Shown here: one piece after another, positions 1 to 64,000 of the stretch
How positions within the stretch are numbered: position 1 is the first letter of the stretch
Layout of the letters: each line of letters opens with the position of its first letter
Source: Acidobacteriota bacterium
GTDB lineage: Bacteria; Acidobacteriota; Vicinamibacteria; Vicinamibacterales; JAFNAJ01
DNA length: 64,000 nucleotides
NCBI GenBank assembly: GCA_023384575.1
Contig: JAHDVP010000004.1
Coordinates: 8,426 to 72,425, forward strand
Reading direction: 5' to 3'
Position numbers and translations under genes: made by a program
The notes under the pieces: generated by a model
Databases searched by the model: none
What the model was told of the DNA's origin: nothing
Seen by the model: only the letters and a program-made list of their open reading frames with translations

Positions 1-28
1 GGCTACAGGCTACAGGCTACAGGCGACA
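1..28. repeat. heptamer tandem repeat (GGCTACA)
   Basis: Three perfect copies of the 7-mer GGCTACA are followed by one variant, GGCGACA, and the array is cut by the window edge. It lies just past the stop codon of the first gene. A similar array (GGCTGCA twice, GGCTACA, GGCTACG) occurs at 24787-24814, and a one-and-a-half-unit trace in the opposite orientation lies near 14201. All are intergenic. Confidence 0.75.
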
Positions 29-53
29 AGCGGCCATCCGGATGTCGCTCCGT

Positions 54-425
54 CTACTTCCGGTCCGTCGGGCGGCTTCGCTCGTCGGCCGACGCCTCCG
101 GCGCCCGCAGGGCGTCGGTGGCGGCGCGCGCCACGCGTGGGTCGGGCGAGCGCGTCAGGCGCTCGAGCTCGGCGCGCAGCTCGCCGGGGGCGGCATCGCC
201 GATCACCGTGATCAACAGCGGCAGGTTGCGCGGGTGGGCGAGCTCCTCGCGCAGGTGCGGCGCCGCCCGACGTCCGCCACGCACGAGCCACATGGCCGAG
301 AGCGTCCTGGCCGTCTCGTCCGGCGAGGCGAGGCCGGCCACGAGCCGTCGTGCGGCCCACCGCGCCCCGGACAGGCGCCACACCAGGTTGGCCGCGAAGA
401 GGCCCGCGACCTCCGACAGCGTCAC
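54..425 (-). CDS. small HEAT-repeat-like protein
   Basis: This is a 123-residue helical protein. The segment SPDETARTLSAMWLVRGG followed by LREELAHP, ELRAELERLTRSPDP and RVARAATDAL has the paired-helix spacing of HEAT or Armadillo repeats. I chose the GTG at 425 because it overlaps the TGA of the upstream hydrolase gene by 4 bp (GTGA), which implies translational coupling. The hydrolase carries similar helical repeats in its N-terminal half, so the two proteins may act together. No catalytic motif is visible and the function is unknown. Confidence 0.6.
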   Translation of the reverse strand: MTLSEVAGLFAANLVWRLSGARWAARRLVAGLASPDETARTLSAMWLVRGGRRAAPHLREELAHPRNLPLLITVIGDAAPGELRAELERLTRSPDPRVARAATDALRAPEASADERSRPTDRK

Positions 426-1576
426 AGCTTGATCTTCTTGTCGACCCCGTGATCCTGCCAGACCCGCGGGTCGTGCGATGCGCCGTGGTCGAACCAGATC
501 GGCAGCACGATCTCCTTGATTTCGGGGTGGTTGAACCGCTGACCGCCACGGTCGGCCAGGATCACGAGGTCCAGACGGACCCGCACCGAGTAGACCGGGG
601 TCTTCACCCGCGTGAAATCGGGCAGGTACTTGTGCACGTGGACAGGGCAGCTGAGCAGCACCACCTTGCCGGCCTGCATGCCGAGCTGCGTCGCCCGCAG
701 GATCACGTTGGCCCCGTGGCTGTGTCCGAGGATGTCGAGGCCGCTCTCCTGGTGCATCCGCACCCAGCGCTCCAGGTCGACGGCGGCGACGTCGCGTGCG
801 CCGTCGGAGTACCGGCCGCTCCAGCGGAAGAAGTCGGGCTGATCGTACAAGTCTGACCGAAGGGCCTTGATGTGCGTGAAGAAGTCGCCGCCGGGCTGAT
901 ACCACGCGGCGTCGGTCGCAAAGGTGCCGTGCACCAGCGTCACGGTGTGCGACGGGCCGCGGCGTGCCGGGGCCCGGCGCATGCGCACCAGCCGGCGGAG
1001 CCCCGGGTGGTCGGGTTGAATGCGCGCGAGCGCGGTGGCCGCGACCTCGCGCTCGAGCGAGTCGGCACTCCTCAGCCCAGAGACGAGGGTGCGGACACAC
1101 CGTGCCGGGTCGGTCGTGATCGGATAGTAGGCTGCGGCCGCGGCAATGCGAACGAGCTCGCGGTCGTGCGACAGACAGACTTCCATCAGGCCCGCGGCGC
1201 TTTCAACGGTCGGCCTCTCGTACAACTGCCGGGCGCCCTCGGCCAGGACCGCGACCTGGGCCGACGCCGGGAGGGTGGGCGCGAAGCCGAGACGCCGCGT
1301 CGCGTGAGCCCGCGCCTCGCGCCGGGGAACGGGCGTACGCGAGGGCCGAAGACGAGGCACCGGAAACTGCGGGTCGTCTTCTGCGCCCGCCTCGGCCACC
1401 AGCGCCGCGCCGCGGGCCGCCCGCGCGAGTCCCGTCAGCGCTTCGTCGTCGCCCCGCAGCTGGCGGCCGAGCTTGAGGAGGATGGCCGCCTGAGACTGCG
1501 AGGACGTCTCACTGATCTCGGAGAACGCCCGGACGCCCTTGAGGGGCCTCGTGACATGGGGGTAGAAGTCGGACAT
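422..1576 (-). CDS. alpha/beta hydrolase with N-terminal helical repeats
   Basis: This is a 384-residue protein. Residues 1 to about 205 are helical with HEAT-like pairs (for example SHDRELVRIAAAAAYYPI and SLEREVAATALARIQPD). The alpha/beta hydrolase domain starts near VTLVHGTFATDAAWY, where HGTF forms an oxyanion-loop-like motif. The nucleophile elbow is LGHSHGAN (G-x-S-x-G), and a C-terminal DHGASHD segment could supply the catalytic histidine. There is no signal peptide, so it is probably cytoplasmic. Its substrate cannot be read from the sequence; esterase or lipase is the broad expectation. It is translationally coupled to the HEAT-like gene downstream. A copy of the dispersed repeat lies upstream of its start. 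Confidence 0.8.
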   Translation of the reverse strand: MSDFYPHVTRPLKGVRAFSEISETSSQSQAAILLKLGRQLRGDDEALTGLARAARGAALVAEAGAEDDPQFPVPRLRPSRTPVPRREARAHATRRLGFAPTLPASAQVAVLAEGARQLYERPTVESAAGLMEVCLSHDRELVRIAAAAAYYPITTDPARCVRTLVSGLRSADSLEREVAATALARIQPDHPGLRRLVRMRRAPARRGPSHTVTLVHGTFATDAAWYQPGGDFFTHIKALRSDLYDQPDFFRWSGRYSDGARDVAAVDLERWVRMHQESGLDILGHSHGANVILRATQLGMQAGKVVLLSCPVHVHKYLPDFTRVKTPVYSVRVRLDLVILADRGGQRFNHPEIKEIVLPIWFDHGASHDPRVWQDHGVDKKIKL

Positions 1577-1730
1577 GGCGTCCTCCTGCGCGAGTGGTCC
1601 GCTGACGTGTTCGTCGCTCAGCCCATGCTACACCCGCGCACGTGCCCCCGGCCGGCGATCGGCCTCGAAGACACGCTCGAGCTCGCGACCCGCGTCACGG
1701 TCCCGACTGCCAGGAGGATTCGCCGTGATG

Positions 1731-1825
1731 TCACCGATCACCGAGAAGACGGCGATCGTCATCGTACTGGCCGGCAGCCGCTGTCCGATAGCCGCAGGCC
1801 GAACGTCGGATTGGGCGCTAGCGCC
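1731..1825 (-). repeat. dispersed repeat, partial copy (5' part)
   Basis: Read on the minus strand, this segment shares a near-identical run (GCCGGCCAG, then ACGATGACGATCGCCGTC, then TTCTC and GTGATCGGT) with 7896-8024, together with the flanking CCCAATCC and TTCGGC blocks. It lacks the CTCACTGGGAGTGAG hairpin half. It begins with the palindrome GGCGCTAGCGCC and covers the stop codon of the diheme cytochrome gene. Confidence 0.7.
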
Positions 1826-2912
1826 GAGTCAGGGCGCGCGATGCCGGCCGCCCGGGGGCCAGGGCCTGAACGTCGTGCTCGACCCACGTCGTCAACAGGT
1901 CGATGGCCTCCTGATCGCGGACGACCGTGCCGAGCGGCGGCATCTGCGACGACGGCCGCCGCGAGTGCATGCGCACCAGGATGGCGCTCTGCTCGGGCGC
2001 GCTCGGATCGATGAGCACGCTCGTCCCGTCGGACCGGCCGGGAACCTGCCACTTCGTGGGTTGGCCGACGAGGCTCTGCGCCACGGCGTCGCCGTCCCGC
2101 AGCAGCGCGGGATAGCGCAGCGAGGGAATCGCGACCGAGAGGCTGTCGCTGCCGTCGTGGCACCCGCCGCAGTTGGCCGAGAGATAGCCGAGCACCGTGC
2201 GCGTCCGCGGATGGCTGGCGGCAATCCGGGGTGGGTGGTCGACGAGCCCAGGGGCCGCCGGCGAGAGGCGTCGCTCGTCGACCAGCGTCGCGAGCGTGAC
2301 CATGCCGGGCATCAACGGCTCCGCGTGAATGGCGTTCGGGTCGCGGTCGGTCGACAGCTGCAACGGGTTGAAGCCGAGCGGCGCCGTACGGCGTTCGCCG
2401 TGACAGGCCGCACAGTCGGCCCGCGACGGGATGCTGTGCCGCCGCCCCGGAGCCACCTCCGCGACGCCCCGCACGCCCTGCGGCGGCGCGAGCGTGGCGT
2501 CGGTGCCGTCCTCGTGCCAGACGTAGCTGCCCGCCACCCACCGCGAGGAGGACACCTTCCACAGCAGCCGCGTCTCGACCCTGCGGCCGTCGAAGGCGAA
2601 CTCCTTCCAGAACTTCGTGCCGGCGGGGAAGTCCCAGTCGTCCATGTTGGAGACGTCGATGGTCGTGCCCGGCGGCAGATACACCCATCGCGCTTTCGCG
2701 GCCCCATCGGTCCACAACGGGTACTGCGGCACGTACGGGCGGTTCTGGTCGGCGATGCCGTCCGGGCGCCCCGGGCCGTAGAGGCCGGTATCGACCAGCC
2801 GCTGCGGAAGCTCACCGGCGTCGGCCTCAGGACCGGTCGGCGTCCCCCCGGCCGCGACGATCGTGGCGACGACCGGGAGGGCGACGAGCCCGATGGCGAG
2901 GGCGCGTCTCAC
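1818..2912 (-). CDS. diheme c-type cytochrome, SO2930-like
   Basis: This is a 364-residue exported protein. The N-terminus has the signal-like stretch AIGLVALPVVATIVAAGG. Two CXXCH haem motifs are visible: CAACH near residue 183 and CGGCH near residue 262. A Met in SSQMPPLG could be a distal ligand. The architecture resembles the SO2930-family diheme cytochromes. The GTG at 2912 overlaps the TGA of the upstream cytochrome gene by 4 bp, so the two form a coupled operon, presumably for periplasmic electron transfer. The redox partner is unknown. The 3' end of the gene runs into a dispersed repeat. Confidence 0.8.
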   Translation of the reverse strand: MRRALAIGLVALPVVATIVAAGGTPTGPEADAGELPQRLVDTGLYGPGRPDGIADQNRPYVPQYPLWTDGAAKARWVYLPPGTTIDVSNMDDWDFPAGTKFWKEFAFDGRRVETRLLWKVSSSRWVAGSYVWHEDGTDATLAPPQGVRGVAEVAPGRRHSIPSRADCAACHGERRTAPLGFNPLQLSTDRDPNAIHAEPLMPGMVTLATLVDERRLSPAAPGLVDHPPRIAASHPRTRTVLGYLSANCGGCHDGSDSLSVAIPSLRYPALLRDGDAVAQSLVGQPTKWQVPGRSDGTSVLIDPSAPEQSAILVRMHSRRPSSQMPPLGTVVRDQEAIDLLTTWVEHDVQALAPGRPASRALTRR

Positions 2913-3496
2913 TGCTGCGACTCCGGCGGGTCGATGGGCGCCGGCACCCGGTTGCGCACCGGGGGGAGTGACTGCAGGTAGGCGAAGACCGCCCGCATGT
3001 CCTCGTCTGTCAGCGCCGCCACGCTGAAATAGGGCATGGGCGGCAACAGCGGACGTCCCTTGCCCTCGTGTCGTCCGGTCTTCATCGTGGCGATGAAGAT
3101 GTCCTCGGTCCAGAGCCCCAGGCCCGTCTCCGGGTCGGGCGTCAGATTCGCCGTGAAGCTCACGCCCCAGGGGCCGGCGAAGGCAGTGTTCGTTCCGGCC
3201 GCGCTCCAGACCCACGGCGCCTCGAGCCGCGCGGGCGGCGGCATGACGAGATCGGCCGGATGCCCCGTGAGCGCCCGCGACATGTCGGGTTCCGGCCCGT
3301 TCGGGCCTTCCTTCCAGGGCGTGTGGCAGTCGTGGCAGCTCATCGCGTTGACCAGGTACTCCCCGCGCTCCACCTGGGCCGCGCGTTCGCCGACCGCGCG
3401 TCCGACGTGCGGCGTGGTCGACACGGCGCGGGCCATGGCGCCGGCGAACAAGGACAGGGAGGCGGCGACGAGCAGCGTGGTCTTGGTGGTGGTCAT
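2909..3496 (-). CDS. monohaem c-type cytochrome
   Basis: This is a 195-residue protein with an N-terminal signal peptide (TTLLVAASLSLFAGAMARA). One haem-binding motif, CHDCH, lies near residue 54 in the context GEYLVNAMSCHDCHTPW. The C-terminal LPPMPYFSVAALTDEDMRAV and FAYLQSLPPV are typical of cytochromes that act as subunits of membrane dehydrogenases or as electron shuttles. It is the first gene of the two-cytochrome operon and is divergent from the PNPOx-like pair at 3642. The 145-bp intergenic region presumably carries both promoters. Confidence 0.85.
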   Translation of the reverse strand: MTTTKTTLLVAASLSLFAGAMARAVSTTPHVGRAVGERAAQVERGEYLVNAMSCHDCHTPWKEGPNGPEPDMSRALTGHPADLVMPPPARLEAPWVWSAAGTNTAFAGPWGVSFTANLTPDPETGLGLWTEDIFIATMKTGRHEGKGRPLLPPMPYFSVAALTDEDMRAVFAYLQSLPPVRNRVPAPIDPPESQQ

Positions 3497-3641
3497 GTCG
3501 GGTTCTCCTCGTGGGTGTCGAGTCGACGGTAGCGAATTCCCGGGGCGCGTGATGCTAAACTTCGCCTACCAATACGCTCACGAACACTGAAGGAACCCTA
3601 AGAGTTTCCTAACGGGCGACGGTTGCCCCCCCCCCGGCTCC
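3497..3641. promoter_or_regulatory. divergent intergenic region with C10 tract
   Basis: This region separates the cytochrome operon (minus) from the PNPOx-like operon (plus). It is less GC-rich than its surroundings around 3550-3615. It contains a weak inverted repeat (AGGAA and TTTCCT near 3592 and 3615) and a run of ten C residues at 3626-3635, which ends six bases before the ATG at 3642. No clear ribosome binding site precedes that ATG. The placement of the homopolymer raises the possibility of slippage affecting expression. Confidence 0.5.
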
Positions 3642-4100
3642 ATGATCGACTCCGGCCTGGCGGCGTTCCTCGAAGGCGGTCTCAGCATCCACCTCGGCAC
3701 GCGCGACGCGCACCTGCAGCCGAATGGCGTGCGTGCGGCGGCCCTGCGTGTCGAGGACGCTGGCACCCACCTCACGGTGTACGTCGCGAAGGTGGCCGCG
3801 GCCCGCGTGCTCTCGGACCTGCGGTCGAACGGGCAGGCCGCTGTCGTCGTCTGCCGCCCCACCGACGATCGGTCGTGTCAGGTGAAGGGCCACCTCGTGT
3901 CGGTTCGAACCGCACGCGCGGACGAGCGGGCGATCGTCGCGTCGCAATGGGACGGCTTCCTGGAGCAGCTGGCGCTCATCGGGATCCCCCGCGCGACGAC
4001 CGAGGGCTGGACGACCTGGCCGGCCGTCGCCATTCGCCTCCGCGCCACGGCGCTCTTCGATCAGACACCCGGGCCTGGAGCGGGGGCGCCGCTCTCATGA
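3642..4100 (+). CDS. pyridoxamine 5'-phosphate oxidase-like flavin protein
   Basis: This is a 152-residue protein with the split-barrel pattern of PNPOx-like and FMN-binding proteins: LEGGLSIHLGTRDAHLQP at the N-terminus, the beta strand LTVYVAKVAAARVLSDL, then QAAVVVCRPTDDRSCQVKG. It probably binds FMN or a related cofactor. The family is biochemically diverse, so a substrate cannot be assigned. Its TGA overlaps the ATG of the next gene (ATGA), and that gene also begins with a PNPOx-like domain, so the two products likely function together. A C10 tract lies immediately upstream. Confidence 0.75.
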   Translation: MIDSGLAAFLEGGLSIHLGTRDAHLQPNGVRAAALRVEDAGTHLTVYVAKVAAARVLSDLRSNGQAAVVVCRPTDDRSCQVKGHLVSVRTARADERAIVASQWDGFLEQLALIGIPRATTEGWTTWPAVAIRLRATALFDQTPGPGAGAPLS

Positions 4101-5563
4101 GCGTCACGCTCGAGTCGCTGGCGATCTGCTTCCAGGGGCTGCTGCCGGCCCTGCTCTTCACCTCGTCCCAGGACGGGGTGCCGAATGCCGCCTACTTGAG
4201 CCACGTCGACTACGTCGATCCGTCGCACGTGGCGTTGTCCTTTCAGTTCTTCAGCAAGAGCCGGCGCAACATCGAGGAGAACCCGTTCGCGCGCGTGATC
4301 GTGCTCGACCCCGACACGGGCCAGGGATGGAGCCTGCGGCTGAAGTACGTCCGCTCCGAGACCACGGGGCCGGTGTTCGAGCGCATGGATCTGCGCATCG
4401 AGGCCATTGCGTCGTACTGCGGTCTCAAGGGCATCTTCAAGCTGCGCGCGGCCGACATCTACGAGGTGCTCGACGTCGAGGCGGTTCCCGAGGAAAAGGG
4501 CACGCGTTGCGCGGAGCGCCACACGGCCCAGGCCAACCACCCCATCTTCACCATTCGGGCGCTTCAGGACTTCGGCGAGCGGATTCAGCGCGCCGACTCG
4601 CTCGAATCGCTCGTCGACTCGATCCTCGCCGGTCTCGAGGAGAGCTTCGGCTTCCGCCACTCGATGATCCTCGTGCCGGCCGAGGACGAGGGCGTGCTCG
4701 TCACGATCGCCACGCGCGGGTACGCCCACGACGGCGCCGGGGCCGAGGTCCGCGTAGGCGAGGGCATCTGCGGCATGGTCGCGGAGGCCCGCAAGCCCAT
4801 CCGGATCTCGGGGCTGATGCGCGGCATGCTCTACGCGATGGCGATGCACCGCCAGGCGCACGAGCCGTCGGGCCTGTCGCCGCGGTGGCGGATTCCGCTG
4901 CCGGGCCATGCCAACCCCGAGAGCCAGCTCGGCGTGCCGCTGCTCGTGCGCAACGAGCTCGTCGGCGTGTTGTGTCTCGAGAGCGAGGTGCCGTACCGCT
5001 TTCACGAAGAAGACAAGGCGTCGATCGAGCTGCTCGGCAGCTACCTCGCCATCGCCATCCAGAACATGCAGCTCCAGCAGCGGGCCGGCGAGGCGCTCGT
5101 CGAGGGCCTCGCAGCGGTTCCACCCGACGTGCCCGTCTCCGGCGGCCCTGAGCCCGGCATGGTCGTGGTGCCCGCGGATCGGATCGCGGGCTCGCCCCAG
5201 GGCGTCGCAGCGGCGCCGTCGCGCGCGACCGAACCGCGGCCAAGACGCGAGGTCGTCTACTACGAAGACGACGAGTGCATCCTCGTCGATGGGGAGTACC
5301 TCATCCGCAGTCTTCCCGCCCGCATCCTCTGGCGCCTGCTGACGACGTACGACGCCACCGGGCGGCTGGAGTTCACCAACCGCGAGCTGCGGCTCGACAA
5401 GTCGTTGAACCTGCCCGAGTGGAAGGACAACCTCGAGAGCCGGCTGCTGCTGTTGCGCCGGCGGCTCGATCAGAAGTGCCCGGACATCCGGCTGGTCCCG
5501 CGTGCGCGCGGGCGGTTCGCACTGGTACTCCAGAGCGACGTGGCGCTCTCTTCGAGGCCCTGA
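4097..5563 (+). CDS. PNPOx-like + GAF + putative winged-helix protein
   Basis: This is a 488-residue protein with three recognisable parts. Residues 1-140 resemble a PNPOx/FMN-binding split barrel (LLFTSSQDGVPNAAYLSHVD; VALSFQFFSKSRRNI). Residues about 160-340 form a GAF sensor domain (FGFRHSMILVPAEDEG; GEGICGMVAEARKPIRI; GVPLLVRNELVGVLCLESE). After a low-complexity linker, residues about 395-488 (ILWRLLTTYDATGRLEFTN; LESRLLLLRRRLDQKCPDI; RLVPRARGRFALV) look like a C-terminal winged helix-turn-helix. The whole suggests a flavin- or ligand-sensing regulator. The DNA-binding part is an inference. It is coupled by a 4-bp overlap to the PNPOx-like gene and lies opposite two cytochrome genes that it might control. 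Confidence 0.7.
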   Translation: MSVTLESLAICFQGLLPALLFTSSQDGVPNAAYLSHVDYVDPSHVALSFQFFSKSRRNIEENPFARVIVLDPDTGQGWSLRLKYVRSETTGPVFERMDLRIEAIASYCGLKGIFKLRAADIYEVLDVEAVPEEKGTRCAERHTAQANHPIFTIRALQDFGERIQRADSLESLVDSILAGLEESFGFRHSMILVPAEDEGVLVTIATRGYAHDGAGAEVRVGEGICGMVAEARKPIRISGLMRGMLYAMAMHRQAHEPSGLSPRWRIPLPGHANPESQLGVPLLVRNELVGVLCLESEVPYRFHEEDKASIELLGSYLAIAIQNMQLQQRAGEALVEGLAAVPPDVPVSGGPEPGMVVVPADRIAGSPQGVAAAPSRATEPRPRREVVYYEDDECILVDGEYLIRSLPARILWRLLTTYDATGRLEFTNRELRLDKSLNLPEWKDNLESRLLLLRRRLDQKCPDIRLVPRARGRFALVLQSDVALSSRP

Positions 5564-5772
5564 GTCCCGGTTGTCGGTGGTGGGCGGCGCCACGAGCCAG
5601 GCGTGTGCCGTGCGGCCCGCGGCGCTTGCCATTGTCGGGACGCTGTGTCAGCATCTTCGCCTCTCACAGATGAGGTGCGCAGTTGGCAGTGCGCGGCCGC
5701 GTCTTGTCGCGGAACCGGCACGCACTGCGCAGCGCGCCCCCGGTGACGGTCGAATCGGCAGAGGAGGACGCG

Positions 5773-6063
5773 ATGAAGTTCATGGTGACCTGGCGAGTCC
5801 ACTCCGACAAGCGGCACGAGTTGATGAAGCACTGGTGCACGCTGACCCCCGAGCAGCGAGCCGAGACGCCGCCCGGCGTCAAGCTGCTCGGGCGCTGGCA
5901 CAACGAAGCCGAGTTCACCGGGGTGGCCATCGTCGAGACGAGCGACACGGCGGCGCTGTCGCTGTTCCTGATCCAGTGGAACCACTCCATGGACATGGAC
6001 ATCGCTCCGGTCCTCGAAGACGAGGAATCGGCGGCGGTAGGGAGACAGGCTCTCGGTCTCTGA
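5773..6063 (+). CDS. DUF3303-type small protein
   Basis: This is a 96-residue protein matching the compact alpha-beta pattern of DUF3303 (MKFMVTWRVHSDKRHELM at the start, then GVKLLGRWHN and GVAIVETSDTAALSLFL, ending IAPVLEDEE). Members are small dimeric ferredoxin-like folds of unknown function. The ATG at 5773 has a good GGAGGA element seven bases upstream. It stands alone between the GAF gene and the DUF3011-type gene. The 209 bp upstream hold no gene that I can see. Confidence 0.8.
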   Translation: MKFMVTWRVHSDKRHELMKHWCTLTPEQRAETPPGVKLLGRWHNEAEFTGVAIVETSDTAALSLFLIQWNHSMDMDIAPVLEDEESAAVGRQALGL

Positions 6064-6172
6064 CGGGCTCCGAATCTGGTCGAGGCAGGGAGGCCCAGGA
6101 GTCGTGCTGGCAGTGCGCATTCGTCACGGCACGACTTCCGGGCGCCTCCCACGTGCCTGCAGGGGTGCGCTG

Positions 6173-7051
6173 ATGTCCGGAACGTCGAGGACGCCGGTCC
6201 GTCTGTTCGCCGTCACCGCGATCGCCCTGATGCCGGCGGCGTCGCCCCTGCACGCGCGCCAGCCGTTCGTGCCGCCCGACGACGTCCGCGCCATGATGCT
6301 CGAGGCGTGTCAGGTCGACGTGGCGCGCGACGTCGCCAACCACGCCCAGGGCCAGGGGTTCGGCTTCGGGGCGAACGCCACGCTCGACGCGGACACCGTG
6401 AGCTTCGTGCAGGACAGGCGTGACCGCATCCGATTCGAGGGCGCCGGTGAGTTCAGGTACGGCGCGGAGTACCTGCCGCAGCCGATGACGTTCTCCTGCG
6501 AGTGGGACCAGAAGAGGAACCGGCTGCGACGGGGCAGCTACCGCATCGCGAAGGACGCCGACACCACCGCGCTCCCGCCCGACAAGGCTGCGGCCGTCGA
6601 GGCCTGCAAGCGTGGCGTCCGCTCGAACCTGGAGGAGATGGCCCGCCGCCGCAGCTACTGGAGCCCGACGCTGGAAGTGCGTCCTGGCGTGCGCTTCGGG
6701 GAGGCGGCGCGAGGACTCCTGTTGACCGGCGAGGCGACCTACAAGCTCGACAACGTTCAGGAGAAGGAGACGGTGATCGGGTACCGCTGCGTGTGGGACG
6801 CCGAGGGTGCCAGCGTGGTGGATCTGCAGACCTCCCGTCGGGACTCGTGGCAGCGGGATCTCGGGACGGTGACCTGCGAGTCGCGCAACCGCGCGCGCCG
6901 GACGTGCAGCGCCCCGGTGCGCGGATCGGTGCGCGTACGGTCGAACCTGAGCGACACCCGCTGCGCCCAAGGCGTCAACTGGTCGTGGTCGTCACGCGAG
7001 ATCGTCGTCTGGGACGGCTGCCGCGCCACCTTCGAGTTCGAGATGCGCTGA
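6173..7051 (+). CDS. secreted protein with DUF3011-like C-terminus
   Basis: This is a 292-residue exported protein. A signal peptide is visible (VRLFAVTAIALMPAASPLHA). Several conserved cysteines occur in the mature part (MLEACQVDV, TFSCEWD, VEACKRG, YRCVWD). The last 60 residues (VTCESRNRARRTCSAPV; VRVRSNLSDTRCAQGVNWS; IVVWDGCRATFEF) match the DUF3011 pattern of cysteine-rich, probably extracytoplasmic domains. Its function is unknown. A strong 12-bp stem terminator follows at 7079. Confidence 0.7.
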   Translation: MSGTSRTPVRLFAVTAIALMPAASPLHARQPFVPPDDVRAMMLEACQVDVARDVANHAQGQGFGFGANATLDADTVSFVQDRRDRIRFEGAGEFRYGAEYLPQPMTFSCEWDQKRNRLRRGSYRIAKDADTTALPPDKAAAVEACKRGVRSNLEEMARRRSYWSPTLEVRPGVRFGEAARGLLLTGEATYKLDNVQEKETVIGYRCVWDAEGASVVDLQTSRRDSWQRDLGTVTCESRNRARRTCSAPVRGSVRVRSNLSDTRCAQGVNWSWSSREIVVWDGCRATFEFEMR

Positions 7052-7078
7052 GTGCCCACGCGGGGCGAGAGCGCTCCT

Positions 7079-7113
7079 GGTCTCCCGCCGAGTGAGGACT
7101 CCGGCGGGAGACC
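7079..7113. terminator. bidirectional hairpin terminator
   Basis: A perfect 12-bp inverted repeat (GGTCTCCCGCCG and CGGCGGGAGACC) with an 11-nt loop sits between two convergent genes that end at 7051 and 7123. It lacks a T-tract, as is common in high-GC genomes. Confidence 0.75.
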
Positions 7114-7122
7114 GCCCGACGA

Positions 7123-7854
7123 TCAGCGGGCCCTGGAGACCGCCAGCGCCTCGGCCACCGCCCAGACATCCGGAAAGCGCTCGCAGTCGACGTCTGGCCA
7201 ATCGTCGTACGGGTCGAGCAGCACGGCGTGCACGCCGGCGCCGCGCGCGCCCGCGACGTCGGCATGGTACAAATCGCCGACGTGCAGCGTGCGCCCCGCG
7301 TCGGCGCCGCACAGCGCCAGGGCGTGGTGGAAGATCCGCGGGTCGGGCTTCTCGAACCCGACGAGCGCCGAGTCGACGACCGCGTCGACGTGACGGCGCA
7401 GGCCGGCGGTCTCGAGGCTGTGTTCGGCCGTCCCGTCGGAGTTGCTGACGACGAGCAGCCTGAGGCCGAGGGCGCGGAGCCGCTCGAGCGCCTCGGGCAC
7501 ACGAGGCATCACCGATCGCCACAACGCGCTCGCGCGGCCGCCAGGGCGCAGCACGGGCCGGAGTTCGTCGGCGAGCGCCGCGAGTTGCCCGACTCCGGCC
7601 GCGTGTGCCCCGTCGAGCCTGGCGAAGATCGCGGCGAGGTAGCGGCCGAAGAGATCGACCCCTGGTTCGACCCCCTCCACGAACAGTTGTCGCGAGTAAC
7701 CGGGTCGCGCGGCCGCCTCGGCCCGGCGCAGGGCCTCGGCCGTCACGGAGAGACCCCGCCGATCGAGCTCGTCGGCCACCCAGTCGAAGTCAATCGAGAT
7801 CAGGGTGTTGCCGACGTCGAGGAAAACGGTGTCGATCGTGTCGTAGGGCACCAC
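7123..7854 (-). CDS. HAD-superfamily hydrolase (HAD-IA type)
   Basis: This is a 243-residue protein with ordered HAD motifs. Motif I is FLDVGNTL, where the nucleophilic Asp is present but the usual second Asp is Gly. Motif II is VVSNSDG, motif III is EKPDPRIF, and motif IV is HVGDLYHAD. A helical cap domain lies between motif I and motif II. The DxGNT form is seen in HDHD3-like members, so phosphatase activity may be altered or absent. Two adjacent GTG codons are available; I chose 7854 because GGGAGGTGG lies about seven bases upstream. The dispersed repeat lies between this gene and the amidohydrolase. Confidence 0.8.
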   Translation of the reverse strand: MVPYDTIDTVFLDVGNTLISIDFDWVADELDRRGLSVTAEALRRAEAAARPGYSRQLFVEGVEPGVDLFGRYLAAIFARLDGAHAAGVGQLAALADELRPVLRPGGRASALWRSVMPRVPEALERLRALGLRLLVVSNSDGTAEHSLETAGLRRHVDAVVDSALVGFEKPDPRIFHHALALCGADAGRTLHVGDLYHADVAGARGAGVHAVLLDPYDDWPDVDCERFPDVWAVAEALAVSRAR

Positions 7855-7895
7855 GGGTGATGGCCACCTCCCACAGTCCGGCACGCGCGGACGTC

Positions 7896-8024
7896 CATTA
7901 GCCCCAATCCGGAATTCGGCTTGCGACTGCCGGCCAGCGTCCACCGGCCAGCACGATGACGATCGCCGTCTTCTCCGTGATCGGTACCCTCACTGGCAGT
8001 GACGCGAAGGCCAGTCGTTCAATC
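7896..8024 (+). repeat. dispersed repeat, longest copy
   Basis: This is the most complete copy of an unassigned intergenic repeat. In order it has CCCAATCC, TTCGGC, TGCCGGCCAGC, CCGGCCAGCACGATGACG, ATCGCCGTCTTCTC, GTGATCGGTACC, the hairpin CACTGGCAGTG, then GCGAAGGCCAGTCGT and CAATCC. The first half recurs at 1731-1825 (minus). The second half recurs at 14151-14194 (plus) and 54912-54959 (minus). It ends 13 bp before the end of the amidohydrolase gene. Confidence 0.8.
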
Positions 8025-8036
8025 CGACCCGGGCGT

Positions 8037-9299
8037 TCACAGACTGCCAACGACGACGACGCCGTTCGACATGACGACCAGCGGGTCGAACAGGACCGTC
8101 GTGTCTTCGATGGGGTCCCGCTCGAAGACGAGGAGGTCGGCCTCGAGGCCCGGCTGCACCGCCCCCGTGCGCGAGTCGATGCCGAGCACGCGGGCCCCCG
8201 AGGACGTGGCCGCCTCGATCGCCTCGAGGGGCGTGAACCCGCAATGCCGCACGAGCATCTCGATCTCGTGCGCGATGCGGATGCGCGCGGTGTCGTCGCC
8301 GTCGCCGTACGAGCCGTCGGTCGACGCGGCGACGACGATGCCGAGGGCCTTCGCCTTGCGCACGGCCTCCCTGAGCGGCGCCATCATGTGGTAGGTGCGC
8401 ACCTGCAGCGTGATGTCGTCGGCGCTGTTGCCGCGGGGGTCGCCGAGATCGCTCATCACCGCCAGCGTCGGCACGAAGAACGTGCGGCGCTTGCGCATCT
8501 CCGCCAGCGTGTCGTCGTCGACGTAGGTGCCGTGTTCGATGCTGCGCACGCCTGCACGCACGGCGGCCGCCGCGCCCTCGCGGGCGTGAGCGTGCGCCGC
8601 GACGAAGCGTCCAGCCGCGCGGGCCGTCTCGACCGCGGCGCGAATCTCGTCCTCGGTCAGTTCCGGCCGCCTGGGGTCGGTCGACGCGAGACCGGCGCGC
8701 TCGCTCGCACCGACCTTGATGACGTCGACGCCCCGGTCGATCATCGCCTGCACGACTGCCGCGATGGTCTCCGGGCCACGCAGCTCACCGTCGATCGTCG
8801 CGCCGAACTGCGGATAGGTCTGGTAGAAGGCGACGCCGGGACGGGGGCGGACGATGCTGCTCGCAACGAGCAGTTCGGGGCCCGGCACGTGACCCGCGCG
8901 GATCAGCTCGCGCGTGCCGAGCGCGCGCAGGTGCGCGTCACCGAGCACCCGGACCGTCGTCACGCCCGAAGCGAGCGCCCGGCGCGCGGCGTCGGGCGAG
9001 TCGAGGTGCGCGTGCGCGTCGATGAATCCCGGCAGGAGGTAGCGTCCGCTCAGATCGACGCGGCGGACCGCCGGGTCGACCGCCGGCAGCGTGGTGTCGA
9101 TGGCGTAGATCCTCCCGTCACGAATGCGAACGTGCACGCCGGCCCGTGGTGGCATCCCCGTGCCGTCGATGAGCGTGGCGTTGACGAGATCGAGGTTCTG
9201 CGCACCGGCGGACGAGGGCGCAACGAGCGCGGCGGCGAACGCCGCCGACGCGACGACGCGACGCAGCAGGGACCTGACGTTCCGGAAGGTGAGAGGCAT
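8037..9299 (-). CDS. secreted amidohydrolase-family protein
   Basis: This is a 420-residue protein with an export signal (VVASAAFAAALVAPSSAGAQ). The metal-dependent hydrolase fold is clear. The HxH metal motif is in LPGFIDAHAHLDSP. A lysine in VDVIKVGAS could be the carboxylated bridging residue. Histidines are in AAHAHAREG and IEHGTYV, and the catalytic aspartate is in ASTDGSYGD. The C-terminal ATSSGARVLGIDSRTGAV with EADLLVFERDP is typical of imidazolonepropionase-like or prolidase-like amidohydrolases. The precise substrate is unknown. The ATG at 9299 has a GGAAGGTGAGAGG stretch just upstream. Confidence 0.85.
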   Translation of the reverse strand: MPLTFRNVRSLLRRVVASAAFAAALVAPSSAGAQNLDLVNATLIDGTGMPPRAGVHVRIRDGRIYAIDTTLPAVDPAVRRVDLSGRYLLPGFIDAHAHLDSPDAARRALASGVTTVRVLGDAHLRALGTRELIRAGHVPGPELLVASSIVRPRPGVAFYQTYPQFGATIDGELRGPETIAAVVQAMIDRGVDVIKVGASERAGLASTDPRRPELTEDEIRAAVETARAAGRFVAAHAHAREGAAAAVRAGVRSIEHGTYVDDDTLAEMRKRRTFFVPTLAVMSDLGDPRGNSADDITLQVRTYHMMAPLREAVRKAKALGIVVAASTDGSYGDGDDTARIRIAHEIEMLVRHCGFTPLEAIEAATSSGARVLGIDSRTGAVQPGLEADLLVFERDPIEDTTVLFDPLVVMSNGVVVVGSL

Positions 9300-9410
9300 G
9301 ATGGCGGGCAGTATACCGCGCTGGCGCGAGTCCTCCGCCGCCTGTCGCCGTGTGTCCCGCCGCCCTGACCGACGACGGGGCGCCGGCGCGAATGGCCCTT
9401 CGGTCGCAGA

Positions 9411-9422
9411 TACACTACGGCC
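9411..9422 (+). promoter_or_regulatory. candidate -10 element close to a GTG start
   Basis: TACACT at 9411-9416 lies only six bases before the GTG at 9423. If it is a sigma-70 -10 box, transcription would begin at or next to the start codon, giving a leaderless mRNA. The -35 region is not recognisable. Confidence 0.35.
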
Positions 9423-10211
9423 GTGGAGTTCGTGCTGGTCCCGCTCGCCGCCTTCGTCGCCTCGGGCCTGACCATGTTCTCGGGGTTCGGGCTCGGGACG
9501 TTGTTGCTGCCGGTCTTCGCGCTGTTTGTCCCGATCGAGCTCGCGGTGGTGGCGACGGCCATCGTTCACGGCGCCAACAACGTCCTGAAGGCGTCGCTGC
9601 TCGGCCGGTGGGCCGACCGTGAGGTCGTCGTGCGCTTCGGCGTCCCCGCCGTTGGCGCCGCGCTGGTCGGCGCCTGGGTGCTCGCGACGTTCTCGGCGTT
9701 CGACCCCGTGGCGACCTACCCGCTCGGTGGACACACGGCGGTGGTCAGGCCGATCGGTCTGCTGATGGGGTGTGTGATGGCCGGCTTCGCCGGCATCGAG
9801 CTGCACCCTCGCTTCGACCGGCTCGAGTTCGACCGCCGTTACCTGCCGCTCGGTGGCGTGCTGTCGGGATTCTTCGGTGGTCTGTCAGGACATCAAGGCG
9901 CACTGCGTTCGGCGTTTCTCGCGAAGGTCGGGATCTCGCCGCAAGGCTTCGTCGGGACGAACGCCGTCATCGGGCTGCTCGTGGACCTGACGCGACTGTC
10001 CGTGTACGCGGCCCTGGTGACGGGCGGACGGTTCGCCGCGCTCGCGGGACCACGCGAGGTGTGGCTCATCGGTCTGGGCGCCTGCGCCGCCTTCGCCGGC
10101 GTGCTCGTCGGCAGGCGCCTGCTGCCGAAGGTCACGATGCGCGTCGTCCAGCGGCTGACGGGTGGGCTGCTGCTGCTCATCGCCGTGCTGCTCGGCGCCG
10201 GGCTGATCTGA
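9423..10211 (+). CDS. TauE/SafE-family membrane permease
   Basis: This is a 262-residue integral membrane protein with about eight hydrophobic segments. The two half-repeats, FSGFGLGTLLLPVFALFVP and LSGFFGGLSGHQGALRSAFL, carry the duplicated glycine-rich signature of sulfite-exporter TauE/SafE permeases. The family moves organic or inorganic sulfur anions, and the substrate here is not determinable. The start is GTG with a likely leaderless promoter. It stands alone between the amidohydrolase (divergent) and a small convergent gene. Confidence 0.8.
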   Translation: MEFVLVPLAAFVASGLTMFSGFGLGTLLLPVFALFVPIELAVVATAIVHGANNVLKASLLGRWADREVVVRFGVPAVGAALVGAWVLATFSAFDPVATYPLGGHTAVVRPIGLLMGCVMAGFAGIELHPRFDRLEFDRRYLPLGGVLSGFFGGLSGHQGALRSAFLAKVGISPQGFVGTNAVIGLLVDLTRLSVYAALVTGGRFAALAGPREVWLIGLGACAAFAGVLVGRRLLPKVTMRVVQRLTGGLLLLIAVLLGAGLI

Positions 10212-10238
10212 ACGGGCCCGCCGGCCGTGCGGCGGCCT

Positions 10239-10532
10239 TCAGGCGATCAGGGACACCGGTCCGGTGGCGGCCTTCGCCAGGAGCTTCGGGGGGAGCGTGT
10301 TGGTCGACGCGAGCACGAATCTGCCGTCGGCGCGCCTCGACAGCACGCGTTGCTCGACCAGGCACTGGAGCAGCATCGCACAGGTGTCGTGCTCGAGCGC
10401 CCAGAGACGCCGCGCCTGCGCGAGCGTCAGCGACAGCGCTGGCGTGGCCTGGAAGTCGCGCTCGATTCTCTCGAGGACGTCGAACCGGCGATCGGGCCGG
10501 CGCATCAGGCTGCACGTCGTTTCCATCATCAC
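10239..10532 (-). CDS. small winged-helix-like hypothetical protein
   Basis: This is a 97-residue protein whose core (RIERDFQATPALSLTLAQA; RRLWALEHDTCAMLLQCLVE; LSRRADGRFVLAST) has the helix-helix-hairpin pattern of a compact winged helix. Short proteins with the LTLAQAxRLW pattern are common in Acidobacteria. There is no direct evidence for DNA binding. It is convergent with the TauE gene, with a 27-bp GC-rich gap between them. Two or three Met codons at the N-terminus make the exact start uncertain. Confidence 0.6.
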   Translation of the reverse strand: MMMETTCSLMRRPDRRFDVLERIERDFQATPALSLTLAQARRLWALEHDTCAMLLQCLVEQRVLSRRADGRFVLASTNTLPPKLLAKAATGPVSLIA

Positions 10533-10589
10533 CCTCCCGGTCCGGGAGCTCTGGGTGAACGCTGGCGGCCGCCGACTTGCGGGCGGTGC

Positions 10590-11153
10590 TCATCGCCTGA
10601 GCCTCCAGACGAACGATAGCCGGTCGATGCGACGACGCGGTGTCGACCTCGCGACGAGACGGTGAACGGCGCCTGCCAGCCCCTCGCCGGCCTCGCCGAC
10701 GCCGAGCACCCCGTGGGCCTCGGCACGCCACTCGACCACGCCCCGACGACTCAAGGCGTCGTAGGCGGCGAACCACCGCTCGGCAACGCGCGGCCAGGCG
10801 AACGCCTGCGCACGCGCCCGGGCGCGCTCCGCTCGTCGCCGACGTTCCTCCGGCCACGCCAGCGCGCGGAGCACACCTTCGGCCAGCCCGGCGCCGGTCG
10901 GCTCCGTCAGCCAGGCCGTGTCAGGCGAGGCGTACGACAGCACGCCACCAGCCGCTGGCACCACGACAGGAGTGCCCGAGGCCATGGCCTCGAGGGGGGT
11001 GATGCCGAACGGCTCGCGGTCGTTCGGGTGAACGAACAAATCGACGGATGCGAGCAGGCGTGCCAGGCCGTCGGCCTCGAGGTGACCGAGCCAGACGACC
11101 CGTCCGGGCGCGCGACGGCTCGCCTCGATCTCCAGACCGACGTGGCCGCGAGG
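10590..11153 (-). pseudogene. C-terminal remnant of a GT1/GT4 glycosyltransferase
   Basis: The frame encodes GRVVWLGHLEADGLARLLAS, then VDLFVHPNDREPFGITPLEA and MASGTPVVVPAAGG. This is the classic C-terminal half of a GT-B glycosyltransferase with the E-x7-E donor-site motif, followed by helices to the stop at 10590. The N-terminal acceptor-binding half is missing. Homology begins abruptly near 11153 and an in-frame TGA lies just upstream. The sequence before it belongs to an aminotransferase in another frame. The remaining fragment (about 190 residues) should not be a functional transferase. Confidence 0.65.
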
Positions 11154-11157
11154 CAGG

Positions 11158-11655
11158 GAACTCGTAGCCGAAGACGTTCAGTCCGTACGAACCCGAGAGG
11201 TCGTAGGAGAGGTTTCCGTCGAGGTCGCGCACGAGCGGGCCGTCGGTGGCCTCGACGACCGTGCCGATCTCGAGGTGCGCCATCACGTGCCGGCGGTACT
11301 GGAAGGGCACGCGGTAGCGCGTCGTGAACTGCAGGTCCGACAGGTGGTCGGCCACGGCACGGTGGGCCGCCAGGGTCGCGGGGGCACGGGCGCGGAGGCG
11401 ACGGGCCAGGCGAGAGAAGCCCTCCCGGCGCCTGGCCGCGACCTCGGCCGGCGCACCATCCGAGTCGAAGAACCGGTCGTCGTCGAACTCGTAGAAGGGC
11501 ACGACCCGGGCCAGCACCTTCGAGAGGCGCGCGTGCCCCTGAAGAGAAGGGTGTTTGGCCCGTGAAAGGCGCAGGCGGGCCCTGAGTGGCCCGATGCCCG
11601 CCGCCAGCACCACGGCACCGCCAACGCCGAACGCCAGGAGAGGCTCCATGCTCAC
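11158..11655 (-). pseudogene. N-terminal remnant of a class-III aminotransferase
   Basis: The frame starts with a GTG at 11655 (or an ATG at 11649) and encodes a membrane-anchor segment (LLAFGVGGAVVLAAGIGPL). It is followed by the N-terminal part of a glutamate-1-semialdehyde-aminomutase-like protein, ending DGPLVRDLDGNLSYDLSGSYG and NVFGYEF. That phrase is normally followed by the large PLP domain with its catalytic lysine. Here homology stops at about 11158 and the reading continues as unrelated residues to 10921. The likely cause is a deletion that joined two genes. It diverges from psd, with 9 bp between the starts. Confidence 0.65.
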
Positions 11656-11664
11656 GTCCTCGTC

Positions 11665-12534
11665 ATGAACCGGCCGTCGAGGCTCGAACGCCTGACACAG
11701 CAGGAAGACCTGAACTTCCTGCTGACCAATCGGATCCCCCGTCGAACCCTGACGCTCGCCATGGGCTGGTTCAGCCGGATCGAACAGCCCCTCGTCCGCT
11801 GGCTGTCACTGGCGACGTGGCAGCTCTTCGCCGGTCGCTTGGACCTCAGCGAGGCGAGGAAGACGCGCTTCGACAGCCTGCACGACTGCTTCGTGCGTGA
11901 GCTGAAGCCAGGCGCACGACCCGTCGACGAGGCCACGGACGTCCTCGTGAGCCCTTGCGACGGCATCGTCGGCGCGTGCGGTCGCATCGACGGCACCGAG
12001 GTCGTTCAGGCCAAGGGACAGCCCTACACGGTCGACGATCTGCTCGGAGGGCCGGACCGCGCCGAGCGCTACCGCGACGGCAGCTACGTGACCCTGCGTC
12101 TCACGTCGACGATGTACCATCGGTTCCACGCCCCGTACGCGTGCGACGTCGACGAGGTGATCTACGTGTCGGGCGACACGTGGAACGTCAACCCGATCGC
12201 GCTGCGCCGCGTGCCGAGGCTCTTCTGCCTCAACGAACGCGCGGTGATCCCGCTCCGACTCAGGGCATCGCGCGCCGCAGTCACGCTCGTGCCCGTCGCG
12301 GCCATCCTCGTGGCGAGCATCCACCTCGAGTTCCTCGACGTCACCCTGCACCTCCGCTATCGGGGACCGGATCGCCTGGCGTGCCGCGCCTCCCTCGAGA
12401 AGGGACAGGAGATGGGTCACTTCCGGCATGGATCGACGATCATCGTCCTGGCCTCGGGAGAGCTGGAGCTTCACCCGTCCGTGCGGGAAGGCGAGACGAT
12501 CCGCGTGGGCCGGCCCTTGTTCAGGCATCGCTGA
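11665..12534 (+). CDS. psd: phosphatidylserine decarboxylase-family protein
   Basis: This is a 289-residue member of the phosphatidylserine decarboxylase family, which makes phosphatidylethanolamine from phosphatidylserine. The conserved LVSPCDGIVG region is near residue 94. The histidine region is TSTMYHRFHAPY. The self-cleavage site is RHGSTIIV near residue 255, where the Ser of G-S-T becomes the pyruvoyl group of the alpha chain. The length suits a full proenzyme. The ATG at 11665 is nine bases from the divergent start of the broken aminotransferase, so the two probably shared a promoter region. I see no phosphatidylserine synthase gene in the window. Confidence 0.85.
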   Translation: MNRPSRLERLTQQEDLNFLLTNRIPRRTLTLAMGWFSRIEQPLVRWLSLATWQLFAGRLDLSEARKTRFDSLHDCFVRELKPGARPVDEATDVLVSPCDGIVGACGRIDGTEVVQAKGQPYTVDDLLGGPDRAERYRDGSYVTLRLTSTMYHRFHAPYACDVDEVIYVSGDTWNVNPIALRRVPRLFCLNERAVIPLRLRASRAAVTLVPVAAILVASIHLEFLDVTLHLRYRGPDRLACRASLEKGQEMGHFRHGSTIIVLASGELELHPSVREGETIRVGRPLFRHR

Positions 12535-12586
12535 CCTCGCCTCGCCTTCGGTCGCGGCACGGCGTCGTCGCGTCGTCGTGGCAGCG

Positions 12587-13933
12587 TCAGCGAGTCGCCG
12601 GGCTGCTCGGATCACCCTTACCGGGTGCACGACCGAACAGTGTCTGGTAGATCACGCGATACACCTCCGTGTTGTCGAACGTCCCCTGCACCATGTGGCT
12701 GTTGAGCCCGGCGGCGCGGGCGACGATCCCGCCTGCCGTGTCGCTGAGCGTGGCCCAGACCACCGCAAACGGCAGCCGTGCGCCTCGTGCGTCGGGCGCC
12801 GAGACGAACGGCAGCGAGCCGGTGCCGTGGCGTCCGTCGATCGGAGCCCCGTTACGGTCGTTCGGCGGCAGTGGACGGTCGACGGGCCAGGACGAGAGCG
12901 GCGCGGCGAGGATCTCGAGGCCCCCCGCGTCGCTGTCGGCCGCCGTCAGCACGAGCGTCTCCGGGACCCTCGCCAGATGGTCGAGCGCGACGCCGATGCC
13001 CTCGTCCGCCCGCGTGAGCGCCTCGAGCGTGCCGGGGGCATTGTTCGAGTTGGCGAGGTTGTCGGTGGCTTCCTCTTCGGCCACCAGGAGGAAGCGCGTG
13101 CCGGCGCGGCCGAGCACGTCGAGCGCGGCGCGGATCATCTCCGCGTAGCTGGGCGCGTCGGGATGGTAGACGGGCTGGCCGGCGTCGGCGAGCGTCTCCT
13201 CGTTCTCGGACCTGAACGTATCCTCGCTCGCGAAGAGCCCGAGCACGCGGGTGGTGGTCGGCGGCAGCGCGAGCAGCTCTGCTCTCGTGCCCACGACCGC
13301 GTAGCCGGCAGACCGGGCCTCCTCGACGAGGTGGCGGCCGTCGGTGCGGCGCCCGGGCCCATGGAGGCCCGACGTGCCCTCGGGCAGGAACCACTGCTCT
13401 CCGCCGCCGAGCACGACCTGGGGACGCGCGTCGAGCATCTGCGCCGCGATCTCCTGGTGCATGCTGCGCCGCTCGACCGTCGCGAGGAAGACGGCGGTGC
13501 CCGCGTCGGTGACACTCGCCGTGTTGACCACCCCGCCTGCGAGCCCTGCGTCGAGCGCCTCGCGCAGCACGCTCACCTCGCGGCCAGACGCAGCGGTGAG
13601 CCGACCGTCGCCCTCGCCGCCGACGGCGCTCGCGAGCGCCTTCACCCCATAGGCGTGCACCGTCCCGCCGCCGTTCGACGTTGCGGCAAGCGAGTTCCGG
13701 AGGTGGCCCCGGTAGAGCCCGATCGCGGGCAGCCGATCCCAGTTGATGTCGCCGTCGGGTCCTGCAACGAGCAGACGAACCGCGTTCCAGTGAGAAAGGC
13801 CTGCCCCGTCAGGGTGCAGGAAGATCACGCTCCCCTTCGCTGGTGCCTGTGCACGGTTCGTGGCCTGCGCCAGGCCCGCGAGCGCCGCGACGCCGAGGAG
13901 GACGCCCAGCGCGAGTCCGGATCGAATCGACAT
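12587..13933 (-). CDS. alkaline phosphatase superfamily protein, divergent branch
   Basis: This is a 448-residue protein with a signal peptide (LALGVLLGVAALAGLAQA). Alkaline-phosphatase superfamily landmarks are present but altered. VIFLHPDGAGLSHWNA supplies the first metal-site Asp. The nucleophile region reads ATSNGGGTVHAYG. The second metal site reads EEATDNLANSNNA, and the usual T-A-D-H segment reads LTAADSDAGG. PhoA histidine ligands are therefore replaced by Asn and Ser. Similar substitutions occur in a known group of secreted relatives, so it is probably a real, specialised branch. An ATG at 13933 with AAGG upstream is preferred; a GTG at 13939 is possible. Confidence 0.75.
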   Translation of the reverse strand: MSIRSGLALGVLLGVAALAGLAQATNRAQAPAKGSVIFLHPDGAGLSHWNAVRLLVAGPDGDINWDRLPAIGLYRGHLRNSLAATSNGGGTVHAYGVKALASAVGGEGDGRLTAASGREVSVLREALDAGLAGGVVNTASVTDAGTAVFLATVERRSMHQEIAAQMLDARPQVVLGGGEQWFLPEGTSGLHGPGRRTDGRHLVEEARSAGYAVVGTRAELLALPPTTTRVLGLFASEDTFRSENEETLADAGQPVYHPDAPSYAEMIRAALDVLGRAGTRFLLVAEEEATDNLANSNNAPGTLEALTRADEGIGVALDHLARVPETLVLTAADSDAGGLEILAAPLSSWPVDRPLPPNDRNGAPIDGRHGTGSLPFVSAPDARGARLPFAVVWATLSDTAGGIVARAAGLNSHMVQGTFDNTEVYRVIYQTLFGRAPGKGDPSSPATR

Positions 13934-14150
13934 CGTCACACCTTAGGGCAAGGAAGGAACACGATCGACAGACCTTGGGTCCGACGCCTCCCTGGAAGCC
14001 TACCGCCAGCTTGTCGCATCCGTGTGACGGAGCGGTACCGCCGCCAGCCGAGGTCCGCCGCTTCGAGCCTTGGGTTCCCTGGGCGATGAGCCCTGAGCGA
14101 TGAGCCGCGCGATCGGTGACGGGAGCGAACTCGCGAGAACGTCGTCCCCT

Positions 14151-14194
14151 CCGTGAACGGGTACCTCACTGGGAGTGAGGCGAAGGCCAGTCGT
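14151..14194 (+). repeat. dispersed repeat, 3' part
   Basis: CCGTGAACGGGTACC, the perfect hairpin CTCACT-GGG-AGTGAG, then GCGAAGGCCAGTCGT match the second half of the repeat at 7896-8024. It lies in the roughly 300-bp gap between the alkaline phosphatase start and the mannosyltransferase end, 37 bp from the latter. An inverted GGCTACAGGCTG trace follows at once. I see no gene in the rest of this gap (13934-14230). Confidence 0.75.
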
Positions 14195-14230
14195 CAGCCT
14201 GTAGCCGCCAGCCAGATTGTCGGAACGGGG

Positions 14231-15436
14231 CTAATAGAGCGGGTGGATGTTCGTGAAGAGCGCCAGGCACAGCGCGTAGAGCACCGCGAACCCGAAGACG
14301 ACGTACGAGTGGGCGAGCGGCGACCGCACGGTGGACGCCAGCCAGATGAAGAAGGGGAAGAGCACGCTCGTGTACCGGCCGAGGCCGACGAGATGACCCG
14401 TCGACAGCGGAAGCGCCAGGTTGGCCAGCATGAACAGGCCGTACGCCGCGCCGAACCTGCGCCAGACGAACGGGACGGCCGAGAGGAACGACAGCGCGGC
14501 AAGGCCGTTGAGCGTGTCGTAGAGCGCGTGCGCTTCGTCCGTGAAGAACTCGTAGGGGCGCGAGACGAGCGACGCGACCAGTGCCGGCAGTGGGCCGAAC
14601 GAGGACGTGCCCGGCACGTAGTCCCATCGCATGATGGAGTGCTTCCACTCGATTGGCGAGCCGCTCAACGCGTAGTTGTAGGCGCACCACGCGCCGAATC
14701 CCCCGACGACCAGCGCGGCGGCGACCCAGCGGGAGGCGGGCGCCCGGCCACTGCGTCCGGTCTGCCAGAGGATCCAGACGAAGGCGGGCAGGGCCATGAT
14801 GCCGTTGACGCGCGTGCACACGGCGAGCGCGCCCGTCGCGCCGGCGAGCACCCACCGCTCGCGGCGCAGGGCGAGGAAGGTGGCCACCATCAGGCAGAGG
14901 AACAGGCTCTCCGAGTAGACGATGCCGTAGTAGAACGCGAAGGGGAAGACACCCGCGTAGAGCACGGCCCGTTCGGCGGCGTCCCGGTCGAGGTCGAGCC
15001 GCGCGAGCCGATAGAGCAACACGACCGCCACAGCGAAGGCCGCCCACGACACGGCGATGCCCGCGAAGTAGTAGTGCCGGGGCTTGGTGCCGAAGAGCGG
15101 GGCGACCGCGCGCATCGCGAGCGGATACGTGGGGAAGAACGCCAGGTTGCTGCGCCCGCCTTCGACGAACCGATAGCCGTCCTGGGCGATGCCACGATAC
15201 CAGCCCGAGTCGTACCGGGCGAAGGTGTCCCAGAAGGCGTGCGGCTGCGCCAGTACGCTGAAGGGCTCACGTTCGTAAGGCGGAAAGGCCAGGTTGGCCC
15301 AGAAGGCCACGAGTGCCGTCAGTAACCGGATGCCAAGGGCCAGCGCGACGAGGCGTGACACGACTCGCCACTCGCTCGGGGGTGGCTTCGCGGACGGGTC
15401 CGGACGCTCGACATCAGGGCGCTGGAGCTCATCCAT
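14231..15436 (-). CDS. PIG-V-like integral membrane mannosyltransferase
   Basis: This is a 401-residue protein with about ten hydrophobic segments after a 28-residue polar N-terminus. The loop WDTFARYDSGWYRGIAQDGY carries the D-S-x-W-Y pattern of PIG-V/GT76-like lipid-linked mannosyltransferases, and a further FPTYPLAMR motif follows. Members use polyprenyl-phosphate-linked sugars at the membrane. The donor and acceptor are not predictable here. It stands alone on the minus strand. The dispersed repeat is downstream of its stop. Confidence 0.75.
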   Translation of the reverse strand: MDELQRPDVERPDPSAKPPPSEWRVVSRLVALALGIRLLTALVAFWANLAFPPYEREPFSVLAQPHAFWDTFARYDSGWYRGIAQDGYRFVEGGRSNLAFFPTYPLAMRAVAPLFGTKPRHYYFAGIAVSWAAFAVAVVLLYRLARLDLDRDAAERAVLYAGVFPFAFYYGIVYSESLFLCLMVATFLALRRERWVLAGATGALAVCTRVNGIMALPAFVWILWQTGRSGRAPASRWVAAALVVGGFGAWCAYNYALSGSPIEWKHSIMRWDYVPGTSSFGPLPALVASLVSRPYEFFTDEAHALYDTLNGLAALSFLSAVPFVWRRFGAAYGLFMLANLALPLSTGHLVGLGRYTSVLFPFFIWLASTVRSPLAHSYVVFGFAVLYALCLALFTNIHPLY

Positions 15437-15543
15437 GAGAACCCGGATGCTACCATGCCTGTCGTGGCGAGGTCACTTCGGGTCCTCGCGCCTGGAGGCC
15501 TCGCAGTCCCTCGCTGCGGCGCGAGCCAGGATCCTCGCGGGCC

Positions 15544-16632
15544 TCACGCCAGCCGCTCGGCGAGCAGCCTGTGGAAGTGGTGCACGCCGCGCTCGCGGCG
15601 CGGCGAATAGCGCCCGCGGTCGTAGAGGCGCGACCGGGTCCCTCGCTGTACGCTCTCGACGACCGCTTCGTCCTCGCGCTCGACGCGATCGAGCGACGCG
15701 CTCGCCCCTCGATCGAGCCGGCCCTCATCCCACACGTAAGACAGGAAGCGCACCCGTGTCCGCTCCACACCCAGCGGCTGGACGAGGTTGACCGAGACCC
15801 CCCACGGGTAGACGTTCAGCATCAGGTTCGGGAACACCCAGAAGTAGAACGCTGCGACGGCCTCGCCGTGGTCGGGCGACGAAGACGGCAGATCGAACGT
15901 GTCGGCGTCGCCGCGCGCGATCCCGAGTTGCAGGTTGGCGAGCGGGAAGAGCTCCGTCCGGTACTGGTCGTAGTCGAGTACGCCCGACAGTCCAGCGTGC
16001 ACGTACGGGATGTGGAACTCCTCGAGGTAGTTGTCGCAGTAGAGCGCCCAGTGCGCCCGCACGAGGTAGTCGCGCGAGCGCGACGGGTCGAGCACCATCC
16101 GATCGAGGGGCAGGAAGCCGACACGCCGGTCGATCTCCGCGAAGAGCGTCGCGAACGGAACCTCGGGATCGAGCGAGACGAACACGAACCGTCCCCACGT
16201 GGCGCAGGCGACGCGCGGGAGGTCGTCGGCCGGTGACGGGAAGCCCTCGACGCCGTCGAACTCCGGCATCGAGACGAACCGTCCGTCGTGCGCGAACCGC
16301 CTGCCATGGTAGCGGCAGCGCAGCGCGGGCACGACACCAGGGGCTTCACAGACGAGCATGCCGCGGTGCGTGCAGACGTTCGACAGACAGTGCAGGCGAT
16401 CCTGCGGGTCGCGGGCCAGAAGCAGGGGCTCGTCGAGCGATCCCTCGAGCAGCGTGAACGGCGCGACCTGGCCGGGAACCCGCACTTGGTCGAGGTCTGC
16501 GGCGAACTGCCAGCTGCGCGCGAAGACGCCATCGAGCGCCCGTCGGTACAGGTCGGGATCGCGGTAGAAGGCGGCCGGGAGTGTCGATGCCTCGGCGATG
16601 TCCGGGGCGATCACGGGCGATGGCTTCGGCAC
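15544..16632 (-). CDS. Rieske non-haem iron oxygenase, alpha subunit
   Basis: This is a 362-residue protein with both halves of a ring-hydroxylating oxygenase. The Rieske [2Fe-2S] ligands are in CTHRGMLV and CRYHGRRF (C-x-H-x17-C-x2-H). The catalytic mononuclear iron region is NYLEEFHIPYVHAGL, followed by a conserved FYFWVFPNLMLNVYPWG. No beta subunit, ferredoxin or reductase is adjacent, as in many choline/carnitine-type or cytochrome-like Rieske proteins. I chose the GTG at 16632 because GAGGGATC lies about six bases upstream. An ATG at 16668 is in frame but has no such element. Confidence 0.85.
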   Translation of the reverse strand: MPKPSPVIAPDIAEASTLPAAFYRDPDLYRRALDGVFARSWQFAADLDQVRVPGQVAPFTLLEGSLDEPLLLARDPQDRLHCLSNVCTHRGMLVCEAPGVVPALRCRYHGRRFAHDGRFVSMPEFDGVEGFPSPADDLPRVACATWGRFVFVSLDPEVPFATLFAEIDRRVGFLPLDRMVLDPSRSRDYLVRAHWALYCDNYLEEFHIPYVHAGLSGVLDYDQYRTELFPLANLQLGIARGDADTFDLPSSSPDHGEAVAAFYFWVFPNLMLNVYPWGVSVNLVQPLGVERTRVRFLSYVWDEGRLDRGASASLDRVEREDEAVVESVQRGTRSRLYDRGRYSPRRERGVHHFHRLLAERLA

Positions 16633-16685
16633 GGCAGATCCCTCGCGACGGGCGACGCCCGGGTCCATGACCCCGGAGCGGCGCG

Positions 16686-16886
16686 TCAATCGTGATGGTC
16701 GGCCGGGCGCAGGCGTTCGGCGCCCGGCAGCGACCCGATGAGTCCCGCGGGGTCGTGGATCAGGATGGGCAGGTGCTGGGGGCAGATCCAGTACTCCGCG
16801 TCCAGGTAGTCGAGGCGGATGAGCGGCGTCTGGCGAGTGCCGGCGCCGCACTTCAGGCAACGTTTCTGCGACGGGTTGGTGGTCAT
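16686..16886 (-). CDS. small zinc-ribbon-like protein
   Basis: This is a 66-residue protein with CLKCG near residue 10 and CPQH near residue 36, enough for one zinc site (C-x2-C ... C-x2-H). The segment TPLIRLDYLDAEYWICPQ is conserved-looking. It lies 53 bp upstream of the Rieske oxygenase on the same strand and is probably co-transcribed with it. The function is unknown. Confidence 0.6.
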   Translation of the reverse strand: MTTNPSQKRCLKCGAGTRQTPLIRLDYLDAEYWICPQHLPILIHDPAGLIGSLPGAERLRPADHHD

Positions 16887-16900
16887 CGGATCAAGAGAGC

Positions 16901-16950
16901 GGGGTCAGGTCTTGAATCGTGAAGAATCCGCAGTTTCAAGACCTGACCCC
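16901..16950. repeat. REP/RAYT-type palindrome, family A
   Basis: A perfect 16-bp inverted repeat, GGGGTCAGGTCTTGAA and TTCAAGACCTGACCCC, is separated by an 18-nt loop. A second copy with one mismatch lies at 40519-40561. Palindromes of this sequence type are associated with REP-associated tyrosine transposases in many genomes, but no such transposase is in the window. Confidence 0.8.
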
Positions 16951-16957
16951 ACGGAGC

Positions 16958-17725
16958 TCACTGCATGAGCGACGAGGACAGGCGGTACTGCCCCTGAACG
17001 GAGCTGAATGCGCCCGAAACGCGGACGTGCACGGTCTGGCCGGCGCGGACGTTCACCGAGACCGATTCGCTCGCCGAGTTGCCCTGCAGATCCTGGTCGG
17101 AGCGCGCCGCCGCCTGGCCGAACTCACCATCCAGAAACGCCTCGAGCACGAGGTCGCCGCCATCGCCCACCGGGCGAGTCACGACCACGAGCGTGCCGTC
17201 GGTGGCCGGCCTGAGCGCGTACCAGTCGACGAGATCGCCTGCGGCGCCGTCCAGGGCATCCTCGACCGACTCGCCGACCTTGATCGCCCGCGCCGTGCCC
17301 GGCCGCCCGTCGGAATCGGACGGCCGCGCGAATGGCGGAAACGGCATCCAACTGGCCGCCAGCTGGTAGCTGCTCGTCGCGCTGCCCATCTGGGTGACGA
17401 CGCGGACGCGATACTCGCCGGCCTCGCCGAGCGTGACGGTCACCATCTCCGTGCCGGTGTTTCCTCCGAGGTCGCGATCGCTGCGGCCGTCCGGCACCGG
17501 CTGGCCATCGGCGTCGAGCACGACCAGCACCAGATCGCCCTCCCCCTGCACTGCGACGGTCAGCACCCCCGCGCTCTCGGCCTTCACGCGGTACTCCGAC
17601 GGCTTGTCGCTCGTCGTCTTGCCGGCTTGCAGCTTGCCGAGCGGCAGGGCCGTTTGGGCTGCGACGCCCGACGCGAGGCCGAAGAGGAAACAGGTTGCAG
17701 CGGTGAGCAGGCGTCCGGCAGCCAT
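16958..17725 (-). CDS. secreted protein with two PPC-like beta domains
   Basis: This is a 255-residue exported protein (signal LLTAATCFLFGLASGVAAQ). The mature part has two similar beta-sandwich units of the bacterial pre-peptidase C-terminal (PPC) kind. Each ends with a Y-x-L strand (SATSSYQLAASW; SVQGQYRLSSSL) and carries a D-x-D turn (SDRDLGGNTGTEMVTVTL; SDQDLQGNSASESVSVNV). The two repeats are clearly related, which suggests internal duplication. No protease domain is attached. ATG 17725 has GGAGGG nine bases upstream. A TATAGT box on this strand at 17789-17794 could be its -10. Confidence 0.7.
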   Translation of the reverse strand: MAAGRLLTAATCFLFGLASGVAAQTALPLGKLQAGKTTSDKPSEYRVKAESAGVLTVAVQGEGDLVLVVLDADGQPVPDGRSDRDLGGNTGTEMVTVTLGEAGEYRVRVVTQMGSATSSYQLAASWMPFPPFARPSDSDGRPGTARAIKVGESVEDALDGAAGDLVDWYALRPATDGTLVVVTRPVGDGGDLVLEAFLDGEFGQAAARSDQDLQGNSASESVSVNVRAGQTVHVRVSGAFSSVQGQYRLSSSLMQ

Positions 17726-17903
17726 CACGAAACCCTCCATCCTGGCCCTTGTCGCCGTCATCGGCAACGTCTGGGGGCCGGCACGCTACTATAGCAGGCC
17801 GTCTTTCCGGTGGCACGCAACTCGCGCTTGCCTTCCCGAGGAAGACGATGGCATCGTCGTCGTCGCGGAGAGGCCAATGCGCGAGAGTAAGGAGTCAGTC
17901 GAG

Positions 17904-18452
17904 ATGCCTGCACGACGGCTGACGACGGACGAGTATTTCCGTACGCCGGAGTCGGTCTTGCCGCAAGAGCTGATCTACGGCGTCCTGAGGGCCGCGGATG
18001 CCCCCACCCCTCAGCATCAGTCGATCCTGCTCGACCTGACCGTGGCCCTTCATGCCCACGTGAAGGCGCGCGGGCTCGGCCGGGTCTGGGTGGCCCCGGT
18101 CGACGTCGTGCTCGACGCGGCACGAGCGCTCGTCGTGCAGCCCGACCTCGTGTACTTGTCGGAGACACGCCTGCTCGAGGTCAGCGATCGGATTCACGTG
18201 TCGCCCGACATGGTCCTCGAGGTGCTCTCGCCGAACCCGCGCATCGGGCACCTCGATGAGCGGCTGCGGTGGTTCGCCCAGTACGGTGTCCGCGAGTGCT
18301 GGCTCGTGCACCAGGTCGAGCGTCGGCTCGAAATCGTGGCGTTCGAACGGCGCCAGGTTTCGAGCCGCACGGTGTTCCTCGGGACCTCACCCCTTCGGTC
18401 GGCGGTGCTCCCTCAGTTCGTGGGCCCGCTCGACGCGCTCGTCGAGTGGTAG
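17904..18452 (+). CDS. Uma2-family (PD-(D/E)XK-like) protein
   Basis: This is a 182-residue protein with the Uma2/DUF820 pattern: MPARRLTTDEYFRTPE at the start and ELIYGVLRAAD (the conserved E of the motif). VVQPDLVYLSETRL contains the Q-P-D catalytic aspartate. VSPDMVLEVLSPNPR supplies the E and follows the usual E-x-L-S-P form. These are restriction-endonuclease-fold proteins, often expanded in Cyanobacteria and Acidobacteria, with an uncertain role. ATG 17904 has AAGGAG about nine bases upstream, so I prefer it to 17877. No partner gene is adjacent. Confidence 0.85.
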   Translation: MPARRLTTDEYFRTPESVLPQELIYGVLRAADAPTPQHQSILLDLTVALHAHVKARGLGRVWVAPVDVVLDAARALVVQPDLVYLSETRLLEVSDRIHVSPDMVLEVLSPNPRIGHLDERLRWFAQYGVRECWLVHQVERRLEIVAFERRQVSSRTVFLGTSPLRSAVLPQFVGPLDALVEW

Positions 18453-18470
18453 GGCGGAGGGCGCCGCCGA

Positions 18471-19481
18471 TCACCGCGCCGTGTCGAGCACGAGACGATA
18501 GCGCGCACGATTGGCCCGCAGCAGGTCGATCGCCTCGTTCACCTGGCTCAGCCCGAACGCCTGCGTGATCGGGCGCACCCCGTGTCGGGCCGCGAAGGCC
18601 AGCATCTCGGCGATCGTCTGCGCGCTGCCCGTCGCGCTGCCGGTCACCATGCGCTGCCCGACAATGAGCGCGAAGGCGGGAATCTGCAGCGGCTCGAGCA
18701 CGCCGCCCACGACCACGAGGCGGCCCCGAGGGCGGAGCATGTTCACGTACGCCGGCCAGTCGAGCGTGACGTTCACCGTCACGATGAGCACGTCGAGCGA
18801 CCGTGCCATCCCCTGCAACGCCGTCGTGTCGTGCGTGCCGACGAACGCGTGTGCCCCGAGGCGCCGGGCCTCGCCCTCCTTGTCCGCCGAGTGACTGAAC
18901 GCCGTGACGTCGCAGCCCCAGGCCCGGGCGAACTGAATGGCCATGTGGCCGAGGCCGCCGATGCCGACGACGCCCACCCGCTCGCTCGGCCGCACGTGGA
19001 ACTGCTTCAGTGGGTTGTACACGGTCACGCCGCCGCAGAGCAGCGGTCCGGCCACGGCTGGATCGAGCCCTTCGGGCAACGGGATGGCGAAGCGTTCCGA
19101 CACGCGCAACCGGTCGGCAAAGCCGCCGTGGCGGCCGACGATGACCCCTTCGGCTCTCGCGCACATGTTGTCGTCGCCCCCGAGGCAGTCCTCACACGTA
19201 CCGCACGAGGCCGCGTTCCAACCGACGCCAACCGTCTGACCGACCGCCAGCGTCACCCCGGCGCCTCGCCCGACGACGCGGCCGACTGCCTCGTGGCCCG
19301 GGACGATGGGGTAGGTCGTCATGCCCCACTCGTTGTCGATCATGCTGACGTCGCTGTAGCAGATCCCGCAGTGCGACACGGCGATCTCGACCTCGTGGGT
19401 CCCGAGGTCGCGGGTGAACTCGTACGTGAACGGCTCGAGGGGGGCGCCGGCTTCCCTCGCCGCGTAGGCGCGAACGGTCAT
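18471..19481 (-). CDS. zinc-dependent alcohol dehydrogenase (cinnamyl-type)
   Basis: This is a 336-residue medium-chain dehydrogenase. The catalytic zinc residues are in SHCGICYSDVSM and in VPGHEAVGRV. The structural zinc loop is SCGTCEDCLGGDDNMC, and the NAD(P) fold is VGVVGIGGLGHMAIQFA. The HCGICYSD form and overall length place it near the CAD/YahK group, which reduces aldehydes with NADPH. It diverges from osmC with 153 bp between. Its stop is 19 bp from the convergent Uma2 gene. Confidence 0.88.
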   Translation of the reverse strand: MTVRAYAAREAGAPLEPFTYEFTRDLGTHEVEIAVSHCGICYSDVSMIDNEWGMTTYPIVPGHEAVGRVVGRGAGVTLAVGQTVGVGWNAASCGTCEDCLGGDDNMCARAEGVIVGRHGGFADRLRVSERFAIPLPEGLDPAVAGPLLCGGVTVYNPLKQFHVRPSERVGVVGIGGLGHMAIQFARAWGCDVTAFSHSADKEGEARRLGAHAFVGTHDTTALQGMARSLDVLIVTVNVTLDWPAYVNMLRPRGRLVVVGGVLEPLQIPAFALIVGQRMVTGSATGSAQTIAEMLAFAARHGVRPITQAFGLSQVNEAIDLLRANRARYRLVLDTAR

Positions 19482-19634
19482 GATGGGCCTCCAACGGCCG
19501 ACGCCGTGATGACGTCGGATGAGTCCCACAGTACAACGAGACGCGCCAGGGTGGGATATGCTGGGGGTTCGCGCGTGCTGGTTTCTGGTCATCTGTGGCG
19601 CGCGGACGACATGCATCAGCACCAGGAGGACACC

Positions 19635-20060
19635 ATGGCAGTGAGAAAGGCCGAGGCCGAGTGGAAGGGATCGCTGAAAGAGGGCGCCGGGCGGGTGAAG
19701 CTCGAGAGCGGCGCGTTCGAAGGGCCGTACGACTTCGTGTCGCGCTTCGAGACAGGGCCGAGCACGAATCCGGAGGAACTCATTGGCGCCGCGCACGCCG
19801 GCTGCTTCTCGATGGCGCTGTCGGCCGAACTCGGCCGGGCAGGCTTCACGCCGACGCGGATCCAGACGACCGCGAAGGTCCACATCGAGAAGGGCGACGC
19901 CGGCTTCGGCATTCCCAGGATCGAGCTCGAGACCGAGGCCGAGATTCCGGGCATCGACGAGGCGAAGTTCCTCGAGATCGCCAACGGGGCCAAGACCGGC
20001 TGTCCGGTCTCGAAGGCGCTCGCGGCGGTCGAGATCACGCTTTCCGCCAGGCTGGTCTAG
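19635..20060 (+). CDS. OsmC/Ohr-family peroxiredoxin
   Basis: This is a 141-residue OsmC-like protein. The two redox cysteines are in GAAHAGCFSMALS and AKTGCPVSKAL, in the usual relative positions, and the beta-rich N-terminus carries the conserved GPSTNPEELIGAAHA phrase. The family reduces organic hydroperoxides using cysteine thiols. The ATG has AGGAGGA seven bases upstream. The stop codon directly abuts the GTG of the helicase gene, so the two form one transcription unit. A TATGCT box near 19556 is a candidate promoter. Confidence 0.9.
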   Translation: MAVRKAEAEWKGSLKEGAGRVKLESGAFEGPYDFVSRFETGPSTNPEELIGAAHAGCFSMALSAELGRAGFTPTRIQTTAKVHIEKGDAGFGIPRIELETEAEIPGIDEAKFLEIANGAKTGCPVSKALAAVEITLSARLV

Positions 20061-21455
20061 GTGCCCTTCACCGGCCTGCAGCTGCACGCGAGCTTGTTGA
20101 AGGGCCTGAAGGAGCTCGGCTTCGTCAGGCCGACGCCGATTCAGGCCGACGCGATTCCCCCGGCCATCGCCGGTCGCGACGTGCTCGCCTGCGCGGCCAC
20201 GGGCAGCGGGAAGACGGCCGCCTTCCTGCTGCCCATCCTCCATCACCTCATCGACCGGCCCCGCGGGACGACCCGGGCGCTCGTGCTCACGCCGACGCGC
20301 GAACTGGCCGCGCAGATTGCCGACGACCTGAACGACCTCGCTGTGCACACGCCGGTGACGGGGGCGCCGGTGTTCGGCGGCGTGGGCATGGGCCCCCAGG
20401 AGCGAGCGTTTCGCAGCGGTGTCGACGTCATCGTCGCCACGCCCGGCCGGCTCGTCGACCACTTCCGGTCGTCGTACGCGCGGCTGGCCGGGCTCGAGTA
20501 CCTCGTGCTCGACGAGGCGGACCGGATGCTCGACATGGGCTTCCTTCCAGAAATCCGTCGAATCCTCAGGCACCTGCCGCCGCGCAAGCAGACGTTCTTC
20601 TTCAGTGCGACGATGCCGGCGCCCATCGCGGTGCTGGCCAACGAGATGCTGCGCGCGCCGGTGACGATCAACCTCGAGCGGCGAGCGACGCCAGCCATCG
20701 GCATCACGCAGGCCGTCTATCCGGTGGCGCAGGAACTGAAGGCGGCGCTGCTCGTGACGCTGCTCGAGCGTGGCGAGATCCAGGACGCGCTCGTCTTCAC
20801 ACGGACCAAGCATCGGGCCGATCGGGTGGCGAAGTTCCTCGTGAGGGCCGGCGTCGAGGCCGAGCGCATCCACGGCAACCGCTCGCAGGCGCAGCGCACG
20901 GCCGCTCTCGCGGGCTTCAAGACCGGGCACCACCGGGTGCTCGTTGCCACCGACATCGCCGCGCGTGGCATCGACGTCGAGGAGTTGGGGCACGTCGTGA
21001 ACTTCGACGTGCCCGTGGTGCCCGAGGACTACATCCACCGGGTGGGTCGCACCGGGCGGGCCGAGGCGACCGGCGACGCGTTCACGTTCGTCGCGCCTGC
21101 GGAAGAAGAGGATCTGCGGCGGATCGAGCGGGCGATTGGCAAACGCCTGCCGAGGGTGACGGTGCCCGACTTCGACTACAGCGCCCGGCCCGACGTGCGG
21201 CTCGAGGTGCCGCAGGCCGAACGGATCGCGGCCATTCGCGCACGGAAGGCCGAGGAGCGGGCGCGGGCCCGTGCCAACGCCGAGCGTCGCGCGGCGCGTG
21301 GTGCCACGCTCTCGTCCCGCCCGCCCTCGTCCCGCTCCACGTCGTCGCCGGCAGCGCCGACGAGCCGGCGGTCAGGTGCGCGTGGTCCGGCCGGCCCGTC
21401 GGGCAGCGGACGCGGGCGGTCGCGCCAGGGTCCACCGCAACGCCGTCCGCGGTAG
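20061..21455 (+). CDS. DEAD-box RNA helicase, RhlE-like
   Basis: This is a 464-residue ATP-dependent RNA helicase. The Q-motif region is FVRPTPIQADAIPPA. Motif I is ATGSGKT, Ia is PTRELA, Ib is TPGRL, II is DEAD, III is SAT, and VI is HRVGRTGR. The C-terminus is a basic Arg/Ser/Gly/Pro-rich tail from about residue 390, typical of RhlE-like enzymes that act on ribosome assembly or cold-stressed RNA. It starts with GTG directly after the osmC stop. It is convergent with an RRM RNA-binding gene, with a hairpin terminator between. Confidence 0.9.
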   Translation: MPFTGLQLHASLLKGLKELGFVRPTPIQADAIPPAIAGRDVLACAATGSGKTAAFLLPILHHLIDRPRGTTRALVLTPTRELAAQIADDLNDLAVHTPVTGAPVFGGVGMGPQERAFRSGVDVIVATPGRLVDHFRSSYARLAGLEYLVLDEADRMLDMGFLPEIRRILRHLPPRKQTFFFSATMPAPIAVLANEMLRAPVTINLERRATPAIGITQAVYPVAQELKAALLVTLLERGEIQDALVFTRTKHRADRVAKFLVRAGVEAERIHGNRSQAQRTAALAGFKTGHHRVLVATDIAARGIDVEELGHVVNFDVPVVPEDYIHRVGRTGRAEATGDAFTFVAPAEEEDLRRIERAIGKRLPRVTVPDFDYSARPDVRLEVPQAERIAAIRARKAEERARARANAERRAARGATLSSRPPSSRSTSSPAAPTSRRSGARGPAGPSGSGRGRSRQGPPQRRPR

Positions 21456-21479
21456 CGACGCCCCCCGGTCACCGTACAC

Positions 21480-21521
21480 GACAAGGGGGGCGCCCGCGAT
21501 GCTCGCGAGCGCCCCCTTGTC
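21480..21521. terminator. bidirectional hairpin terminator
   Basis: GACAAGGGGGGCGC pairs with GCGCCCCCTTGTC (one bulged G), with an inner stem (GCGA and TCGC) in the loop. It sits between the convergent helicase and RRM genes. Confidence 0.7.
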
Positions 21522-21541
21522 GGACCTTGCGGCGGGTGAGC

Positions 21542-21856
21542 CTACCAGCGCGGCTCGCGCCGGCTCCGACCGCCGCCGCCGCCGCCGTTGAACCCACCCG
21601 ACCGCTCCGGGCGCGGGCGAGCTTCGTTCACCGTGAGGTTGCGGCCGCCGAACGGCCGCTCGTGGTGGTCCTCGATGGCCTTCTGCGCCTCGGCGTCGGT
21701 GGCCATCTCGACGAACGCGAACCCGCGCGCCCGGCCGGTGGCCATGTCGCGCATGACGTTCACGCTCTCGACCGATCCCGACTGGCTGAACAGGTCCTGG
21801 AGATCCTGCTCGGCGGTCTGGTAGGGGAGGTTTCCGACGTACAACTTTCGACCCAT
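21542..21856 (-). CDS. RRM-domain RNA-binding protein
   Basis: This is a 104-residue protein with one RRM: RNP2 is KLYVGNLPY at residue 4 and RNP1 is RGFAFVEM near residue 45. A glycine/arginine-rich tail (SGGFNGGGGGGRSRREPRW) follows. This is the cyanobacterial-type RNA-binding protein often induced by cold. The ATG at 21856 has GAGGAG seven bases upstream. The leader is unusually long (see next entry). The convergent neighbour is an RNA helicase. Confidence 0.9.
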   Translation of the reverse strand: MGRKLYVGNLPYQTAEQDLQDLFSQSGSVESVNVMRDMATGRARGFAFVEMATDAEAQKAIEDHHERPFGGRNLTVNEARPRPERSGGFNGGGGGGRSRREPRW

Positions 21857-22090
21857 GTGCTCTGCTCCTCGTCCCGCCAGCCGGCGGAACCCTGGGCGAA
21901 CGGCGGGATGCCGCTCGTCCAAACGCGACGATCCTCAAAGGACCGCAGAATGATGGCAGCTCGTGGCCATGCGAGAACGTCGCGCGAGGAGCGAGGCTGG
22001 AAGGATTCGAACCGGCTCTTGTCGCGGGAACTGCAAAAGGCAGGCTTCCACCGAATCTGCCGAGTATAGCACATCGGACGCCGGCGCAAG
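21857..22090 (-). promoter_or_regulatory. promoter and ~200-nt leader of the RRM gene
   Basis: On the minus strand, TATACT (22063-22068) is preceded by TTGCGC (22084-22089) with a 15-nt spacer. A start near 22057 would leave about 200 nt before the ATG. The leader contains a tRNA T-arm-like string, GGTTCGAATCC (near 22005-22015), but without a matching acceptor stem. Cold-shock RNA-binding genes often have long structured leaders. Confidence 0.5.
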
Positions 22091-22196
22091 CGGCATCTCA
22101 CGACCCGGGGCGAGGCGGGCTATGCTGGAGCGGGCGGGGGCCCGGCCCTGCCCGGACGGCGCCGCGCGGTGCGCCGCCCGCCCGGAGGCGCCTCGA

Positions 22197-22436
22197 ATGC
22201 TGATGCGATGGCTCGACCAGGTGTCGTGGACGCTGATTCTGGTGGCGTGCGCCACGATCGGGCTCAGCCCGTTCGCTCCGCCGCACCTCTGGGAGAAGCT
22301 GCAGATGCTCGCGGCCGGCGAGTTGTCGCGGCCGCTCGACTGGTTCGACCTCGTCCTGCACGGCGCGCCGTGGGCGTTGCTCTTCCTGAAGGCGGGTGCG
22401 ACCTTCGGTGCCAGACCGCCGAAAGCCGGCCGCTGA
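22197..22436 (+). CDS. small membrane protein of the short 'RND transporter' type
   Basis: This is a 79-residue protein with one or two hydrophobic segments (WTLILVACATIGLSPF; LHGAPWALLFLKAG). The phrase PPHLWEKLQMLAAGELSRPLD and WFDLVLHGAPW matches a widespread family of roughly 80-residue proteins usually labelled RND transporter, although it is far too short to be one. The function is unknown. The ATG has GGAGGCG about eight bases upstream. A TATGCT box lies near 22121. Confidence 0.75.
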   Translation: MLMRWLDQVSWTLILVACATIGLSPFAPPHLWEKLQMLAAGELSRPLDWFDLVLHGAPWALLFLKAGATFGARPPKAGR

Positions 22437-22538
22437 GCTCCGGACGCAGGCCAGTCCCGGCCGCCCGAACACCGGCTGCGGGTGTGTCGCACTCCTGTAT
22501 ACTGCCTGAACGAAATTCTACTCGGTGGTCAATATCGC

Positions 22539-23654
22539 ATGTCACATCTCTTCGACCCGTTCGTCGTCCGCGATCGGACGTTCGCCAACCGCATCTTCGT
22601 GTCGCCGATGTGCCAGTACTCCTGCGAGGGCGGCCTCGCCAACGACTGGCATCTCGTGCACCTGGGCAGCCGTGCGGTGGGCGGTGCCGGTCTCGTCCTG
22701 ACCGAGGCCACGGCGGTCGTGCCGGAAGGGCGCATCAGTCCGGAGGACCTCGGCTTGTGGAGCGAGGCCCACGCGGACGCCCTCGCGCGCATCGTCCGGT
22801 TCGTGCAGGCTCAGGGCACCTTCGCCGGCGTGCAGCTGGCCCACGCCGGGCGCAAGGCCAGCACGTGGAGTCCCTGGGCCGGGAAGGGTGAGGTGCCGGG
22901 CGAACAGGGTGGATGGGAGACGGTGGCGCCGAGCGGCATCGCGTTCGCCGACGACTTCCCCGAGCCGCGCGCGCTCGACGAGGCGGGCATCGCCCGCGTG
23001 GTCGGGGGGTTCCGCGACGCGGCGGCGCGGGCGCTCGACGCCGGGTTCGATGTCATCGAGATTCACGCGGCGCACGGCTACCTGCTGCACGAGTTCCTCT
23101 CGCCGCTCAGCAACCAGCGCACCGACAGGTACGGCGGCGATTTCGACAACCGCGTGCGGATCGTCACCGAGGTGACCGACGCGATCCGCGAGGTCTGGCC
23201 GGAGCGCCTGCCGCTCTTCCTGCGCCTCTCGGCCACCGACTGGGTGGAGGGCGGCTGGACGCTCGAGGAATCCATCGAGCTGGCGCGCCGCGTGAAGACG
23301 AAGGGCGTCGACCTCATCGACTGTTCGTCGGGTGGTCTCGTGGCGAACGCGCCGATCAGCGTGGGGACGGGCTACCAGGTCGGCTTCGCCGCCGAGATCC
23401 GGCGCGGGGCCAGCATCGCCACGGGCGCCGTCGGCATGATCACCTCGCCGGCACAAGCCGACACCATCGTCCGTTCGGGGCAGGCCGACGCCGTCTTTCT
23501 CGCGCGGGAGCTGCTGCGCGATCCCTACTGGCCGCTCCGGGCCGCGCGCACGCTGCGCCACGACGTGCCCTGGCCCCCGCAGTACGTGCGGGCGGCCTCG
23601 AGCACGACGCCCCTGCGTCAAGGCTCGGGCGTTCCCGCTCCCCGACAGGCGTAA
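22539..23654 (+). CDS. namA: old yellow enzyme (YqjM/NamA-type NADH:flavin oxidoreductase)
   Basis: This is a 371-residue FMN ene-reductase. VSPMCQYSCEGG has the Cys that tunes FMN in YqjM-type enzymes. The catalytic His pair region is VIEIHAAHGYLLHEF, followed by SPLSNQRTDRYGG. Phosphate-binding and C-terminal residues are in ITSPAQADTIVRSGQADAV. It reduces activated C=C bonds using NAD(P)H; the physiological substrate is unknown. The ATG at 22539 follows a TATACT box (22500-22505) at a distance that fits a short leader. Confidence 0.85.
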   Translation: MSHLFDPFVVRDRTFANRIFVSPMCQYSCEGGLANDWHLVHLGSRAVGGAGLVLTEATAVVPEGRISPEDLGLWSEAHADALARIVRFVQAQGTFAGVQLAHAGRKASTWSPWAGKGEVPGEQGGWETVAPSGIAFADDFPEPRALDEAGIARVVGGFRDAAARALDAGFDVIEIHAAHGYLLHEFLSPLSNQRTDRYGGDFDNRVRIVTEVTDAIREVWPERLPLFLRLSATDWVEGGWTLEESIELARRVKTKGVDLIDCSSGGLVANAPISVGTGYQVGFAAEIRRGASIATGAVGMITSPAQADTIVRSGQADAVFLARELLRDPYWPLRAARTLRHDVPWPPQYVRAASSTTPLRQGSGVPAPRQA

Positions 23655-23717
23655 CTGCCGACCCACGCCCGAGGGGCTTCGGTTCTCGTCGGTGGCGCCC
23701 CGGTCCTCGTCCGTAGC

Positions 23718-23739
23718 GCGAGGGGCTTCAGCCCCTCGC
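23718..23739. repeat. GCTTCAGCCCC palindrome overlapping hypB stop
   Basis: A perfect 10-bp inverted repeat, GCGAGGGGCT-TC-AGCCCCTCGC, supplies the stop codon of hypB (23728-23730) and its last residues. Related palindromes occur at 41194-41216 and in the 46542-46662 cluster. Confidence 0.8.
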
Positions 23740-24405
23740 GGGATACCGCGACGCGCGTTGCTCTTCGAGCAACTCGATCCACGCGTCGAGGCCGGCTCCG
23801 GTCTTGGCCGAGGTCTCGATGATGGTGATGTCGGGACGCACGGCGCGAATGTTCGCGTGCGCGGCCCCACGGTCGAACTCGCAGGCGTCGGCGAGGTCGA
23901 TCTTCGTCACGATGGCCATGTCGGCCGAGTTGAACATCCCGGGATACTTCAGGGGCTTGTCCTCGCCCTCGGTGACCGAGAGCAGCACGACGCGCGCGGC
24001 CTCGCCGAGGTCGTAGCTCGACGGGCACACGAGGTTGCCGACGTTCTCGATGAACAGGAAGTCGAGGGCGGCGAGATTCCAGCCCTCGAGGTGCGCGCCG
24101 ATCATCTCGGCCTCGAGATGACAGCGCCCGTGCGTGTTGATCTGCCGTGCGGGCGCCCCGCACCGCGCCAGGCGCCGGGCGTCGTTCTCGGTCTCGAGGT
24201 CGCCGACGAGCGCGGCGACGCGGCGGCCGCGGCGGACGAACTCCGACAGCGTCCGTTCGAGGAACGCCGTCTTGCCACTGCCCGGGCTCGAGACGAGGTT
24301 CAGCGTCAACACGCCGGCGTCTTCGAACCGGCGCCGCAAACCAGCGGCAATCTCGTCGTTCTTGTTGAGAATGCCCTTCCGGACTTCGAGAATTCGCGTG
24401 GTCAT
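23728..24405 (-). CDS. hypB: hydrogenase nickel incorporation GTPase HypB
   Basis: This is a 225-residue GTPase for nickel insertion into NiFe hydrogenase. The P-loop is SSPGSGKT, a second G motif region is VGDLETENDA, and the base-recognition motif is VTKIDLAD. The internal metal site is in ARCGAPARQINTHGRCHLEA, with the conserved Cys and His. The N-terminal CxxCGC nickel site and His-rich stretch of some HypB proteins are absent. The last residues (YPARG) and the stop lie inside a REP palindrome. It overlaps hypA by 4 bp (ATGA). No hydrogenase genes are in the window. Confidence 0.92.
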   Translation of the reverse strand: MTTRILEVRKGILNKNDEIAAGLRRRFEDAGVLTLNLVSSPGSGKTAFLERTLSEFVRRGRRVAALVGDLETENDARRLARCGAPARQINTHGRCHLEAEMIGAHLEGWNLAALDFLFIENVGNLVCPSSYDLGEAARVVLLSVTEGEDKPLKYPGMFNSADMAIVTKIDLADACEFDRGAAHANIRAVRPDITIIETSAKTGAGLDAWIELLEEQRASRYPARG

Positions 24406-24776
24406 GATGACGTGCCGGCCTCCGGCGCATCGACGTCGACTTCCATCGATTCGATGCGCAGCTCGCGTCCACCCCGCATGACCGGGCTTGGGGTGCCGCA
24501 CTCCGGACAGGTCATCGACTGCACGCCGGGCAGGGTGACGTCGCGCGCGCACGTCGCACAGTACACGACGACGGGCTCCTCGACGATGTCGAGGGTCGAC
24601 CCTTCGAGCAGCGTGCCGGCCACCACCGCATCGTAGCAGAAGCTCAGGGCGCCCGGCTCGACGCCGGACAGCGCCCCCACCAGCACGCGAACGCTCAGGA
24701 CGCGCGTGGCGCCGGCCGCGCGCGCGGTCTCGGCGGCCGTCTCGACCAGGGCCGTGGCAATCGAGAGTTCGTGCAT
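24402..24776 (-). CDS. hypA: hydrogenase maturation nickel chaperone HypA
   Basis: This is a 124-residue protein starting MHELSIA, where the N-terminal Met and His2 bind nickel. The zinc site is formed by VYCATCARD and MTCPECGTP (two C-x2-C pairs). It delivers nickel together with HypB, which is translated from the overlapping downstream ATG. A GTG three bases upstream is in frame, but the MHELS start is diagnostic. Confidence 0.93.
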   Translation of the reverse strand: MHELSIATALVETAAETARAAGATRVLSVRVLVGALSGVEPGALSFCYDAVVAGTLLEGSTLDIVEEPVVVYCATCARDVTLPGVQSMTCPECGTPSPVMRGGRELRIESMEVDVDAPEAGTSS

Positions 24777-24786
24777 CACGAAGACA

Positions 24787-24843
24787 GGCTGCAGGCTGCA
24801 GGCTACAGGCTACGGGCCAAACCAACCACCAACCACCAACCAC
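24787..24843. repeat. two adjacent heptamer tandem repeats
   Basis: 24787-24814 holds GGCTGCA twice, then GGCTACA and GGCTACG. From 24821 a second heptamer, ACCAACC, is repeated three times. Both fill the short gap between the hypA start and the end of the DUF4139 gene. The first array is the same type as at window position 1. Confidence 0.7.
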
Positions 24844-24846
24844 TCG

Positions 24847-26316
24847 TCAGTACGTGACCCGCACCTTGTACCGCAGCGTCGCCGAGCCGTTCGCGGTCAC
24901 CGGCAGCGTGAACCGCGCGGCCCACGCCGACGTCTTCTCCCACTCGTGCGAGGCGTTCAACATCTGCCAGCTGCCGCCAATCGGCTCGTCGACCTGGACC
25001 TCGATGGCCGCGTCCTTGTGGTTGCGGACGACGACCTCGTGCTCGACCTCGAGGATGTTGTTCGCGATCCGCTCGTAGGTGAGCTGGCGCCGTTCGGCCA
25101 CCACGTCGAACGCCGTCCCGATCTTGATGCCGAGCTCCTCGTCCTTCGGCGTGTGGGCGATCCGGTCCTCGCCGGCAAACTGCAGGTTGCCGCGCGAGTC
25201 GGCCTGGTAGACGCGGACGACCCCGGCCGGCATCGGCAGGCCGAGCCCAGACGCCTCGTCGTTCCTGAACCGGAAGAAGACCTGCACGGGTTCCTTCATC
25301 GGCGACCCGGGCGCCTGTCGATTGTGGTAGTAGGCCTGGCGCCCGAGCACGACGTACTGCTTGCGCACCGCGACCCCCGTCCCGCCGAGCAGCGACACCT
25401 GCTTCGTCTCGCGGTTGGCCACCGTCGTCTTCCGCCCCAGCGTGTAGAGGTGGTACTCGCCGAACGACTCCTGTGCCATGTCGGCGGCGACCGCCGCGCG
25501 CGCCATCATCTCCATGGCCGGCGCCGGCATCGGCACGTCGTGCACGCGATTGAGGTCGCCTGCGACGAGCTGCAGCCGCGCCTCGCGGAACGTCGTCCCG
25601 CTGTTGTTGGTGAGCGTGACCCAGCCGTCGAGGTCGGCCGTCTTGTCGTCGCGCGCCACGGTCATGACGTAGTCGGCCTTCCACGCGAGGCTCGTCGCCA
25701 GGTACGAGGCCTCGATGCGCTGCGCGCCGGCCGCCCCGCTCTGCAGCGTCCACACGAGCGTCGGCCGGGCGAAGAGGTTGCCGGGGACCTCCGGGAAGCG
25801 CAGGTGATCGGCGGCGAGCCCGGTGACGATCTCGTCGCCGATGCGCCACACCGGTCCGTTGTTGTTCGAGAGCAGTCGGGCCGTCACGGCCTCCTCCACG
25901 GTGGAGCCGCCGTCGGTCCGCCGCCGGACGAGCGTGACGTCGCGGCCCACGTACTTGTCGAGCAGCTTCGCCGGCTCGAGCAGGTCGTACTGGTAGTTCT
26001 GCTCGAGCACCCGCACCGCCTGCGGGTTGGTGAGGGATCGGAAGTGCACCGTTTCCGGCTTGACGGTCGCCGCGATGTCGCCGAAGTGCAGGTCGAACGA
26101 CCCGGCCGGGAGCCGCAACTCGCGCACGTCACGCACGAGCGCGATGTCCGAATTGTAGACCGTCAGCGCGAGGTCGACCTGCTCCTCGAGCGTCGAGGCC
26201 TGCGGTTGAGATGCCGGCGTCACCGTCCCCTGGGCGCCGAGACGAGGGCCGAGCGCCAGCCCTCCGGCGAACAGGGCAGCGGCGACGAGCGTGATGAGCG
26301 GTGCGACGCGGAACAT
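24847..26316 (-). CDS. exported DUF4139-like protein
   Basis: This is a 489-residue protein with a signal peptide (PLITLVAAALFAGGLALG). The body is beta-rich with the DUF4139 layout: VDLALTVYNSDIALVRDVRE at the N-terminus, a central WKADYVMTVARDDKTADLDG, and a C-terminal RIANNILEVEHEVVVRNHKD. The function of this family is unknown; members are envelope proteins. It lies downstream of the anti-sigma gene. Its promoter element (26358-26387) has the same form and spacing as the one before the anti-sigma gene. Confidence 0.75.
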   Translation of the reverse strand: MFRVAPLITLVAAALFAGGLALGPRLGAQGTVTPASQPQASTLEEQVDLALTVYNSDIALVRDVRELRLPAGSFDLHFGDIAATVKPETVHFRSLTNPQAVRVLEQNYQYDLLEPAKLLDKYVGRDVTLVRRRTDGGSTVEEAVTARLLSNNNGPVWRIGDEIVTGLAADHLRFPEVPGNLFARPTLVWTLQSGAAGAQRIEASYLATSLAWKADYVMTVARDDKTADLDGWVTLTNNSGTTFREARLQLVAGDLNRVHDVPMPAPAMEMMARAAVAADMAQESFGEYHLYTLGRKTTVANRETKQVSLLGGTGVAVRKQYVVLGRQAYYHNRQAPGSPMKEPVQVFFRFRNDEASGLGLPMPAGVVRVYQADSRGNLQFAGEDRIAHTPKDEELGIKIGTAFDVVAERRQLTYERIANNILEVEHEVVVRNHKDAAIEVQVDEPIGGSWQMLNASHEWEKTSAWAARFTLPVTANGSATLRYKVRVTY

Positions 26317-26357
26317 GAGCAGCCTCCAGTGGTGGCCGGCACGGGGCCACCTCGCCC

Positions 26358-26387
26358 TGTGAACGGGCGCTGCGAGATTTCTTGCAG
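26358..26387 (-). promoter_or_regulatory. ECF-like promoter motif, copy 1
   Basis: On the minus strand CTGCAAGAA is followed by 13 nt and CGTTCACA. The same two boxes with identical 13-nt spacing occur at 27546-27575. The boxes end about 41 nt before the ATG of the DUF4139 gene. They are plausible -35 and -10 elements for the neighbouring sigma factor. Confidence 0.5.
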
Positions 26388-26396
26388 GACGCGACC

Positions 26397-27521
26397 TCAG
26401 CGATCGATCGGCCGCCACGTGCGGCCTCCATCGGTCGTCCTGAAGCTCGCCGTCGGCGTCCGGACGATCGCCACGTCCGCCGTGACCGCCTCGACGCCGA
26501 CGAGGTCGTCGCCGACCGGCGCGTCGATGGTCGCCCACGTGGTGCCGTCGGTCGTCCTGACCACGGTGCCGCGGGCGCCGACGAACCAGCAGGTCGTGAC
26601 TCCGGGGCAGGCCCCCGCCAGGAGGCGCCCGGGCGCGGGTCGGGGCACCGACTGCCACGTTTCGCCCCCGTCGTGGGTGCGTGCCAGCCGCCCGTCGGCG
26701 TCGACGCGCCAGAGTGCGGCAGGATCGGGAGTCACCACCGTCACCGCCGCGGCCTCCTGCGCCGCATCGGTGACCGCCGCCAGGGCGGTCGGCGCGCCGG
26801 CGAGGACCCGGCCCGATGTCGGCGCCGACGAAGCCGCCGCGCCGGGGGCCATGTCCTCCCGTGCGGCCGGTGCCTCGGCGGTCGGGGCCGCACGTGCGAC
26901 GGACGGAACGGGCGTCTCGACCGAGGCGCGCTGCTCCACGCGGCGGTCGGGCTTCGTCTCGCCCGCGGCCGTGGTGGCTTCCGGTTCCTCAGCGAACGCA
27001 GGGGCGGGTGCGGGTGGGCGAGCTGCGAGTGCCTCGCGCGACTCGGCAGACGCCGCCGGCGCTGTCTCGACCTCGCCGGCGGCCATCTCCGCGGCCGGCG
27101 CCACGGCGTCCGCCTCGTGCCTCGCCACGACGGAGGCCGCCGGCGCGAGGTCGCCACCGGGCGCCGGCCTCATCGCCAGGTACACCGTGACCGCAAGCGC
27201 CGCCGCGACCGGCACCGGGACGACCCAGCGCCAACGCCTCCACGCCGTCCACCAGGGCGGCGGCGCCGATGCCGCCTCGCCAGCCCGCTCCTGCTCGGCC
27301 TCCTCGAGCCGAACCAGTACCGCGAGCGTGTCCTGGCAGCGCGGGCAGTCGGCGAGATGACGCTCGATCGGGCCTCGTTCTTCGGCCGCCAGCGACGCGC
27401 TGACGAACAGGGCCAGGTGCTCGACGTCCGGACACCCACCCGCCGCGTCTGTCGGGCGCGGGCCGGCCAGGCGTCGCCATTGGCGTTCGATCGCGATGTC
27501 GCGCCGTCGGTCGTCGGTCAT
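26397..27521 (-). CDS. zinc-finger anti-sigma factor with YCF48-like C-terminus
   Basis: This is a 374-residue membrane protein. A zf-HC2-like segment is at the N-terminus (GCPDVEHLALFVSAS; IERHLADCPRCQDTL) with the usual Cys/His spacing. A transmembrane helix follows at about residues 98-116 (WVVPVPVAAALAVTVYLA), then an Ala/Pro/Glu-rich linker. The C-terminal domain (RLARTHDGGETWQSVPR; TVVRTTDGTTWATI; SFRTTDGGRTWRPI) has YCF48/sialidase-like blades. It is probably the anti-sigma partner of the sigma factor upstream. The C-terminal blades could sense an envelope signal. Confidence 0.75.
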   Translation of the reverse strand: MTDDRRRDIAIERQWRRLAGPRPTDAAGGCPDVEHLALFVSASLAAEERGPIERHLADCPRCQDTLAVLVRLEEAEQERAGEAASAPPPWWTAWRRWRWVVPVPVAAALAVTVYLAMRPAPGGDLAPAASVVARHEADAVAPAAEMAAGEVETAPAASAESREALAARPPAPAPAFAEEPEATTAAGETKPDRRVEQRASVETPVPSVARAAPTAEAPAAREDMAPGAAASSAPTSGRVLAGAPTALAAVTDAAQEAAAVTVVTPDPAALWRVDADGRLARTHDGGETWQSVPRPAPGRLLAGACPGVTTCWFVGARGTVVRTTDGTTWATIDAPVGDDLVGVEAVTADVAIVRTPTASFRTTDGGRTWRPIDR

Positions 27522-27545
27522 GACCTCGTCGGGGACCTCTCGTCG

Positions 27546-27575
27546 TGTGAACGGGGCCCGCCCCGCTTCTTGCAG
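27546..27575 (-). promoter_or_regulatory. ECF-like promoter motif, copy 2
   Basis: CTGCAAGAA-N13-CGTTCACA on the minus strand, about 24 nt before the ATG of the anti-sigma gene and within the 64-bp gap after the sigma gene. The boxes and spacing match those at 26358-26387; the 13-nt spacers differ. Confidence 0.5.
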
Positions 27576-27585
27576 CCGGTGGTCG

Positions 27586-28452
27586 TCATCCGGGGCCCTC
27601 CGGAGCCAGGATGGCGTCGAGGTCGAGCGGACGCGCCTCGAGCGCGGCCTCGAAACACGCCGCCACCTCGATCGGACCGAGCCCGTGCGTGTCGGCCAGG
27701 GCCCGTTCGACCCGTTCCCTGACCTGCCGTCGCGTCTTCTCGAGCTTACGCGAGACCGTGGCTTCGTGCTCTTCGAGCATGCGTCCGACCGCGGCGAGCT
27801 TCATCTGCTTCGCGTAGTAGAGCGAGAGCCGCAGTCGGTCGCGAGCGTCGAGCGAGGCCATTGCCGCCCGCAGCGCCTCGTCGAAGGCGCCGGCGAGCCG
27901 CTCCCGATCGGGATCGGGCTGAGCGCGGTCGGCTTGTCGCGGCGCGACGCGGTCTTCGTGCTCGTCGAGGGCGACGTGATGCCGCTCGGCCCGCGCACGG
28001 TCGACCTGTCGCCTCGCCAGGACGGCGTGGAGCCAGGTCGACAGGGCGCTGCGTCCGTGGAAGTACACGAAGAGCGAGCGGCGCCTGCCATCCTGCTCGA
28101 CGAGGCCGAACAAATCGGCGTAGATCGAGTCGGCCAACTCGCGCGCCGAGTCGTCGCGCGCGATCGCGCGCGCGCTGCGATGGAGCAGCGGCCGGTAGTC
28201 GGTGACGAAGGTGTCCCAGGCGGTCTCGTCTCCGGCTGCACACGCCACGGCCAGCGCGAGGTCCTCGAGATGGAGCGTATCGAAATACGCGCGCAGGGCG
28301 TCGGACGCCGGCGTCGACTCACCGAAGCGATGCGTCGCGCTTCGCTCGAGGGCCGCCTCGAAGGCCTCGCGCGGCACGTTCCAGCGTGCCGCGCCCGACG
28401 TGTCGTAGAGTTGCGCCAGCGCGCGGGGCGGAAGCAGGTCGACGGCTGGCAT
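27586..28452 (-). CDS. sigma-70 family RNA polymerase sigma factor
   Basis: This is a 288-residue protein with an ECF-like core. Region 2 spans TAWDTFVTDYRPLLHRSARA through SIYADLFGL and FHGRSALSTWLHAVLARRQVD (the 2.4-like helix). Region 4 is MASLDARDRLRLSLYYAKQM followed by KLAAVGRMLEEHEATVSRKL, the recognition helix. It has an extra N-terminal part of about 75 residues and is longer than a standard ECF factor. It precedes the anti-sigma gene on the same strand. The ATG at 28452 is used; a GTG at 28479 is in frame. Confidence 0.75.
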   Translation of the reverse strand: MPAVDLLPPRALAQLYDTSGAARWNVPREAFEAALERSATHRFGESTPASDALRAYFDTLHLEDLALAVACAAGDETAWDTFVTDYRPLLHRSARAIARDDSARELADSIYADLFGLVEQDGRRRSLFVYFHGRSALSTWLHAVLARRQVDRARAERHHVALDEHEDRVAPRQADRAQPDPDRERLAGAFDEALRAAMASLDARDRLRLSLYYAKQMKLAAVGRMLEEHEATVSRKLEKTRRQVRERVERALADTHGLGPIEVAACFEAALEARPLDLDAILAPEGPG

Positions 28453-28585
28453 GGCCAGGATCGTCGCTGACCATACCACAGCGACGAACCGGCGACTGCC
28501 GACGCCGCGTCGGGCCGCGACGGGCGCCGCGTCGATGTCGCGATGCCCGGCCCGCGCGGCCGGTCTGCCCGCCGGCGCCGTCGAC

Positions 28586-29578
28586 CTATTGCGCCGGCTG
28601 CAGCTCGAGCTGCAGCGTGTTCAGCTTCGGCCCGCAGCTGACGTTCGCCGTGATCTTCCCGCCGAACGAGAGGTTCATGCCCGAGCAGCCGAACTCCTGC
28701 TGCCACTGCTGCTGCTGGGCCTGATGGTCGGCTGACATCTGCTCGGCCATCATCGCTTCGGTGACCTTCTCGAGCTTGTTCATGAAGGCTTCCTGCTCGC
28801 GCGGCGACATCTTCATGAAGGCCTGCTGGTCGCCCATCACCTTCATCATCTTCTCGAACTCCGCCGCTGCCGTGGCACCCTGACCGCGCTGGAGGTTGAT
28901 GTACACGTTCTCGTCGGGGCGCCGGCTCGCCTCGATCCGCATGAGACCGCTCATCGTCTCGACGGGCGTCGAACTGCCGGCTCGGAAGAACTGCACTTCG
29001 TACGGCAGGATGGCATCGCTGTCGCTGACCTCGAAGGTCTTCGCCAGCGGGGTCATCGTCACCGTCCAGCCATCGCGCGTCGCGAACTCGTAGGCCCGCA
29101 CGGGGCCGATGAAGGCCACCGCGGCGCTCGCGTTCGCGCCGCTCACCGGAGCGAATGCATGGACTCGGACGAAGCCCGGCCCGGCCTCCTGGGCGATGGT
29201 CATCGTCGCGCCGTAGGCCGACGTCCCGACCGACTCGTCGCTCACCTCGACGCCGTCGTGCTCGGTGAGGAACGCGGTGCCCTCGGGGAACTTCCCTGCC
29301 ATCGAGAGCTTGAACGTCTGCCCCGGCTGTGTCGTCTGGACCTTGAGCCTGGCGAGGGCGATCTCGGGCGTGGGGTACTTCTGGTAGAGCGCGCGCGTGT
29401 TGGCCGACCCCGTCAGGCCCTCGGCCTGCTGAGCGGCTCGGAGCTGCGAGGCGAGCTCACTCCGGCGCTGCTGGAACTTCTTCGTGCTGGCGACAACGGT
29501 CGGCGCTGCGAAGGCGACGACCAGCAAGGCCGCCAACGACCCGGTGAGAAGCGACCACGAACGGAGACGTGAAGGCAC
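28586..29578 (-). CDS. exported hypothetical protein
   Basis: This is a 330-residue protein with an N-terminal anchor or signal (LLTGSLAALLVVAFAAPTVVAS). It is followed by a helical stretch (FQQRRSELASQLRAAQQAEG), a beta-rich middle part, and a Met/Gln-rich helical tail (MMKVMGDQQAFMKMSPREQE through MSADHQAQQQQWQQEFG). Two cysteines near the C-terminus (FGCSGM, VSCGPKL) could form a disulphide. I do not recognise the family. The GTG at 29578 has GGGAGGATC a few bases upstream. Confidence 0.65.
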   Translation of the reverse strand: MPSRLRSWSLLTGSLAALLVVAFAAPTVVASTKKFQQRRSELASQLRAAQQAEGLTGSANTRALYQKYPTPEIALARLKVQTTQPGQTFKLSMAGKFPEGTAFLTEHDGVEVSDESVGTSAYGATMTIAQEAGPGFVRVHAFAPVSGANASAAVAFIGPVRAYEFATRDGWTVTMTPLAKTFEVSDSDAILPYEVQFFRAGSSTPVETMSGLMRIEASRRPDENVYINLQRGQGATAAAEFEKMMKVMGDQQAFMKMSPREQEAFMNKLEKVTEAMMAEQMSADHQAQQQQWQQEFGCSGMNLSFGGKITANVSCGPKLNTLQLELQPAQ

Positions 29579-29621
29579 GATGATCCTCCCTGGCGCCATG
29601 CGGAGCGGCAGGGCGCGAATG

Positions 29622-31043
29622 TCACGGCCTCGGCGTCCCCCTCGCTCGTCCCACCCGAGGCGGCCCGGGGGGGACTGGGGTGTCGCGGCACGCCGCGGTC
29701 GAATGCCTCCTGGACGCGCTGGCCGCCAGCATCCAGGCCATCGCGCTCTCAGCCGGCCGGGCGAGCGGAAAGTCGACCAGGGCCATCGCGCCGAGCGCGG
29801 CCGCCGCCGCGGCGGCGGCCATGGCGAGCGGGTCGTCCCGCCCGGCGCGGCGCTGCCGGATGGCGTGTTGGAGGGGAGTGGCGATGAGCAGGACAATCGT
29901 GACAAGCCCGAGCAGGCCGCGGTCGACCAGCGCCTCGACGTAGTCGTTGTGCGCGTGCGCCTGCGGCCCACGAAAACGGGCCGAGGCGTCGCCGACGCGT
30001 GCCTGCTGCCACGCTTCGGCCTCCCACCGGGGATACTCCAACGCGAACAGGCCCGGACCGTGTCCGAGCCACGGGCGGTCCGCCACGTGGGGCATCGCGA
30101 TACGCCAGATGTAGAGACGTCCATCGATCGTCCTCTCGAGGGGACGTGCTTGCGATCCAATGAAGATGAGGACCGACAGCGCCGCGAACGCGCCGGCGAG
30201 CACTGCCCATCTCGTGCGGCGGCGGAGGCCGAGCACGGCCAGACTGCCCGCGACGACCGCCAGGCCCAGGGCGCCGCCCCGCGAGCCTGTCGCCACCACG
30301 GCCGCGCCCTGCAGCCCGGCGGCGACCGCCCACGCCACCGTCCTGGTGGGCGTCGATGCCGTCTGGAGCAACCCCGCGGTCAGCGCCAGTGTCGGGACGA
30401 TCGCGGCCGCGACGAAGTTCGGGTTGCCAAAGGTGCCGAACACCCGCAGGCGCTCGCTCGCGGCCTCGTCGAGGACCGGCGTCCAGCCGGCGAGCGCGAA
30501 GGGATCCGCGTGCAGGGCCTGGAGAACGGCCACGAGCGCGGCGACGGTCGTGCCCGTGGCGTGGGCCACGAACAGGCGGCGAACGGGCACCCCGGTCACG
30601 ACGATCGCGCCGTACCAGAGCGGTCCCGCGAGGGCGAGCCAGAGCGCGTCGGGCGAGGCCACCCCGGTGACCGTCGCCGATGCGAGCCACGATGCCAGCC
30701 AGAGCGCGGGGAGCCACGCCGCCTGGAGGTGAGGTGTCGAGCCCGCGCCGTCGGTTCGTGCGCCGAGGGCACGCGCTGTGCCCAGCAGGACGAGAGCTCC
30801 GCTGCCCACGAGCAGCAACCACAGCTTGGCGCTCGAGAACGGCTGCCCGGCCCCCGGCCAGACCGCCACCGGCAGCAGCGCGGCGAGGGCCAGCATGACA
30901 GCGTGGAACCAGGGGGTGGGCACGGCGAGGGATTGTGTGCCGGGGGCGGCCGGTGCGGCAACGCCTCCCCGTCCCGTGGCCCCCGACCCGCCGTTGAGGC
31001 CGCGCACCGCTGCGGGGCGGTGCGTCCCGATCGTGGACGTCAT
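29622..31043 (-). CDS. O-antigen-ligase-like membrane protein
   Basis: This is a 473-residue polytopic protein with about ten to twelve hydrophobic segments. The large periplasmic loop carries motifs of the Wzy_C/O-antigen-ligase superfamily: GTFGNPNFVAA, GRLYIWRIAMPH, WLGHGPGLFALEYP and HAHNDYVEALVDRG. Members ligate or polymerise glycans on lipid carriers or glycosylate pilins. No polysaccharide genes adjoin it. The C-terminal 30 residues are Pro/Arg-rich and might not be conserved. Confidence 0.8.
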   Translation of the reverse strand: MTSTIGTHRPAAVRGLNGGSGATGRGGVAAPAAPGTQSLAVPTPWFHAVMLALAALLPVAVWPGAGQPFSSAKLWLLLVGSGALVLLGTARALGARTDGAGSTPHLQAAWLPALWLASWLASATVTGVASPDALWLALAGPLWYGAIVVTGVPVRRLFVAHATGTTVAALVAVLQALHADPFALAGWTPVLDEAASERLRVFGTFGNPNFVAAAIVPTLALTAGLLQTASTPTRTVAWAVAAGLQGAAVVATGSRGGALGLAVVAGSLAVLGLRRRTRWAVLAGAFAALSVLIFIGSQARPLERTIDGRLYIWRIAMPHVADRPWLGHGPGLFALEYPRWEAEAWQQARVGDASARFRGPQAHAHNDYVEALVDRGLLGLVTIVLLIATPLQHAIRQRRAGRDDPLAMAAAAAAAALGAMALVDFPLARPAESAMAWMLAASASRRHSTAACRDTPVPPGPPRVGRARGTPRP

Positions 31044-31234
31044 ACGGTCGTGCTACACTCGGCGGTCTCGAGGCAAGCGCGCGCGTCGGTCGAACGGTCG
31101 TGCCCGGTGAGCCCGTCTGCTGCCGTGCCAGTCCCCCGGCCGTTCGGTTGGCCCGCTCGTCCGGACGGCCCAGACGTCGTGACGACCGAGATTCGATGCG
31201 ATTGAGTCACGTGTGCCCGCCCGTCAGGACGTCC

Positions 31235-31321
31235 GCCCCCGCGGAGCGGGGGCAAAGCAGACAACGTGGGCGAGCGAGGCCCTGCGCTCCACGTGCTCGG
31301 CGGTCTGACGCAGGGCCTCGC
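31235..31321 (+). promoter_or_regulatory. hairpin-rich leader of ECF sigma gene
   Basis: Two inverted repeats lie before the ATG at 31328. The first, GCCCCCGC-GGA-GCGGGGGC (31235-31253), is perfect with a 3-nt loop. The second is a perfect 13-bp pair, GCGAGGCCCTGCG (31274-31286) and CGCAGGGCCTCGC (31309-31321), that ends six bases before the start codon. A TACACT box near 31054 could be the promoter. No free ribosome binding site is visible. Confidence 0.55.
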
Positions 31322-31327
31322 TAGCCG

Positions 31328-31933
31328 ATGTCCACCGAAACGCGTCAGACGATCACGAGGCTCCTCCAGGAGATGCGCGCCGCCGACGGCTCGGCCCGCG
31401 AGCGTCGCCTCGAGGTGCTGGTCGACGTGCTCTATCCGGAGTTGCGCCGACTCGCCGGCCGCCTGATGCGGCGAGAGCGCGCCGGGCACACGCTGCAACC
31501 CACCGCGCTCGTCAACGAGGCCTTCCTGCGCCTGGTGGGCGATGCGGGCATCGACTGGGAGAGCCGGGCGCACTTCCTGGGCGTCTCGGCACGGCTGATG
31601 CGGCAGATCCTCGTCGATCACGCCAGGCGGCAGCAGGCCAAGAAGCGGGGCGGCGTGGCGTTCCAGCCCTTGCCGATTGACGAGGCCCGCGATGCCGCCC
31701 CGGCCGATCGCCTGGTCGACGTCCTCGTCCTCAACGACGCGCTCGAGCGGCTTGCCGCGGTCGACCTCCGCAGCGCGCGCGTGGTCGAACTGCGGATCTT
31801 CGGCGGGCTCACTGCGGAAGAGGCCGCCTCCGTGCTCGGAGTGTCGAAGCGCACGGTCGACACCGACTGGTCGGCGGCCAGGCTCTGGCTCGCCAAGCAA
31901 CTGGGACCGGCGAGTCCGCCCGACCCCGTCTGA
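31328..31933 (+). CDS. ECF RNA polymerase sigma factor (kinase-associated group)
   Basis: This is a 201-residue sigma factor. Region 2 is VLYPELRRLAGRLMRRER with the typical HTLQPTALVNEAFLRL (2.4-like). Region 4 is VELRIFGGLTAEEAASVLGV with SKRTVDTDWSAARLWLAKQL. This form matches the ECF group linked to Ser/Thr kinases in Acidobacteria and Planctomycetes. The kinase-TPR gene starts 28 bp downstream, so the pair likely makes one signalling unit. Two strong hairpins precede the start codon. Confidence 0.88.
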   Translation: MSTETRQTITRLLQEMRAADGSARERRLEVLVDVLYPELRRLAGRLMRRERAGHTLQPTALVNEAFLRLVGDAGIDWESRAHFLGVSARLMRQILVDHARRQQAKKRGGVAFQPLPIDEARDAAPADRLVDVLVLNDALERLAAVDLRSARVVELRIFGGLTAEEAASVLGVSKRTVDTDWSAARLWLAKQLGPASPPDPV

Positions 31934-31961
31934 CCGACATCGACGGCGCCAGGGACACGCG

Positions 31962-34766
31962 ATGGACGTCCATCTCTTCGCGCGAATCAAAACCATGCTG
32001 GCCGAGGTCGCAGAGCTCCCCCCGGCCGACCGGCCGCAGTTTCTCGACCAGGCGTGCGGCGACGACTCGACCTTGCGCCGTGCCGTCGAGACCCTGCTCG
32101 CGAGGGCCGACCTGCTGCCCTCGGTGCTCCAGAGCGGCGAGCTCGACGCGCCTCTCGCCGCGGCCCTCGATGACATCGTCGCCGCGCCCACCGACCCGGA
32201 GCGGGTCGGTCCCTACACCATCCAGGGCCTGCTCGGCCGGGGCGGCATGGGCGTCGTCTACCGAGCGACACAGCAGGCGCCGCTGCAGCGCGAGGTCGCG
32301 CTGAAGCTCGTGCGCCCAGGGCCGAGCCCGGCCGACGTGCTCGCCCGGTTCGAGGCCGAGCGCCAGGCGCTCTCACGGCTCGCGCACCCGGCCGTCGCGA
32401 CCGTGTTCGACGCGGGCACGGCCGACGATGGCCGGCCGTACTTCGCGATGGAGCTGGTCGACGGCCTGCCGGTGACCCTGTTCGCCGACCGCGAGCGCCT
32501 GACCTCGCGCGAGCGCATCGATCTCTTCCTCGCCGTGGCCGCCGGCGTGCAGCACGCTCACCAGAAGGGCATCATCCATCGCGACCTGAAGCCGTCGAAC
32601 ATCCTCGTCGCGCGGATGGCGGAGGGCTGGCAGCCGAAGATCATCGATTTCGGGATCGCCCGTGCGGTCGAGGCCCCGTCAGGCGAAGGCCTCACGATGG
32701 CCGGCCACATGATCGGCACGCCCGAGTACATGAGTCCGGAGCAGGCGGGCGTCATCGAAGCCGATGTCGACATCCGCACGGACGTGTACGCGCTCGGCGT
32801 CATTCTGTACGAGTTGCTGACGGGCAGCCGGCCGCACCGCTTCCCGAAGCTGACCCCGGTCGAGATCCATCGCGTGCTCGCCGGGCCGCCGCCGCCGCGC
32901 CCGAGCACGGCCGTGAGCTCGACGGCCGGGGCCGCGCGCGGCGACGAGGACACGGCCATCGTGCGGGCGGCGGTCTTCGAGGCTCGACGCACGACGGCCG
33001 ATCGCCTGAGCCGCTCCCTCCGCGGCGATCTCGACAACATCGTCCTCAAGGCGCTGGCTCGCGAGCCCTCGCAGCGGTATGCGACGGTCGATCAGCTCAT
33101 CGCCGACCTGCGGCGCCACCTGACCAACCAGCCGGTCGAGGCGCGCGCCGCCACCTGGAGCTACCGCGCCCGGAAGTTCGTGCAGCGGCACGCGGTGGGC
33201 GTGACGGCGACCGCGGCCATCGCCTTGTTGCTCGTCTTCTTCACGGGCGTCACCGTCTGGCAGTCGGCCATCATCGCCACCGAGCGCGACCGCGCCCGCG
33301 AGGAGGCGGCGGCCGCCCGCGAGGTGTCGACCTTCCTCGCCGGCCTGTTCCACGACTCGATGCCCGACCGCACCCAGGGGCGGACGATGACGGCGCGCGA
33401 GATGGTCGATCGTGGGGCCGAGCGGCTCGAGACCGAGCTGAAGGACCAGGAGCGCGTCAGGGGCCTGCTTCACCGCGTGGTTGGCGAGGTCTACCACGCG
33501 ATGGGGCTCTACGGGCCGGCGCTCGCGCAGGCCGAGCGCTCGCGGGCCGTACTCGAAGGGATGGCGTCCCCTGATTTGCGGGAGCTGGCCGAGACGCTCG
33601 ATCTCCTGAGCATCATCACGCACGACCAGCGCGACCTCGAGGTGTCGGAGCGGTATGCGCGCCGTGTGTTCGATCTCAAGCGGCAGCTGTACGGCGAGCG
33701 GCACCCGGAGACCGCGTCGGCGATGGTCGGGCTCGCGATGTCGCTCCGCGTGCTCGGCCGCAACGACGAGGCCGAGCCGCTCTACCGACGAGGCCTCGAA
33801 CTGAACCGCGAGCTTCACGGCGACGACCACGAAGAGGTCGGGTGGACGCTTCAGAACCTCGGCTGGGCCCTGCACGCGCAGGGGCGCGTCGAGGAGGCCG
33901 AGCCGTTGTACCGCGAAGCGCTCGCGATCCAGCGGCGACTCTTCGGCAACGTGCACTCCCAGGTGGCCGGGACGCTCAACAATCTCGCCGGCATCGCCTG
34001 GCAGCGCGGCGACGACGCCGAGGCGATGCGAACATGGCAGGAAGCGCTCGACATCCTTCGCACGTTGTACGGCGAAGACCATGTCGGCGTCGGCCGCGGC
34101 TATGTCAACCTCGGGCACACCTATCTGGCGCAGGCTCGCCTCGACGAGGCGCTCGACCTTTACGGGAAGGGACTCGCCATCATGGAGCGCATGGCCGGTG
34201 CCGACAACCCGATGACCGCACCCGCGCACCAGAGCGTGGGCAGGGCGCTCCTCTTCCAGGGCCGGCTGGTCGAGGCCGAACGCCACGCGCGGGCGGCCGT
34301 CGAGATCCACCGCAACGCACCGACGCCCGACGACGCCAGGACGGGGCCGGCCGAGGTCCTCCTGGCCCAAGTGCTGTTCGACGCCGGGCGCGGGGACGAG
34401 GCCGAAGCGCTCGCCCGTCTCGCCGCGAGTCGAAGCGACGGCGTCGTCGACCGCCGGCGTTCGGACGCGGCGACGATGGTCGAAGGCCTGGCGCTCGTGC
34501 TCGTGCAGTCCGGACGAGCCACCGAGGCGGTGCCGTACTGGCGGCGCGCCGTCGACCTGCGCGAGGGCGCCGGCGACAGCGGCGAACGCCAGCGCGCGTT
34601 CGCGCGCGCCGGCCTCGGCTACGCGCTGGTCGGCGCGGGGCATGCCGACGAGGGCCTGCCGCTGCTGCGCGCCGCAGCCGAGGGTGTTCGTCGCGGCTGG
34701 CCGCCGACGCACCCACAGGTGGTGCGCGTCGACGGCTGGCTGCGCGAGGTGGATGTGCGGCCGTAG
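31962..34766 (+). CDS. Ser/Thr protein kinase with transmembrane and TPR domains
   Basis: This is a 934-residue protein. A helical N-terminal segment (1-80) precedes the kinase domain (about 85-400): glycine loop LLGRGGMGVVY, VALKLV with the ATP-binding Lys, HRDLKPSN catalytic loop, DFGIA, and GTPEYMSPEQ. A transmembrane helix follows at about 410-430 (TATAAIALLLVFFTGVTVW). The C-terminal half contains about ten TPR-like repeats (for example EEVGWTLQNLGWALHAQGR and AEPLYREALAIQRRLFG). The kinase is intracellular; the TPRs lie on the other side of the membrane. It is encoded with the ECF sigma factor, which it may regulate. Confidence 0.9.
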   Translation: MDVHLFARIKTMLAEVAELPPADRPQFLDQACGDDSTLRRAVETLLARADLLPSVLQSGELDAPLAAALDDIVAAPTDPERVGPYTIQGLLGRGGMGVVYRATQQAPLQREVALKLVRPGPSPADVLARFEAERQALSRLAHPAVATVFDAGTADDGRPYFAMELVDGLPVTLFADRERLTSRERIDLFLAVAAGVQHAHQKGIIHRDLKPSNILVARMAEGWQPKIIDFGIARAVEAPSGEGLTMAGHMIGTPEYMSPEQAGVIEADVDIRTDVYALGVILYELLTGSRPHRFPKLTPVEIHRVLAGPPPPRPSTAVSSTAGAARGDEDTAIVRAAVFEARRTTADRLSRSLRGDLDNIVLKALAREPSQRYATVDQLIADLRRHLTNQPVEARAATWSYRARKFVQRHAVGVTATAAIALLLVFFTGVTVWQSAIIATERDRAREEAAAAREVSTFLAGLFHDSMPDRTQGRTMTAREMVDRGAERLETELKDQERVRGLLHRVVGEVYHAMGLYGPALAQAERSRAVLEGMASPDLRELAETLDLLSIITHDQRDLEVSERYARRVFDLKRQLYGERHPETASAMVGLAMSLRVLGRNDEAEPLYRRGLELNRELHGDDHEEVGWTLQNLGWALHAQGRVEEAEPLYREALAIQRRLFGNVHSQVAGTLNNLAGIAWQRGDDAEAMRTWQEALDILRTLYGEDHVGVGRGYVNLGHTYLAQARLDEALDLYGKGLAIMERMAGADNPMTAPAHQSVGRALLFQGRLVEAERHARAAVEIHRNAPTPDDARTGPAEVLLAQVLFDAGRGDEAEALARLAASRSDGVVDRRRSDAATMVEGLALVLVQSGRATEAVPYWRRAVDLREGAGDSGERQRAFARAGLGYALVGAGHADEGLPLLRAAAEGVRRGWPPTHPQVVRVDGWLREVDVRP

Positions 34767-34772
34767 CGCCGA

Positions 34773-35630
34773 TCACTGACGGTTCGCCTCCACGCGGTAG
34801 TCGAGCCGCACGCGACACCCCGACTCGCCGAGCGTGATCGAGTTCGTGCCCAGGTTCGACCAGGCGTTTCCGGCGAAGCTGTGGGTGCGCGTGCCGAGGC
34901 GGTCGTTCATCCGCGAGTCGCGCACCCAGCCGAGCGGAATGAGCGACTCGTCCCACTCCGTGGCGCGGAACTCGACGCGGACGAACTCGCCGGCGCGGCC
35001 CGGCAGGGTCAGCGTCCGCGACTGGCCGAGCGAGCGAGGCTGGCCGGTGCTGATCTGGACGGCTCCGCTCAGGTTCGTCCCCGAGGCCCGGCCCGGGTAG
35101 CCGCTGTCGGCGAGCACGATTTCGGAACCGTTGGTCTGCACGATCGACACTTTGTAGGCGAGTTCGGCCGTCGACGCGCCCTGGATGATGTCGTCGCACG
35201 ACTCGAGCACGGTGAGGCTCGTGAGCGACACCTGGACGTTCCAGTTCGCCGCGTTCACCGTCACCGTCCGCCGGCCGGTCTGCGCCTGGTAGACCGCCGA
35301 GATGTCGGCCGAGCCGAGGCCGACGCCCGACACGACGCCGGTCGTCGACACGGTGGCGACGGCGGTGTTGGTCGACTGCCAGGTGGCCTGCGACGAGACG
35401 TCCTGCGTCGTGCCGTCGGAGAAGCGGGCCCGTGCCGTGAGCTGCGTCGTTGCGCCCTGTGCGACGCCCGCGGTGCCTTCGATCTCCACGGCCTGCAGCG
35501 TACGGCTGCCGCCCCCGCCGCCAACGCCGCTCGGGCCCGTCGGGCCGCTGCCCCCGCAGGCGCCCGCCGCCACTCCGGTCATCACGGCCACGGCGGCCCA
35601 CCAGTTCCGATTCGCCCTCGCTGCCAGCAT
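34773..35630 (-). CDS. lipoprotein with Ig-like (Big_2) domain
   Basis: This is a 285-residue lipoprotein. The lipobox is VAAGAC in [20 protein letters not shown], followed by a glycine-rich spacer. A bacterial Ig-like domain (Big_2) is visible in [39 protein letters not shown] and [18 protein letters not shown]. The C-terminal 150 residues form a second beta-rich domain that I do not recognise. The ATG at 35630 has AAGGAG upstream. It is convergent with the kinase gene (six bases apart) and divergent from the ABC operon. Confidence 0.75.
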
Positions 35631-35836
35631 CTCGCTTCTCCTTCGTCTTCGAGCCCGCCATCGTCGCGCCACTCCTGGGAGACGACGTTCCGGTCCGAGT
35701 CGACGCGTCCCACGTCCGGCTGTGGCTGTCTGAGGGGTGTAGTGCGGGAACCGGTCGCAGAGCGTGCAGCGGCCGTGCGATATGCTGGGCCGACCGGGCC
35801 TGGCCGTCCGTTTCGCCCGGCGTGTCGGAGGAACCG

Positions 35837-36556
35837 ATGGCCGTCTCTTCGATGCCGGTCGTCTTCGAGGCTCGTGGCGTGACGAAGGTCTACGACCTCG
35901 GCGAGGTGCAGGTGCACGCCCTGCGCGGCGTCGACCTCGACCTGCGCGAGTCGGAGTTCGCGGTGCTGCTGGGACCGTCGGGCAGCGGCAAGTCGACGCT
36001 GCTCAACATCCTCGGCGGGCTCGACGTGGCGACGGCGGGGCGGGTGCTCTATCGTGGCCAGGACCTGACCGCCGCCGACGAGGCCGCGCTCACCGAGTAC
36101 CGGCGCCATCACGTCGGCTTCGTCTTCCAGTTCTACAACCTGATTCCGAGCCTGACGGCGCGCGAGAACGTCGCGCTCGTCACGGAGATCGTCGATCATC
36201 CCCTCTCGCCGGAGGAGGCACTGGGCCTCGTCGGGCTCGAGCCGCGCCTGGATCACTTTCCGGCGCAGCTGTCGGGGGGCGAGCAGCAGCGCGTCGCGAT
36301 CGCGCGGGCGATTGCCAAGCGGCCCGCGGTGCTGCTCTGCGACGAGCCGACCGGCGCGCTCGACATCACGACAGGGATCGTGGTGCTCGAGGCCATCGCG
36401 CGCGTCAACCGTGAGCTCGGCACGACGACGGCCGTCATCACGCACAACGCGGCGATCGCCGGCATGGCCGACCGGGTGGTGCGGCTCGCCGACGGCCACG
36501 TCGTCGCGGTCGAAGAGAACGCCGAGCGGGTCGAGCCTGGAGCGCTCGTGTGGTGA
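35837..36556 (+). CDS. ABC transporter ATP-binding protein, LolD/MacB type
   Basis: This is a 239-residue ATPase. Walker A is [14 protein letters not shown], the Q-loop is [20 protein letters not shown], the signature is [19 protein letters not shown], and Walker B is [12 protein letters not shown]. The [12 protein letters not shown] form is typical of MacB/LolD-type ATPases that work with FtsX-fold permeases. The ATG follows GGAGGAA, and a TATGCT box lies near 35779. Its end overlaps the permease start by 4 bp (GTGA). It is the first gene of a three-gene efflux operon. Confidence 0.92.
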
Positions 36557-38931
36557 CGACGCTCCGCCTCCGCGCGCTCGATCGCAAGCTGCTCCGCGAC
36601 CTCGTCGCGATGAAGGGGCAGGCCATCGCCATCGCGCTCGTGATTGGGGCCGGCGTCGCGATGTACGTCATGTACCTGTCGAACTTCGAGTCGCTGGTCC
36701 GGACGCAGCAGGCCTACTACGACGCGCAGCGGTTCGCGGACGTCTTCGCGTCGGTGAAGCGGGCGCCGGCAAGGCTCGAGGCGCGGATTCGCGAACTGCC
36801 CGGCGTCGCGCGGGTCGAGACCCGGGTCGTCGCCGACGTCACGCTCGACGTTCCTGGACTCGACGAGCCCGCGTCGGGTCGGCTCATCTCGATTGCGGCG
36901 CACGAACGGCCGGCGCTGAACGACGTGTTCCTTCGTCGCGGCCGGTGGATCGAGGCGGGCCGGCCGGACGAGGTCGTGGCGAGCGAAACCTTTGTCAATG
37001 CGCACCGCTTCGTGCCGGGCGACCGCGTCGCGGCGATCGTCAACGGCCGCCGGCGCGAACTGACGATCGTCGGCGTGGCGCTCTCGCCCGAGTACATCTA
37101 CAGCATCAGGCCGGGCGAGCTCATTCCCGACGACCGGCGGTTCGGCATCTTCTGGATGGAGCGCCGCGCCCTGGCGAGTGCGTTCGACATGGAGGGCGGT
37201 TTCAACGACGTGGCGCTCGCGCTCGTGCCGGGTGCGGTGGAGCAAGAGGTGATCGGCCGCCTCGACGAACTGCTCGCTCCGTACGGGGGCGTCGGCGCGA
37301 TGCCGCGCGCGCGACAGATCTCGCACTGGATGCTCGACCAGGAGCTCGCGCAGCTCCAGAGCTTCGGCTTCATGATCCCGCTGATCTTCCTCGCGGTGGC
37401 CGCCTTCGTCCTGAACGTCGCCATCACGCGCGCGCTTGCGCTCCAGCGCCAGCAGATCGCGGCGTTGAAGGCCCTCGGCTACGGCAACCGCGAACTCGCG
37501 TGGCACTTCCTCAAGTGGGCGCTCGCCATCGGCCTCGTGGGCGTCGTCCTCGGCACGTTGGCCGGCGGCTGGCTCGGCGCAGGGATGATCGATCTCTACA
37601 ACCAGTACTACCGGTTCCCGGTGCTGCTCTACCAGCTGTCGGTGCCGGTCGTGCTCGGTGCCGTGGTGATGAGCCTTGCCGCCGCGCTCGCCGGCGCCGC
37701 GGTGGCCGTGCGCCGGGCCGTCCGCATCCCGCCTGCGGAGGCCATGCGCCCCGAGGCCCCGGCGCGCTATCGTCCGAGCAGCGCGGAGCGGATGCTCGCG
37801 GGGCGCCGGCTGACGAACGCGACGCGCATGGTGCTGCGCAACGTCGAGCGCCAGCCGTGGCGCGCGGCGGCCTCGGTCGTCGGCATCGCGTTCGGGGGCG
37901 CCATCCTGCTCGTGGGCTTCGTCTTCATCGACGCCATGGAGCTGCTGATCGACACCCAGTTCCAGGTCGTCGAACGGCAGGACGTGACGCTGACCTTCGT
38001 CGAGCCACGCTCGGCCCGGGCGATCCACGAGATCGCGGCGCTGCCCGGCGTGCTGCACGTCGAACCGGTGCGGGCGGTGGCGGCGCGCGTGCGCGCCGGA
38101 CACCGTCACCGCTCGATCTCCATTCAGGGCGTGCCGGCCGACGCGACGCTGCGGCGCGTCGTCGACCTCGACGGGCGCGTGCACGACGTGCCGATCGAGG
38201 GCCTCACGCTCTCGAGTACGCTCGCTCGCGTCCTCGACGTCGGGCCGGGCGAGTCGGTGCGCGTCGAGGTCCTCGAAGGCCGTCGCCCCGTGCTCGACCT
38301 TCCGGTCGCATCGCTCGTCGACGACGCGATGGGCGTCGGCGCGTACATGGCACTCGAGAACCTGTGGCGACTCGTACGCGAGGACCGGACGCTGTCGGGT
38401 GCCACCCTGCTCGTCGACCCGGCGGCGGCCGACGCACTGAACCGGAGGTTCAAGACGCTGCCGGCCGTGGCGGGGGTCGCGGTGAAGCGCGCCGCCCTCG
38501 AGAGCTTCCGCGACGTGATGGCGCAGAACATGAACCTCATGATCTTCATGAACGTCGTGTTCGCGGGCATCATCGCGGGCGGCGTGGTCTACAACGCCGC
38601 CCGCATCTCGCTCTCGGAGCGCAGTCGGGAACTGGCCAGCCTGCGCGTGCTCGGTTTCACGCGGGCCGAGATCTCGCTCGTCCTGCTCGGCGAACTCGCG
38701 CTGCTCACCGCCGTCGCGCTCCCCATCGGCGCGGGCATCGGCTGGGCGCTCGCGGTTGCCATCGTGACGTCGGTCGAGAGCGAGGTGTTCCGCTTCCCGC
38801 TGGTGATGACGCCGCAGGCCCTCGCGTGGTCGTCGCTCTGCGTGATCGGCGCTGCCGCCCTGTCGGGACTTGCGGTTCGCCGCCGGCTCGATCATCTGGA
38901 CCTCGTCGCCGTGCTCAAGGAACGCGAGTAG
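36553..38931 (+). CDS. ABC transporter permease with two FtsX domains
   Basis: This is a 792-residue permease. A TM helix is at the N-terminus ([20 protein letters not shown]), followed by a periplasmic domain. The first FtsX TM cluster is near 270-400 ([20 protein letters not shown] and others). Then come a second TM and periplasmic domain ([20 protein letters not shown]) and a second FtsX cluster to the C-terminus ([40 protein letters not shown]). It starts with GTG at 36553, overlapping the ATPase stop; a GTG at 36550 is also in frame. It probably exports lipid- or drug-like substrates with the HlyD protein. Confidence 0.9.
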
Positions 38932-38959
38932 CCAGCGGGCGCGAACAGGAACCTGGACG

Positions 38960-40153
38960 ATGAAGCGACTGATGAGACACCGCAAGCTGATGGCAGGACT
39001 GGTGGTCGTCGCCGGCCTCCTGACGATCGCGCTGTGGCCGCGCACGCTGCCCGTCGACGTCGCCTCGGTGACGCGCGGCCCGCTGGTCGTGACCATCGAC
39101 GAGGAGGGCGAAACCCGCGTGAGACACCGATTCGTCGTCTCGGCGCCCGTTTCGGGGCGGGTGCTGCGGATCGCGCTCGAGCCGGGCGACGAGGTCCGGC
39201 GCGGCGAGACGATCGTCGCGACGATGCTGCCCGGCGATCCCCTGCCGCTCGACGCGCGGAGCAGGGCCGAGGCCGAGGCCGCCGTCGCCTCCGCGCGGGC
39301 CGCGCTCGAGCGCGCGCGGGCCGAGGCCTCCCGAACGCAGGTCGACCTCGAACGTGCCCGTCGCGAGGTCGAGCGCCATCGTCCGCTGCTCGCGGCGGGC
39401 GTCATCTCCGACGACGAGTTCGAGGCGCGCGAGACGACGCTGCGGGCCATCGAAGAGGCGCACCGCGTGACCGAGCTCACGGGCGACGTCGCGCGTCGCG
39501 ACCTCGACGTGGCACGCGCCAGGCTCGTCACGACGACTCGTGCCCGCGGCGCGGCGCAGGCCATCGACATCCGCGCGCCCATCGACGGCGTCGTGCTCCG
39601 CCGCCACCGCGAGAGCGAGGCCGTCGTTCCCGCCGGCGAACCGCTGCTCGACCTCGGCGACCCCACCGGCCTCGAGATCGTCGCCGACCTGCTCTCGATC
39701 GACGCCGTGCGCGTCAGCCCCGGCACGCTCGTCCGGATTGCCCACTGGGGCGGCGAGGCCGAGTTGATGGCGCGCGTGCGCCGGGTCGAGCCCTCGGGGT
39801 TCACGAAGATCTCCGCGCTCGGGGTCGAAGAGCAGCGCGTCAACGTGGTCGCCGACTTCGTGGATCCCGCCGAGGCCTGGCGCGCGCTCGGCGACCGCTT
39901 CCGCGTCGAGGTGCGCGTCGTCGTGTGGGAGGGGCAGGACGTGGTGAAGGCGCCGGTGAGCAGTCTGTTCCGCCACGCCGGGGGATGGGCGGTGTTCGTG
40001 GTCGACGCCGGGCGCGCGCACTTGCGCCCCGTCGAGATCGGTCAGCGCAACGGCGTCGAGGCGCAAGTCGTATCGGGGCTGGACGCCGGCGACGTGGTGA
40101 TCGTGCATCCCGGCGACACGGTCGAGGATGGCAGCCGCGTCCTCGCGCGATAG
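38960..40153 (+). CDS. HlyD-type periplasmic adaptor of ABC efflux system
   Basis: This is a 397-residue membrane fusion protein. The N-terminal anchor is LMAGLVVVAGLLTIALWPRT. The first lipoyl half is VSAPVSGRVLRIALEPGDEV, the alpha-hairpin is rich in Ala/Arg/Glu (ARSRAEAEAAVASARAALER), and the second lipoyl half is IRAPIDGVVLRRHRESEAVV. The beta-barrel and membrane-proximal domains follow, ending VSGLDAGDVVIVHPGD. It lies 28 bp after the permease gene and would link that pump to an outer-membrane channel, which is not encoded here. Confidence 0.9.
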   Translation: MKRLMRHRKLMAGLVVVAGLLTIALWPRTLPVDVASVTRGPLVVTIDEEGETRVRHRFVVSAPVSGRVLRIALEPGDEVRRGETIVATMLPGDPLPLDARSRAEAEAAVASARAALERARAEASRTQVDLERARREVERHRPLLAAGVISDDEFEARETTLRAIEEAHRVTELTGDVARRDLDVARARLVTTTRARGAAQAIDIRAPIDGVVLRRHRESEAVVPAGEPLLDLGDPTGLEIVADLLSIDAVRVSPGTLVRIAHWGGEAELMARVRRVEPSGFTKISALGVEEQRVNVVADFVDPAEAWRALGDRFRVEVRVVVWEGQDVVKAPVSSLFRHAGGWAVFVVDAGRAHLRPVEIGQRNGVEAQVVSGLDAGDVVIVHPGDTVEDGSRVLAR

Positions 40154-40276
40154 GCCACGATCCGGCTCCTCGAATTCCCGAACCCGGCCGGCCCCGATCT
40201 CGTCCCTGTTGGATGACCTCGTCGCGTGCGTTCGGGCGTGGCGCCCGCGACCGACGGAAAGAGAGGAGGGACCTCG

Positions 40277-40504
40277 ATGCAGCCGTTCAAGGACCCCGGC
40301 GTCGCCGCCGTGCTCAGTCTGCTCGTTCCGGGGATCGGGCAGTTCTACAACGGGGAGTTCCTCCGAGGCCTGTTCTGGCTGATCGTCACGCCTGGTTTCT
40401 GGATTGGGACCGGCGGCCTGCTTGGCTGGGTGTGCCACGTGATCTCTGCCATCACCGCGTACCGGCGTGCCGTGAAGAAGAACCGGCGGCTCGCGCCGGC
40501 CTGA
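40277..40504 (+). CDS. small TM2-like membrane protein
   Basis: This is a 75-residue protein with the TM2-domain pattern (two helices joined by a short turn): AVLSLLVPGIGQFYNGEFLR, then GLFWLIVTPGFWIGTGGLLG. A basic tail (YRRAVKKNRRL) follows. The function is unknown. The ATG has GAGGAGGG about seven bases upstream. It lies just downstream of the efflux operon. Confidence 0.75.
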   Translation: MQPFKDPGVAAVLSLLVPGIGQFYNGEFLRGLFWLIVTPGFWIGTGGLLGWVCHVISAITAYRRAVKKNRRLAPA

Positions 40505-40518
40505 ACCGCCTGACCGGC

Positions 40519-40561
40519 GGGGTCAGGTCGTGAAAAACGCCACACTTCAAGACCTGACCCC
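40519..40561. repeat. REP/RAYT-type palindrome, family A copy 2
   Basis: Arms GGGGTCAGGTCGTGAA and TTCAAGACCTGACCCC differ at one pair and enclose an 11-nt loop. They match the palindrome at 16901-16950. The copy fills most of the gap between the TM2 gene and the next gene; an ATG inside it (40530) is in frame with that gene but is unlikely to be the start. Confidence 0.8.
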
Positions 40562-40577
40562 GGCTACACTGCTGGCC

Positions 40578-41093
40578 ATGCTGCTGTCGGTCAGGCGCCT
40601 GCTCGCTCCACTCGCGGCCGTCGCCACCGTGGCGGCGCTCTGGTGGTGGCTCTTCCCCTCCGAGGCGCGGCAGGCGCGACGGGCGAGCCACGGCCTGGCC
40701 GAACTCATCTCGGTCCCGGCCAACGAGCCCGACCTCGCCCGCGCCGCTCGGGCCTCCCGCCTCGGCGAGCGACTGTCGAACGACCTCGTCGTCGGCGTGG
40801 CCGAGCGACCCGATCTCTCGGCGTCGAAGGAACAGGTCCTGACCTACGTCGCGCGGTTCTTCACGTCGCCGGGGGGCATCACCGTGACGCTCGACCAACT
40901 CGACGTCGAGGTTGAGGACCCGGGCCTGCGGGCCCGGGTGCGTGCAGTCGCCACCGCGCGCGAGCCCGATCTGCGAGGCGGGCCCGAGCTCGTCGAAGCG
41001 CGCGACGTGGTGCTGGAGTTCGCGAAGGTCGAGCGCAGGTGGCTGCTCGTGCGCGCGACCCTCGGCGCGCCCACGTCCGCCAACGGCCGGTGA
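40578..41093 (+). CDS. membrane-anchored hypothetical protein
   Basis: This is a 171-residue protein with an N-terminal anchor (LLAPLAAVATVAALWWWLF). The remainder has the helix plus beta-sheet mix of an NTF2- or SnoaL-like fold (EQVLTYVARFFTSPGGI; VEARDVVLEFAKVERRW), although this is only a resemblance. TACACT at 40564-40569 is eight bases before the ATG, so the message may be leaderless. I do not recognise the family. Confidence 0.6.
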   Translation: MLLSVRRLLAPLAAVATVAALWWWLFPSEARQARRASHGLAELISVPANEPDLARAARASRLGERLSNDLVVGVAERPDLSASKEQVLTYVARFFTSPGGITVTLDQLDVEVEDPGLRARVRAVATAREPDLRGGPELVEARDVVLEFAKVERRWLLVRATLGAPTSANGR

Positions 41094-41101
41094 CGAGCCG
41101 C

Positions 41102-41216
41102 GCGCCGGGGTCGTCGGGGCGTGGCGCCGGGATCGTTGGGGGCCGTCGCGCCGGGATCGTTGGGGTCGTCGCGTCGGGGTCGTTGGGGTCGTAGCGCCGG
41201 AGCTTCAGCCCCGGCG
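41102..41216. repeat. 23-bp tandem repeat ending in a REP palindrome
   Basis: About four degenerate units of 22-24 bp, each starting GCGCCGGGATCGTTGGGG or a close variant, run from 41102 to 41193. They lead into the palindrome GCGCCGGAGCTTCAGCCCC (41194-41216). The first seven bases of each unit match the first arm of the palindrome, so the array may have grown from it. Confidence 0.65.
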
Positions 41217-41256
41217 AGAAAGCGCGTCGCCATCGCTTCAGGGGAGCTGTCTCCGG

Positions 41257-41424
41257 ATGGAGTTCCTGCAGTTCGCGCTGATGTTCACCGCGGCCTTCCT
41301 GATCTGGCGCCGGCCGGAGCGTGAGCGCCTCGCCTTCGGCCTCGTCGTGGCCGCCATCGTCCTCATGGTCGGCCTCTTCACGCTGGGTACGCGATCGTCG
41401 CTGCTGCCCGGTGTGAATTTCTGA
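41257..41424 (+). CDS. 55-residue membrane protein
   Basis: A short protein with one or two hydrophobic helices (FLQFALMFTAAFLIW; LAFGLVVAAIVLMVGLFTL) separated by a basic turn (RRPERER). GGGGAG lies about 11 bases upstream of the ATG. It ends 11 bp before the DsbB-propeller gene and may be co-transcribed with it. Confidence 0.6.
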   Translation: MEFLQFALMFTAAFLIWRRPERERLAFGLVVAAIVLMVGLFTLGTRSSLLPGVNF

Positions 41425-41435
41425 GACCGTTCGGC

Positions 41436-42956
41436 ATGACTCCGGTCAATCGCCAGGCCTCAGCGGAGAGTGCGGGCGCCACGTTCCGCGTGCTCGTCGC
41501 CGCCGTGCTGTTTCTCACCGTCGTGCCGGTGGGAACGGCCGTCTTCGTGCTTGGGTTCGTCCACGGCGACTCGCCGTGCGTGCTCTGCTGGCAGCAGCGG
41601 ATTGGCATGGCGCTCGTGGCGCTGCTCGGGCTGTTCGTCCTGCGCTACGGCCCGAAACCCAAGTATCTGGGCCTTGCCGTGCTCGTCGCCGCATACGGCG
41701 TCTTCATGGGGCTGCGCCACGCCGGGCTGCATCTCGCGCGCGACGTCGGGCAGGGCTTCAGCATCGAGCTGTTCGGGGCGCACACGTACACCTGGTCGTT
41801 GTTCATCTTCTGGTGCGCGATTGTCGTCGTGGGCGGGCTGCTCATGAGCGTTCGACCGGCGGCGGTCGCCGCTGCGTCGCCGCGCGCACTGCGGCGCGTC
41901 GATCACTTGGCGATGGGCGCGTTTCTCGTCGTGATGGCCGGCAACCTCGTTCAGGCGTTCGCGAGCACCGGGCCGCCGCCGTTCGTGGGCCAGGCCGACC
42001 CCGTGCGCTTCTCGTTCAACCCCGCCTACTGGGTGTGGTCGCTCGACGAGTACCACTCGCGGCCGGTGTCGCTGCGCGGGCGATGGGCCATCCCGAAGCC
42101 CGACGTCGCGCTGGCCGATCCCGACCCGGGGCGCGGCCCGTTCCGCGACCTGCCACGACTCGCCGTCGTCGAACGGCGCCGACTGGATCTGGGCGTGCGC
42201 GGCTCACCGACCGGGCTGGCCTACGACGAGCCGACCGACCGGTTCGTCCTCACGACCGAGCACGGCGTGTACCTCACCGATGGCGCCCTGACACAGGTCG
42301 TGCGCGGCGCGGTGGTCGACCCGCTCTTCGCGGTCGACCTCGGGCGCTTCGCGGGAGCGGTGTTTCTCGACAGCCGCACGGTGGCTGCGGTGAGCGAGAA
42401 CAAGAGCTACGTCGTCTTGCGCGAGGCCGACGGCACGATCGACGCGGTCCGGGGCTTTCGGTCCTTCCTGGATGGCCGCGACCAGTTCGAAGAGATCTCG
42501 CGCTCCCGCCTCGCGACCGTGCGGGCGAAGATGCAGTACGTCATGGCGGCGGCGGTCGACGACGACCGTCGGGCGCTGTACACGGTGACCGTGCCAAATG
42601 ACAGACACAAACGCCTGATTGTGTCTCATTTCGATACAACCGATATGACTCTGTCGGAGGAGTTCGTTCTCAGTCTGGCGCCGGATGTCGCCGAGTCGGT
42701 CCAGGACGGCGACGGGGCGCTCGAACGGGTGTATGTGACCGGAGCGACGGCAGTTGGCGGCTATCTGTATCTGATGAGTGCGGCACACGGCACCCTGCTG
42801 ACGGTCGACCTCGATGCGCGGCAGGTGGCGGCGGTGCTGACCGTTGACGGGCTGGTGGCACCGACCGGGCTCGCGCTGAGGCGCGGGCGCCTTTTCGTCG
42901 TTTGTGCTGACGGGACGCTGGTGGTCGTGGAGGGGGCGAGTCGGGGGGCCTCGTGA
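41436..42956 (+). CDS. DsbB-like membrane protein fused to a beta-propeller
   Basis: This is a 506-residue protein. Residues 1-180 form a DsbB/DsbI-type four-helix oxidoreductase domain, with the quinone-linked active-site pair in DSPCVLCWQQRIGM near residue 48 and helices at about 22-42, 60-80, 110-130 and 150-170. Residues about 230-506 form strands of a propeller: LAYDEPTDRFVLTTEHGVYL; AAAVDDDRRALYTVTVPNDR; LALRRGRLFVVCADGTLVV. The second DsbB Cys pair is not clearly present. It may pass electrons between a periplasmic domain and quinone. The TonB receptor follows in the same direction. Confidence 0.75.
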   Translation: MTPVNRQASAESAGATFRVLVAAVLFLTVVPVGTAVFVLGFVHGDSPCVLCWQQRIGMALVALLGLFVLRYGPKPKYLGLAVLVAAYGVFMGLRHAGLHLARDVGQGFSIELFGAHTYTWSLFIFWCAIVVVGGLLMSVRPAAVAAASPRALRRVDHLAMGAFLVVMAGNLVQAFASTGPPPFVGQADPVRFSFNPAYWVWSLDEYHSRPVSLRGRWAIPKPDVALADPDPGRGPFRDLPRLAVVERRRLDLGVRGSPTGLAYDEPTDRFVLTTEHGVYLTDGALTQVVRGAVVDPLFAVDLGRFAGAVFLDSRTVAAVSENKSYVVLREADGTIDAVRGFRSFLDGRDQFEEISRSRLATVRAKMQYVMAAAVDDDRRALYTVTVPNDRHKRLIVSHFDTTDMTLSEEFVLSLAPDVAESVQDGDGALERVYVTGATAVGGYLYLMSAAHGTLLTVDLDARQVAAVLTVDGLVAPTGLALRRGRLFVVCADGTLVVVEGASRGAS

Positions 42957-43118
42957 GGACGAGTGGTCGCTGCGGGCGGCGGTCTCACCGACTCGGCCGT
43001 GGCGCGAGAGTCGTCATCCAACCGTTACCGCCTTCTGCTACACTCCGATGAGCAATGTCTCTGGTTGGATGGCTTAGTACACGGGATGCGTGAAATTCCT
43101 TTGAGGGGGCTGCGTCAC

Positions 43119-46100
43119 ATGCATGCTGGAACACGAGGGGTGAGTGGTTTTGTCTGCCGAATGTTGGCAGCGCTCGCGGTAGGCTCGTTGTTGTGGGCGG
43201 GAGGGACGGCCCATGCACAGGGAGTGACGACCGGGTCGATGACGGGGCTCGTGACCGACGACTCGAACCAGCCGATTGCGGCGGCTGGCGTGACGGCGAT
43301 TCACCTGCCGTCGGGGTCGGTGTACGAGACGGTGACGCGCGCCGACGGCCGCTTCTCGATTCCCGGCATGCGCGTGGGTGGACCGTACTCGGTGACGGTG
43401 TTCTACGGTGACGCGACGGCGGCGACCGTGTTCGAGCCGCAGACGCAGGACAACATCACGGTGAACCTGGGTGTGTCGACCGACCTGGTGTTCGTCGTGG
43501 CCTCGGTCACGGTGGCCGAAGAGGTCACGGTGACGGCACAGTCGGACCCCGTCTTCAGCTCGGGCCGAACGGGTGCGGCCACGGCCTTGAGCCGCGAGGC
43601 ACTGTCGTCGCTGCCGACGGTCGGTCAGCGGCTGCAGGACATCACGCGGCTGACGCCGCAGGCGGGCGCCGGTTTGTCGTTTGCGGGGCAGGACAACCGC
43701 CTGAACAACATCACCGTCGACGGCTCGTCGTTCAACAATTCGTTCGGCCTGGCCGGCGCACCGGGCGACCGGACCGGCGTCGCGCCGATCTCGCTCGACG
43801 CCATCGAGCAGGTGCAGGTGAGCGTGGCGCCGTTCGACGTACGGCAGGGGAGCTTCGTCGGCGCGAACGTGAACACGGTGACGCGCAGCGGCGGCAACAC
43901 GTTCCGCGGGTCGGTCTATCACCAGTTCCGCGACGACGGGCTCGTCGGTACGGAGGCCAAGGGCCTGGCCGTGAACGTTGGAACCTTCGAGTTCCGCAAC
44001 ACGGGGGGGTGGGGCTCGGGGCCGATCATCAAGAACCGCGCGTTCTTCTTCTTCAACTACGAGAACCAGTTGCTCACCGAGCCCGGCACGACGTTCCGCG
44101 CGAACAGCGGAGGTGAAACGGTGGGCGGCAGCGTGACGCGCGTGCTCGAGTCGGATCTCAACCAGTTGAGCAGCTTCCTCTCGTCGCGTTTCAACTACGA
44201 GACGGGGCCGTTCCAGGGGTACGACCACGAGACGCCGGCCGTGCGGTTCCTGACGAAGGTCGACTACAACCTGAACCAGCGGAACAAGATCAGCGTCCGT
44301 TACAACCACCTCGACTCGGACACCGACGTGCTGCTGTCGAATTCGTCGTCGCTCGGCTTCGGCACGCGGCGCACGAACACGACGGGTCTCAACTTCCAGA
44401 ACTCGAACTACAAGATCCTCGAGAACATCCGATCGGTCATCGGCGAGTGGAACTCGGTCCTCGGCGACAGCATCGCGAACAACTTCATCATGGGCTACAC
44501 CAAGCAGGATGAGAGCCGCGATTCGCTGGGCACCTTCTTCCCCATGGTCGACGTGCTCGAGGGTGGCTCGGTGTACACGACGTTCGGGTTCGAGCCGTTC
44601 ACGCCGAACAACGAGCTGCGCTACAACACGTTCCAGCTGCAGAACAACTTCACGAAGTTCAGCAACCGCCACACGCTGACCTTCGGCGGCGCCGCCGAGC
44701 GGTATCGCTCGGAGAACGTGTTCTTCCCGGGGTCGCAGAGCGCGTACGTCTACAACTCGCTCGCCGACTTCTACACCGACGCGAACGACTACGCGGCGAA
44801 CCCCAATCGCACGACCTCGCCGGTGTCACTGCGCCGGTTCCAGGTGCGATGGATGAACATTCCCGGCCTCGAGAAGCCGATTCAGCCGCTCGAGGTGTTC
44901 TACTGGGGCGTGTACGCGCAGGACGAGTGGCGCGTGAAGGACAATCTCACGCTGACTGCCGGCCTGCGGTTCGACGTGCCGCACTTCGGTGACACGGGCT
45001 TCACTAACGCCAATGCCGATGCGCTGTCGTTCCGTGACGAGAGCGGCGCGACCGTGCAGTACTCGACGGGCAAGCTTCCGGATCCGAAGCTGCTGTGGTC
45101 GCCTCGCCTGGGCTTCAACTGGGACGTGCGCGGCGATCGGCAGACGCAGGTGCGCGGCGGGACGGGCGTTTTCACCGGCCGGCCGGCCTACGTCTGGATC
45201 TCGAACCAGATTGGCAATACGGGCGTGCTCACCGGGTTCGAGTCGATCGACAACACCAGTCTGCGGCCGTTCCATCCCGATCCGAACCGCTACAAGCCAG
45301 CGAACGTGACGGGCGCCCCCGCGGCGTCGTACGAATTGGCCCTCACCGACCCCGACTTCAAGTTCCCACAACTCTGGCGGACGAACTTCGCCGTCGACCA
45401 GCGCCTGCCGTGGGGCTGGACCGGTACGGTCGAGTTCCTGTACAACCGCGACGTCAACGGCGTCTACTACATCAACGCCAACCTCGCGCCGGCCAACACG
45501 GCGTTCAGCGGTGCCGACAACCGGCCGCGCTGGACGTCCGGCAACCGCATCAACGCCAACGTCGCCAACGCCATCGTGCTGAAGAACCAGAACGAGGGGC
45601 GCTCGTGGAACCTCGCGGGCACGCTCGAAAAGACCATTCGCGCGGGGTTCTTCGTGAAGGCGGCCTACAGCTACGGCGAGGCCAAGAACACCGTCGACCC
45701 CGGCTCGATTGCCTTCGGCTCCTGGAACAACAACCAGCACCCGGGCGACCCGAACAACCCCGGGCTGGCGTACGCGTTCGCTTCACCCGGTCACCGCTTC
45801 TTCCTGGCCGGCACCTACACCAGGGACTGGCTCAGCTTCGGTTCGACGGCGCTCTCGTTCTTCTGGGAGAGCCGGACCATCGGCAACGCCAGCTACGCCT
45901 TCTCCGGCGACCTCAACGGCGATGGCGGCACGAGCAACGACCTGATCTACATCCACCGTGATACCTCGGAGATGAACTTCCAGACGTTCACTTCCGGCGG
46001 GCGGACGTTCACGGCGGCGGAACAGGCGGCCGCCTGGAATGCCTACATCGACCAGGATCCGTACTTGAGCAAGAACCGCGGGAAGTACGCCGAGCGCGGT

Positions 46101-46436
46101 GCGGTGTTCCTGCCGTTCGTGCACCGGCTCGATTTCAGCGTGGCACAGAACTTCTTCCTCAACCTCGCCGGCCGGCGCCACTCGTTCCAGTTCCGCGCCG
46201 ACATCGAGAACTTCACCAACCTGCTGAACAAGGACTGGGGGGTTGGCCAGCGCCTCGTGAACGCGCAGCCGCTGATCGTCCCGACGGCGGCCCAGGGTGG
46301 CCCGGCCGATGCCCAGGGCCGGGCGCAGTACCGCCTGCGCGTGGTCGGCGGCGAGTTGATGAACAAGTCGTACGAGTCGACGACGAACCTCGGCGACGTC
46401 TACCGCGTGCTGTTGAGCCTGAGGTACACCTTCTAG
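43119..46436 (+). CDS. TonB-dependent receptor, Oar-like
   Basis: This is a 1105-residue outer-membrane protein. A signal peptide (MLAALAVGSLLWAGGTAHAQ) is followed by a carboxypeptidase-regulatory-like beta domain (about 35-115: GSMTGLVTDDSNQPIAAAGV). The plug domain is near 120-260 (SSLPTVGQRLQDITRLTPQA; NNITVDGSSFNNSF; IEQVQVSVAPFDVRQGSFVG). The beta barrel ends in RVLLSLRYTF with the terminal aromatic residue. The substrate is unknown. ATG 43119 has GAGGGGG about ten bases upstream; an ATG at 43086 is in frame. A TACACT box lies at 43039. A strong terminator follows. Confidence 0.9.
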   Translation: MHAGTRGVSGFVCRMLAALAVGSLLWAGGTAHAQGVTTGSMTGLVTDDSNQPIAAAGVTAIHLPSGSVYETVTRADGRFSIPGMRVGGPYSVTVFYGDATAATVFEPQTQDNITVNLGVSTDLVFVVASVTVAEEVTVTAQSDPVFSSGRTGAATALSREALSSLPTVGQRLQDITRLTPQAGAGLSFAGQDNRLNNITVDGSSFNNSFGLAGAPGDRTGVAPISLDAIEQVQVSVAPFDVRQGSFVGANVNTVTRSGGNTFRGSVYHQFRDDGLVGTEAKGLAVNVGTFEFRNTGGWGSGPIIKNRAFFFFNYENQLLTEPGTTFRANSGGETVGGSVTRVLESDLNQLSSFLSSRFNYETGPFQGYDHETPAVRFLTKVDYNLNQRNKISVRYNHLDSDTDVLLSNSSSLGFGTRRTNTTGLNFQNSNYKILENIRSVIGEWNSVLGDSIANNFIMGYTKQDESRDSLGTFFPMVDVLEGGSVYTTFGFEPFTPNNELRYNTFQLQNNFTKFSNRHTLTFGGAAERYRSENVFFPGSQSAYVYNSLADFYTDANDYAANPNRTTSPVSLRRFQVRWMNIPGLEKPIQPLEVFYWGVYAQDEWRVKDNLTLTAGLRFDVPHFGDTGFTNANADALSFRDESGATVQYSTGKLPDPKLLWSPRLGFNWDVRGDRQTQVRGGTGVFTGRPAYVWISNQIGNTGVLTGFESIDNTSLRPFHPDPNRYKPANVTGAPAASYELALTDPDFKFPQLWRTNFAVDQRLPWGWTGTVEFLYNRDVNGVYYINANLAPANTAFSGADNRPRWTSGNRINANVANAIVLKNQNEGRSWNLAGTLEKTIRAGFFVKAAYSYGEAKNTVDPGSIAFGSWNNNQHPGDPNNPGLAYAFASPGHRFFLAGTYTRDWLSFGSTALSFFWESRTIGNASYAFSGDLNGDGGTSNDLIYIHRDTSEMNFQTFTSGGRTFTAAEQAAAWNAYIDQDPYLSKNRGKYAERGAVFLPFVHRLDFSVAQNFFLNLAGRRHSFQFRADIENFTNLLNKDWGVGQRLVNAQPLIVPTAAQGGPADAQGRAQYRLRVVGGELMNKSYESTTNLGDVYRVLLSLRYTF

Positions 46437-46463
46437 GCCGACGCGCGAGAACGAACACCAGAC

Positions 46464-46503
46464 GAGCCGCTCCGCCTTCCTTCCCGGGAAGGCGGGGCGG
46501 CTC
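46464..46503. terminator. hairpin terminator after TonB receptor
   Basis: Arms GAGCCGCTCCGCCTTCC and GGAAGGCGGGGCGGCTC (17 bp, one G-T pair) enclose a 6-nt loop, 28 bp after the receptor stop. Confidence 0.8.
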
Positions 46504-46541
46504 GATGCTCGTACGGCAGGCGAAGCCTCCGGCCTCGCCCG

Positions 46542-46662
46542 CGAGGATCTGAAGCCCCTCGCGCTACGGACGAAGATCGGGATCGCGTGGTGTCCGTAGC
46601 GCCGGGGCCTCAACATCGGCGGCGGAATCGAGGTCGTAGCGTCGGGGCTGCAGCCCCGGCGG
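46542..46662. repeat. cluster of GCTTCAGCCCC-type palindromes
   Basis: Three degenerate members occupy this gap. The first, in reverse orientation, is centred near 46555 (GATCTGAAGCCCCTCGCGC). The second is GTAGCGCCGGGGCCTCAAC at 46597. The third is GTAGCGTCGGGGCTGCAGCC at 46636. No gene is seen between the terminator and the transferase at 46669. Confidence 0.65.
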
Positions 46663-46668
46663 AGGCGG

Positions 46669-47892
46669 CTACCGCAGCGCCGCCAGCGCCTCGAGCACCA
46701 GGTCGATGTCGTTGCCCGTGTGCGCGGCGTTCACTTGGAAGCGAATGGTCTCGTCGCCCCGCGGTACGACCGGGAAGGTGAGGCCCACGGCGAGAATGCC
46801 GCGGTCGAACAGCCCGGCCACCGTGCGCTTCACCCGACCGGTATCGCGCAGCAGCAGCGGCACGACCGGGTGCGGGCCGGGAATCGACTCGAGGCCGAGC
46901 GTGCCCAGCCCGTCCCTGAACTGCAGCGTGCGCGCCCTGAGGTTCGCGAGTCGGGCCGCGCCTTCGGCACTGTCGGCGACGTCGATGGCCGCCGCGGCCG
47001 CCGCGCAGTCGGCCGCGCCGAGGGGATTCGTGTAGATGTAGGTATCGGCCTTCTGTCTGACCGCCTCGACGAGTTCAGGGCTGCCCGCGACGAACCCGCC
47101 GTTGACGCCGAACGCCTTGCCGAACGTGCCGACCAGGATGTCGACCCTCGCGGCACAGTGTTCCTCGGTGCCGCGCCCGGTCGCGCCGTAGGCTGCGATG
47201 CCGTGCGAATCGTCCATCATGGTGACCACGCCGTCGCGGAAGCGGTGGTCGTGAGCGCGGGCGAGCGCGACGATCTCGGCGACAGGGGCATGGTCGCCGC
47301 GCATCGAGAAGATGCCGTCGAAGATGACCACGACGCGGCCGATGCCCGACGGCACCGCCTCGAGCTGGCGCCCCAGGTCGTCGACGTCGTTGTGCCGGAA
47401 GATCGCGCGCTGCTCGCGCGGAACGTTGGCCATCCGCATCGCGCGGATGATGCAGTTGTGGTTCAACTCGTCCCCAACCCAGAACGTGTCGCCGCTCGTC
47501 AGGGTGAGGGCCGTACCGAGGATGGTGGTGTAAGCCGAGTTGAACGCGCGCGCCGCAGGCCGGTCCACGAATCGGGCGATGCGCTCTTCGAGCGCGACGT
47601 GGTGCACCGAGGTGCCGTCGATGAAGCGGACCGCACCGGGCCCCACGCCGAACTCGTGCCCCGCGGTGTCAGCCGCCGCGATGACCGCCGGGTGATGCGA
47701 CAGCGACAGGTAGCTGTTGGCGTTCATCCGCAGGAACAAGCGGTCGTGCCCCCGCAGGCGGTAGCGTGGGCCGAAGCCGTCACCCGCGGGCACCCAGCCG
47801 GCGATGATCCGCTCCGGCGCCTTGGCCCGCCCCTCCTCGGCCAGGGCCGCGACCTCCTGCACCAGCGTGGCGTTCAGCTTCTCGAGCGACAT
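46669..47892 (-). CDS. AOS-family PLP enzyme (KBL/BioF-like)
   Basis: This is a 407-residue fold-type I PLP enzyme of the alpha-oxoamine synthase family, which contains glycine C-acetyltransferase and 8-amino-7-oxononanoate synthase. Landmarks are YLSLSHHPAVIAAAD, the GPGAVRFIDGTSVHHVALE region, the PLP Asp in MMDDSHGIAAYG, and the Schiff-base lysine in LVGTFGKAFGVNGG. The C-terminal part has a conserved RFQVNAAHTGNDID. The reaction (amino acid plus acyl-CoA) is typical for the family, but the substrate is uncertain. The start ATG is at 47892. Confidence 0.82.
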   Translation of the reverse strand: MSLEKLNATLVQEVAALAEEGRAKAPERIIAGWVPAGDGFGPRYRLRGHDRLFLRMNANSYLSLSHHPAVIAAADTAGHEFGVGPGAVRFIDGTSVHHVALEERIARFVDRPAARAFNSAYTTILGTALTLTSGDTFWVGDELNHNCIIRAMRMANVPREQRAIFRHNDVDDLGRQLEAVPSGIGRVVVIFDGIFSMRGDHAPVAEIVALARAHDHRFRDGVVTMMDDSHGIAAYGATGRGTEEHCAARVDILVGTFGKAFGVNGGFVAGSPELVEAVRQKADTYIYTNPLGAADCAAAAAAIDVADSAEGAARLANLRARTLQFRDGLGTLGLESIPGPHPVVPLLLRDTGRVKRTVAGLFDRGILAVGLTFPVVPRGDETIRFQVNAAHTGNDIDLVLEALAALR

Positions 47893-48000
47893 CGACGCGT
47901 CCTCCTGAGCCGGCCGGGCCGGCCAATGCGGTAGGAGGGTATCACCGGCCGCCCTGTGCGCGGGAGAGGGTGGAGAGGAAGCAGGGGGCGCAGAAAGGGT

Positions 48001-48223
48001 ACCGCGGAGACGCAGAGACGCAGAGGGGCCCGGTGGGCGCGGCGCAGCCGCGCCGCGTGGAAGGGTGCGAGGACGCGGGAGTGAGCCGGATTGAACAAGC
48101 GCTTGGCTCATTCCCGCGCGCTCGCACCCCTCCACGCGCCCAGGCCGCTCCGCGGCCGGCCACAGGGCCTTCGCCCACACAACGAGCGCGCCAGGTGCCT
48201 CTGCGCCTCTGCGCCTCTGCGGT
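48001..48223. repeat. 223-bp imperfect inverted repeat
   Basis: Outer arms are ACCGCGGAGACGCAGAGACG (48001) and CTCTGCGCCTCTGCGGT (to 48223). Inner arms GCGTGGAAGGGTGCGAG (48056) and CTCGCACCCCTCCACGC (to 48137) continue inward with ACGCGGGAGTGAGCC and GGCTCATTCCCGCG. A 16-nt central spacer (48089-48104) separates them. It fills the 370-bp gap between the AOS-family gene and the FeoB permease gene, which has no gene. Confidence 0.75.
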
Positions 48224-48262
48224 GAAGTCCCTCGGCACCCTCTGCCCGCTCTGCGCCTCGTC

Positions 48263-49678
48263 TCAGACCAGCCCAAGCAGTCGCGCCGCCGTCGCCGTCA
48301 GGAACGTGACGATGAACCCGATCGCGAGCGGCAGCAGCGCCCCGAGCGCGGCCCACCGTACGCTCAGCGTCTCCTTGTAGATGGTGATGATCGTCGTTCC
48401 GCAAGGGTTGTGCAGCAGCGCGAACAGCATCAGGTTCACCGCCGTCAGCATCGTCCAGCCGTGCGTGTCGACGAGCAGCGCGCGCAGCGCCTCGAGCGAG
48501 TCGAGCTCGGTCATCGCGCCGACGCCCATGTACACCATGATCATCGTCGGAACGACGATCTCGTTGGCCGGGATCGCGATGATGTAGGCGAGCAGGATGA
48601 CGCCGTCGAGGCCGATGGCGTAGCCGAGCGGCTGAAGAAAGTCGGCGACGTGGCGCGCGAGGCTGGCTTCGCCCGCGTGGATGTTGCCGAGCAGCCAGAT
48701 GACGGCCCCGGCCGGCGCCGCCGTCATCATCGCGCGCAGCAGCACGAACACCGTGCGATCGATGAGCGAGGTGTAGAGGATGCGCAGCAGGCTCGGCCGG
48801 CGGTAGGGCGGCAGCTCGAGCGTGAAGGCCGACGCCTCGCCCTTGAGCACCGTCTGCGAGAGCAGCCACGACACGCCGAGCGTGAAGACGGCGCCGAGCA
48901 GCACGATGCCCACCACCGCGCCGGCGGCGGCAAACGACGCCACGACCGGCGGGAACTGCGCGGCGACGAAGATGGTCGCCAGCATGATGAGCGTCGGAAA
49001 GCGCCCGTTGCAGGGCACGAAGTTGTTGGTCAGGATCGCGATGAGCCGCTCGCGCGGCGAGTCGATGACGCGCGTCGAGATGACGCCCGCCGCGTTGCAC
49101 CCGAAGCCCATCGCCATCGTCAGGGCCTGCTTGCCGTGCGCACCCGCCTTGCGGAAGAGGAAGTCGAGATTGAAGGCCACGCGCGGGAGGTAGCCGAGAT
49201 CCTCGAGGATCGTGAAGAGGGGGAAGAAGATCGCCATCGGCGGCAGCATCACGCTCACCACCCAGGCCAGGCCTCGGTACACGCCCTCCCACAGGAACCC
49301 CGTCAGCCACCACGGTGCGCCGGCGGCCTGGAAGAGCGCGACGCCGTGGCCCTCGATCCAGAACAGGAAGTCGGCGAGCAGGGCCGACGGCACATTGGCC
49401 CCCGCGATCGTCAGCCAGAAGACGACCGAGAGCAGCACGAGCATGATCGGCAGGCCGAAGACCGGCGAGGTGACGATCCGGTCGATGCGCTGGTCGAGGT
49501 CGGGCGCGCGGCCGTCCCGAGCGTGCACGGCGCGCCGCGCGATGCGCTCGGCCTCGGCGTAGATCGACTTCACCGCCTCCTCACGGAACTCGGCGCCGAG
49601 CGACTGTCGGAGCGTCGAGGCGCGCTCGAGCACTGCCGCCGGCGTCGTCGCGAGCGCGGACGTCGTCGTCTCGCTCAC
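48263..49678 (-). CDS. feoB: FeoB membrane (Gate) domain as a separate protein
   Basis: This is a 471-residue polytopic protein matching the C-terminal membrane half of FeoB. The Gate motifs are TMAMGFGCNAAGVISTRVID and NNFVPCNGRFPTLI in the first gate, and PANEIVVPTMIMVY with HNPCGTTIITIYKETLS in the second. No GTPase domain is fused to it. It starts with GTG at 49678, overlapping the stop of the GTPase gene by 4 bp. It would transport Fe(II) across the inner membrane. Confidence 0.9.
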   Translation of the reverse strand: MSETTTSALATTPAAVLERASTLRQSLGAEFREEAVKSIYAEAERIARRAVHARDGRAPDLDQRIDRIVTSPVFGLPIMLVLLSVVFWLTIAGANVPSALLADFLFWIEGHGVALFQAAGAPWWLTGFLWEGVYRGLAWVVSVMLPPMAIFFPLFTILEDLGYLPRVAFNLDFLFRKAGAHGKQALTMAMGFGCNAAGVISTRVIDSPRERLIAILTNNFVPCNGRFPTLIMLATIFVAAQFPPVVASFAAAGAVVGIVLLGAVFTLGVSWLLSQTVLKGEASAFTLELPPYRRPSLLRILYTSLIDRTVFVLLRAMMTAAPAGAVIWLLGNIHAGEASLARHVADFLQPLGYAIGLDGVILLAYIIAIPANEIVVPTMIMVYMGVGAMTELDSLEALRALLVDTHGWTMLTAVNLMLFALLHNPCGTTIITIYKETLSVRWAALGALLPLAIGFIVTFLTATAARLLGLV

Positions 49679-50487
49679 TGGGCCCCCTGCAGCGCCATCT
49701 TCCGGCTGGCGCGATCCACGCCTTCGCCCTGACGCGCGACGAGATCGGCCAGCGTGCCGTCGACGAGCGCCTGCTGCACGCGCGCGTCGCCGTCGAGCAG
49801 TCGGATCGCCAGCCATCGCACGCTCGGCACGCCGGGCGCCGCCGCTTCGATGAGCGGCACGAGCTCGCTCACGGCGCGCTCGAACTCCGGCGTGCCACGC
49901 GTCCGCAGCGGTGCCGTCCGCGTCTCGCCGCTCGCCACCGCCGCGAGCGCCGTGAGCAGCTGCGAGAGGTTCTCGCCGGTGCGCGCCACGATGGGCACCG
50001 CCGGCACGCCCAGATCGCGCGCCAGACTGCGCGTGTCGACGTCGAGCCCCCGCCGGCGCGCCTCGTCCATGAGGTTCACCGCGACGACCACCCGGTCGGT
50101 GATCTCCGTGACCTGCAGCACGAGGTTCAGGTTGCGCTCGAGCGCGCTCGCGTCAACGACGACGACGGTGCAGTCGGGCCGGCCGAAGAGCAGGAAGTCG
50201 CGGGCGACTTCTTCGTCCTGCGAGGCCGACAGCAGCGAGTACGTGCCCGGCAGGTCGACGAGCTTGTAGCGCACGCCGCCGAAGACGAACGCCCCCTCGG
50301 CGCGCCGCACCGTCTTGCCCGGCCAGTTGCCCGTGTGCTGCCGCAGGCCGGTCAGCGCGTTGAACAGCGTCGACTTGCCCGTGTTCGGGTTGCCCGCGAG
50401 AGCCACCACTCGCTGGGCCTCGCCGATGTCGACGCCCATCTGGGCCAGCTGCTCGTGCACCGCGCAGCTTCCGCAGTCGTGACTCAT
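49675..50487 (-). CDS. feoB: FeoB GTPase domain as a separate protein
   Basis: This is a 270-residue protein carrying the N-terminal G domain of FeoB. G1 is GNPNTGKSTLFNALTG, G2 is GNWPGKTV, G3 is VDLPGTYSL, and G4 is NLMDEA. The C-terminal helical part corresponds to the GDI-like region. The N-terminal CGSC may bind metal. It overlaps the permease gene by 4 bp, so FeoB is split between two proteins here. The start at 50487 is ATG. It lies downstream of the DtxR-FeoA gene with a 121-bp gap. Confidence 0.9.
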   Translation of the reverse strand: MSHDCGSCAVHEQLAQMGVDIGEAQRVVALAGNPNTGKSTLFNALTGLRQHTGNWPGKTVRRAEGAFVFGGVRYKLVDLPGTYSLLSASQDEEVARDFLLFGRPDCTVVVVDASALERNLNLVLQVTEITDRVVVAVNLMDEARRRGLDVDTRSLARDLGVPAVPIVARTGENLSQLLTALAAVASGETRTAPLRTRGTPEFERAVSELVPLIEAAAPGVPSVRWLAIRLLDGDARVQQALVDGTLADLVARQGEGVDRASRKMALQGAQ

Positions 50488-50608
50488 GGTCTCACTCCCG
50501 CCCGGATCGCGGCGGCCGGCTGCCGGCGCCTCGCGCGCGATGCCCCGCAGGTCGAGACGACTCCGCAACGGCTCGTGTCGGTCCGAAGGGCGCACCCGGT
50601 GGTGACCC

Positions 50609-51625
50609 TCACGCCACGTCCCTCACCAGGATCTGGCTCGCCTGGTCGCGCCGCAGGGCAATCGTCGTCCCGCGCACCCGGTAGCCCCGTGGATCGCCGG
50701 CAAACGTGTCGAGCACCGGGGTGAGCTCGGTGCCCGAGGTGAAGCCGAGGTCGAGCAGCCGGCGGCGCGAGAAGCCGCGGCAGGCCGGGTCGAGCGCGAC
50801 GATCTCGGCCGGCACGCCGGCGGGATGCGCCGAGAGTGGCCGCGTGCCCTCGATGGCCTCGGCCATCGACTCGACCGGCGAGAGGAAGACGTTGCCGGCG
50901 ACGAGCGGCGCGAGCCGGTACTCGTTCTCGCCGTCCGAGAGCACGAGGCGCTCGGGCGTGGCGTCGATGACGCGTACCACCTGGCCCACCGCAAGGCCCT
51001 CGGCGACGAGCTGGGCGTAAGCGAGCGGCGGCTCGTCTTCGAGGTGGACGATGCGGCCGGGGCGGCCCCGATCCCATTGCGTGATCGGCGTGCCGCTTCG
51101 ATCGGCGAGCCGACCGTCGCGGCTCGGAATCGGGTCGCCGTGCGGGTCGACCGTCGGGTGCCCCAGGAACGCCTCGAGCCGGTCGACCTCGTCCGGCGTC
51201 AGGTGGTGCTCGCGATGTTCGGCCTCGGCGTGGATGCGGCTGAGCGGCAGCCGCGCCTCATCGGCCAGGTAGCGCTCCCACAGGCGGTGCGCCCGGACGA
51301 CCTGCAGGGCCACGCGTTCGCCTTCGGGCGTGAGCGAGAAGCGCGGTCCGACCGTCGTGGCGAGCCCGTGTTGTTCGAGGCGGGCGACGAGGGCCATGAG
51401 GCGGCGGTCGCTCAGGCGAAGCGCTCCGGCGAGCGACTGGAACGTCGCGGCGTGCCCGGCGTGCTGCTGGCTCAGCAGGTGCTTCAGCGCGTTCTCGTCG
51501 TCGGCGCGTTGCCGGAGCGCGCGAACGTGACGCACGCGGGCCAGGACGCCGAAGCGCGGCAGGAAGACGGCAAAGGCGATGAGCAGCGCGAGCGCCAGGA
51601 CCGGGGCCAGCATGGTCGAGTTCAT
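50609..51625 (-). CDS. membrane-anchored DtxR-like regulator with FeoA domains
   Basis: This is a 338-residue protein. An N-terminal TM helix (MLAPVLALALLIAFAVFLPR) precedes a DtxR/MntR-like HTH (SLAGALRLSDRRLMALVARL). The dimerisation and metal-binding helices follow (RAHRLWERYLADEARLPLSR; IHAEAEHREHHLTPDEVDRL; FLGHPTVDPHGDPI). Two FeoA/SH3-like segments come after (RIVHLEDEPPLAYAQLVAEG; AEIVALDPACRGFSRRRLLD). It starts with ATG at 51625. An AT-rich palindrome 17 bp upstream is a likely operator. It presumably controls feo transcription in response to Fe or Mn. Confidence 0.8.
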   Translation of the reverse strand: MNSTMLAPVLALALLIAFAVFLPRFGVLARVRHVRALRQRADDENALKHLLSQQHAGHAATFQSLAGALRLSDRRLMALVARLEQHGLATTVGPRFSLTPEGERVALQVVRAHRLWERYLADEARLPLSRIHAEAEHREHHLTPDEVDRLEAFLGHPTVDPHGDPIPSRDGRLADRSGTPITQWDRGRPGRIVHLEDEPPLAYAQLVAEGLAVGQVVRVIDATPERLVLSDGENEYRLAPLVAGNVFLSPVESMAEAIEGTRPLSAHPAGVPAEIVALDPACRGFSRRRLLDLGFTSGTELTPVLDTFAGDPRGYRVRGTTIALRRDQASQILVRDVA

Positions 51626-51641
51626 CGAGTTTCTATTCAGC

Positions 51642-51660
51642 GAATCAAAAATTTTGACTC
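51642..51660. promoter_or_regulatory. AT-rich palindromic operator candidate
   Basis: GAATCAAAA-A-TTTTGACTC is a 9-bp inverted repeat with one mismatch, just upstream of the DtxR-FeoA gene. AT-rich dyads of this kind are bound by MntR/DtxR-family regulators; here it is unusual for its low GC in a very GC-rich region. Confidence 0.5.
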
Positions 51661-51701
51661 TTCGTAATTCTAGGGCGAATGGGGAAGGCCGGTCAAGCGA
51701 C

Positions 51702-51734
51702 GGGAAAAGGGGACACTCATCTTTTTCGATCGTC
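51702..51734 (+). repeat. REP/RAYT-type element, family B
   Basis: GGGAAAAGGGGACACTCATC followed by TTTTTCGATCG is matched in reverse orientation at 57401-57430. The GAAAAG and CTTTTTC ends can pair. The sequence resembles palindromes associated with REP-associated tyrosine transposases. It lies between the DtxR and PadR genes. Confidence 0.7.
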
Positions 51735-51830
51735 GCCCCCCCGACACTGCTTAGCCACGCCTTTCCCCTTGCGTTCCGATGGGAAGAGTGTCAGAGTCGG
51801 CACTCCGATCGAAACGCGATGGGAGATCGC

Positions 51831-52178
51831 ATGGCACACGCGAGCCACGACATTCTTCGGGGCACGCTGGATCTGCTGGTGCTCAAGGCCCTCACCTGGG
51901 GGCCGAGCCACGGCTACGGGGTGGCCCAGTGGATCGAGCACGCCACCGGCGACGCGCTGGCGGTTGGGGAGGGCTCGCTCTATCCGGCGCTGCACCGCCT
52001 CGAAGAGCGCGGGTGGGTGTCGGCGAGCTGGGGAACCTCCGAGAACAACCGGCGCGCGAAGTACTACGCGCTCACCGAACGGGGACGGGTCCAGCTGACG
52101 GTGGAGACCGACAACTGGCGCCGTTACGCGGCCGCGGTGTTCGCGGCCCTCGATGCACCCGTTCTGCGGGAGGGGTGA
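51831..52178 (+). CDS. PadR-family transcriptional regulator
   Basis: This is a 115-residue winged-helix protein of the PadR group (LRGTLDLLVLKALTWGPSHG; GVAQWIEHATGDALAVGEGS; LYPALHRLEERGWVSASWG; RRAKYYALTERGRVQL). It precedes an ADOP-type permease gene by six bases, a standard arrangement in Acidobacteria. The permease may be its target. The ATG at 51831 has GGGAG just upstream; an ATG at 51819 is in frame. Confidence 0.9.
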   Translation: MAHASHDILRGTLDLLVLKALTWGPSHGYGVAQWIEHATGDALAVGEGSLYPALHRLEERGWVSASWGTSENNRRAKYYALTERGRVQLTVETDNWRRYAAAVFAALDAPVLREG

Positions 52179-52184
52179 GCCGAC

Positions 52185-54824
52185 ATGGCGCGCCGGACAC
52201 GGTTCCGTCAGCTGTTCGGCCCGGACCCGAAGGGGGACGTCGACGAGGAGCTCTCGTTCCACCTCGAGATGCGGACGCGCGAGCTCGTTCAGCGTGGCGA
52301 GTCGCCCGAACGGGCGCACGACGCGGCGCGCGAACGATTCGGAGATTACGAACGCTCACGTCGCGAATGCGTCGACATCGACGAGCGGCGGAGAAGAACC
52401 CTGGCGAGGGCGGAGTACACCATGGAAATCCGGCAGGACGTTGCGTACGCGCTGCGGACCCTTCGCCGCGCGCCGGGCTTCACTGCGGTGGCGGTGCTGA
52501 CGCTGGCGCTCGGCATCGGCGCGACGAGCGCCATCTTCAGCGTCGTGCACGGCGTCCTCCTCGAGCCGCTGCCGTACCGCGACGCGGACCGCCTGCACGT
52601 CGTGAGGACGCTGTACCCCGACGGCACCGCGTACACGGCGCTCTCGGCGCCCGACTTCATGACCGTGCGCGAGGGGAGCCGCACCTTCGAGGCCGTCGAA
52701 GCGTACGCGACGGGCGTCTTCACGCTGCTTGGCGCCGGCGAGCCGCGCGAGGTGCGAGGCGCCAGGGTCAGCGACGGGCTCTTCGACATGCTGGGCATGC
52801 CCGTGGGTCTCGGCCGCGGGTTCGCGACCGACGAGCACCGGCCGGGCCGCTCCGGCGTCGTGGTGCTCGCCCATGGCTTCTGGCAGCGCACGTTCGGTGG
52901 CGACCCGGACGTGCTCGGCCGCATGGTGACGGTCGCCGGGCGACCGCACACCGTCGTCGGAGTGCTCGCACCGGGCGTGGCGCTGCCGTCGTCCGTCGAC
53001 GTGTACGCGCCGCTCGAGTACGACGAGACCTTCAGCGCGGCGACGGCAACGGGCCGGCGGGCCGAGTACCTGGCGGTCATTGGCGTCGTCCGACCCGGCC
53101 TGGGCGTCACCGCGATCGACGAAGACCTCGCCCGACTGGGCTCCGACCTGCAGCAGGCGTTTCCGGAGACGAATGCGACGCAGACGTTCAACGCCGCGTC
53201 GCTCGCCGACCTGCTGCTTGGCGACGTCCGCTGGCCGCTGTTCGTCCTGTTCGGCGCGGTGGGCCTCGTGCTGCTCGTCGCGTGTGCCAATGTCGCCAAC
53301 CTGCTGCTCGCCAGGGCGACGGCGCGACACGAAGAGCTGGCCGTGCGGGCCGCGCTCGGAGCAGGGCGCGCACGCCTCATCAGGCAACTGCTCACGGAGT
53401 CGGCCGTCCTCGGCTCCGTGGGTGGGGTTGCCGGACTTGGCCTCGCGTACTGGGGCACGCGCGCCCTCGTCGCCGCCGAGCCGGCCGACATCCCGCGTCT
53501 CTCCCAGGTGGGTGTCGACAGCACGGTCGTCTGGTTCACGATGGTCATCGCGTTCGGCACGAGTCTGGCCTTCGGCGCGCTGCCCGCCCTGCAAAGCGCC
53601 GGTCCCACGCTCACCGACGCCTTACGCGACGGCGGCCGGTCGGGTGACGGCCTGGGCCGGCGCCATCGTGTCCGCGCGTTGCTCGTCGTGGGTGAGATGG
53701 CGCTGGCGGTCGTGCTGCTCACCGGGGCGGGGCTGCTGATGCGCAGCTTCGTCGAACTGACCCAGGTGACGCCGGGCTTCGACGCCGCCAACGCCCTTGC
53801 CTTTCGCGTGACTCTGCAGGGTGAGAGGTACCGCGACGACCCGCAGATCCACCGAGGGGTCGCGGAGCTCGAGGATCGCCTTCGCTCGCTGCCGCGCGTC
53901 CGTGCCGTGGGCGCTGCCAACGTGCTCCCGCTCGGCGGCCTCGGTCCGCTCATCACCTTCGCCGTCGAGGGCGCCCCACCTCCCCCGCCCGATGTCAACG
54001 CCGAGATCGCGGTGGCCAGTGCGACACCCGAGTACTTCCGGGCCGTCGGCGCGTCCTTGCGGCGCGGGCGCACGTTCACGGATCGCGACTCGGACGAGGC
54101 GCCGCGCGTGGTCGTCATCAACGAAGCCGCCGTGCGGCACTGGTTCGCCGGCCAGGATCCGGTTGGCCGGTTCGTCACGCTGGGCGATGGGCCGCGCGAG
54201 GTCGTTGGGGTCGTGGCCGACATCCGCCAGCGGCATCCGGGCGAGCCCGTCGCGCCCCAACTCTTCGCGCCGCACCGGCAGTGGACCAGCCGCTCGATGC
54301 GCATGGTCGTGAGGGCTGATGGCAACCCCGCGGAGCTCGCGCCCGCGATCCGCGCCGAGTTCCGCGCGCTCGATCCCGACCTGGCCCTTGCCGACCTGAC
54401 CGAGCTCGGCGCCCTCGTGGACAGGTCGGTCGAGCGGCCGCGCCTCTTCGCGGCGCTGCTGACGCTGTTCGCCACCGTGGCGCTCGCGCTGGCGGCTACT
54501 GGCATCTTCGGCGTCACGAGCTATGCGGTGGCGCAACGGGCTCGTGAGATCAGCATCCGCATCACGCTCGGCGCGCCTCCTGGCCGCGTCGTCGGTTCAA
54601 TCGTCGGTCGCGCCGTCGCGCTGGCCGTCGCCGGCCTCGCCGTCGGCCTCGCCGGGGGTCTGGTGGCCGGGCGCGCCCTCGAGAGTCAGCTCTTCGGCAT
54701 CACCCTCTTCGATCCGGTGACGGTGATCGTGGTCGTCTTCGTCCTGGCCGCGAGCGCGATCCTGGCCAGCGTGCTGCCGGCACGGCGGGCCGCCAACCTC
54801 GACCCCGCGAGCCTGCTCCGCTGA
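52185..54824 (+). CDS. ADOP-type duplicated ABC permease
   Basis: This is an 879-residue permease. An N-terminal 80-residue prefix (FGPDPKGDVDEELSFHLEM; RTRELVQRGESPERAHDAAR) is typical of the acidobacterial duplicated orphan permease group. Next come a MacB-type core with a TM helix (TAVAVLTLALGIGATSAIFS), a periplasmic domain, and an FtsX domain with LLVACANVANLLLARAT. The second half repeats the pattern (ALLVVGEMALAVVLLTGAGL; ITLGAPPGRVVGSIVGRAVA). It has no ATPase gene adjacent, hence orphan. It is co-oriented with PadR. Confidence 0.9.
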   Translation: MARRTRFRQLFGPDPKGDVDEELSFHLEMRTRELVQRGESPERAHDAARERFGDYERSRRECVDIDERRRRTLARAEYTMEIRQDVAYALRTLRRAPGFTAVAVLTLALGIGATSAIFSVVHGVLLEPLPYRDADRLHVVRTLYPDGTAYTALSAPDFMTVREGSRTFEAVEAYATGVFTLLGAGEPREVRGARVSDGLFDMLGMPVGLGRGFATDEHRPGRSGVVVLAHGFWQRTFGGDPDVLGRMVTVAGRPHTVVGVLAPGVALPSSVDVYAPLEYDETFSAATATGRRAEYLAVIGVVRPGLGVTAIDEDLARLGSDLQQAFPETNATQTFNAASLADLLLGDVRWPLFVLFGAVGLVLLVACANVANLLLARATARHEELAVRAALGAGRARLIRQLLTESAVLGSVGGVAGLGLAYWGTRALVAAEPADIPRLSQVGVDSTVVWFTMVIAFGTSLAFGALPALQSAGPTLTDALRDGGRSGDGLGRRHRVRALLVVGEMALAVVLLTGAGLLMRSFVELTQVTPGFDAANALAFRVTLQGERYRDDPQIHRGVAELEDRLRSLPRVRAVGAANVLPLGGLGPLITFAVEGAPPPPPDVNAEIAVASATPEYFRAVGASLRRGRTFTDRDSDEAPRVVVINEAAVRHWFAGQDPVGRFVTLGDGPREVVGVVADIRQRHPGEPVAPQLFAPHRQWTSRSMRMVVRADGNPAELAPAIRAEFRALDPDLALADLTELGALVDRSVERPRLFAALLTLFATVALALAATGIFGVTSYAVAQRAREISIRITLGAPPGRVVGSIVGRAVALAVAGLAVGLAGGLVAGRALESQLFGITLFDPVTVIVVVFVLAASAILASVLPARRAANLDPASLLR

Positions 54825-54911
54825 CGGCAGGAGGACAACCGTGCCGGGCATGGGCCCTCGATTGATGTGACAACCCCGGCTGGCGACTGGCGGCCTGGTC
54901 GGAGAAATCAG

Positions 54912-54959
54912 CGATTGGACGACTGGCCTTCGCTTTACTCCCAGTGAGGTCACCGATCA
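54912..54959 (-). repeat. dispersed repeat, 3' part, reverse copy
   Basis: Read on the minus strand, TGATCGGTGACC, CTCACTGGGAGTAAAG, then GCGAAGGCCAGTCGTCCAATC match the second half of the 7896-8024 repeat. It lies in the convergent gap between the ADOP and norZ genes, about 90 bp from each. Confidence 0.75.
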
Positions 54960-54976
54960 GGGAGAGGCGAAGAGAA

Positions 54977-55008
54977 ACGCGGGCGCCCCGTCATTGGAGC
55001 GCCCGCGT
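54977..55008. terminator. bidirectional hairpin terminator
   Basis: Perfect 10-bp arms ACGCGGGCGC and GCGCCCGCGT with a 12-nt spacer, between convergent ADOP and norZ genes. Confidence 0.7.
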
Positions 55009-55053
55009 CCGGTCGGAGGGTCCCCGGTCTCCGACCGCCGAGGTGGGGGTGTC

Positions 55054-57387
55054 TCACCCGATGCGATGCGGGGCGAAGCGACCTTCGTCTGGCACCGCCT
55101 GCGGCTCGCCGACGCGCTCGAAGCTCCACCCGCGCCACAGTCCCGCCATGAACCAGGCAAACAGGCCGACTCCGACGAGGAACACGGTGTCGCCGACGAT
55201 GCGCGCCCACCGCAGGGCATCGAGGATGGGCAATTGCAGGAAGTCGGCGCTCCGCGCGTACCAGAGGCCGTGCGTGATGCTCGCCCAGGCCTGGGCCAGG
55301 CCGATTGGCAGGAGGCTGAACGCGATCATCATCGAGAGTCCGAGGTTCATCGCCCAGAAGGAGATCATCAGCGGCTTCTCGTTCCACGCCCGCTGTCCGG
55401 TCAGCAGTCGGGCGATGACGAGGATCAGGCCCAGCGACAGCAGGCCGTAGACCCCGAAGAGCGCCGCGTGGGCGTGCACGGGCGTCGTGTTGAGCCCCTG
55501 CATGTAGTAGAGCGCGATCGGCGGATTGATGAGGAACCCGAAGAGCCCGGCCCCCACGAGATTCCAGAACGCCACGCCGACGAAGAACTTGATCGGCCAG
55601 CGATAGCGCCGCATCCACGGAGAGGCCTGCTGCTTACGGCTCGTCTGGAAGGCTTCGTAGCCGATGAGCACCAGCGGGATCACCTCGAGCGCGCTGAAGC
55701 TCGCGCCGATGGCCATGATCGACGTCGGCGAGCCGCTGAAGTAGAGATGATGGAACGTACCGGGAATGCCCGCGAAGAGGAAGAGCGTCGCCGAGGCGAT
55801 CACGGCCGCGCCGGCGTGGGCCTTCTGCACGAGGCCCATCCTCGCGAAGACGAGGGCGATGGCGGCCGTCGCGAACACCTCGAAGAAGCCCTCGACCCAG
55901 AGGTGCACCACCCACCACCGCCAGTACTCCATCACCGAGAGATGCGTGCGCGCGCTGAAGAAGAAGCCCGCGGCGTACATGAGGCCAACGGCGGCGCTCG
56001 CGAACGTGAACATGAGCACGAGCGACCGCGAGGCGTCGTGGCGCGCGAGCGCCGGCCAGAGCGCCCGCAGCATCAGCCCGAGCCAGATGACCAGCCCGCT
56101 GAAGAGCGCGATCTGCCAGAAGCGACCGAGGTCCACGTACTCGTAGCCCTGGTGGCCGAACCAGAAGCTCAGCTCGAGCGGCAGCTTCTGGTGAATCGCG
56201 AAGAAGTGGCCCGCCATCGACCCGGCGACGACCACGAGCAGCGCAGCGAAGAGCACGTTGACGCCGAGGCGCTGGTACCTGGGTTCGCTGCCGCCAATCA
56301 TCGGGCCCAGGAAGAGACCGGCGGCGAGGAAGGCCGTGGCGATCCAGAACATCGCCGTCTGGATGTGCCACGTGCGCGACAGGCTGTAGGGCACCCACTC
56401 CGAGATCGGCAGGCCGAAGAACGCCTGTCCCTCGACGGTGTAGTGCGCGGTCAGGGCACCGAGCAGCACCTGCACGCAGAAGAGCGCGACGACCACTGCG
56501 ACGTACTTCCCGACGGCGCGCATCGAGGGCGTGATCGTGACGGCCGAGAACGGGTCGCCCGTCGGCGCCGGGACTTCCGGCTCGCTCTCGTTGCAGAAGG
56601 CCTGCCACCAGACGAGCGCACCGATGCCGGCGAGCAGCAGGATGACGCTCACGAGCGACCAGAGGACGTTCGCTGCCGTCGGCTGGTTGCCGATGAGCGG
56701 CTCGTGCGGCCAGTTGTTCGTGTAGGTGAGGTCCATGCCGGGCCGGTTCGTGGACGCTGCCCAGCTGGTCCAGAAGAAGAACGCCGTCAGGGCCTGGCGC
56801 CGGTCGGCGTCCGGGACAACGACCTCCTGCATCGCATAGTGCTCGCGCAGGGTCTTGAGCGACGAGTGGCCGCCGTACAGCGCGTCGTAGTGCGCCGCCG
56901 TGAGACGGAACGCTTCGGCGCGATCGCGCGAGACGGTGACCGTGCCCTGCTCGGCGTCGTAGGTGTTCGTGCGCAGCGTGTCCTGGAGCCGCGCGCGCAG
57001 GCCTGCCTGCGTCTCCGACGGGAGCTCGTCATAGGTGCGGCCGTGCTCGTGCCGCGCCCACAGGTCGAGCAGCGTCGTCGCCTCGCGGTGCAGCCAGTCG
57101 GCCGACCAGTCGGGGGCCTGATAGGCGCCGTGGCCCCAGATCGAGCCGAGTTGCTGTCCGCCCGTCGACTGCCACACCTGCTGCCCGGTCAGGATGTCGT
57201 CCTCGGTGAGCAGGACAACGCCGTCTTCGGTGATGAACCGATCGGGAATGGGTGGCGCCTGCCGGTAGACCTCACGGCCGAAGAATCCAAGGATGAAGAA
57301 CGCGATGAAGAGGGCGATGGCGAAGCCAATCCAGAGAGGGCGGTGGCTGCCGCCCTCGTGTTGCGTGTCCGGTGCCGACGTGGTCAT
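55054..57387 (-). CDS. norZ: quinol-dependent nitric oxide reductase (qNOR)
   Basis: This is a 777-residue single-subunit NO reductase. It has the N-terminal extension of quinol-type enzymes (LWIGFAIALFIAFFILGFFG; LTGQQVWQSTGGQQLGSIWG) and twelve to fourteen TM helices. Haem and Fe-B ligand regions are TWHIQTAMFWI, VVHLWVEGFFEVFAT, GIPGTFHHLYFSG and TPVHAHAALFG. It reduces NO to N2O with electrons from quinol. It lies 44 bp downstream of ric on the same strand; a family B repeat fills the gap. No other denitrification genes are nearby, which points to detoxification. Confidence 0.95.
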   Translation of the reverse strand: MTTSAPDTQHEGGSHRPLWIGFAIALFIAFFILGFFGREVYRQAPPIPDRFITEDGVVLLTEDDILTGQQVWQSTGGQQLGSIWGHGAYQAPDWSADWLHREATTLLDLWARHEHGRTYDELPSETQAGLRARLQDTLRTNTYDAEQGTVTVSRDRAEAFRLTAAHYDALYGGHSSLKTLREHYAMQEVVVPDADRRQALTAFFFWTSWAASTNRPGMDLTYTNNWPHEPLIGNQPTAANVLWSLVSVILLLAGIGALVWWQAFCNESEPEVPAPTGDPFSAVTITPSMRAVGKYVAVVVALFCVQVLLGALTAHYTVEGQAFFGLPISEWVPYSLSRTWHIQTAMFWIATAFLAAGLFLGPMIGGSEPRYQRLGVNVLFAALLVVVAGSMAGHFFAIHQKLPLELSFWFGHQGYEYVDLGRFWQIALFSGLVIWLGLMLRALWPALARHDASRSLVLMFTFASAAVGLMYAAGFFFSARTHLSVMEYWRWWVVHLWVEGFFEVFATAAIALVFARMGLVQKAHAGAAVIASATLFLFAGIPGTFHHLYFSGSPTSIMAIGASFSALEVIPLVLIGYEAFQTSRKQQASPWMRRYRWPIKFFVGVAFWNLVGAGLFGFLINPPIALYYMQGLNTTPVHAHAALFGVYGLLSLGLILVIARLLTGQRAWNEKPLMISFWAMNLGLSMMIAFSLLPIGLAQAWASITHGLWYARSADFLQLPILDALRWARIVGDTVFLVGVGLFAWFMAGLWRGWSFERVGEPQAVPDEGRFAPHRIG

Positions 57388-57400
57388 GACGGTTCTCCGA

Positions 57401-57430
57401 CGATCCGAAAAGATGAGTGTCCCCTTTTCC
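57401..57430 (-). repeat. REP/RAYT-type element, family B copy 2
   Basis: CGATCCGAAAAGATGAGTGT followed by CCCCTTTTCC is the reverse complement of the element at 51702. It fills most of the gap between the norZ start and the ric stop. Confidence 0.7.
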
Positions 57431-57431
57431 G

Positions 57432-58091
57432 CTACGCGCGGAGAGCGCGTGGGAACAGGACGTTGTTCTCGAGGTGGATGTGGTCCATCAGCTCGGCCTC
57501 GAGCTCGACGAGCCGGCCGTAGAGCGCGCGCCACGTCGTGCACGCCTCGGGCGGCGGTTCGAGGTCGCCGGTGATCTGACGCGTCCTCGCCAGGTTCACG
57601 GCGTGATCGTCGTGCTCGATCTCCATCACGTGAATCGGGCCACCCGCCCCCGCACCCCGCCCGGCCACGATCATCGGAAACAGGATCTGCTCCTCCTTGT
57701 AGAGGTGATCGAGCACGGCCTGGTGAATCGTCTCGAGGTGCGCGCACAGGCCCACCGGACAAGTCGGCTTCTCGGCGTGCCGTTCTTCGACCCGTGCCGC
57801 CATGGCAACGAGCTCAGGCAGCTCCGTGCGCAGCCGCGCGTGGTAGTACGACACGATGTGGTCGACGATCTCCGAGAGCGGCCGCGTGTCCCAGCGAGGC
57901 CGATCGCCGGCCCCTCGGCTCTCGCCGGCGATCGCCTCGAGCAGCGCCGCGGCGTCGAGCCCCTTCGCGGCCGCCGCGTCCTCGAGCGGCCGCCGGCCGC
58001 CGCAGCAGAAGTCGAGTCCATGCCGGCGAAAGACGCGCGACGCGGCCGGGTACGCCACCGCGAGATCGGCCAGGGTCATCGTGGAATCCAT
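57432..58091 (-). CDS. ytfE: di-iron repair protein RIC (YtfE/ScdA)
   Basis: This is a 219-residue RIC protein for repair of iron-sulfur clusters damaged by NO or oxidants. The N-terminal ScdA-like domain has RRHGLDFCCGGRRPLED. The C-terminal hemerythrin-like domain has its di-iron histidines and glutamates in HIVSYYHARLRTELPEL, ETIHQAVLDHLYKEEQILFP, MEIEHDDHAVNLARTR and LMDHIHLENNVLFP. It is divergent from norR and upstream of norZ. Confidence 0.95.
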   Translation of the reverse strand: MDSTMTLADLAVAYPAASRVFRRHGLDFCCGGRRPLEDAAAAKGLDAAALLEAIAGESRGAGDRPRWDTRPLSEIVDHIVSYYHARLRTELPELVAMAARVEERHAEKPTCPVGLCAHLETIHQAVLDHLYKEEQILFPMIVAGRGAGAGGPIHVMEIEHDDHAVNLARTRQITGDLEPPPEACTTWRALYGRLVELEAELMDHIHLENNVLFPRALRA

Positions 58092-58185
58092 GTGGGCTCC
58101 TCTTGTCGTGTCGGGAGTGGTTCAGGGCCCCGCCTCGGCGGCGCCGGTTCATCCTCCCTTCACAGCACGTTCGATGCCCTCCATG

Positions 58186-58266
58186 AACAACTGTTGTTTC
58201 AACGAGTTGCAGGCTGTGTTATATGTGTGGTAACAAACGCAGGTTGCAGAGATAACAACAATGTTG
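58186..58266. promoter_or_regulatory. divergent ric/norR control region with palindromes
   Basis: Three short dyads share CAAC and GTTG halves: AACAAC-T-GTTGTT (58186-58198), CAAC-GA-GTTG (58200-58209) and CAAC-AAT-GTTG (58256-58266), the last covering the norR ATG. A GT-N7-AC element (58193-58203), the NorR enhancer core, overlaps the first. I found no clear sigma-54 -24/-12 pair. Confidence 0.5.
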
Positions 58267-59880
58267 CATCCTCAACAACGCGATGGCCTCGAAGGGCTCC
58301 TCGAAATCGCGCGCGACCTGACGGCTTCGCTGGGCGCGGCCGACCGCTACGCCCGGCTGCTGGGGGCGGTGACGCGGGTGCTGCCCTGCGACGCCGCGTG
58401 CCTGCTGCGCCTCGAGGGTGACGCTCTGGTTCCCGTGGCGGGATACGGGCTGACGACCGACGCGCTGTCGCGGCGCTACGACCGCCGCGACCATCCGCGG
58501 CTCGACATCATCCTGCGGTCGACCGACCCCGTCAGGTTTCCTCCCGACAGCCGGCTCCCCGATCCCTTCGAGGGCGCCCTCGAGGGTGGGGCGGACCACC
58601 TCGCGCACATTCACGCGTGCCTGGGGTGTGCCCTCACCGAGGCCGGTGAAGTGGTCGGTGCTCTGACCGCCGATGCGTTCGAGCCCAACGCCTTCGACGC
58701 GTTCGACCAGCGGTTCCTCGCCACACTTGGTGCGCTCGCCGGCGCGGCCCTGCGGACCACGGCCCTGATCGAGGCGCTCGAACGTCAAGCCGCGCGGCGG
58801 GGCCAGGTGGCCGCGGAACTGCAGAAGAGCGCCGCCCTCTCGAGTGGAGGGCAGTTGCTCGGCGGCAGTCCGGCCATGCGGCGGTTGCGCGACGACATCG
58901 CGCTCGTCGCCGCCTCCGACCTCTCGGTGCTGGTGACCGGCGAGACCGGCGTCGGCAAGGAACTCGTCGTGCACCAGATCCACCAGGCGTCGCGGCGGCG
59001 AGACGAAGCGCTGATTCACGTCAACTGCGCGGCGCTGCCGCTGTCGATTGCCGAGAGCGAGCTGTTCGGGCACGTCGCGGGGGCGTTCACTGGCGCCGCG
59101 CGCGACCGCGCCGGCAAGTTCGAGGTCGCCGACGGCGGCACCCTGTTCCTGGACGAGATTGGCGAGCTGCCGCTCGAGCTCCAGCCGAAGCTGCTCCGGG
59201 CCCTTCAGCAGGGCGAGATCCAGCGGGTGGGGAGCGACCGGGCGCATCGTGTCGACGTGCGGGTAATCGCCGCGACCAACCGCGACCTCGAGCGGGAGGT
59301 CGATGGCGGCCGATTTCGCGTCGACCTCTACCACCGGCTGGCGGTGTTCCCGCTGCGCGTCCCGTCGCTCTCGGAGCGGCGTGACGACATCGCGGTGCTC
59401 GCTTCGCACTTCGTCGATCTCGCCCGTCGTCGTCTTGGGGCGGGCAGGGTCAGGCTGTCGCTTGCCGCGCAGGCGCGGCTCTCGGCGGCCGACTGGCCCG
59501 GCAACGTGCGCGAACTCGAGAACGTCGTGAGCCGGGCGGTGCTCCGGGCCGCCTCGGGACGACCGCGTGACGAGACCATCGAGATTGGCGCCGACCACCT
59601 CGATTTGCCCACGGCCAGGGCCGCTGCGCCCTCAGCCGACCTGCCCGATCCGGCCGAGGCTTCACCGCTGCCGCTGCGCGAGCGCGTCGACGACTTCCAG
59701 CGCCGGGCGATTCTGGCCGCGGTCACCCGCCACGGCGGCAACTGGGCTGCTGCCGCACGCTCGCTTGGCCTCCATCGCAGCAACCTGCATCACCTCGCCG
59801 CCCGCCTGGGCCTCGGGCCCGGGCGTCGGCCGGAACGGCGTCGTGACCGCGCCCCGAGAGCCGCTGGGCCGACGGCTTGA
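58261..59880 (+). CDS. norR: NorR-type NO-responsive sigma-54 activator
   Basis: This is a 539-residue activator. The N-terminal GAF domain (about 1-180) would carry the NO-sensing iron. The AAA+ domain has Walker A GETGVGKE, the sigma-54 contact loop GAFTGA, Walker [10 protein letters not shown], and the arginine region [15 protein letters not shown]. The C-terminal Fis-type HTH is [20 protein letters not shown] with [15 protein letters not shown]. It diverges from ric-norZ, which it presumably activates. The start ATG at 58261 lies inside a palindrome, suggesting autoregulation. Confidence 0.92.
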
Positions 59881-60178
59881 CACCGTGCGCAGGGTCGACT
59901 GTAATCGGGGGGATGCGCGAACGTGCACGACGGCTGGCTCGTCAGGCGACGAGCGAGTGCGTCTTTCTCGAACGGCTTCGCGTCTTTCCCGCCTGACCTC
60001 GGCGTCGATCAGCTGAGCTCGCCTGGCCGGCGGCTCAGCCCCTCGCCGAGAGCGTTCCTGATCGCTCGATGAAGTTCCGGTCGCCGCGAGGCCTGCCGCG
60101 CCTCGTCCGACCCCGTCAGATGTCTGGTGAGAAGGCTGCGAAGCCGCGGGCCGCTCGCGGCCTCGAAGGAGGTTGGAC

Positions 60179-60451
60179 GTGGAGGTCTACCGGACGATTG
60201 CCCGCCAGGTGGGAACGCCCGATGCGCTGGAGCTGGCCGAGCGGCTCGCGATCTGGCACGACGCGATGGTGGCGCATCAGCGTGCGGTGGGCGTGGCCGG
60301 TGAGGCCTCGGAGTGCGACGACTTCTGCCCGCACGCGGAGGCGCTCGAGTTGTGGAAGGAGGCCGAGGCCGCGCTCGGCGAGGCCGCCGGGCAGCTCAGC
60401 TTTCTCAAGTCCATCGTCGAACAGGTCTCGGGCGTGGCCCCGCGGGCGTAA
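60179..60451 (+). CDS. small hypothetical protein
   Basis: This is a 90-residue, mostly helical protein (VYRTIARQVGTPDALELAER; LWKEAEAALGEAAGQLSFLK) with a Cys/His cluster in ECDDFCPHAEALE. I do not recognise it. AAGGAGG six bases before the GTG at 60179 decides the start; a TTG at 60173 is in frame. The 298 bp upstream (59881-60178) hold no gene that I can see. Confidence 0.55.
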   Translation: MEVYRTIARQVGTPDALELAERLAIWHDAMVAHQRAVGVAGEASECDDFCPHAEALELWKEAEAALGEAAGQLSFLKSIVEQVSGVAPRA

Positions 60452-60497
60452 ACGCCCACGCCGGGCCGGTATCGAGGACGACGTCCTCGCCAGATCC

Positions 60498-61670
60498 TCA
60501 GCGCTTCGAGAAGTGGATCACGTAGTTCGACACGCCACCCATGTAGAAACGGGCGACGTTGTCGGCCAGCTTGTCGGTGCCCTCGCCCGGCTGCAGCCCC
60601 ATGACCTGCGGGTACCAGAGGCCTCCCTGCAGGATGCGCTCCGGCAGCGACCACGCCCGCGGATCGTCGAGCGTGGGGGCGAACGACACGTAGATGCCTT
60701 CCTGCGACCATTCCATGTCGCGTGCCCGGTTGAGCAGCATCACGTACTGCTGCAGCGACCGGTTCCAATGGACCGACGGCCCCCACAGTGCGCTGACCCG
60801 GCCTTCGTCGTCGTGCCACGACCCCAACGTGCGATAGATCGGCGTCGCGGCTTCGTAGATCCACGACTCACCGGACCCCTGAGCACCGACCGCGTCCTCG
60901 ACCTCGTCGCGTGACGGCGGGATCCACGCGCCATACCGCCACACCTCGACCTTGCCGACCGGCTCGTCGCGATCGGCCCAGACCATGCGCGCAACGGCGA
61001 CCCCCTGCGTCCGGCGCAGGTCGGGGTACTGGGTGAAGAACACGTAGAGATACTGGTGGTCGTGATCGAGCTGGACGCTGAAGTCGCCCACGCCACCCAC
61101 GAAGTACTTGTTCGTCGTATCGCAGCGCTCGGTGTCGGGTGGCCCCTCGAGGATGACGCCGAGGTCGTGCCACGTACGCCCCATGTCGGTCGAGCGCGCC
61201 GCCCCAATCCGCGGGATCACCTTGCCCGAGCCCGGGCAGACCATGTCCTCGACCTCGTTGTGGTAATAGCCGTACCACGTCCCTTCGTCCGCTCTCACGA
61301 CGGCTTCCATCCAGGTGCCGCCCGGCGGCGCGTGTTCGACGAACACCACCGGCTCGGGGCGGCTGAGCAACCACATGTCAGCGCCGGCACTGAGGGAAGG
61401 CGAGCCGTTGATCGACGTCAGCACGAACAGGGTATTCAGGCCGTCGACGAGCTCCCATACGGCAGGACTGTTCGAGTCGGCCTCACCCCGGAACCGCAAC
61501 GACGCGGCGGGCACCAGGGTTGCCGTGAAGGCCGACGTGGCGGAGATGCTCCACGGGCCGGGGGGGACCGAGGTCTGTGCCGATCCCAGGGAGGCTCCGA
61601 TCAGGAGCGCGGCAAGGCTTGCGAGGGCCTGGGACCACTTCAGGCGCGAAGAGCGGGTAGGTCGGCACAT
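60498..61670 (-). CDS. exported hypothetical protein, possible propeller fold
   Basis: This is a 390-residue protein with a signal peptide (QALASLAALLIGASLGSAQ). The mature part has the alternating Asp/Trp/Gly strands of sialidase- or GH43-like propellers: AARSTDMGRTWHDLGVILEG has an Asp-box-like turn, and similar segments include DHQYLYVFFTQYPDLR and VHWNRSLQQYVMLLNRARD. No catalytic acid pair can be assigned. The GC-rich gap upstream (61671-61754) separates it from the aminopeptidase on the same strand. Confidence 0.65.
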   Translation of the reverse strand: MCRPTRSSRLKWSQALASLAALLIGASLGSAQTSVPPGPWSISATSAFTATLVPAASLRFRGEADSNSPAVWELVDGLNTLFVLTSINGSPSLSAGADMWLLSRPEPVVFVEHAPPGGTWMEAVVRADEGTWYGYYHNEVEDMVCPGSGKVIPRIGAARSTDMGRTWHDLGVILEGPPDTERCDTTNKYFVGGVGDFSVQLDHDHQYLYVFFTQYPDLRRTQGVAVARMVWADRDEPVGKVEVWRYGAWIPPSRDEVEDAVGAQGSGESWIYEAATPIYRTLGSWHDDEGRVSALWGPSVHWNRSLQQYVMLLNRARDMEWSQEGIYVSFAPTLDDPRAWSLPERILQGGLWYPQVMGLQPGEGTDKLADNVARFYMGGVSNYVIHFSKR

Positions 61671-61754
61671 CGTGCACGTTCACAGTGCAACCCTCGTGCC
61701 TCGCAGGACGACCTGATCGTCGGCGTCGTGCCCTCGACCGGGGCGCGGACGACC

Positions 61755-64000
61755 TCATCTGGTGTCAGCGGCGTCCTCGGCTGCGGTCACTCGTGCCAGC
61801 AACCGCGCAGCTCGGAACAGCTCATCCGACGACTGGAGCACGACTCGCCGGAGCCGCGGGGAGAGGTCGGGTCGCCGCTCGAGGTACGCCCTGACCGTGG
61901 CGGCGACCTCGGCCGACTGGTGGCCCCCGAGCGTGGCATCGAGCCAGCGTTTCGGAAAGAAGATGTCGCCGGTTGCGCGGATCTCCTCGAGCAGGTCTAG
62001 GCTCGGCTCGACGTACCGGACCGCGTGCGTGGCGCGCAGTGGGTGATGCAGATAGCCCAGGGCCTCGAGCACCCACGGCTCGCGCTGACGTTCGGCGCGA
62101 TCCCGCAGCCGGCCGAAGAAGGCATCGCGGACGGCGGGGTCGGCATCGAGCGCCGGGGCCACGAAGGCGAACCGCGCCTTGCGATCGGGGTTCTCGACGC
62201 GGTCGAGCTGACCGGCGAGGATCTCGCGCCACACCGGCACCTCGCGCACGGCGAGCTCGAGGGCCAGCGAGATGAAGTCGGGCTCGGCGAGCGTGAGTCC
62301 TTCGATGGTCTCGGTCTTCCGCCAGACGCGCTCGAGCCGGGCCAGCGTCTCCGGCCGAAGGGCCACTCGGGCGAGGGCGCCGAACCACGCCGCCTTCAGG
62401 CTGGCGGACGTCGCGCGGTCGAGCCCGCTCGCGAGCAGGGCCTCGAGCGCGGGTGCGCGTGAAGCGCGTTGCGGCGGGGTCAGGAACCGCCAGAAGACCT
62501 GCCGCGCGTCGGTCAGCATGCGTTGCACGTTCAGCTCGTCCGCCTCTCGGCCGATGGCGTGTTCGGCCAGGTCGAACCACCGCAGCGGTGCCACCCGGCC
62601 CTCGAGCAGCGCGTCCCAGACACTGACCCACGCAGCCCCGCGCGTGAGCGCGTCGGGCACGTCCGGGAGGTGATCGAGCAGGTAGGCCAGGCTGCCTTCG
62701 TCGAGGTCGAAGCGGGCGTAGCCGAGCCCGCCGCCTGCTGGCAGGACGAAGCGCGGCGCGTCGAGGCCGGCCATGCCGCCGATGTCGACCGACGGGCCGT
62801 CGAGACGGACGTCGAAGGTCCGGAGGCCGTCGCCGAGCCCCACGACGACCTCGAGGGCCTGCGGCCAGATCACGCCGCGCCCCAGCGGATCGCGCTGCGC
62901 CAGCGTCACCGACGCCACGGAGCCCTCGTCGTGAAGCGCGACCGTGCCCTCGACGATCGGGCGCCCCGCCTCCTCGACCCACGCGCGGCTCCACGCCGCG
63001 AGGTCCTCGTCGACTCGGGCGTCGAGCAGGGCGACGAGCTCGGGCCACGTGGCGTTGCCGAACGCGAAACGGCGCAGGTAGTCGCGAATGCCGTCGCGGA
63101 ACCGGTCTTCGCCGACGAGCCGCTCGAGCTGCCGCATGACGACGGGCGCCTTCTGGTAGATGATCGCGCCATAGAGCGAGCCGGCCTGGTCGAGGTTTTC
63201 GAGCGGCTGCCGGATGGGATGCGTGCCGTCGCTGCGGTCGATGTCGTACGCTGTCGGGTGGTGCGAGAAGAGGAAGCGCAGGTCGTGGTTCACGTCGGGG
63301 AACGAGGGGTTGACGATCTTCGCGGCGTAGAAGTTGGCGTACACCTCCTTCGTCCACACGTCGTCGAACCAGCGCATCGTGACGAGGTCGCCGAACCACA
63401 TGTGGGCCGTCTCGTGCGCGATCAGGCTCGCACGGCCGAGCAGCTGGTTCTTGGTGGCCGATTCGTCGAGCAGCAGCGCGGGCGCGTTGTAGAAGATCGC
63501 CCCCGGATGCTCCATGCCGCCGAACTGGAACGCCGGAACGAGGAAGAAGTCGAACTTCCCCCACGGGTACGGGATGCCGGTGTACTCCTCGAGCCACGCC
63601 AGTGCGCTCGCGTGGAGGTCGAAGATGGCGTCACGGTTGCGCGCGAGCTTCGGAGCATCGGTCTCGCGGTGGAACATGCGGAAGCGGCGTTGGCCGCGGA
63701 CCGCTTCCTCCACGTCGAGTCGGCCGGCCGCAAACGCCATGAGATAGGTCGAGAGGGGCTCGGTCTCCGCGAACCGGACGAGTGTTCGCTCGCCGCGGGC
63801 TTCGCGGCCGACCTCGACGCCGTTGGCCACGGCCCGCCAATCTACCGGGAGATCGAGCGCCAACGTGAGCCGGGCCTTGAGATCGGGCTGATCGAAGCAC
63901 GGGAACGCCCGGTGCGCGCGCGCGGGCACGAACAGCGTGTAGAGGAAGTCGTCGCCTCGGTTGAGCGGCGCATCGCCGGCGACGAAGTCGAAGACGATCG
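61755..64000 (-). CDS. M1-family zinc aminopeptidase (5'-truncated by window edge)
   Basis: At least 748 residues are visible; the N-terminus lies beyond the window end. The exopeptidase substrate motif is FQFGGMEHPGAIFYN (GGMEH for GAMEN). The zinc site is LIAHETAHMWFGDLV with the distal Glu in WTKEVYANF (HExxH-x18-E). A catalytic Tyr may be in GAIIYQKAP. The C-terminal ERAP1-type helical domain follows. It probably removes N-terminal residues from peptides, in the cytoplasm or periplasm. Whether it has a signal peptide cannot be seen. Confidence 0.93.
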   Translation of the reverse strand, partial: IVFDFVAGDAPLNRGDDFLYTLFVPARAHRAFPCFDQPDLKARLTLALDLPVDWRAVANGVEVGREARGERTLVRFAETEPLSTYLMAFAAGRLDVEEAVRGQRRFRMFHRETDAPKLARNRDAIFDLHASALAWLEEYTGIPYPWGKFDFFLVPAFQFGGMEHPGAIFYNAPALLLDESATKNQLLGRASLIAHETAHMWFGDLVTMRWFDDVWTKEVYANFYAAKIVNPSFPDVNHDLRFLFSHHPTAYDIDRSDGTHPIRQPLENLDQAGSLYGAIIYQKAPVVMRQLERLVGEDRFRDGIRDYLRRFAFGNATWPELVALLDARVDEDLAAWSRAWVEEAGRPIVEGTVALHDEGSVASVTLAQRDPLGRGVIWPQALEVVVGLGDGLRTFDVRLDGPSVDIGGMAGLDAPRFVLPAGGGLGYARFDLDEGSLAYLLDHLPDVPDALTRGAAWVSVWDALLEGRVAPLRWFDLAEHAIGREADELNVQRMLTDARQVFWRFLTPPQRASRAPALEALLASGLDRATSASLKAAWFGALARVALRPETLARLERVWRKTETIEGLTLAEPDFISLALELAVREVPVWREILAGQLDRVENPDRKARFAFVAPALDADPAVRDAFFGRLRDRAERQREPWVLEALGYLHHPLRATHAVRYVEPSLDLLEEIRATGDIFFPKRWLDATLGGHQSAEVAATVRAYLERRPDLSPRLRRVVLQSSDELFRAARLLARVTAAEDAADTR

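What the first reader, a model, noticed from the sequence alone, without database searches (positions are those of the whole stretch)
7896..8024. Unassigned dispersed intergenic repeat in four places
Four intergenic sites share parts of one sequence of up to about 130 bp: 1731-1825 (minus, first half), 7896-8024 (plus, both halves), 14151-14194 (plus, second half) and 54912-54959 (minus, second half). The second half contains the hairpin CTCACT-GGG-AGTGAG or CACTGGCAGTG, followed by GCGAAGGCCAGTCGT. The hairpin bases vary in a way that keeps pairing in two copies. Each copy lies near a gene's 3' end, one of them covering a stop codon. No transposase accompanies them. They could be a MITE-like element, a terminator or attenuator family, or a small RNA.
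Basis: partly seen in the sequence, partly recalled or inferred. Interest (0 to 1): 0.68.

Follow-up and report, generated by a model that had tools for sequence, protein, structure and literature searches.

The report
Decayed miniature transposon family (MITE)
The four repeats are worn fragments of one small, gene-free jumping element about 189 bp long that sits at about 118 places between genes in this bacterium; it is a new family of a well-known kind of mobile DNA, and the enzyme that moved it was not found.

Summary
The repeat is real, but the unit is not the ~130-bp element described. All four window sites are fragments of one ~189-bp element. A profile of the element and its sister families finds 118 distinct places in the 5.9-Mb genome after removing 23 opposite-strand doubles.
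Full copies read YTRR-CCCCAATCCGACATTCGGCTTGCG...CTCACTGGSAGTGA...CGCCAGCCAGATTGTCGGATCAGGG-YTRR. The ends are imperfect inverted repeats, the strand folds back on itself, and a 4-bp direct repeat flanks it (62.5% identity vs 43.2% in shuffles, 5 sd). One copy lies inside a 43-bp repeat whose other copies are gap-free empty sites. That is insertion with a 4-bp target duplication: a MITE.
No compensatory pairing within the family and no bias to gene 3' ends, so terminator, attenuator or small RNA are not supported. Overlap with stop codons partly follows from the YTRR target, with a modest excess (7 of about 31; 7.5% expected). Relatives occur in another family of the order; copies in a supposed second genus are a mis-binned contig. 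No transposase with matching ends was found. New member of a known kind.

The parts
1723..1820 (-). Left-half fragment of the element (consensus positions 2-98); its left flank CTAG at 1818-1821 contains the TAG stop codon (1818-1820) of the minus-strand ORF 1818-3215 (weak cytochrome c match)
7898..8024 (+). Largest window copy (consensus 1-127), right third lost; left flank TTAG at 7898-7901; between a HAD hydrolase gene and the 3' end of an amidohydrolase gene (8037-9806 minus)
14137..14234 (+). Right part of the element (consensus 64-121 joined to 150-197, internal deletion); right flank CTAA at 14231-14234 overlaps the TAG stop codon of the minus-strand gene 14231-15436 (mannosyltransferase-like)
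54876..54967 (-). Middle-right fragment (consensus 73-164), both ends lost; between the convergent 3' ends of a MacB/FtsX permease gene and a nitric oxide reductase-like gene
7991..8002 (+).

Best explanation
[quoted passage not shown] Shown: a multi-copy intergenic unit with fixed ends; imperfect terminal inverted repeats; a near-palindromic strand; a 4-bp direct duplication of a YTRR-like target; one reconstructed empty site. Inferred: a DDE-type transposase acting in trans recognised the terminal repeats, moved the element into 4-bp staggered cuts at YTRR, and repair duplicated the 4 bp. The partner is now absent, diverged or unassembled. The copies then decayed by point mutation and deletion; the four window copies are such remnants and most likely do nothing at their present sites.
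For: Whole-genome census, 141 matches = 118 places; fixed ends and inverted repeats; 4-bp flanking direct repeat, 62.5% vs 43.2 +/- 3.8% in shuffles, 0 of 20,000 as high, other lengths negative; sister family 2 also shows identical 4-mers (ATAG/ATAG in L166, TTCA/TTCA in L150); copy L013 inserted in a 43-bp repeat with gap-free empty paralogues; graded divergence, best pair 98.4%, median 83%; fold-back z = -4.8; intergenic without orientation bias.
Against: No transposase with matching ends was found. Many copies have imperfect target duplications. No close relative with an orthologous empty site is held.
Confidence: 0.87

Rival explanations
1. A REP/REPIN-type palindromic repeat moved by a single-strand HUH (Y1) transposase (RAYT, or the type flanked by long terminal repeats).
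For: High copy, palindromic, intergenic; the genome has one Y1_Tnp gene.
Against: That gene is flanked by unrelated repeats (GGGGACACTCATCTTT...) and the element is not next to it. The element is ~189 bp with duplicated, variable target bases, whereas REPs are 20-40 bp with a constant GTAG or CGTC tag (PMC3733652).
Confidence: 0.06
2. A terminator, attenuator or other RNA element that acts at gene 3' ends.
For: Stable fold of the whole strand; window copies lie near 3' ends; 7 of about 31 insertions overlap stop codons.
Against: 10 of 43 copies lie between divergent genes; no T-run; no compensatory changes within the family; across families the number of doubly changed pairs is not above shuffles, though the covariation score is; no Rfam match; most copies decay freely.
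Confidence: 0.04
3. The element is mobile in origin, but its conserved centre (TCACTGGSAGTGAAGCGAAGG) has been kept for a host function such as protein binding.
For: The centre is among the best conserved parts within family 1 and is shared by sister families and by G033 elements that differ elsewhere.
Against: Common descent plus a role in transposition explains it equally well; fragments, two of the window copies included, have lost or mutated it.
Confidence: 0.1

Closest known systems
Bacterial MITEs (Correia/NEMIS, RUP, ERIC; review PMC2229807, and PMC10969869)
   Same: About 100-200 bp, no protein, terminal inverted repeats, target duplication, fold-back transcript, about 30-700 copies for ERIC, mostly intergenic
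   Different: Sequence unrelated to any found in my searches; GC-rich (most bacterial MITEs are described as A+T-rich with TA at the ends); 4-bp YTRR target; no partner insertion sequence identified
REP / REPIN repeats and RAYTs (PMC3733652, PMC2817692)
   Same: Palindromic, high copy, intergenic
   Different: 189 bp rather than 20-40 bp; no constant GTAG/CGTC tag; duplicated target; not linked to the genome's only Y1 transposase gene
IS5- and IS701-type insertion sequences with 4-bp YTAR/YTAG targets (from memory, a lead only)
   Same: Target length and motif resemble YTRR
   Different: PF01609, PF13359 and PF13546 transposases not found intact in this genome; end sequences not compared with an IS collection

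Membership tests
Bacterial MITE | Short multi-copy unit with fixed ends | tested here: met
   ~189 bp, 118 places
Bacterial MITE | Terminal inverted repeats | tested here: met
   imperfect, about 13-40 bp
Bacterial MITE | Target-site duplication | tested here: met
   4 bp, 5 sd above shuffles; empty site
Bacterial MITE | No conserved protein-coding frame | tested here: met
   open stretch broken by indels, by inspection of the alignment
Bacterial MITE | Partner transposase with matching ends | tested here: inconclusive
   none found in a 112-contig assembly
REP/REPIN-RAYT | 20-40 bp palindrome with constant GTAG or CGTC tag | tested here: not met
   189 bp, flank YTRR variable and duplicated
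REP/REPIN-RAYT | Y1 transposase gene flanked by the repeat | tested here: not met
   single Y1_Tnp gene has other flanks
Intrinsic terminator / attenuator | Hairpin followed by T-run, downstream of genes | tested here: not met
   no T-run in the consensus sequence; no orientation bias
Structured small RNA | Compensatory base changes | tested here: not met
   0 of 29 pairs in family 1; across families ambiguous
Structured small RNA | Discrete transcript | not testable with these tools
   no RNA-seq available

The most novel reading that the evidence does not exclude
An order-wide lineage of GC-rich fold-back elements in this bacterial order, with a conserved central motif and a stop-codon-shaped YTRR target that lets it land at gene ends with little harm, moved by a transposase of an undescribed kind, which would explain why no known transposase with matching ends was found.
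Probability: 0.1. Interest if true: 0.55.

Novelty: new member of a known kind. Interest (0 to 1): 0.3.

Why it matters
It explains an unassigned repeat and gives ends, target motif and a profile with which the family can be masked or tracked in related genomes. It adds a GC-rich MITE family in a bacterial group for which my literature searches found none described. If the YTRR target really favours stop codons, it is a simple example of a mobile element landing at gene ends with little damage.

Tried and rejected
Second-genus occurrence: the G003 copies lie on a contig 99.96% identical over 54 kb to the window's genome, so it is a mis-binned contig, not a second host.
Autonomous partner: terminal-repeat weight matrix over 2 Mb, end pattern over the whole genome, and six transposase families. 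The weak PF01609 hit on C56 lies among efflux-type ORFs and looks spurious. The weak PF13751 hit is a frame-broken ISNCY-family element on C90 whose ends (TTCTTCACCGGAAAGTAGTTAG) are unrelated.
World-wide distribution: an exact end pattern over GTDB contigs gave 9 stretches: the Vicinamibacteraceae MAG contig (= G003) and eight scattered single matches in other taxa, probably chance; the window's own genome is left out of that search.
A coding frame (MTIAVFSVIG...) inside the element: broken by indels and not changing mainly at third positions (inspection).
Integron attC site: considered only; the flank is variable and duplicated; not tested further.
A second empty site (L025) is off by 2 bases and was not counted.

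Full report
Observation. The four sites are related well beyond chance: nhmmer gives 8.6e-38, 1.3e-24, 2.5e-23 and 1.3e-16, while 20 Markov-shuffled windows and the reversed window give at most 7.6 bits. The unit was under-called. A search of the window's own genome with 7896-8024 gave 41 matches, 40 of them strong; their alignment shows a unit of about 189 bp. The 7898-8024 copy stops at consensus position 127, and the other three are fragments as well. A profile built from 27 sequences, family 2 and one G033 element included, gives 141 matches in the whole genome, 118 distinct places after I removed by hand 23 opposite-strand doubles of the self-complementary element. In about 2.04 Mb read as stretches there are 45 matches to the family 1 profile, 22 of them full length.

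Anatomy. The left end reads CCCCAATCCGACATTCGGCTTGCGAC and the right end, on the other strand, CCCTGATCCGACAATCTGGCTGGCGGCTACAGGC: imperfect inverted repeats. The whole strand folds back (z = -4.8; single copies). Copies fall into subfamilies with different right ends (TGTCGGATCAGGG, TGTCACTTCGGGG, TGTCACATTGGGG). A sister family 2 shares ends and centre but little else. Some places hold a family 1 and a family 2 element side by side.

Insertion. The four bases on each side are a direct repeat: 62.5% identity within copies against 43.2 +/- 3.8% when left and right flanks are shuffled between copies, none of 20,000 shuffles as high; lengths 2, 3, 5, 6, 8 and 9 show nothing. The ends were set by fixed offsets from conserved motifs, so a few copies with end indels are scored low. 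The target is mostly C/T, T, A/G, A/G (the 4-mers were curated by eye). Independent evidence comes from the copy on C15 (L013): it sits inside a 43-bp repeat found elsewhere without it, and its joined flanks with one copy of the 4-mer match the empty repeats without a gap (88% to C9:13944-13986, 81-84% to others).

Genes. Copies lie almost always between genes: 23 tandem, 10 divergent, 10 convergent, as expected from intergenic length (p = 0.31). The flanking 4-mer overlaps a stop codon in 7 of about 31 insertions. The target motif predicts 7.5%, position alone 2.5%, so there is about a three-fold excess, p about 0.007. Two of the seven are in the window (stops at 1818 and 14231). Gene calls come from a simple codon-usage finder of my own, checked by Pfam at the window sites, where it mis-called one gene: the amidohydrolase 8037-9806 on the minus strand is real, the overlapping plus-strand ORF has no match.

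RNA reading. No compensatory change in family 1 (0 of 29 pairs). Across families four pairs change on both sides, no more than in shuffles (4.7), although the covariation score exceeds all shuffles, which a split between two families can produce alone. No Rfam match.

Relatives. Of 162 genomes of the order 25 have a match at E <= 0.01. G033, in another family, has clear relatives (best 7e-28, several copies) with YTNR-like flanks; weaker matches occur in its genus and elsewhere. The copies in G003 (MAG Vicinamibacteraceae bacterium isolate ACI2) are on a contig 99.96% identical to the window's genome: contamination.

Mobiliser. Not found. The only Y1 transposase gene has other flanks. Six DDE-type transposase profiles gave nothing intact; the one real but frame-broken ISNCY element has unrelated ends. 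The assembly has 112 contigs, so a multi-copy insertion sequence could be missing from it.

Conclusion. Shown: family, ends, inverted repeats, target duplication, one empty site, census. Inferred: DDE transposase in trans, past bursts, present decay. All testable defining features of a MITE are met except the partner, which is inconclusive. Ordinary in kind, new as a family as far as my searches reach.

Noticed in passing
window 16900-16950 and 40528-40562: Parts of a 43-bp palindromic repeat GGGGTCAGGTCTTGAA...TTCAAGACCTGACCCC, about 18 copies in 2 Mb of this genome; one copy carries an inserted element of the finding.
   Followed up: partly
window 51703-51735 and 57398-57430: Inverted pair GGAAAAGGGGACACTCATCTTTTTC; the same ends flank the genome's only Y1 transposase gene (C28:63586, L177), so these look like solo ends of that element.
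   Followed up: partly
window 23699-23742 and 46538-46581: 44-nt repeat around GCGAGGGGCTTCAGCCCCTCGCG; similar short repeats GAGGGGCTGAAGCCCCTCGCGCTACGG occur at several places in the genome.
   Followed up: no
window 1-24 and 24787-24824: 7-bp tandem arrays GGCTACAGGCTACAGG; the same 7-mers occur in the right arm of the element and as arrays in other genomes of the order.
   Followed up: no
L151-L153 (G003:C57): A 54-kb contig of MAG ACI2 is 99.96% identical to contig C7 of the window's genome: mis-binned.
   Followed up: yes
L061 11415-11802, L084 16243-16628, L150 18869-19276: Family 1 and family 2 elements lie side by side, separated by 4 to about 14 bases; cause not worked out.
   Followed up: no
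L223 2398-4405: Frame-broken ISNCY-family insertion sequence next to a phage-type integrase gene, the only DDE transposase remnant identified.
   Followed up: partly
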